Positions 1 to 64,000 of a stretch of 64,000 nucleotides of DNA are shown here, piece after piece. Within the stretch, counting starts at the first letter, position 1, and the number at the start of each line of letters is the position of its first letter. Where the stretch lies: contig NC_080046.1 in NCBI RefSeq assembly GCF_012489685.1, positions 47,083,176 through 47,147,175 of the forward strand, written 5' to 3'. Both the position numbers and the translations under genes were made by a program. The notes beneath the pieces are model-generated. The model saw only the letters and a list, made by a program, of their open reading frames with translations, was not told the DNA's origin and searched no databases. This DNA comes from Lotus japonicus. Taxonomy: Eukaryota; Streptophyta; Magnoliopsida; Fabales; Fabaceae.

Positions 1-3000
1 AAAATATATTTGCTCCCACTGAATTTGTGATACACACAATCTTCAACAACATTCACCTCAAAACCGAATGAGAGAATTATTTCATGAAATTTGTGGTACC
101 ACTGACGAGATGCCTGCTTTAGTCCATAAATGGATTTTGTCAATTTGCAAACCGTATTCTTTGGGTCTCCTGACACAAAGTTTTCTGGTTGCACCATATA
201 GATTGTCTCATCAATGTTTCCATTGAGAAACGCTGTCTTGACATCCATTTGATGGAGTTCCAAATCATAATGTGCAACAAGAGCCATGATTGTCCTAAAA
301 GAGTCTTTCGATGAAACCGGAGAGAAAGTCTCTTTAAAGTCAATCCCTTCCTTTTGAGTATAACCCTTAGCCACAAGACGAGCCTTATACCTCTCCACAT
401 TACCATTAGAATCCCGCTTGGTCTTAAATATCCATTTGCAACCAATGGGTTTCACACCTTCCGGTAATGGGACAAGTTCCCAAACCTTATTGTCTTGCAT
501 GGACTTATACTCTTCCTTCATTGCTTCAATCCACTTTTCAGAGTTGGAATCCTGCATGGCTTGCTGGAAGTTGATTGGATCAGCTTCCATCATACCATTA
601 TTTTCCTCATGTTCTTGGAGAAAGACTATGTAATCATCTGGAATAGCATTTCTCTTTTCTCTAGTGGATCTCCGCAAAGGTATTGGTTCTTGTAACACTT
701 GTTCTTGAGGATCTTGAGTTTGTTCTTCATGAACCACCATATCATCTTGAGTAGGAGGAGATTCAACAACAATGTCTTGTAGAGGTTCCGTACTTGCTTC
801 ATCAGAAGCAACTGTATGAATCAGTTTTGGAATTGTTACTGACTCTTCCTCTAAAGCAAAGTCCCTAATCTTGTTCTCCCCTCCAAACTCAATTTCCTCA
901 AAGAACATGGCTGTTCCCGTCTCAAAAATTGTCTTTAATTTGGGATCATAAAATTTATAGCCCCTGGATCTTTCAGAATAACCAATAAAGTAGCTGCTCA
1001 CTGTTCGGGATTCCAATTTCTTTTCATTTGGCCTATAAGGCCTTGCCTCAGCTGGACATCCCCATACATGAAAATGTTTCAAACTAGGCTTTCGCCCAGT
1101 CCAAAGCTCATAAGGTGTTTTGGCAGCTGCTTTAGTTGGCACTCTATTTAGAATGTAAGCTGCAGTCTTTAGTGCCTCTCCCCAGAGTGACTCTGGCAAA
1201 GTAGAATGACAAATCATACTCCTTACCATATCCTTAAGAGTCCGGTTTCGTCTTTCAGCCACACCATTCATGCTAGGTGACCCTGGCATGGTGTACTGTG
1301 GGACGATTCCGCATTCCTCTAGGTATTTGGCAAAAGGCCCTGGACGTTGTTCACCTGAACCATCATATCTACCGTAATATTCACCACCACGGTCAGATTT
1401 GATGCTCTTAATTCTTTTGTTGAGTTGGTTCTCAACTTCAGCCTTAAATGATTTGAACACATCCAATGATTGAGACTTTTCATGTATAAGAAATAAGTAT
1501 GCATATCTCGAATAATCATCTATGAATGATATAAAATATTGTTGACCATTCCAAGAAGGTGTTGGAAATGGTCCACAAATATCCGTATGTATCAATTCCA
1601 AGACGCCTGTAGCTCTATATGCACCAAATTTCTTTGTTTTGGTCTGTTTACCTTTAACGCATTCAACACAAACATCAAAGTTTGTGAAGTCAATGGAATC
1701 CAAAATTCCATCTGACACTAGCCGCTCAACTCTATTTTTAGAGATGTGACCTAGGCGCTTGTGCCATAATGCTCCTGAATCGTTATTATCAATTTTACGC
1801 TTAGTACCACGTGATTCCACATTCAGGGATTCACTATAGGTGGCTACAGTGCTCAGCAAATACAGATTATCATATCCAATAAGTGAACCGGTTCCAACAA
1901 TATTTGAATTAAAAGACAACTCGGCTTTACTGTTTCCAAATGAACATGAATAACCTGATTTGTCCAAATTAGAAACTGAAATTAAATTCCGTCTAAATGA
2001 CGGTACCACAAAAGTGTCTTTCAAATCCAAATAAAATCCAGTACACAATAATAATCTAAAATGCCCTATAGCTTCCACCTCCACCGTCTTGCCATCTCCA
2101 ACATAGATGTATCTTTCAACATCATTTGGCTTCCGGTAGCTTAGGCAACCCTGCATTGAAACACTGATGTTAGTAGTTGCACCAGAGTCTAACCACCAAG
2201 TGTTTCTAGGTACTGAAGCTAAATTGACCTCAGAACAGACCAAAGCAAAAAATGTACCTTTCCTTGCACGCCAAGCGTGATATTTAGTACATTTCTTTTT
2301 CATATGCCCAGACACATTGCAAAAGTAACAGGTATCATCCTCTTTCTGTTTCTTTTGTGCTGGAGCATCTGCAGCTTCATTCTTGGGCTCAACAGTTTTC
2401 TTTCTTTTGCCCTTGTCTTTAGAGGTGCTAACAAAATGAGCACTTTCTTTCCTTTCTTGCTTCAACCTTTCCTCTTCTTGCACACAAAATGAAATGAGCT
2501 CGTTAAGAGACCATTTCTCCTTTTGACAGTTATAAGATATCTTAAACTGACTGAATTGTGCAGGAAGAGAAAGCAATACTAAATGAATGAGCAAGTCATC
2601 CGACAGCTCAAGCTTTAGCGCCTTAAGTTTTGAAGCAATATTTGACATGCCCATAATGTATTCCCTTATATTTCCTTTGCCCTGATATTTCATGGAAATC
2701 AAGTTCTGAAGAAGAGTACTTGTTTCCGCCTTATCGCTTTTTGCAAAGCGCTTTTCGATTTCAGCAAGGAAATCTTTGGCACCTTTTATCTCTTCCGAGA
2801 TAGTACCCCTAAAGACCTCAGGAATGCCGCGCTTAATGATCATAAGACTCATGCGATTGGAGCGATCCCACTTCTCATAATCTTTCCTCTGTTCAGAGGT
2901 ACTAGATTCCGTAGGAGAAGCGGGTTTCTCCACCCTTAGTGCAAGGTCAAGATCCATGCAGCCAAGAACAATTTCCATGTTCTCTTTCCAATCCTTAAAA

Positions 3001-3805
3001 TTTGTTCCATCAAGGATCGGAACCGAATTCAGATTAGCAGATATCGAACCGATAGTAGCTGAAAATAGAACAAAAACAAATGCTATAAATATACTCACAT
3101 TAAGAAAAATTGAATCATCAATACGTTCAAATAATGGCATAACCCATCTCAAGATACCTAGTGCACCATCAATATCATGTCTTTTGACAGTAATACTAAT
3201 TGCTAGTGGTACTCTTGTTGTAATGATCAAACATTGATAATAAATCATGTCAAATAACAAACCCTTCTTTGGATTGATTTATCATTCACATGTAAACCCT
3301 TAAAATTATCACATGTTTATCATCACAGGTGTGTATGAAATCCGGCCAAGCATTAACTTTTCCTTTGGGATCCATTAATACTCACATGGATAAACATACA
3401 CACGCACAAACTTTTAATATTTCTTATGAGCAATCTCCATAAAAAGAGGTCACTTTTGTGACTTTCTTATTTTAATTGACTCATTTAAAATATTAAACAA
3501 TTGTATAAAAATACAAACCATAGCCAAAATTTGAAAACACACTAATAAACTCAAGCACTGAAACTCAACCTGTACATGAAATTCATATACACCTAATGTT
3601 GTTGAATCCAAACCAGCAAATATATATTCCAAAGCTTACTGGTCTTATAAACAAAGTTTTTGGATTCAAAAACAAATTGAATTCATACATACAAAAATAA
3701 TACCACTTGCAAATATATATATAAACCAAAAAACTAGTATACATATCAACATATGTAATACGTGAATATCAAATAATCCATATTAGAGACAGAAAACTGA
3801 ATCAA

Positions 3806-3851
<46 letters not shown>

Positions 3852-4297
3852 TGAGACGAGCAATAGCTAGTGGTGCCAGCAAGCCCACCAGTTCGATTTA
3901 AATATTACCAATTTCGTTTTATTATAAGCCAAACGAAACAAGATGCAGTTTATGATTGCATACATATCTGAATTTTCTCAACAATTAAAACGAAAACCCA
4001 ATACTTCATCAACCAAACATGTGATGACCAATGGCAAAATAAAAAACCGAAACTGCAGACATGAAAAAATAACCTAAAATTGAAACCCTAATCTCAAAAT
4101 TACCAAAATCATACATGAATCAGGCATGGGTGGCTCTGATACCACTTGTAGGTTTCTAATAAATAAGGATTTGTTCCTAACCACATGCTTTTCTACCCAT
4201 ATAGAAAATAGGAGCATAATCCTAAACCACACTTGATTAACCCATACCCGAAAAACATGATGAAGATCTAGAGCGGAAGCGTACCTGAATGAGCCAT
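1..4297 (-). CDS. copia gag-pol polyprotein, partial at C-terminus, probably spliced
   Basis: I translated 3058 down to 1 and found no stop: more than 1000 codons. Visible parts are a gag region, a CCHC knuckle ([14 protein letters not shown]), a protease DSGA motif, GAG-pre-integrase (LWHKRLGH), an integrase core ([18 protein letters not shown], then [12 protein letters not shown]), and reverse transcriptase up to [13 protein letters not shown]. The first in-frame ATG of the long exon is at 2978, but gag-like sequence extends upstream to 3058. An ATG in the 5' LTR at 4297 reads M-A-H-S-G before a GT donor (4284-4283). Joining it to the acceptor TTTTCAG ending at 3059 restores frame ([15 protein letters not shown]). 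Exons are therefore inferred as 4285-4297 and 1-3058. The polyprotein would supply particle, protease, integrase and reverse transcriptase. Splicing is inference; the long frame is directly seen. Confidence 0.88.
3059..4284 (-). other. leader of copia A, inferred 1.2-kb intron with a TA microsatellite
   Basis: No coding sequence was recognised. It runs from a GT donor inside the LTR to an AG acceptor directly before the gag frame and includes the primer-binding site. A pure (TA)n tract of about 43 bases occupies 3807-3849. Confidence 0.55.
4132..4144 (-). promoter_or_regulatory. primer-binding site of copia A (initiator tRNA-Met type)
   Basis: Minus strand reads TGGTATCAGAGCC, the complement of the plant initiator tRNA-Met 3' end, two bases inside the LTR edge at 4147. 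It primes minus-strand DNA synthesis and fixes the element's orientation. Confidence 0.9.
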
Positions 4298-4619
4298 GGG
4301 AATCGCTGAAGGATCTGGGGTTGTGATCTTCCAATTGTAGATCACCCTTAGGGTTTCCTGATGTTCTCCTCTGATGGGGATGAGGAGAAACTTTTTACGT
4401 TGTTACGTTGTTATGTCTACAATTGGGGACCATAACCCTATAAGTAACTGCATCAGTTACAATTCTGTTTTCAATATTTCTAATTTGGCCCCTCATCAAA
4501 TTAGAATATTGCCTTATGGTATCCGCACAATACCTTTTCATAACACATATGCCCTTAGCCATAAGATCAATATTAAATAGACCACTTTAGTTTTGGCTAA
4601 TTAAATAATGGCCCTAACA
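4147..4619 (-). repeat. 5' LTR of copia A
   Basis: On the minus strand it starts TGTTAGGGCC and ends AACCTACA, the canonical TG...CA. The end is set by the adjacent primer-binding site. It carries the probable gag ATG (4297) followed by a CAG|GTAC splice donor. The partner LTR is outside the window. Confidence 0.85.
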
Positions 4620-4622
4620 CAA

Positions 4623-5198
4623 TTAAAAGTTACATTTGTGACCCAAAATTCTAACATGCTTAGCTAGCTTATCCGCACAGTCATTTGCTTCGCGAGGGAT
4701 CAAGTGGAAAGTCACCCTATTGAGGTTGGTGGTCAAATCATGGATCTTCTGAATCAGATTGTAACAGAGATGCTCACGAGGGCATGGGTTCAGAATCAAT
4801 TCCACCGCAATCTTGGAGTCCACTTCCACCAAAAGTTCCTACGGTTGAAAATTTAGAACCATTTCAAGCCCTTTGACAACCCCCTGCAGCTCAGCTCTGA
4901 GAGGATTAATTTGGGTAGTGCTATCCACAAATCCTTTGATAATCTTACCTTCCCAGTCATGAATTAAGCCACCACACGCTGCTTTACCCGTCTGGTGGAA
5001 GAAAGAACCATCTGTGTTCAACTTCCAAATGCCCCTCGCAGGTTTAATCCAGTTCATGCAAGGCTTGTTGGTATGAAGGTTGGAAATATCACTTTGAAGG
5101 GGACTGTTTCTAGTCACTTCTGCAGTAAAATTCGAAATCACAATTCGCATCAAAGGTATAGTTGTACGTTGACTCTCTCTCGTGTAAATGGTATACAA
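4623..5198 (-). pseudogene. LINE-type RNase H domain (RVT_3-like), one internal stop
   Basis: Two pieces in one frame, 5198-4839 and 4832-4623, are separated by a TAG codon at 4836-4838. Together they cover a plant RNase H-like domain of the kind found at the 3' end of LINE ORF2 or as orphan copies. The catalytic acidic residues are visible in order: D in LNTDGSF, E in LRAELQG, D in LLVEVDSK, and the last D in REANDCADKLAK. The family cleaves RNA in RNA-DNA hybrids. The stop and isolation make this a relic. Copia A inserted at its 3' edge. Confidence 0.75.
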
Positions 5199-5249
5199 TT
5201 AATGTTTCAAACCAAGCTCATATACTTAGCTTGTGCAGTTAGCTAGTTA

Positions 5250-7044
5250 TTAATATATCCATAATCCATGCCTTAATCATAAAAAAAAAACCGCTTTGTA
5301 GTGTAGAGGAGAGGGTTTGCCACTTTTGTCCTAAAATCCCCAATTGACTAGTACGGTGGGAAAAATAATTGATATTCTAAAGGGAGGACTTTGTAGTGTT
5401 TAGGATTTGTCACTTTTGTGACCTTCCATGTATGATAGTATCATATGATACAAATTAATGTGGATAGCTATTTTAGTAGCCATAAAATTGAAGTTACACT
5501 TAGATCACAAAATGCATATATTAATGGGACGAAGTTATTAATTTTAACCAGAAGTTTTGAGTTTAAGTTGTTAGAAACGCGGCGCTACGTTAAATATTTA
5601 AAGAAAGAAAGACTTTTACATCACATAAAATTATATTCGACTTAAATGTAATTATCTCGATGAAAATATATAATTTTTTAGGGGCTTATTGTGGTATCTT
5701 AAATTATATTAAAGTGTGGTACTTAAAATAATGTAACTAATAATTAATAAAAATATATGGTTTGATGAAGTCAACATTCATATATTTGTATTAATATTTT
5801 TTAAAAAAAAACTGGTACATCGGAAAGATAAATTGCACCCTCTAGGAGTTGATTTCTGGTCCTCCTCACCTCAATTTATATGTCTCATTACCTAACTATC
5901 TTTCAGGGACTTTTAAAAAAAATTAAATGTTATTATTATTATCTTTATTTGAAAAGTAATAATTCAGACAGTTCTCAACTCTTCTTTTTCTGCAATATAA
6001 AAATTTTCTTCAAAAGCAGAGTATCAAAACTTGCACTATCGTTTTTATCATTCGTTGACCACAATCTCCAAATGCCCCATTCTCACTAGCTGCACTTCAG
6101 TTTTCTTCCTCATTTGGTGAATATCATCACTTACTTAAGTTAGACCTAAAAAATCTTTCTCCATTTCTGTTTAATTCTGGTGCTTAGTGTTTTTTTAAGG
6201 CGAAGCCCGTCATGTAACATAAAGAAAAGGTGATATGATATACTACTAATAATATTAATATACTACATAAAAAGTGATTGATATAAGAATTATTGAACTG
6301 ACATAACATCCCATATATGGAATGCGATTGAGTGGGATTTGGGCACAACTTTGAAACTATCAGTGGTTTTGCAAGTCCTACGTGTGAGGTTGTTTTCGTC
6401 ATTATGGAAGGAATTGACCTGCTTGGGTAGGGTAGTGAAATGAAGGGACGTGTGAGAGTGATTGGGGCATGTATTAATTATTTAATTGGGACGTGTGTGA
6501 GTCGATTAGTGATGATCAAATTTGAATCCTGAAATTTACTTTCAGCACACCATACCCATCGCTGCTGTAAGGAACTTGAAAAGTTTGGATCCATGTATTA
6601 ATTTGGGGTTATTATGAATGGAAAATTATGGTATTAATTAATCTTTGTGTTTTGTTTCACTTTGGGACCAAAATACCAAAGAATATTATTCTCTTATTCT
6701 CTTGGCTTGGAATGTTAATGAAGAATGGTGCATTTACAGAATGAGTTGACAATGAGGAGTTTGATTTTGTAATTTATGTTCGTTTTCTCTTTGGAATGTC
6801 TTGGCTGTAGAAATTTTATTGAATATTTTGGTCTCCATTCTGACCTGAGGTTTTTTAACGACACTACTCTCTAGACTTCTACATGCAATCGGTAGTTGAA
6901 TGTTTGGAAACAAGTTTGTGATTTATAAATATCGCAAACATCGTAAGTTTGAAGTGCCACTATTAGTAAATGCACCTACATATTTAACTGTGTTTATAAT
7001 GGTTAAAAGTGATGGTTAAATCCAAGGTCTGAAGTTCGATCTTT
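5250..7044. other. no gene recognised, AT-rich intergenic DNA
   Basis: Short open frames on both strands have no recognisable domain or codon pattern. No RNA gene and no terminal inverted repeats were seen. Confidence 0.5.
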
Positions 7045-7345
7045 AAAAACTACTCTATTGAAAAAAATCTATGGTCTTCATCACATAAGTTGGAATGGTT
7101 ACATAGAAAAATATTTTTATTTAATAATACGGGGTAAACATAATTCAAGTAACAATAAAATTTTTAAATAAAATAAAAAAATAATTTTAGGGACTTAGGG
7201 AGTAAATATTGTCAAATAATGTGATTCTTATATGATTTTTTTATTAATTTTTTAAATATAAATTTTTTCAACCATAATCTCAAATAAACAAAGTATTTCT
7301 TAAAAACTTTATTCCCTAAACTTATGTGTGTGATATATATACACA
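7045..7345. repeat. direct repeat A, left copy (intact)
   Basis: Shares a diverged order of blocks with 8003-8720: CTTCA/CACATAA, then GTCAAATAATGTGATTCTTA (identical), then TTCAACCATA, then CTTATGTGTG. It ends where the LINE poly(T) begins and keeps the arrangement without the fold-back element that splits the right copy. Confidence 0.7.
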
Positions 7346-7992
7346 TTTTTTTTTGTTACAAGGAAGGGGACTAAAAACCCCTAGCAACAAAACTAGACAG
7401 GATCACCAGGATCAACAGGCCTATCCTTAGAAAGAATATAGTGGCATTCCCCGAACGGGGATTCAAACCAGTGCTCACCAAACTGAAGGTTTAAACCGAC
7501 TTTGGCTAAGTAATCCGCAAGGCAATTACCCTCTCTCGGAACATGTTGAAACACGAGGGAGCCATGCTCACGTTGCAGGTCAAGAATTGCTCGAGCATAT
7601 TCCTTGTAGTGATGGGAATGGGAGGTGAAATATGTTGCACTCAGCAAATCGACAACATCCATGGAGTCGGTCTCAACAATTACTCGAGGTAGGTCTAAAC
7701 TCATGATTGTTTGCACTGCTATCTTCACCGCCAATAGCTCGGAGAGGAAAACGTTGGCTGTGGACAAGGAACCTAAGTTCCAGCTGAAACCTTTGACCCA
7801 ATTACCTTATGAATCCCGAATCGCTCCGCCGCAACTAGCTTGGAGATTAGACGTACCATCGACATTGAGCTTCATCCAACCAGTAACAGGTGGAATCCAA
7901 CCAGTAGCTATGGGGCGCGTGGGAGAGCAATCAAACACACCACTTTGCCAATGGCTTAAGCTGATTGTTAAATGCCCGAGTTGAACATTCAA
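7346..7992 (-). pseudogene. 5'-truncated LINE 3' end with RNase H domain
   Basis: A poly(T) run at 7346-7354 marks the poly(A) tail of a minus-strand element. Upstream in element sense, two pieces (7992-7807 and 7767-7393) are in one frame, broken by TAA at 7804-7806. RNase H residues are seen as D in LNVDGTS, E in FLSELLAVK, D in IVETDSMD, and D in REGNCLADYLAK. This is a second, different copy of the domain at 4623-5198. It lies exactly between the two direct repeats; no short target duplication was identified. Confidence 0.72.
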
Positions 7993-8002
7993 TATTTAAC
8001 AA

Positions 8003-8720
8003 CCGCACTATTAGGATAATCTCTGATCTTCACCACATAAATCAGAATGATTACATGAAAAGATAAATAATGTGTGTGTATATATAAATATATAAATATA
8101 AGGCAAAAATATTTCAAGTATCTGTTAAAATTTTATAGGTACTAAATATCGTCAAATAATGTGATTCTTATATGATTTTTTAGTAAATTATTAAATATAA
8201 AATTTCTCAACCATATTCTTAAATAAAAATTGTATTTGTTAAAAAAAAGGCTTAAATATGTTTTTGGTTCCTCTAAATTCTTTGGTTTATGCCCCTCTAA
8301 TTGTTTTTTTGGAAAACATCTCTAAATGAAAAATAATATTGAAAATCCAGCCCCTGCCATCATCTTCAGTCCATTATCTACTGAATCACCTCACGGACAC
8401 TAACGTGACATATTTTAGGGGACCTAAACCAAAGAACTATAATTTTAGAGGGACCTAAATTAAAGAACCATGATTTTAGAAGGACCTAAAACCCAATTTT
8501 ATCATGGTCTTAAGTTCTCCTAAGATCATGGTTCTTTGGTTTAGGTCCCTTTAAAAGACGGAAGGTGACGACAAGGGTTGGAAGCTTAGTATTATTTTTC
8601 ATTTAGGGGTGTTTTCTAAAAAAAATTATAGGGGTCTGAACCAAAGAACTTGATTTTCGAGGGACCAAAAACATATTTAAGCCTAAAAAAATTATTTGCT
8701 CAACTTATGTGTGATATATG
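8003..8720. repeat. direct repeat A, right copy, split by a fold-back element
   Basis: Matches 7045-7345 block by block, but the match is interrupted at 8249-8683 by an inverted-repeat element and resumes at 8684 with TTTGCTCAACTTATGTGTG. Confidence 0.68.
8249..8683. mobile_element. fold-back MITE with GGCTTAAATATG ends
   Basis: The left end GGCTTAAATATGTTTTTGG is mirrored by the right end CCAAAAACATATTTAAGCC, with further imperfect pairing inside. A-rich flanks (TAAAAAAA on each side) could be an 8-9 bp target duplication. No coding capacity. Ends of this type are widespread in legume genomes. The left copy of direct repeat A lacks it and serves as an empty site. Confidence 0.85.
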
Positions 8721-8961
8721 GGGTTTTCTAAATGACCCATGATAAAGTTTGGGTTAAATAACTCATCATCCAATCACATTGGAGATAAATGAGTTTAAAA
8801 TAAATTAATAAATAAAATATAGATATTCCAACTCATTTACCCCAAAATTAAAGACAACAATGTCGGAAAAATAAAAGCGAGAAGGTAATGTCCATAAGCA
8901 ACGTCACTGATCCTGCAAAAATAAGAATTACAATTAACTAAGGACCAAGAAATCTATATCA

Positions 8962-9363
8962 AATAGGGTTAAATGTGTTCTCCGTCTCTGAACTTTGAGC
9001 GAGATCTGATTTTCGTCCCTCGCCGGAAAATCTTCCTAGCGCCATCCTCAAACTCAATTGTTTGTACGGAAACCGTCCTTGCCGCTGATATAGCTCAGAC
9101 AGCCGTGCACGTGGCATGCCACGTCATTTAATGAAATGACATGGCATTTAAAATTTTAAAAAGAAAAAATTATTTAAATGCCATGTCATTTCATTAAATG
9201 ACGTGGCATGTCCACGTGCACGGCTGCCGGAGCTATATCCGCGGCAAGGACGGTTTCCGTACAAACAATGAGTTTGAGAATGGCGCTAGGAAGATTTTCC
9301 GGCGAGGGACGGAAACCAGATCTCGCTCAAAGTTCAGGGACGATGAACATATTTAACCCTATT
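8962..9363. mobile_element. 402-bp near-palindromic MITE
   Basis: Left end AATAGGGTTAAATGTGTTC and right end GAACATATTTAACCCTATT are inverted copies. The arms stay complementary for nearly 190 bp, meeting at an A-rich centre near 9165. Blocks such as GAACTTTGAGCGAGATCTG and CGTGCACGTGG recur inverted. Non-coding; transcribed, it would form one long hairpin. Confidence 0.88.
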
Positions 9364-10060
9364 AAATATAGTTATATATGACCAGCTTAATAAGGGAAGA
9401 GAATAATTAACTTCATAGAAAGATCAGATTTCTAACAAAAATAACATCCATTAATCATATTGCTAGGGTCACACGATATGGTCACTACAAGAGGATTTGG
9501 TTAAAACAATGGGAGACAAGTGAAAAATCTCATTGAGTATGATTTGTTTGTAGAAAAAGAGAAGGAAGCAGAAATCACTCAATTTTAATTACTTTATCCA
9601 AATGCTGCAAGTTAATTTCTCTAGGAGACAGTAGGGGTAGGCATCCTTTTATTTCACTAACGGGATACTAATGACTCTTTTTTTGCAACTCTTTTATTGC
9701 TACAAAGCACTAGCACCACAGAGATTTTAACTTAGGTGCCACCCAAATAACAAAACACACATACAACTATACAAGTAGGAAATAGAGAGAAACAGAGTTA
9801 CAGGGGAACATGAACCAGAAACAACGAAAAAGAAATACAAAGAAACACAAAGACTCAATCCATTAGGTTACCTCTCTCTCTCTATCACCCTCTCTCTTAC
9901 ACCCTCAATGGTATATCACCATTTTCTCTCCAAATTAATCACTTGTGTTTCCCAAAAAAGCAAAATAACAGTTTCCTTTTTAATAATCAAGCAAATAACA
10001 TTAAGAGGTACAACACACGCACAGAGAAAAACACAGCAAAAAGCAAACAAGTATCCAACC
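9364..10060. other. no gene recognised
   Basis: Non-coding DNA with short purine-rich and CT-rich stretches, for example CTCTCTCTC near 9885. No inverted ends or frames of note. Confidence 0.45.
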
Positions 10061-10693
10061 CTCGTATGATTTTGAGAAAATTATGTTGGCGCAAATAGCA
10101 TGCATCTAAGGGATTGTTTTTAATCTCTCGTATGATTTGGAGAAAATTCAGTTGTCGTCACTAGCACACATCAAATGGATTATTTTTTACTCTCTCGTAT
10201 GATTTGGAGAAAATTCAGTTGTTGCACTAGCACACATCTCATGCGGAACTGGACCAGAAGATAATTTACATATGTCACCTTCCTATATGTACACATTACT
10301 AAATATCACACACATAAAAAACTCCAAGGCACCACAAAATTTACCATTATATATTCATGATAAAACATCATTTTAAACAAGAAAAATATTAATTAGTACA
10401 AGAATAATGTTGCCAATACTTAAGCCTTTGCAAAAGTTTTCAGCACCCTACCCATGTAGTCACATACACTCCACTATGTTTTGCCTCACGGATAGGACCG
10501 TAATTTCAATTCCCATAATTTATTCCCTAACTCTAACACACAAAAACCTCTCATAATCATCCGCTCTCTCAATAACGAATTAAGAGTCTCTCTTTGTTGT
10601 GTCATGCGATGAAGAAATTATGTCTCGCCAACTAATATAATGGACTATAAAACCTGTCATTAATAGCCCCTAAATATCTAACCTAATCTATGT

Positions 10694-12466
10694 TTTTTTA
10701 GATAAGCCAAAATTTATTGAATGAAGTACAAGGGGTACTTCAACCCAATACAGGAAAAGATAGAAACAAAAGAGGAAAAGACACTAACCGGAAAAGCAGC
10801 TCAAAACAAAAACAAAAAAAAAAACCCCTCTCACTGGGAGCAAGTCTTTATAGGAATGCCTCATTAAAACCTTGATAGGAAAACCCCCTTGGGAAAAACC
10901 TAGCAAGGAAAAAGAGTACACTAACTATAAAGACTAAGCAGCACTCCCAGGAGAAATACAAAAACCCAACACAACCCCACTTAAAGTATTATTCTCCAGC
11001 TAACAAAACCAGATTCCATCATACTGCATCACCACCAAACAGCACGCACAGTTCCAAAGGCCATTCCACAAGCCAAAACATCACACTAGGCACAAGTCAC
11101 AGGACATAATAGGTTCCTTCCAAACAGCCCGTGAGTGCAAGCAAAGAAAGTAGACAACCACCCCACAAAACATATAATGCAATTCCATTAACAGACCAGC
11201 AAACCAGCTCACATCATAAGCCTTGAATGCATGATAGTGGAATAGAGTGCCAATCATAAAAAGAGTAACAGAAATCCTTGACATTTGCTTTCATCCAAGT
11301 CCAAGAATGTCTTTTAATTTGATCTAGAGCCTCTTCGTGATTAAATTGATTCCCTCTGAACACAAGTGAATTCCTCCCTAACCAAAGTGTCCAAAGTATT
11401 GCCAGCCACACAGTTAATGAAACCCGCCTTTGGATGTTGCTCCAACCAATTTTAAACTGCATGAGATGGTCCCTTGGAGAAGATGTCGTGCCTAGGTTCA
11501 CTCCAATCCAATCTGCCGCACGCTGCCAGAGATGCGTCGAAACCGGGCACGAAAATAACAAGTGCCAAGTGGACTCCAAATGACCATTACAGAGGCTACA
11601 TTGTGCTTGCCCCTGATCATCCAGTACCTTCCTCTTAATTAGATTCTCCTTGCTGGCAATGCGATCAAGAAGGACTCACCAAGCGAACGCTTTGACCTTC
11701 GAAGGAGCCAAGGACCGCCACACATCAGAAAGCGCCTGATCTGGTTCCAAAGATAAAGATCCCTGCAAAAAAAGATAGGCAGAATTAACTGTATAAAGAC
11801 CATCACCACTGGCCAGCCAAGTCCAGTGGTCAGGAGACCCCTCTATCAACCGAGTTCCTGCGGTATCAGACATCAAGCTTGCTGCCCAGATTTGCTCTCG
11901 ACCCACCAATGGTCTTCTCCACAAAAGCTCCCACTGCCATTTACCATTAATCCAGTTTCCACATTGGTGTATTGAAGCCCATTTTAATTTTGACAAGTGA
12001 TATAAACGGAAGTATTTAGCACGGAAGCAACCACATCCTGACCAATCTTCATGCCAAAAATCTGTACTGTTGCCCATCCGTACTGATTTTTTTGTACCTG
12101 CGTCAAGCCAGCTCACCTCATCAACAAGACATGCCCCTTGAACATCCCGCCACCATGCTGATTCCTGAGGGAAAGAACCAACTGAATACTTTGCTTGAAG
12201 AACCTGGCTCCAAAAGCAGCTGGGATCGGAGCGCCACTTCCACATCCATTTTCCGAGCAGTGCTTTATTAAAAAGAGTTAAATCCTTGATCCCCAAACCC
12301 CCCGTATCTTTGGATTTACAAATAGTAGCCCAGCTAACCCAAGCAATCTTCCTTTCTTCTTCACTTCCACCCCAAAGGAAGTCTCTCATCAACCTGTTGC
12401 AGATTTTAACCACACAGGTAGGCACTTTAAAAAATGACAGATAAAATAATGGAAGAGCAGATAAGA
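10694..12466 (-). mobile_element. 5'-truncated LINE with a perfect 15-bp target duplication
   Basis: TAACCTAATCTATGT occurs at 10679-10693 and again at 12467-12481. A poly(T) run at 10693-10699 is the poly(A) tail, so the element is on the minus strand. It keeps the C-terminal part of ORF2 and about 500 bases of 3' UTR, and is cut off at 12466 just past the reverse transcriptase core. The paralogous segment near 15550 shows the uninterrupted site. These are hallmarks of target-primed reverse transcription. Confidence 0.93.
11214..12466 (-). pseudogene. LINE ORF2 C-terminal part (zf-RVT region), one premature stop
   Basis: One frame from the truncation point at 12466 to 11214, broken by a single TGA near 11673-11675 where W-stop-V is read. 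The start of the fragment, LPLFYLSFFK, is typical of the region directly after reverse transcriptase in plant LINEs. Further on, DFLWGG, KDTGGLGIKDL and the zf-RVT pattern CSLCNG...ESTWHLLFSCP are visible. The RT catalytic core and endonuclease are missing through 5' truncation. Joining across the stop is inference from frame continuity. Confidence 0.88.
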
Positions 12467-12591
12467 TAACCTAATCTATGTGAAATCTGTGAGTTAAAAA
12501 TCAGGTTTGTAAGTTTTATAAGAGAAATTATTATTACAAAGTGAGTAGTTAAATTTAATAAAAAGTTGTTGAAATGTAAAGTTTAAATGTA

Positions 12592-12691
12592 ATCAAAAGA
12601 AATGAGTTTTTTACTATTTCATTAAATCAAAAGAAATGAGTTTTTTACTATTTCATTAAATCAAAAGAAATGAGTTTTTTACTATTTCATT
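12592..12691. repeat. 34-bp minisatellite, three copies
   Basis: Three head-to-tail copies begin ATCAAAAGAAATGAGTTTTT at 12592, 12626 and 12660. The paralogous position near 15675 has only one copy, so the expansion followed the segmental duplication. Confidence 0.9.
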
Positions 12692-12700
12692 TAGTTCTCA

Positions 12701-13256
12701 GTCGTATCAAAACATAAATCAAGAGTAAACATGTGATTAACAAACTCTAGATTTCTGAAGCAATTTAATTAACTTCTAAGTCGTAACAAAAGAGAAATCA
12801 AAAGGAAACATTTGATTAACAAACTCTGGACTTTCATGAAGCAATTTTCTTAAGTTCTCAGAGTCGTAACAAAAGAGAAATCAAGCAATTTTCATTTAGG
12901 GCTAGTAGTCTGATTAATTCTATGGGTCATATTTAATAACTTAATATTTAGATTTTTGTAAAAAGGATAACATGATACTAACCTGTGATGGTGGGTAAAA
13001 AGTAACTTTGTTCAACTTAGCACCAAAAAAAATTGTGCTTATTAAAAGCCTCCATATTTCTTAGGATAAATTGTCGCCACTAGCACGCATCAAAGTGATT
13101 GTTTTTTACTCTCTCGTATGATTTAGAGAAAAGTCAATTGTTGCCACTAGCACGCATCAAATGGATTGTTTTTTACTCTATCTCTCGTATAATTTACAAA
13201 AACATCAAATTTTTCTTTAAAAAAATTAACACACACAAAACAAACTTTTTATACGG
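12701..13256. repeat. diverged repeats and a second cluster of the 67-bp motif
   Basis: 12720-12895 has about three diverged copies of a block with CGTAACAAAAGAGAAATCAA. 13073-13200 has two units of the motif with TAGCACGCATCAAA and CTCTCGTATGATTT seen in both copies of the segmental duplication. No gene. Confidence 0.6.
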
Positions 13257-13343
13257 ATGTGCACTCACTGCTCACTCACTCGCTCTATCACTCTCTTCTC
13301 GTTCGCTCAATCGCTAGCTAACATTCTCTTCTCTCTCTTGCAG

Positions 13344-13640
13344 ATGGATGGAGGAAGCACGAGGGTCGCCAAAGCTAGGAGGAAAAACAACCGACTAGGT
13401 GCTCGCGCCGTGGGTGAAGCTGCGCCGGTCCAGATGAACTGCCCCCGGGCTGGCTGTCGCAGGTGTCACTTTACTTATGATGAAGTTCAGTTGTGCCTAT
13501 ATAGGCACCTACGGGACAATCGCGCTGCAGGAGCCAAGAAGAAAGAAAAGAAAGTCGCTCGAAGTGGCGGAGCACCTGACCAGCCTCCGCCACCGACATC
13601 CTGCCCTTTTGTGGTTTGCTGTGGGCAACAAGGAAGTTGA
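13344..13640 (+). CDS. hypothetical basic, cysteine-containing protein
   Basis: 98 codons from ATG at 13344, preceded by a pyrimidine-rich TCTCTCTCTTGCAG, which could be a splice acceptor or a leader. The product starts MDGGSTRVAKARRKN, has a cluster NCPRAGCRRCHFTYDE followed by a histidine in YRHLRDN (possibly a degenerate zinc finger), a lysine run and a proline stretch. GC content is much higher than in the flanks. A related start in opposite orientation lies at 14475 (MAGGTGAAKNRRHN). I do not recognise the family; it may be a gene fragment carried by a repeat. Confidence 0.35.
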   Translation: MDGGSTRVAKARRKNNRLGARAVGEAAPVQMNCPRAGCRRCHFTYDEVQLCLYRHLRDNRAAGAKKKEKKVARSGGAPDQPPPPTSCPFVVCCGQQGS

Positions 13641-13680
13641 AGAAGCGTTGCCACCGTTCAGACCATGGGGACTTGATTGA

Positions 13681-14128
13681 GGTTAATTTTCTTTTCCCTG
13701 CTCATTAGCATTTTGAAGCTTAAATTAGCAAAAACAGAACATGTGAGGAGATAATAGGGAGATGTGTTATACATTGCTTGCGGTTCAAACTTCTAGTCTT
13801 AGACTTATTAAAGGTTCATTTAAATTAACATTACAATCAAAGATTTATTTTACATTTAATTAAAATATTAAAGGTTCATTTATAAAATATTTTACATTTA
13901 ATTAAAAAAAACCTTAATCATAATATTATGAGTGTTCTTCAAACCGTATCTCAACCCAGAAAATCATCACCTAACCCAAAATTTCATACCCAACCCAGAA
14001 ATTTAAGAAATTTATCATCTCAAAACTGTGCCTGACATCACCAGAAATATTTCTAACCAATCTGAAGAAAATAAAAGAGGATGCAATCTTCTCTTTCTAT
14101 CTTTGCAAATTCGTTGCACAAGGAAAAG
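13681..14128. other. no gene recognised between the inverted gene-like pair
   Basis: AT-rich. TTAAAGGTTCATTTA with TTTACATTTAATTAAA is repeated near 13805 and 13868. Any second exon of the minus-strand frame at 14192 should lie here, but none is recognisable. Confidence 0.4.
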
Positions 14129-14191
14129 TTAAAATTGCAATATATCCCACAATCTAAAATCAATGAATGAAATTAGAAAGTACTTACCATC

Positions 14192-14475
14192 GCGATGAAG
14201 TGGTCTGTGGTTCCTACGTTCCTCCCTGTTCTGCCACATCACGCCACAGATGGGGCAGGGACGGGAATGGACTGGTGCCACCTCTGCTTCTAATATTGGT
14301 TCCGCCGGCGCTGCATGCATTTGGGCTCGGTGCTCCTAAGCCTCGACCTCAGTGTCGAAGTTGCGCTGGCAACCTAGTCGATGGCGTAGCGCCGTTGGCC
14401 AACAGCGTAGCCACCTCGCCGGTCGTTATGACGGCGGTTCTTCGCGGCCCCAGTTCCTCCAGCCATCTGCAACAT
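14192..14475 (-). pseudogene. C2H2 zinc-finger gene fragment
   Basis: Starting at ATG 14475 the frame reads MAGGTGAAKNRRHN and stops after 30 codons. A second frame from 14320 reads through CPICGVMWQNREERRNHRPLH, which fits C-x2-C-x12-H-x3-H exactly, and meets a good splice donor (G|GTAAGT) at about 14191. The two parts look like one exon broken by a frame change. Its opening and the bases before it (TTGCAGATGG) match 13338-13347 on the other strand. A nucleic-acid-binding role would be typical of the finger, but the copy looks broken. Confidence 0.4.
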
Positions 14476-14482
14476 GGAGAAG

Positions 14483-14640
14483 AATATCAGAGTAAAGTTA
14501 GCGAGAGTAGAGGAAGAAGATCAGAGTAAAGTTAGCGAGAGCAGAGGAATCGAGAAGAAGAAGATCAGAGCTGAGTAAAGTTAGCGACATCAGAGGAATC
14601 GAGAAGAAGAGATCATTAGTTAAGAGCGAGAGGAAATCAG
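14483..14640. repeat. purine-rich minisatellite
   Basis: Three to four diverged units containing ATCAGAG, GTAAAGTTAGCGA and AGAGGAATCGAGAAG in head-to-tail order. Confidence 0.7.
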
Positions 14641-14826
14641 TAAAGACATGTAAAAGAATTCACCATGATAGAGAGAGGTGACAAAGAGATGTTGTTGTGT
14701 TTTGTTGCATAGCAAGAAAAATGGAAAGTGGTCTGCAAGAGTGTCATCCTTAATAAAATTCAATCTAAAGCAGGTTTAGCCCGCAGGAACGCTCTTCCGT
14801 CTTCTGCTCTTCCAATCTAAACTGGG

Positions 14827-15712
14827 TCTAACACGTGTCAAAGGGATTGTTTTTTACTATCTCGTATGATTTGGAAAAAATTCTGTTGTCGCAATTTCCA
14901 CGCATCAAAGGGATTGTTCTTTACTCTCTCTCGTATGATTTAAAGAAAATATAGTTGTCGCAAATAGCACGCATCAAATGGATTGTTTTTAATCTCTCGT
15001 ATGAATTGGAGAAAATTCAGTTGTCGCCACTAGCACACATCAAATGGATTATTTTTTACTCTCTCTCGTATGATTTGGAGAAAATTCAGTTGTTGCACTA
15101 GCACACATCTCATGCGGAATTGGACCAGAAGATAATTTACATATGTCACCTTCATATATGTACACATTACTAAATATCACACACATAAAAACTCAAAGAC
15201 ACCACATAAATTTACCATTATATATTTATGATAAAACATCATTTTAAACAAGAAAATATTAATTAGTACAAGAATAATGTTGTCAATCCTTAAGCCTTTG
15301 CAAAAGTTTTAAGCACCCTACCCACGTAGTCACATGCACTCCTCTATGTTTTACATCACTGATAGGACCGTAATTTCAATTCCCATAATTTATTCCCTAA
15401 CTCTAACACACACAGCCCTCTCATAATCATTCGCTCTCTCAATAACGAATTCAGAGTCTCTCTCTGTTGTGCCATGCGATGTAAGAATTATGTCTCGCCA
15501 ACTAATATAATGGACTATAAAACCTGCCATTAATAGCCCCTAAATATCCAACCTAAACTATGTGAAATCTGTGAGTTAAAAATCAGGTTTGTAAGTTTTA
15601 GAAGAGAAATTATCATTACAAAGTGAGTAGTTAAATTTAATAAAAAATTGTTGAAATGTAAATTTTAAATGTAATCAAAAGAAATGGGTTTTAACTATTT
15701 CATTAAAGCAAT
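14827..15712. repeat. segmental duplication, copy 2 (uninterrupted)
   Basis: It has about five units of the 67-bp motif (CGTATGATTTGGAGAAAATT and variants) and then unique sequence matching copy 1. At 15549-15567 it reads CAACCTAAACTATGTGAAA without interruption, the empty form of the LINE site in copy 1. Copy 1 differs by scattered substitutions. Confidence 0.87.
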
Positions 15713-16057
15713 TTCTGTTTAGTACCATCTTTCTTGAACTCTTGTTCTCCACTTGCTCCAGTGGGAATTCCAATTACATCTGGTGAAAGACAAATAAAAA
15801 TGTAAGGAAAATTAATAACTATTTTTCAAGAACTCAAAAGGCTACAGAAGGGTTAATACCTATAAGGAATGATGTATCAAGGTCCTTATACATTATGTCA
15901 GCAAGTGGAACAAAAGAGTACGGGGTTAAGTTGATAGCCTTGTTAGGAACCAATCGTACATAATTTTGACTATCAAAGTTGATATTGAATGGATGCTCGG
16001 TCGGGGGAACATCACGACCGCTTTCAGCAACACAAAAGAATGAAATCTGGTATACGT
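15709..16057 (-). pseudogene. replication protein A-like DNA-binding fragment
   Basis: Two exon-like pieces on the minus strand, about 16057-15860 and 15779-15709, are joined by a consistent intron (G|GTATTA donor, CACCAG acceptor) that keeps frame. They read YQISFFCVAESGRDVP, HPFNINF, YSFVPLADI, then DVIGIPTGASGEQEF. This matches the first OB-fold region of plant RPA70-like proteins, which bind single-stranded DNA and are also carried by plant Helitrons. The downstream end abuts the segmental duplication, so the fragment is cut there. Host gene relic or Helitron relic cannot be decided. Confidence 0.6.
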
Positions 16058-17200
16058 GTCCTTAAGTTAGCAAAGACTGAAATCGATAAATCAAAATCTT
16101 CCTAACTATAGCATGAATCTTACAGCCCTGAAATTTAAAAAGTATTAACCCTAAGCGATTTATGAATGCATTCTAAAAATTACATTAAAACCGAGCAATT
16201 CAAAAAAAAAGTGCTATACCTTGTCATCCGTAAAAAAAAACCAGTAGCAAAAGGGAGATCGTTTATCATCAATCTTTATTCTTTTTCTAATTGGATAACA
16301 AATATGAGAACCATGAACGTGCAACTTCCACATGCAAGCTTAACAAACATGAACAATCCTGAATTTTGGATTCGTAAACCTGAAGGTAAGCACCTTCTCA
16401 TATCATAATTTCGTCATATCTTCTCCTTCTTGACAACTTTAAAAAGCTTATTTCTCCTCCTTAACAACTTTTAATACATTTTGTTGGTAATCATCAACTG
16501 CAATTGAAAAAAGACAAAAACTCAATATTAGTTAACGAAAAAAAATCAGATGTAACAGGTCAATTGAATAGAAAGTGCGAAAAAATACCTTTTGATATGA
16601 GAAGGTTGAAACTTCAAACTTGCAGAATAAGGATGGCAAAAAAACCTTTTCAATATGAGATGAAATCAGCAATAAGAAAGTTGATTTGTAGGAAATGATT
16701 TTGAAAATCACATTTAATGGGGGACAACCAAACCAAGTTATAGGGAAATCAATGCAATTAATTAATTTGTGAGAATTGTTGTGGCTGTGACACTTGTTAG
16801 CCAGTGAGGGGGTGGGATGAGAGTGCACCTTGGAATGCCACATGTCTAATTCTGTTGGATAACGTTGTTCTTTTATAAAGTATATAGATTGTATAATGTA
16901 ATATTGTACATAAAAGTCCATTCAAATTTAGCGAATATATGTTACTTTAGCTTTGTTTCTTGATTCATGTAATGGTAATTTGTTTGTTTTTGTTTTCGTC
17001 AAACCCATCTCTTCATCTTCTTCTTCCCCTCTTCTTCTTTCCTCAATTACTTCATTATTTTTTTTACTTTTGTCATTTAATTTATTGCTTTTCTCACTTT
17101 TTAATTACCTTTCCTGCCTTTAACTATTTCTCACTTATTAATTCCTTTTTTTGGGTCAATTTTAAAAATTCATATCAATTATGAATTATTAAAAGATATT
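16058..17200. other. no gene recognised
   Basis: AT-rich sequence with a T/C-rich stretch (16985-17120). The open frames have no recognisable motifs. Confidence 0.4.
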
Positions 17201-18684
17201 AAAGTGATCAATTAATTGTTCTTTAAAAAGCTTGGCTAATTTTGAATTTTTGTGGATTAGGTGCAAAAAATAATATCTTGTCAATTTTTATTTTTTATAA
17301 AAAAAGGAAATGATGATCAAATTAATTAATGAGTTTTAGTATCTTTTAAAAATTAGAATCAAGACATTATTGCTATTTAATTCATTTTAATTGTCTTCAA
17401 TTTATTTCCTTATTTGGAGTAAAATAAACGACGACATTAGTTAGTGATTCAAATTTTAAATTTTTGATTTTGTCAAAGCATTTATCAAATGTTAATTGCT
17501 TTTTATTCTCAATTTATCTATGGAAAAATTAATTGTATTTAATTATTGACTAATTTATATCAAAATAGAACATGAAATTATTGCTATTTAATTTCATTTA
17601 ATTATATTCAATTCATTGTCATATATATAGCGAAATTAATGATGACATTGTTTAGTGATTCGAATTTTTAATTTTTAATTTAGACAAAACATTTATTAAA
17701 TATTAATTACTTTTAATTCTGAATTTACTTACGGTAAAATTAATTGATTTTAATTCTTAACTTATAGCAAAATATAACACGACATTATTGCTTTTTAATT
17801 CTTGACTAATTTATAACAAAATATAATAAGACATTATTGTTATTTAATTCATTTTAATAATATTCAATTTATTTCCTTATTTGTAGCAAAATAAATGACG
17901 ACATTGGTTAGTGATTCAAATTTTAAATTTTGATTTTGTCAAGCATTTATTAAATATTAATTTCTTTTTATTCTAAATTTATTTATGCCAAAATAAATTG
18001 TTTTTAATTCTTGACTAATTTATAGCAAAATAGAGCATGAAATTATTGTTATTTAATATCATTTAATTGTATTCAATTCATTGTCATATTTATAGCAAAA
18101 TTAATGACGACATTGGTTAGGATTCAATTTTTTATTTTTTGATTTAGTCAAAGCATTTATCGTTATTTTGTTTTTCTCAATCTACATAAGCGGATTGTTC
18201 TCATGATTTAATTTATTTATCAATAAAATTCATTTCAATAATAAAGCACAAGATTGATTGTTATATGCAATTACTGATTCCTTTGTTGTATTAAGTTTAT
18301 TTTTTTCAGTAATGTAAACATATGTCATCTAAATTGTATATTTGAATACACATATTTAATGACTTATTCGCTGGTTTCGTAATTCATAACAGAATTTTTT
18401 TTTTAAATTTATTTAAAAAAAACCGTTAGTCAAATACCAAAATTGTTGTAATCATTTTCTTTTATAACAAAACTGTTTTGAATACACCTATATAATGAAT
18501 ATTTAATACACTTATTTTGATTTAAATAAAAAATACAAAAAACACATTTTTTCATTACCTTAAAAAAAAAACGTTTTTAAAAAAGTAATTTAAAGCTTTT
18601 TAATACATCTATTTAATATGTTTAACTACATTTACTTTAAATTAATGATAAAAATTCATTAAATACTATATTCCTTTCCTCGCA
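17201..18684. repeat. AT-rich diverged tandem array
   Basis: Units containing GACGACATTGGTTAGTGATT, or close variants, begin near 17430, 17640, 17897 and 18106, with spacings of about 210, 257 and 209. Units one and three, and two and four, resemble each other most, which suggests a dimer of about 467 bp. The remainder to 18684 is similar AT-rich non-coding DNA. Confidence 0.65.
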
Positions 18685-18699
18685 AAAACACGTTTTGAT

Positions 18700-19722
18700 G
18701 ATGGAGTGGAGCTTCTACGTCCATTCGCTGGGTTGGAGAGAGGGAGTGAGGAGGTTACGAGGGTTCCAGCGGCTGTTCTTTTTCCTGAGGTGGAGTTTTT
18801 TCTTCGTCCTTTGGTGGTTCAGAGCTCTGGGTTTGAGGCTTTTAGGTTCCCAGACGCTACTCTGTTCCCGGAAGCTGCAGCTGAGAAGGTTTGGGTGGAG
18901 ACCTCTGCTGTTCAGTCCGACGCGGTGGTGGTTGATGATGGAGTGGAGCTTCTACGTCCATCTCTGTTTCGTGGAATTTTTCCCCTTCCTCCATGTCCTT
19001 CAGATCGCGTTCTGAGACTGTCTGGGTTCTGTCTTTCTTCTTCTCCTCTGCGTGGGGTTTGCCAGTGGATTAAGGGCTCTGTTCTGTGGTTTTGTGATCA
19101 ACGCCTTTTGCTTATGGTCGCTGATTTGGGTGCTGTGCTGACTCTGCCATGGTTGTTGGAGGCACCATCTTTGCGGGCTAGAGTGAGGGAGATTGCAGAG
19201 TCTTTGAGGGCTGGGGCAAGTTCCACCTTTTCTCCTCCTTCTCTGTCCCCTGTTCTCTCTTTGGATACCGCTGTGTGTGGCTCTTTAGGCTCGCCTATTG
19301 TAAGTGATGGATTTGATCTTATTCCTTTGGATGAAGATGCCGGTAGGGTTCATTTCAGGCGAGGTCGAGGTCGTCCTAGAAAGCTTGGTGGAGGTCTTTC
19401 TGCTGCAGCTGTTGGGGATGTCCCTAGGGAAGAGGTTGTGCCTCCTCGCTCTCGGGGGCGACCCAAAAAGTTGCAGAAACTGGGGTTAGTGGTGGAGCTT
19501 GGGAGTTTCTCTTCTGCAAGTATTGGGGAGGGTACTTTGAGCCCTCATTGTAACCAATTGATGGTTGTGGATTCTCCGCTTCCTAGTGGCCCTCGGGGGG
19601 TTATGACGCGGGCGAGGGCGGCTCTAGCCATTGGAAAAAGTTTGGGGATGGTCTATGATTGCTCTGATGAGGTTGCCCTCCATGGCATTGCGGCTAACAT
19701 AAGATCCCGGGGGTTGAGCTGA
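18700..19722 (+). CDS. LINE ORF1-type protein with two AT-hooks, 5'-truncated
   Basis: The frame is open from the insertion junction to TGA at 19720-19722. No natural start is visible; the frame begins with V-E-L-L-R-P. Two related blocks begin DGVELLRP (near 18703 and 18940). LFPE motifs occur twice. Two AT-hooks follow (RGRGRPRK and RSRGRPKK), then a conserved tail containing ARAALAIGKSLGMVYD and IRSRGLS. AT-hooks bind the minor groove of AT-rich DNA. The RRM at the start of the longer copy (26103-26423) would be in the lost 5' part. The product would be an RNA- and DNA-binding retroposon protein; this is inferred. Confidence 0.6.
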   Translation, partial: DGVELLRPFAGLERGSEEVTRVPAAVLFPEVEFFLRPLVVQSSGFEAFRFPDATLFPEAAAEKVWVETSAVQSDAVVVDDGVELLRPSLFRGIFPLPPCPSDRVLRLSGFCLSSSPLRGVCQWIKGSVLWFCDQRLLLMVADLGAVLTLPWLLEAPSLRARVREIAESLRAGASSTFSPPSLSPVLSLDTAVCGSLGSPIVSDGFDLIPLDEDAGRVHFRRGRGRPRKLGGGLSAAAVGDVPREEVVPPRSRGRPKKLQKLGLVVELGSFSSASIGEGTLSPHCNQLMVVDSPLPSGPRGVMTRARAALAIGKSLGMVYDCSDEVALHGIAANIRSRGLS

Positions 19723-19921
19723 CTGTTTTGATCCTTCTGTCATGTTCTGGGTCTGTTTATAAGGTTTTGGGCTAGGTGGGTTTTTCTTTTTATGTTTGGG
19801 GTTGTTTATATTTGTGTATTGGTTAGCTTTTTGATGTACTAACCTTCACTCCTCTTTTGTTCTCCTTCTTGCTTGGCTCGCCAAGTTGCTTATAATATTA
19901 TTCCTTTTGCTGTAAAAAAAA
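18700..19921 (+). mobile_element. LINE-like insertion carrying only an AT-hook ORF1, copy 1
   Basis: AAAACACGTTTTGAT lies on both sides (about 18685-18699 and 19919-19933), the right copy following a poly(A) run. The insert of about 1.2 kb is on the plus strand. Its open frame crosses the left junction, so it is 5'-truncated. After the stop codon come about 190 bases of 3' UTR ending TTCCTTTTGCTGT before the A tract, similar to the end of the element at 24667-26433. No reverse transcriptase or endonuclease is present. Confidence 0.85.
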
Positions 19922-19933
19922 ACACGTTTTGAT

Positions 19934-21900
19934 AATTTGATCAACCTCATTAATTGTATTAAAATACGTTTATTACGTTAATTTTTAGTCAAATAATAAA
20001 CGACTTTAATTACTACATTCATGACCTTTTTTTAAAAAACATCGTTTTAAAAATAAATACTGTATCCATTTCGATTTTTGAAAAACATTTCGTGATTAGC
20101 GCACTTTTTTACAAATTCTTTAATACGTTAATTATCATTCACTTAATATAAATACAATTAATGATATCTTCCTTTACCAAAAAAATGTTTTAACAAACCT
20201 TTTTAATTGTTTTTAATTACATTAATTTGTAGTCAATTATAAAAGACATTAAATGTTGTATACAATAAATGCTATATTCAATTTTTAAAAAAATCTTTTG
20301 AATTAATTAATTACTTATTTATACTAATTAATTATTTATTTAAAAAATTAATATTCGAAATTAATTAGTTATTTCCATTAATTTCCTTATAAAAAAATAA
20401 AAAATTGCGACTAATTAGTTACTTATTTAATCCAAAATACGGCACGTATTAAATGTTGATTAATCAATAATCAGTGTATTAAATTAATGTCATTATTTAT
20501 AGCAAAATTGACAACATTAATAATTGTATTTCATTATGAAAAATTATGGTCAAATAATAAAAAACAATAAAAACTATATATACAATAAATGTTGTATTCG
20601 AAGCTTCTTAAAAAAAATCAATTTAATGCTTATTTACAAAATTAAAGTTAGTTAAAAATCAATAAAACTAATTGCCGAATTCATTTCCTTTTATGAATTA
20701 ATGAAAAACGTTTTTAATAGGTGTTTTAGTCATTATTTCCAAAATTAATGCTGAAATCATTTCCTTTTGTAAATCAAAAGATAAAATGTTTTTAACCGTT
20801 TTAAAATAAATTCATAATTAGTTAATGGTAAAACAAATAACTAATATATCCCGTTTCATTTTCTTTTTAAATTTTCGTGATTCTGCACTTATTAAATGAT
20901 TTTTTAATTTATTTGAAAATTGCTAAATTTTAATTACTTATTTAGATCAAAATACGACACGTATTAAATGTGATTAATCAATTATCATTGTATTAAATTA
21001 ATGTCATTATTTATAACACATTATTAACAAAATTAATAATTGTATTTGATTAAGATATATTTTATTCAATTACTAAATAACATTAAATACTATTAAAAAT
21101 TAATTTCAATTCAGTAATTATTTAAAAAATTAAAGTTAGTCAAATATCAATAAAATTAATTAATGAACTCATTTCCTTTTATGAAAAAATAATCGTTGTT
21201 AATACACATTTGTTTTCAAACTAATACGCACATTTAATGATTCTTTAGTATATTTATTTTTACTCAATTAAAAACTCCAAAAAACGCTATTATTATCTCT
21301 TTCCTTATAAATAAAGGTCTTTAATCGGTGTTTTAGTTATTATTTCCAAAATAAATGTTAGTAAAAAGCACGTTTTGGTTATCCTAATTTGTTCATGACC
21401 ATGACCTGTAATTCAAAATTGAAGGAAATACATGATCATGTCACTGCAAAAGGATAACGGGCGGATGAAAGATCGGACATCGTCTCCCGGGTTTTCAAAA
21501 TGAAACTTGACAATCTAATGAATGATTTAAAGAAGAAAATGATATTTGGAGAGGTTCTCACAGTTGATTGCTTAAAATCTTCGTTTTCTTAACCTACTAA
21601 TTTCCTCATAATTTTTAGAAAGCCATTAAATGTTATGTATAAAAAAATGTTATACTCGAAACTTTTGATAAAAACCTTTTGAAATAACCTATTTAATGAT
21701 TTAATGATTATTTAAAAATTTAAAGTTATTCAAATATCATAAATATTAATGTTAGTCAAAATATTAATATCATTAACTCCTATGATTTTACCTATTTCTG
21801 AGTTTAAAATACATTCATGATTAGTCAATGATAAAAACATTAAATGCTAAAATCCTTTCTTAAATAAAAGGTTTTAATATACCTATTTAATTGTTTTTAA
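19934..21900. repeat. AT-rich non-coding DNA with about 517-bp spaced repeats
   Basis: ACTTATTTAATCCAAAATAC and the following 110 bases near 20421 recur near 20937. Blocks with AAAGTTAGTCAAATATCAAT recur at 20640, 21130 and 21710. No gene. Confidence 0.6.
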
Positions 21901-24320
21901 CTAGTGTTTATTTTACCCGTGCGTTGCACGGGGGATATGTTTATTGTATTTGATACATCGATCATATTTTAAATTATAAAAAAATTTAAGATACTAAAAA
22001 TGTAAGAAAAATCATAATGAAGCAGATGATAAACACATATTAATCATGGAAAAAAAAAAGAATGTGTCTGTTGTATTTAATACATTGATCAATATTTTAA
22101 ATTATAAAAAATTTAACATACTAAGAATGTAAGAACAATTATAATAAAGCAGATGATAAACACATATTAATCATGGGAAAAAAAGAATGTGATAGTAGCA
22201 CAAATTAGGGTTGTGAAAGATAAATCATAAAATATGACATCATTTTGTTTATTTGAAGTCATAAAATAGCAATATATCAGACTTTGTACAAAATTTACGA
22301 ACCTTAAACGGACAAAAATAATTTTGCATAGATTTCAAATAAGCCATCATAGATTTGTTTTGGCAATAAATTATAGGTGCATACATTTCTCCTCTCCTTT
22401 TATAACTGAATGCATTCGGTTGGTATCCCATTTGATTTTATTTGAAATTTAACATAATATCAATCAATTAGTTTAGAATATAATGATTGTTTAAAAAAAT
22501 ATAATGATACTTTTTATATAAAACAAAATCTCACGTTACATATACATAAAGAAATCTCTAAAGTTGAAAAGAAGATTTTAATATTTTATAAAAAAATTTC
22601 TCATATTTAAAAGTTTTAAATTAGCCAACATAGATTGTTTTGGTAATAAATTTTTGGTGCAGAAATTTTTCCTCTCCATTTATAACTGAATGCATTCGGT
22701 TGGTATCTCATTTAATTGTATTTGTAATTTAACACAATATCAATCAAATAGTTTAGAGTATAATGATTGTTTAAAAAAATATAATGATACTTTTTATATA
22801 AAACAATATGCCACGTTACATATGCATAAAAAATCTCTAAAGTTAAAAAGAAGATTTTAAAAATTTCAGTGTAACACGTGTCAAAATAGGAGAAGGATTT
22901 ACTTATACATAGGTGGCAACACCTTGAAACATCATTACAACAAACATTGATCTTTGCACTCTCTTTTTTGCCACCATTTATCAAGAAGTGTGGTCCTTTA
23001 GAGTTGTATAGTAGCCACCAACTGTATTTAGAATAACACATTTTATACTATTCTTGGTGTAGAACTCATGCTCCATTTCTTGCAAATCCATCACATATCA
23101 TCAATCATCGTTGGGAGCATCAATGTCTTTCTTTTACTCTACATCATTGGGAATGATCTTAAATTGTGCAAGATGATGCATCTGTTATAGAAAAAAAATA
23201 CAAAACCAAATTGCAAACCAAGCAAGAGCTTACATTGCACATGTGAGATGGACAAAACAAATTGAGAGGAACAATGAAATAATGTTTAGGCAGTGGAAAA
23301 CAATTGAATTACCAAAAAAAAGGTGAGCAGCAGACATGCAAGTCCATAAAACCCGGATAAGAGTTAATAATCTTTTTATACTAAGCAATCAGAATGTGTG
23401 AAGGCTATAATAAATTTCTTCCCTTACCTAAGATTGGGATGAGAAGTGATGTCCATAGAGCTCAACAAAGTCCCTATCCTCATTATATGAACTAAGAACT
23501 GTTCATTCTGCCACCAATCTTATATCCTAACCCCATTCCACATCAGATCAAGAATTGCAGTAAAAAAATGGAGTCGAAAAGGAGAATGAACCACATGCTG
23601 GAAAAGTTACTTATTTGATCAGATTCATAATTCTAAGATCAAAAATCAACACAAATCAGTAGCTATAAATTTATCAGCAAGAAATGAGATAGCAAGAGCA
23701 AAGGTCATAAATTGGTGAATGAAAATAAGGAAATTTTATATGATTCGTTCTCCTTACCCACATTCCCTTTCCATTCAGCTCATTAACTGTGTTAAGGCTT
23801 GCTAAGTATTTTCTGGATTTAAAATAAATAATAAGATAAATTAAAATAAAATTAAGAAATAAACAACCTAAATCCCAATCAAATCTAATATTAAAAATGG
23901 TATTAAATAAAGATAGATAAAAACTAACAAAATCTAGCAAATTGCAATAAAAACTCATAAAATCCCGAATTAATAAAAAAATTCAAAAATTCAATAAAAA
24001 TTAATCAATATATTCTAAATATAAATTTAAAATAAATTAAAAGACCAAATCTTATCTTTTAAAATAATATCAATCAATTATTTTAGAATATATAAAATTA
24101 AAACATATATCAATTGAAAATTATATCTTCTAAAATAATATCAATTAATTAGGTTAGAATATATAAAATTAAAACATATATCAATTGAAAATTATATCCT
24201 CTAACAAATTGACACGTGGAATAATTTTTATGAAAATTAATCTAGTGCTGACACGTCACTAAGAATTAATCTGGTGCTGACACATCACTATGGAAGTTCT
24301 TCTTTTCTAATATATATTGA
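21901..24320 (-). mobile_element. non-autonomous Helitron, 2.4 kb
   Basis: On the minus strand it begins TCAATATATATTAGAAAAG at 24320 and ends CTAG at 21901, inserted between A and T as Helitrons are. About 10 bases inside the 3' end is a 7-bp hairpin, CCCGTGC/GCACGGG. Internal tandem duplications are present: about 120 bp (21935-22190), about 290 bp (22335-22866) and about 68 bp (24050-24190). A short frame around 22860-23040 could be a captured exon but is unrecognised. No helicase, so movement would need another element. Confidence 0.85.
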
Positions 24321-24651
24321 TTGATATTGATATTGATATTGATTGATTACATTGGTTTTTGGACAATTAGTATTAGAAATTTAATGCATGCGTTCACAAA
24401 AAATGTTATATTCGAAACTCATTTAAAAATCTTATTGACTCAAACTATTTAATGATTATATCAAAATTTATATTATAGTCAAATATCTAAAACTAATCAA
24501 TGCTGAATTAATTTCCTTTCTTAAAAAAACTGTTTTAAATACGAGAAATTAATGATAATTTAATACATTAATTTTTAATCAATTCATAAATTTCATAGAT
24601 ATATTTCTTTTATAAAAAAATATTTTTAAAACACAAGTTTAATTGTTCCTA
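24321..24651. other. AT-rich DNA flanking the Helitron
   Basis: Begins with about five TTGATA/TTGAT units, then AT-rich sequence like the array at 20-21 kb. Confidence 0.5.
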
Positions 24652-24666
24652 CTGTTTCAAATAGTT

Positions 24667-26433
24667 TTTTTTAGAGCAAAAGAGATTTTATTCATTAATA
24701 AATGAAAGGGAAAACAACCCACAAAGAAGGGGAAAAACACCAAGACAACCAATGGAGAGAACAACCACCCAAGCTAAAAACACAACCAGCCTAGCACCTA
24801 AGAGGAAAATTCTCTTTAAGTACTTCGGCGAACCCTCTAATGGCGTCTTCATCACTACCAGGGAAAGTCATGCCTGCAAACTAAGCAAGACACCAAGCCT
24901 TCTTTGCTTGCATGAAATAAGGACCCGAAGGAAAAGGAGGACTAGGCGGTGCTGGCACAGATGCGATCATCAGGCTCTCAGATTTACGCGGACGACCCCT
25001 AGACCGCCGAGACCCCCCCACGTTGATCTTAGCCTCTTTAAATTTCTTAGGCCGACCACGCGGACGGGGCCTCGGAGTGGAAAAATCAAGAGCGAGATCA
25101 TCACCAAGAGTAGCAGCATCCTCCTCCTCAAAGGCATCCTCCTCCCTCACAAATTCTGAAAAAGCTTCCGAGCAATCTTGAGCGCCTCTAACAAGATCGG
25201 AGCCAATAACAGAGCACGCACCAACCTCAAAACAAGAGTGTGATGGACGAAAAATGGCGGGCTCATCACAACTCAAAGAACCAACATCATATGCAGAGGA
25301 ATCCGAATCCCCAACAACCTCCCTTGCAGCCAAGAAGCCACCAGCCGCAGAAACAGGGGTGGTGCAAACCTTAAAAGCCACAGATAAAAAACCCGATTGG
25401 TTCAGAACAAAATCGTTTAACCATGGCCATAAATTTCTCCTAGTTCCAACGGGGGAAATAAGTGACAAATTAAAATTCAAACCCCATCTTAAAAGAAACC
25501 AAACAGCCCCTCAATTCAAGCATTGGATAGACCACTGAATTAACACCCATTAAATTATCATAATTAGGCACAGGTGTGAAAAACTGGTCCCACTTCCAAT
25601 CTACCTCTTCGTTGCCCACCAACTGCAACGCTCCCTCAACAACATCACCAACGACAGCAGCAGCTAAAGGCGGCGCCACCTCGAGGCCAACCCAAGCACC
25701 CGCGACCACGCTGCCCTCCTCACACCTTCCTGTAGAAACTGACTCAGGGAAGAGAAAGTCGTCGGAAATCCGCTTTAAACACGGACCGCAGCCACCCCCC
25801 GACTCAGGGAACATAACCTCTGAATCCAGCATCATACGTTGAGCTGGCCTCTCCACCGGCACTCCTTTCACCACGGCACTCCAGGAGCGACGCGAAGGAA
25901 GATGGTGACTCCCTGAAACCGGCCGACCCTGAGCATGGGAAATCTTCGCCGGCGCAAGAGAATCCACTGAAACAGAGCACCTGCGCCGATAGCCACCCCT
26001 AATCTTTCCAGCGGAAATCTCTGGTTTAACTGATAGATAAGCACCTCCAAGCCTTACTCCATCCAAGAATTCCATGGCTTTAACAACATCTTCTTTTTTA
26101 GCCTACCGAACAAAGCCGAAGCGAAACTCTCTCCCGCTTCTCCTCTTGCGCTGTAGAAATACGTTTGTCAGCCTACCATGTTGGAAGAAAAGATCCCTCA
26201 CCTGAGAGTAATCTACTGAATCTGCAATCCCGTCGATGAATAAGGGGTAGCAAGGACGAGCGGCGGGCACAGCAGCACCGACAACCCTTGCAGAGTCGCC
26301 CCTCTGTACCCCATCTTCGTCTTCCTCGTCCTCAGAACTTGAGGTGTCACCACTAGAATCAGAAAAGGCCTTCTTTGCAGCATGGGATAAGCAAACCCTA
26401 GCAGAGCAATTGAACTGTTTCATTGGATTATTC
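24667..26433 (-). mobile_element. LINE-like insertion carrying only an RRM/AT-hook ORF1, copy 2
   Basis: The 15-bp target duplication CTGTTTCAAATAGTT lies at 24652-24666 and 26434-26448. A poly(T) run at 24663-24672 is the tail of a minus-strand insert. The 3' UTR ends with AATAAAATCTCTTTTGCTCT before the tail. The insert is 1,767 bp and contains one long ORF1-type region almost from end to end, with no room for ORF2. 5' truncation cannot explain this, because truncation removes ORF1 first. Confidence 0.9.
24791..26423 (-). pseudogene. RRM plus AT-hook ORF1 protein, broken
   Basis: From ATG 26423 the order is: acidic serine stretch, an RRM-like fold (YPLFIDGIAD, then EFRFGFVR, AKKEDVVKAMEFLDGV, LGGAYLSVKPE), a region with MFPES and FLFPES, a segment with WDQFFTPVPNYDN, two AT-hooks (RPRGRPKK, RSRGRPRK) and a C-terminal tail. 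Breaks are an in-frame TAG after FGFVR (about 26104), a frame change near 25475, and an in-frame TAG at 24881-24883; the natural end is TAG at 24791. The tail aligns by eye with the 18700-19722 protein. RRM-bearing ORF1 proteins are known in plant LINEs, where they bind element RNA. The full domain set here is seen; function is inferred. Confidence 0.7.
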
Positions 26434-26717
26434 CTGTTTCAAATAGTTAACTTTGACAAACATCAATGGTAAATAAAAGTAAGAAATTGAATTAAATGAA
26501 ATACATAATATATTAATTTTGACAAATTAATAAATCATATCTTCTATTTTACTAGATATTATATTTTTTAATTTATTATTATAATATTTTTTAATGCTAA
26601 TTATTAAAACCTCAATTATTAATTATAGTTAAACACATAAAAAAAATTATACAAAAAAATGGTTAGTTTCACCTAATAAACTCATGAAGCAAAATCCATT
26701 AATGTATAGACGAAATT

Positions 26718-29700
26718 TGTGAGACCCAAGATTTTAAGCTTAGAATAAATTAGTGAAATTCCTTATTAACGAATAAGTTCGACGTAGCGTGAAGGGAAAC
26801 CTGAACAAGAGTTTATTGGATGAAATAAATTTATGAAGGAGAAGGTTCAGGAAAAGTTCAAGGATTGTATCAAAACCGATAAGAGTTATAGCACGACTAA
26901 TATTCGCCTAAGCCTAGGTCAAAGCCACTAGTAAATAGCTAAATTACACTTTAGGACGCGATGGAAACTAATTCCAAAAATATTCAGAGAAATGTTAGAA
27001 TTTCTCTTATTCGTCTGTAAACAAGTATTTCGATGCGAAACCCTGGAATGTACGAACGTCAAATTCCAATTCTCGGAAGTTTGCCGAAACGGAATCCCTG
27101 ATAGTTCAGAAACCCTAAAATCGACGGGCGATGAAGACTTTTTCTATTCGGAGCTTCAAATAAAGATTTCATCCGCGTACGCCCACTCTAATCGACGTTC
27201 CGAATCTTTCTTCAGAAGGAAGTTTCTGCATCCGAGGTCAAAATCATAAAGTGCATAAAGTGCATTTTGAGCCGGTACACATTAAAAACAAGCCTCGAAA
27301 ATCAAAAATCATACTGATATTTCTTTGAAGAATTAGAAGATTCAGCGGGAAGATTATCGTGTCTAAAATACGTTGGAATCAGTAGGAAAAATCGGAATCG
27401 CGAAATTTTCATTTTTCCGCATTTTCCATTTCCTATATATAGTATGAAAAATGAAAAAAAAACAAAAAAATTCACAAACACACACACACGGCCGAGGGGT
27501 GCAAGGAGGAAAAAGGAAGAAAAGTGATTTTGCCAATTCTTGACCGATCGTCGTTCCGTTCGTTGCTACGCGTAGACCTCGAGGTACTGATGCTTTTCCC
27601 TACTTCTGATCGTTAGATCTGTCGACTTTTTCTATGTCTTTCTGTGCTCAAAGTTTTGAGCTTTTGTAAAACTGTCCAAATAAGCTGATTTTGGTGTCTA
27701 AACTTATTGCCTACGTGTTCTAGAGCGTGAATATCCGGTTGTTTTCTGCTGAATGTCGCCGAAATGCCGCCGGGATCAATTTCTGTTGGAAAAACCCATT
27801 TCCGGGTAAAGTTCCGTTCTTTAAGCTGAAAGTTCACGACTGAGCTTAGCTTTAGTAGGATTAGTTGTTATAAATGTCGTTAGTATCGATCCCATCCAAT
27901 TTGTTTTTCGAAATTCCAATTTTGAAATTCTGAGTTGAAAATAATGACCAAAATACCCCTGCGACAGTTTTCGACCCGATAATTTTTCTGAGAGTTTCCC
28001 TGGCCTAGATATCGCCTAAGAATACCTTGGAATTGATTTAGATCGAAGAAAAAGTTCGAAAACCCTATTTTCTATAGTGGCCGAAACCTATTTGGTTGGG
28101 TACCGTGTCCAAAAATAATTTTCGAGTCTCTATGACCTGAGCCATTGCGTAGCTCTTTCAATTGTCGAAATTTTGGCGCCGGTTTCGTGTCATTCCGAGT
28201 TCTGTAGCTCGAGTTATGCACGTTTTAGCGAATAAAGTGTTTTTGTACAAAACCTGAATCAAGTCAAAACTCATCCATTCGGGGAAAGCCCTTCCTTTCG
28301 TGCCTAAATGTTGTACTCTGAAGCTTCTTGAGCTTAGACGAAAATTAGTTAGGATTGTTTCGACGGTGTCGACTTGTTTTGATTCATTATTGCTTTGTTT
28401 GCTCAAAGGTTCGATTGTGGAAACTTTGGGATTGACTGAACAAGCTTGTGAGGGAGACCTACACCGCGAGACCGGAACAACTCGAGGTTAGGGCAACTTA
28501 CTTACTAGTTATTTTTGTGTGTAGGCGTCGATAAATTCGACTTGAATGTATTGTGATCGTGAGTGGCAACTCACCGTTATTAGTTAATGACCTAGAGTCG
28601 ACTTGTTCGACTTATTTGTTAAATTCTGCACAAATATTGCATGAACTGTTCTGAAAAAAATGTTTTCTGGAGGCTTCAGCCGAGTGAACTTATATGAGAC
28701 GTGTGTCTCCATTTTCTGAGAGGCTTCGGCCGTTTACTGGTTTCTGTCTTATCGCTTTCTAGTGGACATGACAGGGTTATGTTTTGCAGCACTGCATTAA
28801 TGTTTCATCGCTCAATAGAGCTTGATGTATTTGTGTTTAAGATTAAATTGTGCTGACTATATTCGTGCATTTAATGCGACTTTCGGAGTGTGGATTACAC
28901 TTATCTTCGTGATGGCAATGACGGGTTTGTTTTGGGAATGTTTGATAGGTCGAACCAAGGTTCGAGCCTTTATTGTTTTAGGAATCGAGACCTTCCCGGG
29001 GAATTACTTGGGTTTATTGGGATCTTTTTACTTATAGAGTCTTGAAACAAACGAAATCAGAACTTGATTTGTAAATGAAATTCATAATACACTAATCAAG
29101 ATAGAACACTTTTAAATAATGATGATAACCTCTTGGAAAAGACTTAGGATGTGAAAATGGTTTGGAAAACGGGAAGGGTCGACAATCTAAGTGTGAGGAA
29201 AACTTTGAGTGCGATAGCACCTTTTGTTTCTTTAGTGGTTTATCTAGCCATCCAAAGGATGAGCCTGGGATGATTGGAAAGTCCCCAAGTGCGAGTGCAC
29301 CATCTTTGCTCATTGAGCAGCCTTTCGGCCATCGAGTTGATGAGCCTGAGTAAATTGAAAAGTCACTGAGTGCGAGCAGCATTCTCCTTGTTCGTTGAAC
29401 AGTCCATTTGACCATCGAGCTGGTGAGTCAAAGTAACTTGAAAAGTCACTGAATGCCAGAAGCATTCTTTTGCTCGTTGAGCAGTTTGGTTGACCATCGT
29501 GACGGTGAGCCCAAGTGACTAGTAAAGTTACCAAATGCGATTAGCACTTCTTTGTTTACCTTAGGGTATTGTAGAGACAATGTACTCTAGCTAGACACGC
29601 GTGCCTTGGTGAGGACGATTCATTGTTTGGCTAACCATATTGCATTCATGCATACATTTCTTGGAAAGTGTGCTGCTTTCCGAAGGACGATATCAGATCG

Positions 29701-30743
29701 GACTTCAACGGAGCTAGATGCCCCAAATGGAGCTAGCTGCTTCACAAGAGCGTGCTGCTTCACAGGAGCGTGCTGCTTCATAAAAGCGAGGTGCTTTAGC
29801 GAAGCGAGGTGCTTGGCTTGTCCCATCCATCGAGATGGTGACATTTTATCCGGATCATCTTTTGAGCATGTCATTGCACTGGCACGCCATGCACCTAACC
29901 ATACTTGTGGATGTTATTGTGATTTGTTGTTGATAAACATCGTTATATATATCTTGATGATTTTATGTTGATAAACATGCTATGTATCAACCTTAGGGTA
30001 GGCAATACATGACTTATATGTATATATACAACATATATATATACCCCATTTATCACATGTTGTTTGTATTATCTATTTTATTCCGTGAGTTGACCCTAGC
30101 GCCTTGGCTTTGTTTGTATGTTTGTGTTTGGGCGGTCGGCCTGCTGCCAGGCGTCCGTCAGCCGATTCGTGATGACTCGTCACTCGGGGAGGACCATGAG
30201 CGTAATGACTATTACTGAAGCTGTCGACGTGGACCCGGACTTCATGCCTGATCGAGGAAGGGTCGATGAAAGTAGTGTGGGATATGGGTGGTAGAGTCTT
30301 TGAGTTTGTTGTTAGAGTCATAGCTCTGATTGTCATTCCTTATTTTGGGGCAGGGTAGATCCCCGACTGTTAGCTTTTTGTGTGATTCCCTTCCATGAGG
30401 ATCACAGAGAGTTTGTCGGACGTAGGAAGTCTTTTGAGGCCGTTTTGGGCCGACTTACTTTCGTTGGAGGACTGTATTCAGAATACTTGACCTTTTGTTT
30501 TAGTTTGTACATATTTGCCCACGGGCACTACCTTTCCGTCACTGGAGGTCACTCGTGACGATGTTTTTAGTTGCAGCGAGGGCTGTGCTTGTTTTGTATA
30601 TTACTCGCTGTTAATCGCGATTGGGTTGAGTCTTTATTTCGACAAGTCTTTTTATTTAAACAAAACGAAAAAAAATACCTGCTTTTCCGCTTTATTTTAT
30701 TTTTGAGTTACTAAAGTGACGCCACCGAAATCGGGGTGTTACA
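26718..30743. mobile_element. 4.0-kb solo LTR with perfect 5-bp target duplication
   Basis: The unit begins TGTGAGACCC at 26718 and ends GGGGTGTTACA at 30743. AAATT flanks it on both sides (26713-26717, 30744-30748). Termini TGTGA/TTACA are near-inverted. No gag, pol or primer-binding site occurs inside, so this is one LTR left after recombination between two. Its size points to a large Ty3-type family such as legume Ogre/Tat; the family is inferred. If read on the plus strand, a TATATATAG box at about 27435 is followed by a leader-like segment. Open frames inside are short and unsupported. Confidence 0.8.
29258..29560. repeat. about 82-bp tandem repeat inside the solo LTR
   Basis: Four diverged units begin with GATGAGCC or GGTGAGTC near 29258, 29339, 29422 and 29502. 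Each includes TTGAAAAGTCACTGA-like and TTGAGCAG-like blocks. A second array of about 20-bp units (GTGCTGCTTCACAGGAGC-like) lies at 29700-29815. Confidence 0.8.
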
Positions 30744-30861
30744 AAATTATGCTATATTTTAAATTTTCTATTACTAATTTATTAATCCATTTATGTTTTA
30801 AATAATTTGTATTTAGTTATTGCTTTCACGTAATTAATTAATTAATTTATTACAGGCATGT

Positions 30862-31906
30862 ATACAATTGAGTTTTAAAAAAGAGGGCTACCTCATGCTC
30901 AAATCTTGATATGGTTGTCAAAGAGTGCAAAATTGAGAACAGGGAGCGACATTGACAAAATTATATCAGCAGAGTTATCGAACCCTACATTGTATGCTTC
31001 TTTATCAAATGATATTTCCAATTTCATGATGCACGGACCATGCGGTTTAGCAAACAAGTATGTGAATATCAACGTTGAATATTGCAATAAATCAAATGAA
31101 ATAAAATATTTGTTCAAGTATGTGAAAAAGGGTCCTGATCGAGCTTCAGTTGAAATTTCTAATCGTGGTAAAGACACAAACGAAGATGAAGTAGTAGAAG
31201 AAATAAAGCAGTATTATGACTGCAGGTACTTGTCTCCATGTGAAGCAGTGTGGAGAATTTCTCAATTCTATATGACAAGTGGTCCCCTGTTCATAGGTTA
31301 GCCTTCCATTTACCTAATGAGCAGCCAATTATGTTCTAGGATTACAAAAGAATTGATAGAGTTGTTGACATAAATGAAAATCTGGATACCATGTTCTTAG
31401 CATGGTTTGAAGCAAATAAAAAATATCCAACTGGTCGAAATCTAACTATGCAAAATTTCCTTAAATGTTCGTTTACGACCATGATGCAAGGTTATGGAAA
31501 GTCAGGAAACAAGGTTTTGCAATTGGAAGGTTGACTTATATCCCTCCTGGTTGTAGAGAAATTTTCTACATGAGACTATTGCTCACTAAATATCCATAAA
31601 GGATGTACGAGTTTTGATGATGTGAAGACAGTTCATGGACAACTATTTGAAACATTCCGAGATGCATGTTATGCTATGGGGTTGCTAGCTAATGACAAGG
31701 AGTTCATAGATGCAATTAAGGAATCAAGCGAAGTAGGTTATGGTCACCAGTTAAGACGGGTATTCGCTACTTTACTATTCATGTGCACAATGAGTAGACC
31801 ATATTTGGTTTGGAATGTTACATGGGGATTACTTGCTGATGGAATCTTGCATGAAAGAAGAAGAATGCTTCAAATACAAGGTATTCCAAAAATTATAATT
31901 TCATGA
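30862..31906 (+). pseudogene. Helitron Rep/helicase-like protein, central fragment, broken
   Basis: The frame opens with YTIEF-stop-KRGLPHAQILIWL, matching the KRGLPHAH segment of plant Helitron proteins. MHGPCG, LFKYVKKG, CEAVWRISQF, then AWFEANKKYPTGR and TFRDACYAMGLL...DDKE-like and HQLRRVFATLLFMC follow, in the order of the Helitron N-domain and the region ahead of the Pif1-type helicase. It is broken by TAA near 30876, a stop near 31299, and a frame change around 31480-31600. The helicase core and the upstream part are missing. The intact protein would nick, unwind and transfer rolling-circle strands. Confidence 0.8.
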
Positions 31907-31954
31907 CTTTTGTTTTGTATTTTTTTATCAGAGAAACACCGTGAATACTTAGTT

Positions 31955-32169
31955 TTTTTTTAGAAAGATGAAATATATAGATATATACAACCCCTCCCAA
32001 CAAGGGTACAGTGACCAAGCCAACATTAAAATGTCGGCAAAAACCTTGCCACAATAATCAAGAACCCAGAAACGCCAGCAAACTAAAAACCTGCAAAAAC
32101 CTAGCAAAACAAGAAAGCAGCTAAAAACCTAGGCCTCCAATGGCGAAAAGAATCGGCAACTAAAAACCC
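31955..32169 (-). mobile_element. severely 5'-truncated LINE 3' end
   Basis: TGAATACTTAGTT flanks the insert (31942-31954 and 32170-32182). A poly(T) run at the left is its tail. The 215-bp body is 3' UTR only. It sits in the AT-rich spacer just downstream of the broken Helitron helicase. Confidence 0.85.
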
Positions 32170-32182
32170 TGAATACTTAGTT

Positions 32183-32677
32183 ATGGTGTGAATATTTTTT
32201 TATCAGATATTTAATGGTTTTTTAAGACATTAAATTATTAACAATTAAAAAAAAGGATAAAAAAACGGTTTTTAGAAATAAATAACGTATTTAAAAAAGT
32301 GAAATTCAACTATTTAACGATTATTAAACACATATATTTACAATCAATTAATAAAAAACATTAACTTCTACATTCCTTTTTTTAAAATAATACGAATTTC
32401 ATACACCATCTTAATTTCTGTAATTTTTTGTCAATGGTGGAAAAATTAACTTCAAAAAACCTTTCCTTTTATTAAAAATACGTTTGCAATATACCTATTT
32501 AATGATCTTTTCTTTACATTAATTACTAGCTAAATGATAACAACAAAAACAAGTGTAATCCTATGTCATCTCAAAAAACATGTAACTAAGTCTGTACATT
32601 TAAATGTATTACATTTACATATGTTATTATCACTGTTAATTTTACATCAGATGTAACTACGAAACAAAATTAAACCA
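32183..32677. other. AT-rich spacer
   Basis: Resembles the AT-rich repeats at 18-21 kb (CCTTTCCTTTTATTAAAAA, TATTTAATGATC). No gene. Confidence 0.45.
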
Positions 32678-32687
32678 TTAATTTATT

Positions 32688-34055
32688 GGGTAAATAGCCA
32701 ACTTCGTCCCTGAATGTGTTAGCTGCCTTCAACTTGGTCCTTAAACTTCTAAAATGTCTCCCGTGGTCCCTGGAAGTGGCAAAACTCATTCATGCTAGTC
32801 CCTGGGTTAAAAAAGGCAGACAGACGTTAACAGAAGTCTGACCTAGATTTTTTTTTGTCATAATTGAAGCTTACGTGACATTTGACTGTTAGAAAAGTTT
32901 TTAAGACTTCAATCTAGTCCCTGAATTTGAAAAAACAAAATTTTCTCCCCCTCTTCCTCTACCTCTACCCACCACCATCACGCTCTCTCCATCTCCATCT
33001 TCTTCTTCCCACCCTCATCCCCTCCCTCTCACGCTCTCCCTCACCAAAATCACAAACTGTTTGAAATAGCTTCTTGTATCAATGATGATTGTTGCTACTG
33101 TGGTTAACAAGCTTGATCTTGTATCTTCGTGTTTGTATTGTGTGCTTGACTCACAAAATTGAGTTGAAGATTCAGACCAAGGAGTGGAGGCCGATTAATA
33201 GCCAGCATATCTGCGATTTTTGGTTTGTTGGATGGTATGGTGAAGACAATGGACAATGCAGAGAGTGTGAAGTTGCAGTATCGCTCCCTTGCTAAGGTTT
33301 TGGATGATCCTTCAAGGATTGCCTCCAGCAAGACGGTACCTAACTGGGTTTAGATCTGCTGCACACCATCATCAGAATTAGGTGGCTGCTAATACTTCTT
33401 CAACAATATACCACTACAATTTCTCTAGTTCCACTTTTGTATTTAGAAAACTGTGCTAGTTGTATGTAAAAATATATGCTTTCTCATGCTTCGTGTTCGT
33501 TGAGAGTTTAATAGCTTAATTAGCAATCACCTTGTAATAGACACAGTAACAGATTTGGAAACAACTCATCTAAAATGAGTTTTCACTTTTCAAAAAAAAA
33601 ACTTTTTGTCTATGGAAATGATTTTGGAAGAGGGTTTAAGTTTATTTCTTGGTTTTGTGATTTTGGGTTGAAGGATTTTAGTTTTTGGAAGGGAAAAGGG
33701 GTTGGGGTGAGGGAGAGCGTAAGAGGGAGGGGATGAGAGTGGGAAGAAGAAGATGGAGATGGAGAGAGGGTGATGGTGGTGGGGAGAGGTAGAGGAAGAT
33801 GGGGGAGTGAAAAAAAAATTCAAATTCAAGGACTAGATTGAAGTCTTAAAAACTTTTCTAACAGTCAACTGTCACGTAAGCTTCAATAATGACAAAAAAA
33901 AAATTTCAGGCGTTAATGTCTGTCTGCCTTTTTTAACCCAGGGACTAGCATGAATGAGTTTTGCCACTTTCAGGGACCACGAGAGACATTTTAGAAGTTT
34001 AAGGACCAAGTTGAAGGCGGCTGACACATTCAGGGTCCAAGTTGGCTATTTACCC
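32688..34055. mobile_element. Mutator-like fold-back element, 1.37 kb
   Basis: Ends GGGTAAATAGCCAACTTCGT and its inverted counterpart CCAAGTTGGCTATTTACCC bracket arms of about 370 bp. A direct TTAATTTATT (32678-32687, 34056-34065) is a 10-bp target duplication, which fits the Mutator superfamily. Between the arms (about 33050-33590) is unique sequence, including a frame with DNAESVKLQYRSLAKVLDDP near 33255. This may be a captured gene piece; I do not recognise the gene. No transposase. Confidence 0.82.
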
Positions 34056-34082
34056 TTAATTTATTACTACAACGTACAATAT

Positions 34083-35318
34083 TTATTGTACATGCCACAA
34101 TTAAGGAAATTGTGAGCACAGATGATTGATATTATCATGATTGCGAATGTCACAGCTTCATACTCCGACGGAGCACAATATTATTGTCCAAAATGTAACA
34201 AGCACATAACTCCTACCACACGGTAAGCTCCAATTTGCATAAATAAATTAATTTGATCAATATTCAGTCTATGTAATTATTTATGTTTACATTAGGTACA
34301 AGTTGTTGATAAATGTTGCTGATAATACTTGACTTGCAACTTTGACCATTTTTTATCGCGAAGGTTGTTATTTGATAAAAAAAAAACAATTATATAGTGG
34401 GAAAAAAAGGAAAAGGTGAACATATTCATTTAAAAATAAATACTTTTACATTGTTCAATTAATTCATAATATATTAATTTTTTCATTTTATATAAAATAC
34501 AATCTAGAACGGTTGCATGGAACATCGCCCAAGAGAAATTGTTGATTTAGTCCACAAGGAATTTCTTTTCAAAGTAGAAGGGAAGGATAGATGTAGGTAA
34601 TGGTTTAAATCAGCATTTAACGTCCTGAAAATTTGCAAGGACCCGCAAATAATTTCAAAATTTAAATCAAATGTATAATTTTAAACTCTTATTGATAAAT
34701 CATATTTGTTTATATCTACATCATGATTTCTGATATTTTTGTTTCAAATGTAAAATCTCTAACTGAGGTGTTGGTTTTAATTATTGTAATATAGGTTTGT
34801 TTAAGTCAGTGGACTACTCATTGAATCTTAGTATAACTTATTGAATGCAAATACCAACAATTAAAAGGAATATCAATGCATACAAATATTTGCATTTGAA
34901 TTAATACCAAAAAATAATTACCTTTTAAGAATAATTAACATTATTCATATTTAAAAAAAAATTGCATGTCATAAATGTGATATAAAAAAATTAAAGTATT
35001 TAATGAATCATTATAAATTAGATCTTGCAAATTGTAGTAATAAATTAATACTGAAAATGTTCAAATTTGAATTTTTGAATGAAAGTCGTTGAACATATCC
35101 AAAGAGATGGTCACACTGACGTTGACTCAATTGCTGATATACGACTTAAGATTGCCTCAGATTCCTGGAACGAAAAACCCGCGAGTGATGCTACGGCAAA
35201 CAACGTTTCTGATTCCAACAAATCCAATAAGCGTCGTTCCGACGAAGATTCCATACTTGAAGATGTTGGAAATACATATGCAGAAATGTTAAAGAGTATG
35301 AAGGTGGAGAAGATTTAG
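34083..35318 (+). pseudogene. RPA-like C-terminal region (Helitron-type), spliced and broken
   Basis: Exon-like pieces in order: IKEIVSTDDWYYHDCECH, a shifted frame with YCPKCNKHI (the RPA zinc ribbon), a GTAAGC donor near 34222, an AG acceptor near 34294 followed by YKLLINVADNT, then PREIVDLVHKEFLFKVEGKD and AFNVLKICKDP near 34520-34640, and a last exon with a lysine-rich tail ending MLKSMKVEKI. The order fits the C-terminal OB-fold of RPA70-like proteins. At least one frame change and a stop after KDRCR make it non-functional. It lies between the helicase relic and the Helitron 3' end. Confidence 0.65.
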
Positions 35319-35741
35319 TATCATTTCGTTAAGATTGCTTACAAATAAATAGTCTTTGTGCTAAACTTTTCCTTATTCGTGTTTAGCAACATTGACAATT
35401 TGTTTTTTTTTTGGGAATATTTACCTCGATGGTCAATTTCAATAATTTAAACAATTTTTTTTTAATTCGTATATTGACCGTGATTATCAAATATTCAATA
35501 AATCGTTCCATGTTTGCAAATCTACGTACAAAAATCCATTTATATGTGCTTTACATCCTAAACCACATTGCCTTGCAAAAAAAAAACGCCGACAATGGTC
35601 TATTTTTTGTAACAATATTCTTTAGAACACACTAAAAAAGAGACACACAAATGTGAAAAAAAACATAAAAAAAGCACATAACTCTAATTAATTAAAAAAG
35701 TATAAAACATTTGTTCAAAAATTTTTAAACAAAAATTTGAA

Positions 35742-35777
35742 ATTAAACTCCTCGTGCAAGGCACGGTTCATAAACTA
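35742..35777 (+). mobile_element. 3' terminus of the large Helitron
   Basis: A hairpin (CCTCGTGCAAGGCACGG) lies ahead of AACTAG|T. This is the Helitron signature of hairpin plus CTRR before a host T, close in form to the 3' ends at 21901 and 61909. The matching 5' TC end was not located. Confidence 0.7.
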
Positions 35778-35832
35778 GTAGAGTTAGTTATTCAATTAGT
35801 AAAGTAGTTAGAATATTAGTTCTGTTATAACT

Positions 35833-35888
35833 AAGCACATGGCTTTGTATTTTTATTTTTTTTTGACATAAAGCACATGGCTTTGTAT
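35833..35888 (-). mobile_element. ultra-short retroposon insertion
   Basis: AAGCACATGGCTTTGTAT (18 bp) occurs at 35833-35850 and 35871-35888. Between them are 20 bases, TTTTATTTTTTTTTGACATA, on the minus strand a TATGTC stub followed by an A-rich tail. Confidence 0.75.
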
Positions 35889-35962
35889 ATTAGTATATGA
35901 GTGAGTTTTACTTCAGTTGTAACTACCATTTTGTTTCATTCTTATTGTTTACGTCAATAAGA

Positions 35963-36198
35963 TGAGTGTGTTCACAGTTTCACCTCCATGTTTCTCCAAT
36001 TCCTTGTCTACGCTCAACACATCTTTTAATAATGGAAACCACTCGATAGAGCATTTCAATCCGAAACATGAAAATAATCCCTATTGATATATCTTGTCAA
36101 CTTAACAACTACCATGTATAGCAATTATAACAATTGACAACAAAGAGATAATTTCATGATTTTAAAGAACAACTACGGAGTCCAAGTCCCAGATATAA
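35963..36198. repeat. 233-bp direct repeat, left copy
   Basis: Nearly identical to 37162-37395, with about five differences. It begins TGAGTGTGTTCACAGTTTC and ends CAAGTCCCAGATATA. Confidence 0.93.
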
Positions 36199-37161
36199 CA
36201 ATTGACACGTTTGGTACGTTGTATTGTATAAGGTCTGATAATATAAGGTCTGATAAGATAAGGCATGATAAAATTTTAATACTATACAGTGTTTGGTCAT
36301 ACACTGTATAATTTGGTGGCAACACTGGTGGTGTGGTAGTGGTGGTATTGGAAGGTGATGATGGTGGTAGTGGTGGTGGATGGTGGTCTTGGTGGCGGTG
36401 GTGGTGGAGGTGGGGGCGGCGGTGGTGGTGGTATGAAGGTATCAACGATGGTGGAGCATGGTGGTGGTGGTAGTGGTTGCAGTAGTGGCAGCGGTGATGG
36501 TGGAGGGTGGTGGTGATGGCGATAACGATGAATAGAGCGTGGTTGCGGCGGCAACGGTAGTGGCGACAACGGTGGAGCGATGGTGGTGGAGGGTGGTTGT
36601 GGTGGCGACGAATGGTGATGGTGGTTGTGGTGGTGGTGGCGGCGACGGTGGTGGTGGGGAGGTGGTGGTTGTGGTGGCAACGACAGTTGTGGGGTGGTGG
36701 TGGTGCCGACGACGGTGGTGGCGGCAGTGACGGTAGTGGTGGAGGCGGTGGTGGTGGAGGGTGGTTGTGATGGTGGTGGTGGCGACGGTGGTGTGGTGGT
36801 GGAGGTGGTGGTAGTGGTGGCGACGGTGGTGGTGGAGGGTGGTTGTGGTGGTGGCGACGGTGGTGCCGGCGACGGTGGTGGCTGCAGTGACGGTGGTGGT
36901 GTTGGTAGTGGTGGAGGCGGTGGTGGTGGAGGGTGATTGTGGGGGCGGTTGATTAAATATATTGAAGTAGTTTATACATTGCACTTTTATCATGCCTTAT
37001 CCATCATCTATAGGGTGGATTAAATAATCCATCATTTTGATGTATAAGAGGAGATTGATGTATAAGCTTATATACAATGTGAGCACCAAACAATAGATAA
37101 CCTCGTAATGTATTGTACAAGTTTATACCATCACGCCTAATACGGTGTACCAAACGAGCCC
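36199..37161. mobile_element. inverted-end element with a large GGT-rich core
   Basis: The left end has CGTTTGGTAC and the right end GTACCAAACG or close, with imperfect pairing inside (AAGGCATGAT against ATCATGCCTTA). This suggests a hAT-like non-autonomous element. It is enclosed by the 233-bp direct repeats, an unusual context. Confidence 0.5.
36310..36945. repeat. GGT/GGC trinucleotide-rich tract, about 630 bp
   Basis: Dense GTGGTGGTGG and GGCGACGGTGG runs. Long histidine/proline or glycine/valine open frames on both strands follow from the base bias and should not be read as genes. Confidence 0.95.
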
Positions 37162-37395
37162 TGAGTGTTGTCAGTTTCACCTCCATGTTTCTCCAATTCC
37201 TTGTCTACGCTCAACACATCTTTTAATAATGGAAACCCCTCGATAGAGCATTTCAATCCGAAACATGAAAATAATCCCTATTGATATATCTTGTCAACTT
37301 AACAACTACCATGTATAGCAATTATAAAAATTGACAACAAAGAGACAATTCCATGATTTTAAAGAACAACTACGGAGTCCAAGTCCCAGATATAA
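37162..37395. repeat. 233-bp direct repeat, right copy
   Basis: Pairs with 35963-36198. It begins TGAGTGTTGTCAGTTTC. Confidence 0.93.
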
Positions 37396-37860
37396 GTAAT
37401 CATGATTTCTCAATTATCATCAGACAACAAAAGGAACCCTGATTCTAAAAAATATAATTAGATGAGAGAATTAATATTAAGATATTTAATATTTCAAAAA
37501 AGAAACTCAACAGCAAATTCGGACTCATCACACTTTATGTTACAAAGAATAAAAAATAATGTCCCATATTAGTATTACTGTACTAACTCCATTTGATATC
37601 ATTTAATTGTTTTATTCCTTTGACGAGTTGTAAACAAAATGCCACCAAGATACTCCGAGTACAGATATTTACCATAGATGTCTGTCTGATTAGAATAGTA
37701 ACGTAGATGAAGTAGCAGAACTCCGATGATCAATTGATTTTCCAGAAGCATGAACATTGAAACAGGGCTAAACAAAGTTGTAAATAAAAACCAAAACCTT
37801 TTTCCTTCCTTTCCATTTTCCTTCGATTTAAAGGACTATCATGACAACGTTCTACCATCA
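37396..37860. other. intergenic DNA downstream of GOT1
   Basis: No gene recognised. Includes the likely end of the GOT1 3' UTR toward 37860. Confidence 0.5.
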
Positions 37861-37948
37861 AATTGAGAACTCAATTCAGAGTTATGCGAGTATTTTCTTT
37901 ACATGGGCTTTACATATGATCTTGCAATGTTTCCACAGATCCTTGTGA

Positions 37949-39353
37949 TTACACAGGCACCCGTTTGCCTCTATAGCGGTCAAGCAACTGCAAGTTGACA
38001 GAAAATGCTTAGTTTCATTGTTACAGCATACTATGCAAAAGAAATCATAGACGCATACCACTATCTCTTGAAGGATGAGCAGAACCAACTTTAAGGATAC
38101 TATATAAATAGATATAATAGAAGGCTTATATGAATGCTTGAGATGATAGGCAAACCACTAAAAGGAAATTTCATTGTTTCAGCACAATTGCTTACTGATC
38201 GAACATATGGCTGTTGAAACAACCAACCAAGAACTGGAATTTTCTGCAAGAAAACAGCCACTGTGGGCCAGAAACCACTGCAAAAGATAATTACATAATT
38301 AGCCTTGAAAGTATTAAAAATACTTAATAAAATAGAGTTGTTGTAATAAAACATAGTTATTGTTTGATTTCAACTGAACCTGAAGAGTACAATGAACCCA
38401 TAAGACTCCCCAATCATGCCCAGAATAGGCCAACCCATGATAAGAATCAAGAATCCAATACCGAATGAAATTGTTCCCTACACAATCAGAAAATGAGAAG
38501 TAAAAGATGAAGTGGAGAATTTAACATGAAGGGCACATCGGATGCTAATGGTTGTAATGGTAAATGTATAACTAGTTTACCTTGAAATTACTAGGTTTCA
38601 TGAAGAATTGCATGGTGGATTTCAGTCCAATGGTGACAGATACTCCAGAAATAAAGAGGATCTGATTTGAGTCACAATGAAGGGTGTTATAGAAGTTCTC
38701 ATTAAGCAAAATAGCACAAGCAAAAATATAAAAAACTAAAGCATGAAGCTTGTCATAACATGAAGCTTACATTTCCCATTGCAAGCAATCCCTTGTCGAA
38801 GAAGAATATAACGCCAAGGAATGAGAAAAATATACCAAAGCCCGTTAATCCCAATCCAATCTCTGTTTCATGTTAAAAACAAAGGCAATTAAGTAACCAC
38901 ACGCGCTCTATGTTTAATAACTCAAGGATTATAAAATAGATGGCAGCATTAAGTGCAAATAAATTTGGACTTGCAGCAACAAATACATTAACTCTCGAAA
39001 ATATGATAAGGCAAGGACTCTAGATCAGTGTTTCACAAACTATGTAATTTGAACCCTTTAGTCAACCATTAACAAAACCAAGAAATAGGCAAGGTAGAGA
39101 AAAAGAAGAAACCAAGCAAATTTGCATAGCCTTAACATAAATCAGAATTATTCCAACAAGATAACTCTTCCCTAAATAAATGAATTGAACAAGTTATTCA
39201 TTTATGGAACAATAGGAAACTCTGAATGAATCTATCCTTAGATGTGAGCACTTAGGGTAGAAGACCAAATCAAAAGATGCCATTATTTCCAGTAAAAACA
39301 AGAAAAATCAGATTCTACTTACTCTTGCGATCATTCATCTCAAAGGAAACCAT
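37949..39353 (-). CDS. GOT1: Golgi transport protein GOT1
   Basis: Six coding exons join without a break: 39323-39353, 38771-38862, 38581-38661, 38380-38477, 38196-38277 and 37949-37987, all with GT-AG borders. They total 423 bases for 140 residues, the family's usual length. The product starts [20 protein letters not shown], then has four hydrophobic segments ([64 protein letters not shown]) and ends [12 protein letters not shown]. Got1/Sft2-type proteins sit in early Golgi and ER-exit membranes and help COPII vesicle traffic; plant forms support secretory cargo export. The start is the first ATG of its exon. An upstream exon is untranslated. It is head to head with SMG7. No damage seen. Confidence 0.95.
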
Positions 39354-41930
39354 TTTGTACCAACAATTCAGATGTTCAAGTGCCTTGCCTTCACTGAAAC
39401 ACATGAAAAAAGAAATAAAGTCAGTTAATAAATCAATGTGAATAGAACATGCTATCAGATAATTTTGACTCAAAAAGATCATACTGAAATATCATAACCG
39501 GGGATAAAAATCCTAGGAGATATGAAAAATCCATTCATCTCGCACTGGCTAAAATATATTCGGAAGTTTTCAAATCTTCAATAGATTTCGTAAGCAAAAA
39601 TGCACATTTTCAAAGAAAAGCACAAGAAGAAAAATAAGTAAGCATTTTTAAAAAGAGCAGCTTAGAAACTTAGTGAGATAGCAGTTAAGGTGCAAGAGAA
39701 GGATAATTCTAATCATCAATGAAGTAGAAGAGATGCACCGATGCACGTAAAGTATAAATGCCTTATGCCAACCCAATGTTTAGTTCAAGATTAAAGAATT
39801 TTTAGAAAATATAGAGTAAACTGCCACGTTGCTACTTGGAAGATAGGGTTGACATCAATTTAGTCCCTGAAAATAGTTGACAACTTGACATCAATTTTCC
39901 ATGTCAATATCTTCTTCCTCTCCCAAATCAATTTCTCTCTATGCCTCCTTGAACCAGAGCTTCTAGAATTTCTCTAATGGCTAGGATTTCTCTAATTGCA
40001 GACACCCAGCAAATACCCATGAAGAAGCCAGAATAACACCCATTCTCCAATCAGCATTTTGTAAACGTACAGACACATACTCTGACATCTTTTTTCATCC
40101 TTAGCTATCTGAAGAACTAATACAGCAGGCATACTAGATACACACACACAGAGATGGGTGCAAAGAAAGAAACAAGTTTATTCTTTTCAAGTTTCTAAAG
40201 TAGGGTGACTAAAATGTGACCTAGCAAATTCCCCCAAAGAGACTGTCAAGCAGTCCTTCATAACCACAGAAAAACATAATACCAGGAACCTAAACAACAT
40301 CGCATAACCACCCCAATACAAATCAACAATAACAAAAATACACGGCCTGTATAAAAGCAAAAAATCTACACCAACTACAACTCAGTCCATTGTCCTTCAC
40401 CCCTGAACTTAACCCAGGATTCTTTTAAGAGTGAATCACCAAATTTGTCCCCAACACTACAAGGGTGCATAAAATTAGTCCCCAACACCAACCATGACAA
40501 CATATCTATGACTGCCCCTCATATTCACACACTCCACCAAGAAAAGAAATCAACATCATCAAAACAGTAGCCATGTTGCACAACTCTCCTTGTTACCCAC
40601 CATAAACATTTTTCCCTCCATGCATGTCGAAAGTCACTTCACTATTGACCCTTCTTTCACCGCAAACAAACAGCCACTCTGAGACACTCTGCATGTGGCA
40701 AAACTCAGTTGAAGTCCCTCGCCAACTTTGCGTGAACAAATCACCACCAAATGAAACTACCAGCCAATACCACCTTTGCTTCTGCTACCCCATCTTCATG
40801 CAACAGAATTCATGAAAGAACCAGTATGATGTCACTTTGTAGTTTGTGTTTCAATGACTAAATTGATGCCAATTATCTTTAAGATTCGAAACTCATATTA
40901 AGGTTTAACCCTTTTCAGGGACCAAGATAATAGTTTATATAAATATACAATAGTAGAACTTCCCCACCATGCATGTTAACAGAAAAATAGCAAAACACTC
41001 CTAGTCTTAATCCTTACCTATATAAGTGGTCAATATGAATTAGTAAAATCGAAACGAAGTAGTCATCTTGAATAAACACCACTAGTACTACACTACTCTA
41101 CAACCAATGAACTTTGTAAGACTAGTTTCAATTTTTTCCATATTGTCGATTCCAATTTAGTGCTACGAACATAAAGTTAGAGTGTTCATTATTTGTATTG
41201 AACCTTAACATGTATTTAACCTTGATACAAAATGCAATAGATGGAAAAAAGCTCCGAACAAAGAAGAAGAAGTGAAAAACTTAATCACCAATAAACATAA
41301 TAGTTCAACCTGAAAGCAAATTAACTACAATCATAACCTTGCAGCTTCAGCAATCCATTGTTCAAAAACTTAGACATTCCCCTTAACAACATCCTAAAGC
41401 CACCCTAAAATACATTTCTACTGCAGATTCTACCAGAACTTACAGTTTACACAAACCAGATCTTAGGAACAGTTCCGAATTGCAGAATAGCAAATACAAT
41501 ATATACTCCAAAAGTGTCATACGCATCAAATGAGTGGAGAAAAATAATTTCACAGAAAAATGTTCATGCCACAAATGCGAATTCATCCAAAATTGATGGT
41601 GAAATTAATCCGAAGAATTCACGCAACGATGATTGAAACGATTTTTGGATCTCTCATCATGCTGCAGTATCGGTAACGGAAGGGGAGGGATCCAGCAAAA
41701 TTTAAGAATCAGCGAGAAAGCTTGTGCACGATGTGTGTGAGAGAAAGGAAGAAGAGCGAGATTACCGGTTTGCGAGGAGCGTGGATTCGCCGGAGCACGG
41801 TGGCGATCGCAGGCGGAAGAGGTGGCGGTGGTGGAAGACTGGAAGTTGAGGATTGAGTTCGTCGGAGACGGAACGGTTACGTGAGAGGGAAGAAGAGGCG
41901 CGTGAGCTACAGTGTGATGATTGTCTTGAT
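39354..41930 (-). other. GOT1 5' UTR with a 2.4-kb intron
   Basis: The UTR part of the start exon is 39354-39393, preceded by a TTTCAG acceptor. A donor (CCG|GTAAT) ends the upstream exon at 41766, giving an intron at 39394-41765. The start of transcription is taken as about 41930. Within the intron, 39830-40930 has several GACATCAATTTAGTCCC-like and inverted pieces and may be a degraded fold-back element. Confidence 0.6.
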
Positions 41931-43580
41931 GTCTTCACTGTTTTTCAGTTTCTTTGCTTCGCTTCGTTTTAATTTGTATGTCCTTCTTTTTCTTTTCGCA
42001 AAATATAAAATCTATCGATGATGATGTTGTTTGGCCAATAGAATGTGAGGATTCGTTTATCGCTTAAATATTTTGGTTTAATTCTAGTTATTTAATGTTT
42101 ATTTTTTTTCCCTACAACTGATATGTGATCATGAATGAAAATTCATTCTTTTGACCCTCAATTTAAACATTAAAGGAGATTCTACCCCTATTATTGACTA
42201 TTTTATGCGAGTTCACAAACATGTATTTTTATACTTTATGGATTAACCAATTTCTAAACGATGACGTAGATTCTCCATAGACTCACTTCTCGTGAATTTA
42301 AATTTACTCCGAATCTTTTGTCTCGAATTTCAGTTTTGTGAAACTCACTTCGATCTTGAATCCCAATAGGGATTTGAATATGCACATCTTTCTTAAATAA
42401 TTATGAACGATATTTAACACAACTTGTAAATAGTTAAGATTCTTAAACATTTAGTTCATGGTGAAATAATCGGTGATTAGAGCATGTTGGCTCTCCATCC
42501 ATTTATACATTCTATCACATTTTGTTTCTCCAAGTAGCTATTTCAAATGTGTTTTATCTAAATGAAAGTGGAGAGGGTGGATTAAATAAACGTGTTCTCG
42601 CATTTTTTCAATGCTTAAGCAAACACACTAGTCATTGTTAATGACAACTTTTCTTGGTTTTTGTTTTTCAAAAAAAAAAAAAAAACTATACTGAACAATT
42701 TTTCACTACTCAATTGTTACTGTTACTAAAAAAGTTCACATGTGTTTGGCATCCACATTTTCTTCATCAGCAAGCATACGCATATGATGGTCTTCTTAAA
42801 CTCTGAATTCAATGATAATATCTCAGACCTGGAAAATCATATAACAATACTTACAATTTTAAATAAACAACCCAAAATGAAAATATTTATTAAAACATAT
42901 AATATCATTGCAAATAAAAATAAAAATTATGTACCTTCAAATATAAAAATGGATTATGGATTAATAATCAAATGGATGAGCCCATGAGCAAATGTAGCCG
43001 TGAACATTTTTAATATGTTAATAAGTGCAATATTCTACGTCACGACTCACAATTATGAATATAGATGGTATGTAAAGTCACATTTAGCGGATAATCCAAG
43101 TCGTAAAAAAAATGGGAGCGGCGTTCCACGATCGACTCGTTTGTATTTTTTTTTTTTGCTTAGGCCTCGATTCAACAAAAAAAATGTATGTAGTACACTC
43201 TCATTTAAATATAAAATTTATTTTATTCTATTCAAATAAAAAAATTAAACTTATATTTTTATTTATCATTTTCCTAAATGTAAATTCACTTTTCTAAACT
43301 TAATTATATCAAACTTACTTTAATCTAAAACAACTTACTTCTATTAAACTTAATTTTAACCCAACTCGAAACACTTGTAATGTAAATCTGTTTTGCATAG
43401 ATATTTATCATTATCTTCTTCTTTGAATCTGTATTTAATCATATATCTATCTTCTTCTTTGAATATGTATACTACTATTTAGTTATAATCATTTTTTTTG
43501 TTACACTTGGAATAAATGTCATAATCATACTATAATTAAATTAAACGCAAATATAAAAAAATAGAAAAAGAGAAGTGCTA
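41931..43580. promoter_or_regulatory. shared intergenic region between divergent GOT1 and SMG7
   Basis: About 1.6 kb, AT-rich, no gene. Both promoters must lie here or in the flanking first exons. No TATA box can be assigned with confidence. Confidence 0.5.
43485..43528 (-). mobile_element. possible ultra-short retroposon insertion upstream of SMG7
   Basis: ATAATCAT flanks 28 bases that begin with a T run and read TTTTTTTGTTACACTTGG. The T run plus GTTACA resembles the 3' end of the LINE relic at 7346. The duplication is only 8 bp, so this is weaker than the cases near 57 kb. Confidence 0.4.
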
Positions 43581-43852
43581 AAGGGGGTCAATTTCAAAGT
43601 ATAGGAAACAACAGGTTTCGTCTAAACGCCGTCGTTGGCTTCGCCGCCTGTTAGAACAAGAGAAAGAGAAAGAGAGAGAGAAAGACGTTGAATTTCTAAT
43701 CTCATCATCCTTTTTGGACCCCAAACACAAACAATCAATCAATCCACCTTCTCTCAACGAAACCAAACCCTAGCGAAGACCCTTCTTCATTCTCCCCTCA
43801 ATTTCAATTCCATGCCTTGATCCTTCTCCTCCTCCTCGATCCCATTCCACAG

Positions 43853-44783
43853 GTCAGTGGTTTTTCCCTTCCAATTTTTCGCTCCGCTTCCTTTTTTCTT
43901 CATCTGTTTTCTGCAAAATTTTCGACCTGTTTGCTTGAAATGAGTTCCATCGTTGTTTGAATTTTCAGATCTGGTCTTAATTTTTAGGATAGGTGTCTTT
44001 ATTTGTGTATTTTCTCGCTTATGTACGCATTTTTTGTTATTCAATTGAGTTTTGGAATTAGAATGATGTTTTGGCTTTCGAATTTTTGTTTGATATTGTT
44101 ATTTTTCAATTAAATTGTGCTCTAGTTCCTTTCTGATAATCGATGTTGTTATTTATTTGATTTGATTTTTGTTTTCGTTTATATGCGCTTTTCGATTATC
44201 TAATGGAGCTGTGCTAATTCATGTGAGGGGTGCTTGAAGCTACAAACTATGTTTTGAATATTTGTTGTATGTAATATCATATGTTGTTAAGTTAGTTATG
44301 ATTCCGATTGAGGTTTAGTTACAGTTGTATCTTTTTACAAGGGCTTGGTTTGTTGATGTTCAGTTTCTGATACCTCAGTTACAATTTGGCCTCGCGCGTT
44401 TGACTATAGCCTTGAAATTTGACCTGAGTTTCTAATACTAAGTTACAAACTTACAATTCAGTATTCTTATGTTTTAATTTGTTTAAGAGCTGTATGCTGT
44501 ATATTTCGTGTTTAATATGGCCTGGTTTGTTTATGTTTACCCGGAGTTTTTTTATTCAAGTCAATCTTCACATTTCAAGTTGAATTAGTCTGTGTTTTTT
44601 TTTTCCATTTTACTTTCAAAGCGAATGGATATTTAGTATCTTAGGAGACCAGTGTAGTGTGTAATCGTTTATGCTTTTTGTGTGACACTGACAACTGTAT
44701 TTTTTTTTAATCTCAAATGTCATTTATGCCAACAATCTTCATGAATTGCTGAACTGAGCAATTTCAATGTTTTTTGTTTGCAG
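43853..44783 (+). other. SMG7 5' UTR intron and short upstream frames
   Basis: The donor CACAG|GTCAGT follows a pyrimidine-rich first exon; the acceptor is TTTGTTTGCAG. Upstream ATGs flank it: ATG CCT TGA at 43812, ATG AAA TGA at 44796, and ATG ATT GAT GGA TGA at 44801-44815, which overlaps the main start at 44812. Confidence 0.7.
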
Positions 44784-44811
44784 GATTTATTTTTCATGAA
44801 ATGATTGATGG

Positions 44812-47800
44812 ATGATGATAATACAGACGGATAAAATGGCTGCTCCTTCGTCACGGGAGCGTGCACAGCGCCTCTATGATAAGGTATTGCTTTTCTCTCA
44901 TTTGCTCATATCCTGAGCTAGATACCTGATAAGATAATGAACTGACAATGATTTATGGGTGTAAATCTCTTATAATTTTCCCAGCAAAATCTATTAGGAA
45001 TCTGGTCAATGTTACTATCTGACTAAAACACACCGTTTTGGTATTATGGGTCTATCAGATTTTTCCTATTTGTTGGTCCATATAGAGTAATGAGTTTTAG
45101 TGAGCTTTCCTTTTTCTTCTAATGGGCTGATGATTCTACATCGCCTTGTGGAGTTTTCTCTATTTACTATGACTTCGTTTTAGAATCAGTGGTAGGGCTT
45201 GTTATCAGCACACACTGGTGTACTCCAATATTTGTTGGCCAGAACTATGAATGTATTTTATGTTCAGGGTCTCTTGTTTAGATGACTTGAGCATCTGGTG
45301 CAACAACATATCATTTGGTGATTTACTGTATGGATAACTGGTTGCAATAATAATGTATAATGCTAATCCTTCTCTGAGAGTATTTTAGACTTTAGTATAC
45401 TGTGAATTTTAAATTCTATGAATTAAGTTTAAATGAGATACAAACTGTTTAAATATCTTATTCACAAAAACTTTGACTAGATCAAAGTACCCTTATATAA
45501 AAGGCTGGTATAGAATATAGATTGCCATTATCTAAGGAAGTGACAATACATTTGCACTGATCAGTGAATCAAATCGCTAATGTAGATTTTTTTTCCAAGA
45601 CTTAAGTTCTAGTTCTACAACATCGAATGAAAAAGACATTTATTAAGAATTCTTAATGATCTTGGATTTTCTCTTGCATAATACATAAAAAATGATTGAA
45701 CATTTCAATGAAATCAAACATGCTATTGCTTTCTGTGTTTTTCTTCTTGTTTATTAATTGATTGGCATTTTGTTTGATGAGATGAATGCTAGAAGTCTGG
45801 TTTGTAACATTTCAATTATTTGTTACCTAGAACCTCGAATTGGAGAATAAGCGCCGGAGGTCAGCTCAGGCACGGGTCCCATCAGATCCGAATGCATGGC
45901 AACAGATGCGTGAGAACTATGAAGCAATAATTCTTGAGGATCATGCTTTCTGTGATCAGCACAATATTGAATATGCTCTCTGGCAGTTGCATTATAAGAG
46001 GATTGAGGAGTTTAGGGCATATTTCAGTGCTGCTCTTTCTTCTACCAGCTCAAACTCATCTCAGGGAGGGAAAGGCCCTGCACGTCCTGATCGGATAACT
46101 AAAATAAGGCTGCAATTCAAGACTTTTCTTTCAGAGGCAACTGGATTTTACCATGACCTTATTATGAAAATTAGAGCAAAGTATGGGCTTCCCCTTGGTT
46201 ACTTTGAGGATTCAGAGAATCGGATTGTGATGGAGAAAGATGGAAAAAAATATGCTGACATGAAGAAAGGTTTATTATCTTGTCACCGCTGTTTAATATA
46301 CTTAGGTGATCTTGCTCGTTACAAAGGAATGTATGGTGAAGGTGACTCATTAAACCGGGAGTTCACAGCAGCTTCTAGTTACTACTTTCAAGCTGCATCT
46401 CTTTGGCCTTCAAGTGGGAATCCACATCATCAGGTCTTTAGATTCTTGCATCTATTATATTTTTTGCCATTGCTTAATATTGTTGGCTTGTGGTTCATAG
46501 TTACTATTTTCCATTGTAACGAGTTTGTTCTTTGCAGCTTGCTTTATTGGCTTCATATTCCGGGGATGAGCTGGTGGCTATTTATCGGTATTTTCGTAGT
46601 CTGGCCGTGGATAGTCCATTTACAACTGCAAGAGAGAACTTGATAGTTGCATTTGAGAAGGTAATGAATGTGAGCATGAGTTTGCTCTTGTGATATCGTG
46701 CTTTTTCACCCAGATTGTGTCAGATCGTTATTGTTTGAGTAGTATGTGTTATTCTCTGTTTTTTGGTGTTTTATGAAGCTTAATTGTTGTTCATATTTTG
46801 ATTGCTGCCTGCCCACTGAAGTTTTATTATGAGGGTGAGAGTTAGTTGATTTTAATGTTAATGTTTGATGCTGAAATGAGGTGCATTAATAAGTGGAAGT
46901 TGATACATTTCAGATTGGGTTGCAAGTCTTTAAAACATTATTTATATGTTGTGTAGATGTCCGGGATGGATTTTATGCGAGTATTTTATGTTCATAATTA
47001 TATATGGTGTCATAAAAAATGCTGCGAAGAACCATCCTTTGAAAGGTAGTCTGTTGATCACTTGATATGTACCATGGATCACGTTGGGGCTTAAAAAATG
47101 TCCTTTAATATGGTTTATATGTTCATTTGTGTTTGCCACCCACTTGTTTTCATGCATTTGTCTAATTTATTGTATATGACTGATCTTTTGTCATTATATT
47201 AGAAGTATGCTGACTACTAGTTACTTTAATAATTCCATTATAGAATCGTCAAAGTTTCGCTCAGCTTCCTGGAGATGCTAAATCTCTTGCAGTCAAAGAA
47301 CCTTCTGGGCGACTAGCTGGCAAAGGAAGAGGAAAAGTGGAAGCAAAACTTGCAACAAGGGGTACTGGTGTTGATACCAGTCCTAGAGCAGATGGAGCAT
47401 CCAGTATACAAGAGACTTACAAATTCTTCTGTACTCGGTTTGTCCGGCTAAATGGAATATTGTTTACACGAACAAGGTGTATATTCTTGACATTTTCACT
47501 ATGTCTTTACATGCATGATACTAATGATTAACATGTTCTAACTTCCCCCCTTTGTTTTCTCATATACCTTGTCGATAGCCTCGAGACCTTCACTGAAGTT
47601 CTTGCTCTTGTTAGCACTGGTCTGCGGGAACTTCTGTCTTCAGGGCAAGATGAGGAGCTGAATTTTGGCTCTGATATTTCTGAGAATAGACTTGCCATTG
47701 TCAGAATTGTCTGCATTCTTGTATTTACAGTTTATAATGCGAATAAGGAATCTGAAGGTCAAACTTATGCAGAAATTGTTCAGCGTGCTGTTCTGCTTCA

Positions 47801-49478
47801 GAATGCATTTACTGCAGCTTTTGAATTGATGGGTTACATAATAGAGAGATGTGCAGAGCTGAGTGATCCTTCTTCTAGTTATCTCTTACCTGGCATTCTG
47901 GTTTTTGTTGAGTGGTTGGCTTGTTATCCAGATCTTGCTAAAGGCAATGATTTGGATGAGAATCAGGAAAGTTTGAGATCAAAATTTTGGAATCATTGTA
48001 TATCCTTCTTGAATAAATTGCTTTCAGTTGGGCCTGTGTCTGTTTTTGATGATGAAGAGGATACTTGCTTTAATAACATGAGCAGATATGAGGAAGGGGA
48101 AACTGAAAACCGACTTGCTTTGTCGGAGGACTTTGAGTTAAGGGGATTTATTCCGCTTCTCCCTGCACAAACCATCTTGGATTTTTCAAGGAAGCATTCC
48201 CTTGGAAGTGATGGTGATAAGGAAAGAAAAGCCCGGGTCAAAAGAATTTTAGCTGCAGGGAAGGCTTTAGCAAGTGTTGTTCTGGTTGATAAAACAATGA
48301 TATATTTTGATTCAAAGACAAAGAAATTTCTCATTGGTGTTCAGCCTCAATCCTCAGATGATTTTGTTCAAGCCGCCTATTCCGTCATTCAGACCGCAGA
48401 AGAATCACAAGAAAAACCAGCAGCAGATAAATCAAAGGTGGAAGTTGTTCAGTCAAACCAACATCAGTATATGGAAGGAGATGAGGATGATGAAGTTATT
48501 GTTTTCAGGCCTATGGTGTCTGAGATGCGAGCTGATGTGGCTGTCTCATCATGGACACCCCATGAGGGTATGGAGCCTGTTCTAAAAGCTTCAGGAGGAG
48601 ATTTAAAATTTCATGTTAACTCTACTTCTAATCCACTCAACAATCTACATCATCAAACAATGCCGATTTCTGTTAGTGGTATGATTCCTCAACACCTGCA
48701 ATCAGTTCAGCCGCATACATCAAGGTGGCTGGATGAGGAAATTTCTCTCGCTAACAATTTAAAAGGTCTTGGGTTATTTGAGAATGGGCATGTGATGAAA
48801 CCTAGCTTACAAGAGGCTATAGGCATCTCAAATCATGTCGGACTTCCTATTCCTATCCAACAATCTATTGGTGTGGATACTAATGTGTTTCATGGTCTCT
48901 CCAAAGCTTCAGAATCTGTGGTACCATCCAAAATTGACGCTATTGCATCTTCAGGAGTAGTTTCTGATGCTTTTGCAGTGAAGACATCAGCCATGCAACC
49001 TGGTATGAGAAAAGCCCCTGCCCCAGTCAGTCGACCTGCTAGGCACCTTGGACCTCCTCCTGGTTTCAATCATGTTCCTTCTAAACAAAGTATTGAATTC
49101 ACTACTTCAGATTCAATGAGTGGGAATCCAATTCTCGATGACTACAGTTGGTTGGATGGGTATCAATTGCAGTCATCAACCAAAGGCTTAAGCTCGAATG
49201 GTTCTCTTGCTTATTCTCAGTCAAATTCTTACCAACTCAGTAACAATGGCTTGAACGGGAATATCAGCTTTCCATTTCCTGGAAAACAAGTTCCATCTGT
49301 ACCTCTTCAGGTGGAGCAACAGAATGTTTGGCAAGATTATCAACCTTATGAGCTTTTAAATTCACACCATGATCAACAGCTTCAGCCACAACAGCTCACA
49401 ACTGGAACTCAACAGTTTTCTCCTCTGCCTGAGCAATTTCAAGGACAGTCAATCTGGACAGGTCGTTACTTCGTGTGA
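44812..49478 (+). CDS. SMG7: nonsense-mediated mRNA decay factor SMG7
   Basis: Five coding exons keep frame: 44812-44883, 45831-46433, 46538-46660, 47244-47476 and 47579-49478, giving 976 residues, close to the roughly 1,050 known for plant SMG7. It starts MMIIQTDKMAAPSSRERAQR. The EST1/SMG7 14-3-3-like and helical-repeat region follows (NLELENKRRRSAQARVPSDP, DLARYKGMYGEGD, SLARL-type helices such as YRYFRSLAVDSPF, then YKFFCTRFVRLNGILFTRT). The C-terminal half is low in complexity, with an acidic EGDEDDEVIVF motif and a PPPGFNHVPS motif, ending WTGRYFV. SMG7 binds phosphorylated UPF1 and promotes decay of target mRNAs; in Arabidopsis it also acts in exit from meiosis. The start has an in-frame stop just upstream (44806). 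The sequence looks intact. Confidence 0.95.
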
Positions 49479-49912
49479 TGTCGGTATGAGAGTATAGATG
49501 GTATGCTTCTGACATGGATTTATTGCTATTTGTTTATATATGCCTTTGGTTCTGTTTAAATTTTGGATAGCTAACATAATTATGTATCTGAGGTCCTTGA
49601 AGGCTTATTGGGAATGTGCTGCATCCTTTTGCTACTCGCTCAAACTCCAACTTTGCTGCCTTGTCACTGGATGTTATTGGAGTTTCTTTTGGCCTTGACT
49701 TGTTGCAGGCACTTGCTACTAAAAAAGGTTGGTCCCAATTACTCTTCAATTTATTGACATTATATATTGAATCCTGGGACAATCTTGTGTGTCACACCTA
49801 TTCTCTTGAACTAAATTTTCATCGTGGTGTTCATATATATTGGTCCGTAGCCCTGGCCTCTATTACTAACTTCCAAACATGGTTGGGAATTCTAGATAAT
49901 CATGGTTGCTGC
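49479..49912 (+). other. SMG7 3' UTR, first part
   Basis: After the stop codon a usable donor (G|GTATGAG, about 49484) and an acceptor (TTGTTGCAG, ending 49708) suggest 3' UTR splicing. The transcript would continue past the copia insertion to an exon beginning at 54770. Confidence 0.5.
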
Positions 49913-52900
49913 TATAGAAGTGTTTCAAAGAATATTTCTGGTGTGTGTTATTCACTCAACAGAGCAACATTTATACACATGAAACCCTATTCTATTAAAG
50001 GAATGATATAATTCCTTTCTTAAATTAAGGAAATAATATCTGTACACCTAATTTACAGCTAACATAGAATTTGACCCACTAATTTAGCTAACAGAATATT
50101 TGACTTATCTTAACACCCCCACTCAAGTTGGTGCATGGATATCACACATTCCCAACTTGAATAAAGACTCATTGAACACCTTGCTTGCCACTCCTTTAGT
50201 GAGAACATCAGCTAACTGTAATTCAGATCTTACAAATGGAAATGAAATTATTCCAACTTCAAGCTTCTCTTTGATGAAATGTCTGTCAATCTCTACATGT
50301 TTTGTTCTATCATGTTGGACAGGATTATGAGCAATTGTTATTGCAGATGTATTGTCACAGTACAAATTCATAGCTTCATTCGGTTTAAAGCCCAAATCTG
50401 ACAGAACATTTCGTACCCACAGAAGTTCGCACACCCCAAGTGCCATGCCTCTAAACTCTGCTTCAGCACTAGATCTTGCTACTACCGGCTGTTTTTTACT
50501 CCTCCAAGTTACAAGATTCCCCCCTACAAACATAAAATATCCAGAGGTAGACCTTCTATTATTTTTGGAACCTGCCCAATCAGCATCAGTGTACCCTTCA
50601 ACCTTTAAATTTCCATGATTTGAGAACAGAATTCCTTTTCCGGGAGTGGACTTCAAATATCTCAAAATCCTCTCAACCACATCCATGTGAGGCTTGCGTG
50701 GATCATGCATAAATTGACTCACGACATTCACTTCATAGGTAATATCTGGACGTGTATGAGACAAGTAAATTAGTTTTCCCACCAGCCTCTGGTACCTCCC
50801 TTTGTCTGTAGTTTCTGAATCTGTGCATTGAAAGAGCACATGATTTTGTTCTATTGGTGTATCAACTGGTTTACACCCTAGCAACCCAGTTTCAGATAAT
50901 AAGTCAAGAGTATACTTTCTTTGGCATAGAAAAATACCATGTTTTGACCTAGCCACTTCAATACCCAAGAAATATTTGAGGTTTCCAAGTTGTTTCATCT
51001 CAAATTCAGATGCAAGGTACTGTTGCAAACTAGAAATCTCATCCTGGTCATTTCCAGTAACTATCATATCATCTACATAGATAATCAAGGCTGTAATTTT
51101 ACCTTTTCGTTTCTTCAAAAACAAGGTGTGTTCAGAGTTACTTGCTCTATAGCCGAAAATCTTCATAGACTTAGTGAACCTTCCAAACCATGCTCTTGGT
51201 GATTGTTTCAATCCATATAGAGCCTTCTTTAATTTGCAAACCTTCATTCCATTTGAATCTATCATGCCTGGTGGGGAATCCATATAAATTTCTTCTGAAA
51301 TTTCTCCATGTAGGAAGGCGTTTTTCACATCAAATTGTAAAAGAGGCCAATCTTGATTTGCTGCTAGTGACAAAAGTATTCTCACAGTGTTGAGTTTGGC
51401 TACCGGCGCAAACGTCTCTTGATAATCTACACCATAAGACTGAGTGTAACCTTTAGCCACTAGTCGTGCTTTATACCTCTCAATAGTTCCATCAGCTTTG
51501 TGTTTGATTGTGAAAACCCATCTGCAACCCACTGTTTTCTTCCCTCTTGGTAAAGGCACAAGATCCCAAGTGTTGTTTTTTTCTAAAGCTGCCATCTCCT
51601 CAACCATTGCTTCGGTCCATCTAGGATCTGCTAAAGCTTCCTGTACATTACTAGGAATAGAAATTGAGGATAATTGAGATACAAATGATGCATATGACTG
51701 AGATAACTTGTGAGATGACACATATGACTGAGATAACTTGTGAGATGACACATATTTACCAATGGGATATTTAACTTTGGCTTGGAGGTCAGGTACATAT
51801 TGGATTGGAGGTTGACCACGGTTAGAACGGGGTGGAAGATTATATTGGACAACAGTAGACTCAGTGTTTGGCATGTTTATGGTCTCATGCAAACAAGGTT
51901 CAATTTCATGATCAGTTTCATGCAAACGAGAATCAATTTCAGAGTTGAAAACACGATCCACTTCATCTATAATTGTAGTATCCGAAATGGGATCGAGAGA
52001 TACCTCTAAAGAATCATGTTGAACCTGTGGAGAAGATTGAGCTAATTGGTTATGATCAGAAGGCGATGTATCATCTAAAGGAGAATTTCCCATATCTAGG
52101 ATTGGCTTACTTCCTGCAGAGTGATTTTCACAAGATAATTTATCTTCACAATATAATTGTGTATCAATATCAAACATACTAACATCCTGATTTTGCACTT
52201 CACTAACATTCCCCCCTTGAAGTGTAGAATCAACATAAAAAAATTTATCTTCATGAAATGTCACATCCATAGAAATATAAAATTTCTTTGACGTTGGATG
52301 GTAAGCACGATAACCTTTTTGAGTTGATCCATACCCAACAAAAACACATTTAATAGCTTGTTCTTCAAGTTTCGTTCGTTGATGTGGGTGTAAATGTACA
52401 TATATAACACATCCAAAAACATGAGGCAGTAAATGAACTATGGAAGGAAGCACACAATGATCAGACAACACATCTAAAGGTCTTCTAAAGTTCAGCACAC
52501 TGGAAGGGGTTCGATTAATCAAATAAACAGCAGAGTTCACAGCTTCTCCCCATAAATGAGATGGAACATTACCATCTACTAGTCACTTCTAATATATGTC
52601 TATTTTTCCTCTCAGCCACTCCATTTTGTTGGGGAGAATAGGAACATGTAGTTTGATGCAAAATGCCTTTAGAGTTCATAAACTCTATTAATTCAATTTT
52701 CAAAAATTCTCCTCCATTGTCTGATCTAATGACCTTTACACATGTGTTAAATTGTGTAACTATCATTTGATGAAAGGAACGAAACACATCACATACTTCG
52801 CTTTTATGTTTAAGCAAATAAACCCAAGTTACCCGAGTACAGTCATCAACAAAACTAAAACCATTTTTTTCCATTATTTGTAGACTGCGGGGCGGGGCCC

Positions 52901-54722
52901 CAAACATCTGTATGAATTAAAGAGAAAGGAAAAACTTTTTGTTATTGCTTAAGGGAAAAACAGCATGATGACTTTTCGCCATTACACAAGTTTCACAAAG
53001 AAAATCTGAAATATTGCATTTATGAAATAACGACGGAAATAATTTTTTCAGATAACCAAAAGAGGGATGTCCCAGCCGTCTATGCCATAACCAGATTTCC
53101 TTTTTATTTTTATCTTGTATGTTCTCACTTGCAAGATAAGCCCACTCCTTTATGAGTTTTTTGTGAAACATTTTCAAGATAATACAGCCCTTCACTTTCT
53201 CTACCACTGCCAATCTTCTCCTTGGTCTGTAGATTCTGAAAAAGACAACGGGTTGGGTAAAACGAAGCAACACAAGAATGAGATTTGGTTAATTTGCTAA
53301 CAGAGAGAAGATTACAATACAACTTAGGAACAAATAAAACATTCGGTATTGATAAGGAGGGTGAGAGGGATACAGTACCAACACCTTCAATAGGAGATGA
53401 AACTCCATTGGCATTGATAACGATAGTTTTAGAACTTTTAGGGGAAAATTTAGTAAATTTATGAGGATCACAAGTCATATGGTCAGTAGCACCTGAATCA
53501 ATTATCCAATCGCTATCTTTAGTAACAACATAAAGACTAAGAGCAGAGTTAGATATACCTGACTTGGTTACAAAACCAGCAGCAGTAGAAATATGGCTCT
53601 TAACATTTTCTGCCTTGTTGTTGGGATTAGTTTTGCCTTTTGGATGCCAATCTGGATAACCATGGATTTTAAAACATGTTTCCTTGACATGATTATCCCC
53701 ATTGCAGTGGGTACACTTGCGGAATCCGTTCTTAGGATACTTCTTGACAGCAAGGGCGGATCCCTCAGTAGACTCACTACCAAGCATAGCCTCTTGGCGA
53801 TTTGCCTCTGCACAAACAGTTGCATAAACTGATTGAACATTTGGAAGAGGAGTGGTAGCAAGGATACGGCCACGAACTCCATCCAAATGTGAGTCCAAGC
53901 CAGCCAAAAACACATAAACTCGTTGAGAATTAACCATCTTGTTATACTTCTCAACATCTTTAGGGCATTCCATGGTACAATCTTTAATAGCATCATACTC
54001 CTGCCATAACCTCTGCAATTTACCAAAGTAGGTAATAACAGATCCTCCATTTTGCTGAGTAGAGATTACCTCACGATACAATTGATATGCTCTTGATGCA
54101 TCTTGGTTGGCTGAGTACGTCTCCTTCACAGTTTCCCAAATTTCCTTTGCCGTAGCTAAGCGGATGAAGAGAGATCTGGTTTCTTTGGTCATGGAGTCCA
54201 GAAGCCAAGACTTGACCAAGCAGTTTTCATCTTCCCATGCTTCATATTCATCAGATTCCTTATTTTTTGGGTGCTGCCTTTGATCCAGAGATGTAACCCC
54301 AATGTTTTCTGCCTCTGATCTTATTCTGCGCATTCAACGACCACTCGACATAGTTGGTGCCGTCAAGTCGTTCTGGGGTGAGCGCTTCATGCATATGGGT
54401 AGCAGCGGAAGTCCCAGAATTAGATTTATTTTTATCAAGGGAAGCCATCAGAAATTATTCAAAGAAACCAACAAAGCACCGTTCCTATATTGTGGAGGCG
54501 GTGTTGGCTCTTGATACCATATAGAAGTGTTTCAAAGAATATTTCTGGTGTGTGTTATTCACTCAACAGAGCAACATTTGTACACATGAAACCCTATTCT
54601 ATTAAAGGAATGATATAATTCCTTTCTTAAATTAAGGAAATAATATCTGAACACCTAATTTACAGCTAACATAGAATTTGACCCACTAATTTAGCTAACA
54701 TAATATTTGACTTATCTTAACA
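49913..54722 (-). mobile_element. complete Ty1/copia retrotransposon B in the SMG7 3' region
   Basis: The 203-bp LTRs at 49913-50115 and 54520-54722 differ at three positions by eye. GCTGC flanks the element on both sides (49908-49912, 54723-54727). The primer site TGGTATCAAGAGCC is at 54506-54519 and the polypurine tract GAGTGGGGG (minus strand) is next to the left LTR at 50116. LTR termini are TG...TA. All coding regions are present but frame-broken. Its transcription runs opposite to SMG7. Confidence 0.96.
50123..54448 (-). pseudogene. copia B gag-pol, frame-disrupted
   Basis: Gag starts at ATG 54448 (MASLDKNKSN). The frame changes near 54260, near 53150 and again before 52907, and once more between 52569 and 52540. 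Domains are still legible: CCHC knuckle CTHCNGDNHVKETC, protease DSGATDH, LWHRRLGHP, integrase VDDCTR and SDNGGEF, reverse transcriptase YVDDMIVTGND, and RNase H DWAGSKNNRRSTSGY. The longest open piece is 50123-52540 (805 codons: end of integrase to RNase H). VSSHKLSQSY occurs as a tandem repeat. Enzymes are seen; none can be made as one chain, so this copy is not autonomous. Confidence 0.93.
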
Positions 54723-54727
54723 GCTGC

Positions 54728-55400
54728 TTATATCTGAATAAATTCAACTTTTCTTGCACATCATTACAGATTATGCTGAGCTCTTCAGCCCGGACAAACG
54801 GAGATAAACAAGCATCTTTACAATTCAAAGTTTCGTAAGAAGTAAATGCCTTGTCTGGTCGGTTGGGGTGGATAGGTGATGATAAATAAAGGATCTTGGA
54901 GCATGTATCTCCTGGAATTGGTGGTGTTACAGTGGTTTGTTCACATCTCTAGTGGGAATGTCATAATGATGCACCTCTAAGAATCGTTGTTACAATCGTG
55001 CGGTTGCAAGTAATCCATAGTGCTAGCCCCTTTTCTGCCTCAATGCTTCAGACTTACAGTTGGGAAGGTTGGTAGGTAAGAACTGGGTGTCAAGTTGGAC
55101 AGTTGGGATATGATATGTAGACTTTGTGGTGCTCACTTGAGTGAGTAATGTGTTTAGTTGTTGCGTCTTTGTTAAGATTCTTATAATATGTTGTGATGAG
55201 TTATATATGGTTCATTTTTACGTTTATCAAGTCGAGGGGTTGACTCGAACTTCTAAAATAAATGGATAGTGGATACATATCCTCCATCTTGGTCTGTATG
55301 ATTACAATGATTTATATATCTGTATTTGGATTTAATATCTTTATTGCCTGATGTCTTCGTATTTTTATTTTAATTTCTTTTCAGCAGTAGTTTGGTTGTG
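54728..55400 (+). other. SMG7 3' UTR, last exon after the copia insertion
   Basis: The sequence resumes with GCTGCTTATATCTG and meets a TCATTACAG acceptor ending at 54769. Following transcribed-looking DNA has no open frame. The end of the transcript is unknown. Confidence 0.5.
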
Positions 55401-55515
55401 GATAATTGCCAATGTTTTCATTTTCTTGGGGTCTTCAATGGTTTAGATGGGTGGTGAATGAAGGGCAATGCAGGCGAGCATAATGTAAACGTTGCCCTTG
55501 TTTTGAAGTTTCTAA

Positions 55516-56461
55516 GGCTTCGTTTGGATTGATGGAGGGGGAGGGAATGGAGCGGAAGGGAGGGGAGGGATGAACAGGTCCACTGTTTGGATTATTTTAA
55601 AATAGATGGAAAGGAATGGAATCCAGTGGTACACATTTCATTATATACCACTCTTTACCCTCACTTTTGCTCCCCTCAATTTGGGAGGAATGGGATGGAG
55701 CAAAAAACATTAAAATTTTGAAATTACTGGATTACCCTCACCAAACCATCATGCATGAAGTAACTTCTTACCTTGATGTCAAACTGCCCACCCACGGTGC
55801 TTGCTAATCTGTTAATTTTTTCTTAATATTGCCGGACTCATCTTCAACAATTTCACTGCTCTAACTTGCCTTTCATCATCAATATACAGAACGTATATGT
55901 CAATTAGTGAAGTGATTGTTGGAAAACCATTCCCTATTAATTTGTAGGACTACCTATTCAATGTATGGTACCCAGCAATAATTTGTAGAACGTATATCTT
56001 ATGAACTTAGAAACAATTGAATGTAATTCGGAATTTCTGTAGAAACAAAAACATAAAAACAAAAACAAAATGAATGAGTAAATAAAAAAATTGGGTAGTA
56101 AATTAGCGCTGCAATTCTATTCACTTGTTTCAATTCTATACATTTAGGCTTCGTTCGGAGCATCTCCATGACACCCAATATATTAGTTTAATGTTTACTT
56201 TGGAAGTCCTTTAGAACTAACTACCTGGTGAGTTAGTAATATATAAAGTACAATTAATAAGGGTAGTATAGGAATAAAAAAAATATAATTCATTTCGCTC
56301 CACCCATTATTCATATAATGGAGTGGTAACTTTGTTCCGCTCCGTCATAAAATACCCAAACAATGGATTGAAATTTTTATTCCATTTTGTTCCGCTCCAT
56401 TCCGTTCTATTATATTTCATTCCGCTCCGCTCCACTATATTCCATCAATCCAAACATAGTC
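55516..56461. mobile_element. hAT-like non-autonomous element, diverged
   Basis: The left end GGCTTCGTTTGGATTGATGGA is mirrored at the right by TCCATCAATCCAAACATAGTC. G-rich (GGAGCGGAAGGG) and matching C-rich (TTCCGCTCCGCTCC) arms follow. The target duplication is no longer clear. It has no transposase. Confidence 0.7.
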
Positions 56462-56909
56462 TAAAAGAAAACGAAAAGAATGGGGTTATTATGTAACCCT
56501 TCTGTTTTTGGAATTATTAGATTTCAATGTTTGAGTAGAATAGAAGGTAACGTTTCCCTTCTTTGAGAGTTTTTCCAAACGGGAGGGATAATCATGCAAC
56601 TTTGATCACTCGCATAATTCACTTTTAGAACCAAGGGAACGATTTATTTTATACATCTAAATAAGGAAATATTTATCATTTAGAATTCATTTTAATTTTA
56701 GGCTATGTAAAAACGGATTATTTTGTAGTGTTTTTATTTTATTTGAGGTAAAACTTTATTTTATTTTATTGTTGTTATAAGTTGTTTATTTATTTTAAAA
56801 AGTAGTTGAAGTTCTATTTAAAAGTAGTTATTATAGTCAAAAGTTTTAAATGACTTTTGAAAACATTTTTTCCCATGAACAAACTGAAACAAATACGTGG
56901 ACTCTTACT

Positions 56910-57041
56910 CTAACTATAGTGTCTTTTTTTTTTTGGTCAAAAAACTAACTATAGTGTCTCATGTCTCATTTTTCTGTGGATATGATATAACTTACCTTTT
57001 CTACTACTTTTTTTTTTTTGGTCAAAACCTTTTCTACTACT
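56910..57041 (-). mobile_element. two ultra-short retroposon insertions, 70 bp apart
   Basis: First: CTAACTATAGTGTCT at 56910-56924 and 56945-56959 encloses 20 bases of T run plus GGTCAAAAAA. Second: ACCTTTTCTACTACT at 56994-57008 and 57027-57041 encloses 18 bases of T run plus GGTCAAA. On the minus strand both are a TTTGACC stub followed by poly(A), with perfect 15-bp target duplications. Confidence 0.85.
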
Positions 57042-57057
57042 AACTTGAATACTATAA

Positions 57058-57605
57058 GCAGAGGCGGAGCCAGGGGTGGCCTATAGGGCCTTGGGCCATG
57101 GCCCCCTTCCACTCTCCAATATATCTCTCTATACTACTACTACTACATATATAACTAGTTTAGAGTAATGTTGTGTTTTTAAGTTCAAAAAAAATGTTGT
57201 GTTTTCTTATTTCATCCTTCCTATAAATTTTACAAACTAGATGGAAAAAAGTTATGTAAGCAGATTTGTTTGAGGATTTAAAGAGGATAAAGCATTACAT
57301 GTTTTTTTTCATACTATGTTGCGAAGTGTTATCTTTGTAACGGTTATGATTTCATCATTTTTTTCTTGGTTTTTAAAGCAAAATTTATATTGGTATAGTG
57401 ATGAGGAAAAATATATGATATACACCCTTCTAAAAGGGGGAAAAACAGCAAAATCAGAAAGCAATCCCACACAAGATAACAACTAGTTCATAGAATCAAG
57501 AAAAAAAAAACTTAAAGCCTATGCGTGACCACATAGAGAACACCCAAAGCCCCCAAAGACCCCAAATCCAAATAACACCCAAAGCCACCCTTTGCCAAAA
57601 CTAAG
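57058..57605. other. left part of an older transposon-like unit
   Basis: GGCGGAGCCAGGGGTGGCC at 57065 and GGCCATGGCCCCC resemble ends of plant hAT-type relics. A C-run end at 60376-60410 may be its right side, with the LTR element nested inside. Diverged and uncertain. Confidence 0.3.
57167..57205 (+). mobile_element. ultra-short retroposon insertion
   Basis: AATGTTGTGTTTT occurs at 57167-57179 and 57193-57205. It encloses 13 bases, TAAGTTCAAAAAA: a short stub with an A tail on the plus strand. Confidence 0.7.
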
Positions 57606-57822
57606 TGTTAGAAATCACATGGATTTCTTCAATGGGATCCCAAACATAGCAAAAGGGAGAATAGGAAAATTGATTCCAATATTCATTCATTATTAAAATT
57701 GATTATGGAAAAATACAATGAGCTTGCTATATATAGCATAATTGCCTAACTAACTATTAACTATCTACAATGTGGTCCTCATACTATCCCTACTCACTAA
57801 ATGTGATTCTTGTATTTTAATA

Positions 57823-57831
57823 TCCTCCCGC
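57823..57831 (-). promoter_or_regulatory. polypurine tract of the compact LTR element
   Basis: GCGGGAGGA on the minus strand directly before the 3' LTR; it primes plus-strand DNA synthesis. Confidence 0.8.
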
Positions 57832-57948
57832 AAGCTGGAAGTAGTATTTGGTAGTACATCCAGCTTGAAAATAGAACTAAACAAAAAATGTAATGATGAA
57901 AATCAAATTCAGTATATAAGCAGTAGCAATCTTCATAGTCCGCAGCTA

Positions 57949-59985
57949 TCAAGTCTCAATCCATATCATGTACTCATAAACTGACAGCCTTCTCTTATCC
58001 TCTAAACAGAACTCATTCAGCATAACAAACATAATGCTTGATCCATCTTGAACCTTGGTTCCAAAGAGGAAAAATTGATTATGGGAAGTTACCATCACTG
58101 GTTCACTCTCATCATTAAGAAACTCTGCAGTATTAATACACTGCTGCAGTAGTTGTTGAACTATTTGCTTTATTGCTTCCAAGTACTGATCATGCAAATA
58201 CTCAAGTAAGCACTTGATGAACAATGTGGCAGCAGCAACAAAAACAAGTGGAATTGAGTTGCCAAACCATAAGAAAACATGAGCAATCACTGCATCAAAA
58301 GGCCCTGCCCCAGAAGATCTCTGCCTCCAGATAAGAGCATTTAGCACAAAGAATACTTCAGATGAAATAGCAAGAAATATGGATGTTGTCTTGAGAGTGA
58401 TTTCCTTCCATTTTATTCTCTTGAACATCTTATAAAGACATAATGAAAAATATCCAGCACAGAATACAGATATCACCAATTCAATCTCCTTCTCAGCAGT
58501 GTTAGCAATGGAGTAAAATGAATCAGTTCTGAAATAAGGAGACATAGGCACTTCTAATGAAAACTTGACATCTTCAACACATAAAAACTTATCTCCTACA
58601 TTCACAATCAACAATCTCAAGAGCCCAAGTTCTTCTCTGCAACTGTTACAACAGACAAGCACCAATACATCCTGATATATGCTCAAATTTGAAGCACAAC
58701 CTATTTGTTTATCAAATGACTCAAGCTGAACTTGCTCCAAACTGCTTAATGAGCATCTATCAATCATTGGTGCATTTACACAAACACCTTGTGTGCAGCT
58801 CCTGAATCCACCAGGATCAAGTAAAATTGACTTAGAAGAATCTCCTATCATTGTGTCATTTTCACAAACAGCTTGTGGACAACACCAAAAACCATCAATC
58901 TCAAGCAACAAGTTCGAACCATTCATCCAATTAAAGGAGAAATCCCATAATCCCAGCCAAGACAATTGAAATTCTTTGATTGAAAGAAGGATTTGAGTTA
59001 CCTTTGTGACACAACTTTCTCCAAAAGACTGATCGATGATGTGAGGAACATCAATTTGTTGAGTAACAGAATTCTTCATGAGACATGGAGAATAGGAAGA
59101 TGAATCTGCTCCAAGATTAATCACAGCCTCACTAAAATTTCCAAAAGCATAAGCATTGGTGGCTGGTTTCCATGCCAGAAATTGAATATTCTGATCAGCA
59201 AAGAACGAAAGACGCGAAATAAGGGAAGATGCTACACCAAGATCAGTGGTCGACATTGAATCAGAAGCAATGGCTTCTTCCACGAGAGAAATTGATGAAG
59301 CGGAAGCTTCAAGAATTTTCTCAGGCACAGTTTCAACCATGGTTGAATCAGAGAAGGACGAAGAACCAGAATTGGAAGTTGTAGTAGCATCGCGAGTGGA
59401 CGATGAATCCAGCAATGAAGAAGAAACGAAGAAACCCTTGCTGATAGTGCCAAAAACGAACGGCTCAATCGCCGGTTTCCACGCCGGAATCTTGATTTCT
59501 CGATCGGCGAAGAAAGAAACAGGAAAATGATCAAGAATCTTCTCAGAAATCGTTTCATCTATGGTAGAATCAAAGCACGCAGAGGAAAGAGGAACTGGAG
59601 CATGCAAGACAAAATCCTCATCTTCAACCTTCACGAATGATTCTTGCACCATGAGAGAATCAGAAGCCATGACCATCGAATCAGAGAACGATGAAGGAGA
59701 AGATGAAACTACAACAATGTCTCCAAAATCAGTGACCAAATCAGAGAAATTGAAGGAAGATAATCTCGCAGTGGTTCTCGCAGTGGTGCTGCGACGGCAG
59801 CGCTTGAAGCCACGTCGAGCAGGTCGGAGGAAGCGCTCGTAACTCGACGACGGCAGTGGCGGCGGAAGAGGCGGTGAGCTCCATTGGAGCTCTGATACCA
59901 TGTTAGAAATCACATGGATTTCTTCAATGGGATCCCAAACATAGCAAAAGGGAGAATAGGAAAATTGATTCCAATATTCATTCAT
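57949..59985 (-). CDS. 678-residue protein of unknown function in an LTR element
   Basis: The intact frame begins at ATG 59985 inside the 5' LTR, or at ATG 59901 (residue 29), which overlaps the primer-binding site. Residues 35-46 are proline-rich and 51-75 arginine-rich (FLRPARRGFKRCRR); 76-250 is serine-rich and acidic. A repeated block FFADREIKIPAWKP (158-171) and FFADQNIQFLAWKP (261-274), each followed by an FG motif, suggests a duplication. Cysteine-bearing repeats lie at 364-410 (GFWCCPQAVC, GFRSCTQGVC). Hydrophobic stretches near 501-520, 533-553 and 565-594 look like membrane segments. A palindromic TATA-like CTATATATAG at about 60025-60034 may start transcription. No gag, zinc knuckle or protease is visible. 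It could be a captured host gene, an accessory protein or a diverged gag. Confidence 0.85.
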   Translation of the reverse strand: MNEYWNQFSYSPFCYVWDPIEEIHVISNMVSELQWSSPPLPPPLPSSSYERFLRPARRGFKRCRRSTTARTTARLSSFNFSDLVTDFGDIVVVSSSPSSFSDSMVMASDSLMVQESFVKVEDEDFVLHAPVPLSSACFDSTIDETISEKILDHFPVSFFADREIKIPAWKPAIEPFVFGTISKGFFVSSSLLDSSSTRDATTTSNSGSSSFSDSTMVETVPEKILEASASSISLVEEAIASDSMSTTDLGVASSLISRLSFFADQNIQFLAWKPATNAYAFGNFSEAVINLGADSSSYSPCLMKNSVTQQIDVPHIIDQSFGESCVTKVTQILLSIKEFQLSWLGLWDFSFNWMNGSNLLLEIDGFWCCPQAVCENDTMIGDSSKSILLDPGGFRSCTQGVCVNAPMIDRCSLSSLEQVQLESFDKQIGCASNLSIYQDVLVLVCCNSCREELGLLRLLIVNVGDKFLCVEDVKFSLEVPMSPYFRTDSFYSIANTAEKEIELVISVFCAGYFSLCLYKMFKRIKWKEITLKTTSIFLAISSEVFFVLNALIWRQRSSGAGPFDAVIAHVFLWFGNSIPLVFVAAATLFIKCLLEYLHDQYLEAIKQIVQQLLQQCINTAEFLNDESEPVMVTSHNQFFLFGTKVQDGSSIMFVMLNEFCLEDKRRLSVYEYMIWIET
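59886..59900 (-). promoter_or_regulatory. primer-binding site of the compact LTR element
   Basis: Minus strand TGGTATCAGAGCTCC directly after the 5' LTR. It is the same tRNA-Met type as copia A. It lies within the 678-codon frame, encoding residues 29-34 or so (M-V-S-E-L). Confidence 0.88.
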
Positions 59986-60122
59986 TATTAAAATTGATTA
60001 TGGAAAAATACAATGAGCTTGCTATATATAGCATAATTGCCTAACTAACTATTAACTATCTACAATGTGGTCCTCATACTATCCCTACTCACTAAATGTG
60101 ATTCTTGTATTTTAATACTAAG

Positions 60123-61206
60123 GATCCTTATACATTGTAATCTGAGCTGCAATTTCAGAGTGGAGAGTATTGTATGTGTAATCGTACTCCATGTCTAGGT
60201 GTTTCCCCATTAACATTCTATAAATCTTTTTACTCGACTATATGCAAGTTTGTATTCTTCATAGTTATATACTTTTTAATGCTTATAAAAAGTTATTAGT
60301 TGCATATTAAATATATTGTGTAAAATATGTATGTGAGAATTTAAAATTTATTCTAAATTATATGTTCTTAAGTCTTGCCCCCCCCCCCCTCCCCTCTCAA
60401 ACTATAGTGGCATGACTCCAAGTAAGTCCTATAATATTGGTTAAATGGTAAATTCTGTGGTACCCATAATTTTCTATGGGTATGGTACCCGTATTAAGTA
60501 ATTTAATATATTATTATCATGTTATTCAAGGTAAATACTGCATTTTTAGATTTTATTTTACTTATCAGTTAACTTTATCTTATGAAATTCATATTTTAAT
60601 GAAAAATGAATGAGTGGTGGAAACGAATGATGGTGATGAAGATGCGCGTAAAATGACCATAGTAGATTGATGAATAAAGCTCAGAAAACATAATTCGCAA
60701 ATCTCACGTTCCTAAGAATGCAACGCTGCATTAATACGATAGAATAAAATCAAACTTTGAATCGGTATATTGAGTCTTTATTATCGAACGAACTCATTTT
60801 GGGTACCACGCCTTAATCTAGTTTAAGGTACCACAACAAGCACCTTTAAAAAATTGTAAATTGATTTGGGTTATACGCGTAGTTAGCACATCATTTACAA
60901 GTAGACAAACTCATGACATTCTGAACTTAGTTTCAATAGGCGAACAACCCAACTCTTGGGCCTTGATTACTACAACCTAAGTGGCGAAGAGCCGACATCA
61001 AGGTGCAAACCTTCCCGTTCATGTGAGATTTTAGGGAAGATCAGTTTGTTAGAACTTTCGTATGTCATCTATTACTTGTGTGGACAAGACCATACATGAG
61101 ATAACATATAATAACATTTTATATAACTTATATAAAATTATTTACAAATTTGATATATATATTATCATTTTATTATATTTTATTATATATAGCAGATATA
61201 GTAATA
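60123..61206. other. no gene recognised; poly(C) tract
   Basis: A run of about 12 C lies at 60378-60389. Short inverted pieces with GGTACC occur near 60470 and 60800. The rest is AT-rich with no coding signal. Confidence 0.4.
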
Positions 61207-61883
61207 GGGGCATATTAAGTGAGAGGAGCAGTTTAATATGAGAGATGAGAGCCATCAATAAGAACCGTTGGATCATTATTAACGGTTCAGATTACACTGT
61301 TCAAAAATCTTCAAATGTCTCTCTTTCCACATACCCACGCGCACACGTCTTTACTCTTTTATCTTCCTCGTTTGTCTGCGTATCTCTCTCTCTCGCACAG
61401 TTCGTATTTGGGTTTTTTAATTTTATTTTAAGGAGGAGTTGTATTCACTGTCACCGCCTTCATATAGCATACTTTAATTTCTTTGCAATTCTAATTTTCT
61501 TCACTGTAATCCACAATTTCACATGGCACATACATAGAAATCAAGGAAGATTCTATGTTAATTTGAGACTGGATGGAAATTGAAACGGTACAGATTGGGG
61601 ATTTGGGGGTATGACTTTCACAACCTTAACCAGAATGATGATGCAAAAGAGGAAGAACATGGTTACATGGAGAAAGATTAGTGGGTGAATGGATTCATGA
61701 TTCATCAATGGCGAAGCTGCGGCGAGAAAAGAAAGGGAACGGGAGAAAAAGAAGATGCGCGTGGGTTAGGAAATTAGAATAAGTGGAGTATAGTAAATTG
61801 AATTAAATCTTAACCATCAGTTATAATCCAACTGTTTACTCTCATCTCTCACGTTAAACCACTCATCTCACTTGATACGCTCT
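61207..61883. mobile_element. fold-back element, about 675 bp
   Basis: The left arm GGGGCATATTAAGTGAGAGG...GAGAGATGAGAG is mirrored on the right by CTCTCATCTCTCACGTTAAA...CTTGATACGCTCT. Flanks TATAGTAATA and TTATAGTTAT may be a decayed 9-10 bp duplication (Mutator-like). Non-coding. Confidence 0.65.
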
Positions 61884-61908
61884 TTATAGTTATATATATA
61901 TATTATAA

Positions 61909-62601
61909 CTAGTTAGTAGCCCGTGCAATGCACGGGTTGCCCGCTTGTATTATTTTTAAAAAATTAATGCTTTGGATTATTTTTAGTATGATTTAATTGT
62001 TATTGTTTAGATATTTCACTGAGAAATCTAAATTTTTCAATAGCTGATATACAATATAATAATATTTTCATATTTTACTGATATATATATATATATATAT
62101 TTGCACTATTTTTGCTAATAGTTCTTTTTGTAATTTTAATAGCATATATGACTAATATTAACATGAACATGTACAGACATTTAATATAAATGAATAATAA
62201 TTGGCTTTGTTTGTTAAAAAAATAGTGCAAGCTTATAGGATAGAGATTTGGAGACCGAACTAATTTTTGAATCCGAATTTGAAGAATTGCAAACAAATTT
62301 AAAGAGAATATTTGATACATTGTTATTATGGGAGTTAAATTAAAAATTGAATAAAGGAGAAATACCACAATTTGAGGAATTTTGAGAAGTTTTAGCAATT
62401 TGTTATGTTGAGAATATAAGTCCTTAAAGAATGAATAACCAGTAAAGAGTATGGAGCGTGAATTGCACGGATGAATGTAGTAGAGAGATGTAGTTAAAAA
62501 TTGAGAAAACTAATGAAGTGGATAAATATGAGGGAGAGTGTGGAATTTGAGTGCCACACTTTCTAGAGTGAAGTCTCAAATTTATTAGATAACAGGGTGG
62601 A
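61909..62601 (-). mobile_element. non-autonomous Helitron, 693 bp
   Basis: On the minus strand it starts TCCACCCTGTTATC at 62601 and ends CTAG at 61909, lying between host A (61908) and T (62602). A hairpin CCCGTGCAATGCACGGG lies about 10 bases inside the 3' end, as in the 21901-24320 copy, so the two share a terminal type but not a body. A (TA) run occurs near 62083-62100. No coding capacity. Confidence 0.82.
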
Positions 62602-62904
62602 TATATATAACGTACATAATATCATATATGTTATATATATTATATATGTTATATGATAACATATAATACATTGTGTATAAAATACTATTTTTTTATTATA
62701 TTATAAGATAAGATAGCATATAATATATTGTGTAAAAAAATTATATTTTCATTATATTATACATAGCATATAGGTTTTTTATATAGTTATATATATTATA
62801 TATATAACGTATATAATATTATATATAAATATGTTTTTTAGAGAAATAAAAGAAGTAATTAATTGGGAGAGTGAGGTAATACAGTGGATTTTGAATGAGA
62901 AAAC
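62602..62904. repeat. TA-rich low-complexity DNA
   Basis: Repeated ATATATAACGTA, ACATATAATA and TTATATTAT pieces with no coding content. Confidence 0.7.
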
Positions 62905-63618
62905 TAGGGGTGTACAAAGGACGGGTTGGGATGGGTTTTGGTTAACCCTAACCCGACCCTAAATATTGATCGGGTCAATTCAAAGACCCTAACCCGTCCC
63001 TAGACCCGAAACAACTTGACATTATGCGGGTCCAATTTAGGACGGGTCTATGTAGGACGGGACCGGGTTGGCCCGAGGGACAATAAGTTTAAGACTATTT
63101 GATACTAATTGTAAAATTTAAAGATAATAACATACTAAAAGAGTTATAAGTTGGAACTATTTTTTTAAGAAATAACTTGAAAGGATCCAATTCTTTCATA
63201 ATCTATTGCACTTGAGGTTTACATTTTGTTTGATCATTTCTTCACATGTCTCATATATGCATAATACACACACATGATTTTCTCTTATTAGAACATGAAA
63301 GTGTGCATAGTTTGACAAACGTTTATTTAATTCATAAGGTAGATGTTAGACATTTTAATCTCATCTACATGGTAAGATAAATTTGAGCACCATGTATCAC
63401 ATTTTAATCATTATAACAAATTAAAATTTTATAAAATATATATGTGGGACGGGCCGGGTGACCCGAGTGTCAACCCGAACCCGACCCTACCCGAACTCGG
63501 GTAACTCAAAGATCAACCCGAACCCGGTCTCTTTTAATTATCGGACCGGGTTCAACCCGGCCCTAAAGGCTTGGGCCGGGACGGGTTGGCGGGTAGGGCC
63601 GGGTCTTGTACACCCCTA
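62905..63618. mobile_element. hAT-type MITE with TAGGGGTGTACAA ends
   Basis: The left end TAGGGGTGTACAA is mirrored by TTGTACACCCCTA at 63606-63618. Flanks GAGAAAAC and GAAAAAAC make an 8-bp duplication with one mismatch, as in hAT elements. GC-rich arms carry multiple GACGGG, CCCGACCC and ACCCGAACC motifs. No transposase. This terminal sequence is common in plants. Confidence 0.88.
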
Positions 63619-64000
63619 GAAAAAACAGCTATCAAAAAGAAATAAAGCCCAACAGTTGTTGAATGGCTCATATGTGTAAAACACAGTAGTACAGGCTCTC
63701 AACCATATTCTCCCTATCTTTACCTTTCCTTCCCGGAGTGGCGGAGGGACAGGGGTGACTTACCCCTGCTTAGTCACCCCTGAAATTCTTAGAAACTTTT
63801 TAAAAAAAATTGAAGCAATGTGGGACTTGAGAAGGACAGAGTGTTTTATATGTTGGGAAGGGAAGGAGCTAGCTTCTGCTCTTCCGTTTGATGGGCTGGA
63901 CAACTCGCGGATGGTGTTCCCCATAGTGAATCTGTGTTTTTTTTCTTCTTTATTTTGTGTAATCGATCCAGATCTGAACTGCCTTGGTTCTCTGGTCTGA
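63619..64000. other. possible transposon edge, window end
   Basis: GTGGCGGAGGGACAGGGGTGAC at 63737 and CCCCTG nearby recall ends of plant hAT-type relics and the block at 57065. The open frame to the right has no recognisable domain. Confidence 0.3.

Follow-up and report, generated by a model that had tools for sequence, protein, structure and literature searches.

A multiplying family of non-autonomous LTR retrotransposons in Lotus japonicus with captured host-gene pieces in a long reading frame that is apparently kept open

The element described here occupies positions 57606-60117 (2512 bp, with the minus strand as its sense strand) of a 64,000-nucleotide stretch of the Lotus japonicus genome, termed the window, which lies on contig C6 of the 553.7 Mb assembly that was searched. 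At a probability of about 0.78, it is a recent insertion of a non-autonomous, copia-like Lotus family whose chimeric frame would have arisen from helper-packaged host mRNAs, and in whose source lineages the frame and, more weakly, the N-terminal protein would have been kept. Host mRNAs may be packaged together with element RNA in the particles of an autonomous copia element, with which the type of primer-binding site and the 5-bp target duplication would be compatible, and template switching in reverse transcription would then join host and element RNAs. Source copies would be most mobile while one long frame, starting just past the LTR promoter, reads the transcript, so that source lineages would preserve the open frame and, less strictly, the N-terminal protein, and each copy would drift once inserted. 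The family is a Bs1-like transducing element of an unusual kind, one that multiplies, has a shared N-terminal module with differing tails, and apparently keeps its frame open; it resembles a mobile workshop in which new chimeric genes are assembled. Its copies in a single genome grade from young to old, combine a common module with differing tails, have frames that are open or broken, and carry a piece traceable to a spliced parent gene. This makes it possible to test how a long frame is maintained in a non-autonomous element and how exons are shuffled stepwise by retrotransposition.

The hallmarks of an LTR retrotransposon are all found: paired LTRs, a 5-bp target-site duplication, a primer-binding site beside the 5' LTR and a polypurine tract before the 3' LTR, in agreement with the structural marks that the initial annotation had named (identical 217-bp LTRs, the CTAAG duplication, a tRNA-Met-type primer site and a polypurine tract). 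On the minus strand, the 5' LTR (59901-60117, with ends TA...CA) and the 3' LTR (57606-57822) have the same sequence, their alignment being identical at 217/217 positions. Flanking them, at 60118-60122 and 57601-57605, is the duplication CTAAG as read on the plus strand (CTTAG on the sense strand). The primer-binding site TGGTATCAGAGC (59889-59900, minus strand), which we take to be of the tRNA-Met type, abuts the 5' LTR on its inner side, and the in-frame ATG for Met29 is made up of the final LTR base and bases of this site; the polypurine tract GCGGGAGGA (57823-57831, minus strand) abuts the 3' LTR. A TATA-like box, TATATATAG, at 60022-60030 on the minus strand, starts at LTR position 88 and is the putative promoter of the LTR; the ATG of the open reading frame is LTR position 133, 45 nt past the start of this box. 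A bacterial-type promoter scan of the LTR, being unsuited to plants, was set aside. With mutation rates of 1.3e-8 and 7e-9, zero differences over the 217-bp LTRs bound the age of the insertion at up to about 0.5-1.0 My; its description as "very young" holds insofar as the LTRs do not differ, but the bound is a loose one.

The single intact 678-codon frame reported at the outset is borne out. It extends on the minus strand from 59985 to 57949, beginning within the 5' LTR, which encodes residues 1-28, near the predicted RNA start, and ending 126 bp short of the 3' LTR. The interior open run of 649 codons cannot be ascribed to chance, because the corresponding run in 1000 dinucleotide shuffles averaged 106 codons and never exceeded 207. 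The accompanying statement that the frame has no recognisable domains is correct for retroviral domains, none of which is matched by Pfam, but not for others: EMP70 is matched at residues 504-587 (E 6e-16). Residues 29-405 (58771-59901, minus strand) make up the N-terminal module, and residues 591-678 (57952-58215, minus strand) form a C-terminal tail without a Pfam match. Among the best-scored candidates of protein, Pfam, PDB-sequence and genome searches, neither of these two parts has a relative outside the element family. For residues 29-405, the protein search of the best 7983 candidates (proteins of 0.55-1.75 times the query length) returned, at E up to 1, nothing but a Lotus copy, and the single match to PDB sequences has an E of 1.8; the whole ORF protein has no match in PDB sequences at E up to 1, nor does a plant TM9SF protein match any PDB sequence. 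A fold model built from two sequences has a pLDDT of 29 and is too poor for use. Within the N-terminal module are two copies of a SFFAD...AWKPA unit, at residues 157-185 (59431-59517) and 260-288 (59122-59208) on the minus strand, with an alignment score of 86 that 0/1000 shuffles reach. The dN/dS of this internal-repeat pair is 0.28 over 53 codons (0.78 for a second pair of 26 codons), and 3/307 conditioned neutral simulations were as extreme, a test that is weak because alignments in the simulations had a mean length of 103 codons. A single near-identical protein was found for the ORF, the annotated LOC130727454 of Lotus japonicus, which agrees in every letter with the ORF of a sister copy at C1:87.5M; this public gene model is an element of the same family.

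Between the N-terminal module and the tail lie two host-gene pieces, both sense-oriented and joined with the module in one frame. Residues 410-502 (58480-58758, minus strand) are a fragment of an LRR-protein gene, 51% identical over 97 aa to the legume LRR protein Clitoria RJT34_04903 (E 3e-10); the nearest Lotus gene found, at C4:83.51M, is split by introns. This piece scores 277 against the joined host exons and 138 against the unspliced host gene. The alignment crosses both exon junctions ungapped, with one 12-nt gap inside the third exon, and the element lacks two host introns, both bordered by GT...AG. Spanning two splice junctions without introns, the LRR piece therefore derives from spliced mRNA. 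Residues 503-590 (58216-58479, minus strand) are a fragment of a TM9SF/EMP70 gene, in which the EMP70 match covers only positions 305-388 of the 517 in the profile; the piece is a fragment of EMP70 and, with the full domain absent, the ORF is not a member of the TM9SF/EMP70 family. The closest gene found, at C6:50.04M (60% identity in protein, 84% in DNA), has no intron across the matched stretch, so that this piece is uninformative on splicing. On the evidence of the alignments, capture from spliced RNA can be considered proven for the LRR parent only. A very recent capture, as initially suggested, finds no support in the divergence of the TM9SF piece, which differs by a dS of 0.32 from its nearest host gene among those found, nor in the presence at C1:124017858-124018360 (C1:124.017M, L070) of a decayed LRR+TM9SF chimera, both pieces of which contain stops and from which the fusion is judged to be old. 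By eye, the host exon end is preserved to a greater extent at the junction of that decayed chimera than at the junction in the window.

Any doubt as to whether other copies, or other intact frames, exist is removed by the genome itself, which holds copies, several with open frames: at least 46 matches were obtained with the LTR (40 of 68 candidates scored) and at least 98 with the protein (65 of 150 candidates scored). Fourteen two-LTR copies were examined, the window's and L009-L021. Read from the LTR's ATG, the frame is open for 628 codons or more in 8/14 (678 in the window; 628 in L009, with a frameshift past codon 608 by comparison with the window's frame; 674 in L011; 699 each in L013 and L014; 697 in L016; 724 each in L018 and L019), and in 6/14 it is interrupted (L010, L012, L015, L017, L020 and L021). 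In four further copies, whose element ends are undefined, the frames from the LTR's ATG are 627 (L039), 662 (L043), 546 (L054) and 673 (L056) codons long. Substitutions between the two LTRs of a copy number 0, 0, 0, 2, 1, 1, 0 and 0 in the eight long-frame copies and 1, 1, 2, 2, 2 and 1 in the six broken ones, a trend with overlap (0-2 vs 1-2) and one that open sources and decaying copies would be expected to produce. In 11/14 copies the target duplication is an exact 5 bp; the exceptions are L020, where 4/5 positions match, L009, which has none, and L013, where the 3' LTR is cut short and none is visible. Ahead of the 5' LTR of L011 (C5:8.70M) is an extra partial LTR of about 113 bp in tandem. 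The LTRs of L018-L020 are 272 bp long through an apparent internal duplication of about 54 bp, and in the LTR pair of L018 a block of about 54 bp is the sole difference, with no substitution.

Residues 1-405 are common to the family and the C-terminal half varies by subfamily. Of the family's frames, 12 start from the LTR's ATG, and all of these share the first 28 residues with 0-2 differences. Modules were compared at 25 loci (L009-L026, L039, L043, L044, L046 and L054-L056). The N-terminal module is present in 22/25 and missing from the lone-LTR loci L022, L024 and L025; it stands alone in L021 and L023, the latter adding a scrap of the A tail. The half that includes the LRR and TM9SF pieces (A) is found in 9/25 loci, namely L009-L016 and the decayed L026, with L012-L014 and L016 constituting variant A'. 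Half B occurs in 5/25 loci (L017-L020 and L039) and its LRR piece is less like that of the window (47-51%), while half C occurs in 7/25 (L039, L043, L044, L046 and L054-L056) at 96-100%. Since half C matches the four B copies other than L039 at 36-38%, and L039 carries both B and C, these two are partly related and are not independent cargoes. Pfam detects EMP70 in the window ORF, in the LOC130727454 protein and in L011 and L016, and in 0 of the 6 type B and C family ORFs scanned.

Whether the frame is kept by selection bears directly on how the family is to be understood. It may be that the element is a passenger of the Bs1 type, in which the frame is a by-product of captured coding exons with neither function nor selection and open copies are merely young, an account to which we give somewhat less than an even chance. 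The captured parts behave as this account predicts: the TM9SF piece is compatible with neutrality relative to the host gene (33 aa differences against a neutral mean of 35.0, with 105/400 simulations at or below), as it is in L016 (9/100) and L011 (23/100). Young type A copies have a dN/dS of 1.8-2.4 on 14-18 differences, A and A' differ over residues 410-608 with a dN/dS of 0.67-0.89 on 12-14 differences, and 6/14 two-LTR copies are broken. Two LRR exon pieces likewise show no significant constraint (67/200 and 25/200), and the A' copies L013, L014 and L016 have 4-6 differing sites (dN/dS 0.1-0.6), too few to read. What speaks against a mere passenger is found in residues 29-405, for which 15 pairwise comparisons among the six ORFs open there gave a dN/dS of 0.39-0.94, and 7 of the 15 were set against neutral simulation. 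Subfamily ORFs at an N-terminal dS of 0.08-0.33 are still open, whereas neutral drift of equal depth left 3, 5, 10, 1, 1, 0 and 5 of 200 outcomes stop-free in the seven pairs, and the four most diverged of the tested pairs have a dN/dS of 0.39-0.63, with 0-2/200 simulations as low. Amino acid differences are below neutral in 4/7 pairs (0/200 for window-L016, window-L018 and L016-L018; 2/200 for L054-L018) and not below it in 3/7 (window-L043, 59/200; window-L054, 36/200; L043-L054, 37/200). The tested pairs share branches, and the ORFs were picked for openness, which favours stop-free results, so these tests are indications and are not independent. It is important to emphasize that stops in a source lineage would pass to all of its copies, and open frames across diverged subfamilies are therefore informative. 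Thus, of the selection first proposed for the frame, its maintenance among subfamilies and the N-terminal constraint in 4/7 pairs lend support, but the other 3/7 pairs are at neutral. The constraint on the N-terminal part could in part predate capture. An estimate from TM9SF divergence (the whole ORF stop-free in 2/400 neutral runs, the TM9SF piece alone in 154/400) was not used, because it presupposes that all parts were captured at the same time, and a change spectrum from two proteins (12/608 residues differ, 10 of which fit transitions) was replaced by the DNA of further copies. The picture that seems to emerge from these comparisons is of a frame that is kept, an N-terminal protein that is loosely kept and a captured tail that is free to drift. 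Openness itself, rather than the protein, might be what is selected, if an mRNA-like, one-frame transcript escapes nonsense-mediated decay or is better exported; any open frame would then serve, and C-terminal parts could differ. We consider this unlikely, if well worth keeping in mind, since the frame does reach from near the predicted RNA start almost to the 3' LTR, the C-terminal parts of the subfamilies vary yet remain in frame, and the TM9SF part, neutral in its amino acids, is still open. Openness alone does not require the N-terminal amino acid changes to be below neutral, as they are in four pairs, and none of the titles listed from the open-licence literature is to the point on such a case.

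Two further explanations concern the origin of the frame. Its N-terminal part could be a gag native to the element's lineage that has diverged strongly, as the ORF is the sole gene and begins at the usual place of gag. This is improbable: Pfam matched no gag, protease, integrase or reverse transcriptase in the window ORF and no gag in 8 other family ORFs scanned, and in the neighbouring copia element at 49913-54722 this library does detect gag, Pol_BBD and RVT_2, so that it can recognize an ordinary copia gag. By BLASTP the ORF compares with the neighbour's gag at a non-significant E of 0.5. With gag and pol not found, the element appears to be non-autonomous. A single host-gene retrocopy caught by chance between LTRs, for which the spliced LRR piece might be cited, can hardly be entertained; the two unrelated parents exclude a one-gene retrocopy, their closest genes being on C4 and 2.9 Mb away on C6, which also disposes of the earlier concern that a nearby host gene had been copied, and the full LTR, primer-site and polypurine-tract anatomy and the many copies argue against it as well.

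A stronger form of the preferred reading, that of a family built on helper-packaged host mRNAs, would make this a lineage that possesses its own gene, distinct from both gag and pol. The N-terminal module would be selected as an aid to mobility, for example by binding its own RNA or helper particles, and the C-terminal half would be a replaceable slot for pieces of spliced host genes. We regard this as speculative and rather unlikely.

No autonomous partner bearing the family's LTR was found among the candidates examined. The neighbouring copia element (49913-54722, minus strand), with 203-bp LTRs that are 98.5% identical, lies downstream of an EST1-domain gene (45840-49478) that is presumably SMG7-like; it was rejected as a helper on an LTR alignment score of 92, as against 300 shuffles with a mean of 69, an sd of 9 and a maximum of 93. 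L015 and L020 (7.7 and 6.6 kb) were likewise rejected, since the neighbour's gag and pol ORFs are unmatched in them at 1e-3, and their extra DNA is taken, by eye, for other insertions. L023 does contain copia gag and pol parts, but the family piece sits inside that gag; the RT-like frame by the lone LTR of L024 shares only LTR-encoded residues with the family. The piece in L023 (2772-4072 of the locus, at C2:31.437-31.443M) is permuted within the gag of that other copia element (3' end, one LTR, 5' end), as if by insertion of a one-LTR circle or loss of both outer parts. In L024 (3134-5164 of the locus, at C1:133.02M) the lone LTR stands beside a (TA)n run and a frame in which Pfam recognizes protease, RT and RNaseH, presumably that of an endogenous caulimovirus-like element.

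Elements of related construction have been described. Bs1 of maize is an LTR element whose chimeric frame joins exon-only fragments from three unrelated host genes (PMC13317346, PMC4717578), and template switching between co-packaged RNAs is the route described for plant elements (PMC13317346). The Lotus element is similar in having intron-free host pieces in a chimeric frame between LTRs, with fragments of two unrelated host genes and with introns absent from the LRR piece. It differs in that its subfamilies share an N-terminal module and diverge in the C-terminal half, in that the frame starts inside the LTR, and in its parent genes. TRIMs are by definition very short elements without coding capacity, which the 2512-bp element with its 678-codon frame is not. 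Among small legume elements, GmaRetroS15 of soybean contains intron-free pieces of three host genes, and gene-carrying TRIMs, some of them in legumes, have 5-bp duplications, mostly at least two copies and lengths of 1,172-1,449 bp (PMC4717578); the Lotus element resembles these in its small size, intron-free host pieces, 5-bp duplication and copies, and differs from the TRIMs in length and long frame. One survey lists 672 host genes captured by LTR elements in rice and 1,343 in sorghum (PMC3726574), likewise host genes in LTR elements, whereas here a single family with a shared ORF module is at issue. Additional ORFs in plant LTR retrotransposons are described as conserved, with no function assigned, and located beside gag-pol, and those explained by transduction as occurring in one or few copies (PMC7264820, PMC11963269); the Lotus ORF, in contrast, is partly transduced yet spread through several subfamilies, with no gag-pol beside it. 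Gene capture by plant LTR elements appears, in the portions of this literature cited, mostly as single events or gene lists. Among the open-licence papers listed, no title or opening of an abstract describes Lotus gene capture, LOC130727454, a TM9SF gene taken up by an element or, in non-autonomous elements, a non-gag ORF that is conserved.

Elsewhere in the window, at 35968-37395, 231-bp direct repeats that are 97.4% identical surround a low-complexity interior, and no target duplication was seen around them. At 8954-9371 there is a near-perfect palindrome of 418 bp (90.5%) that is foldback-like.
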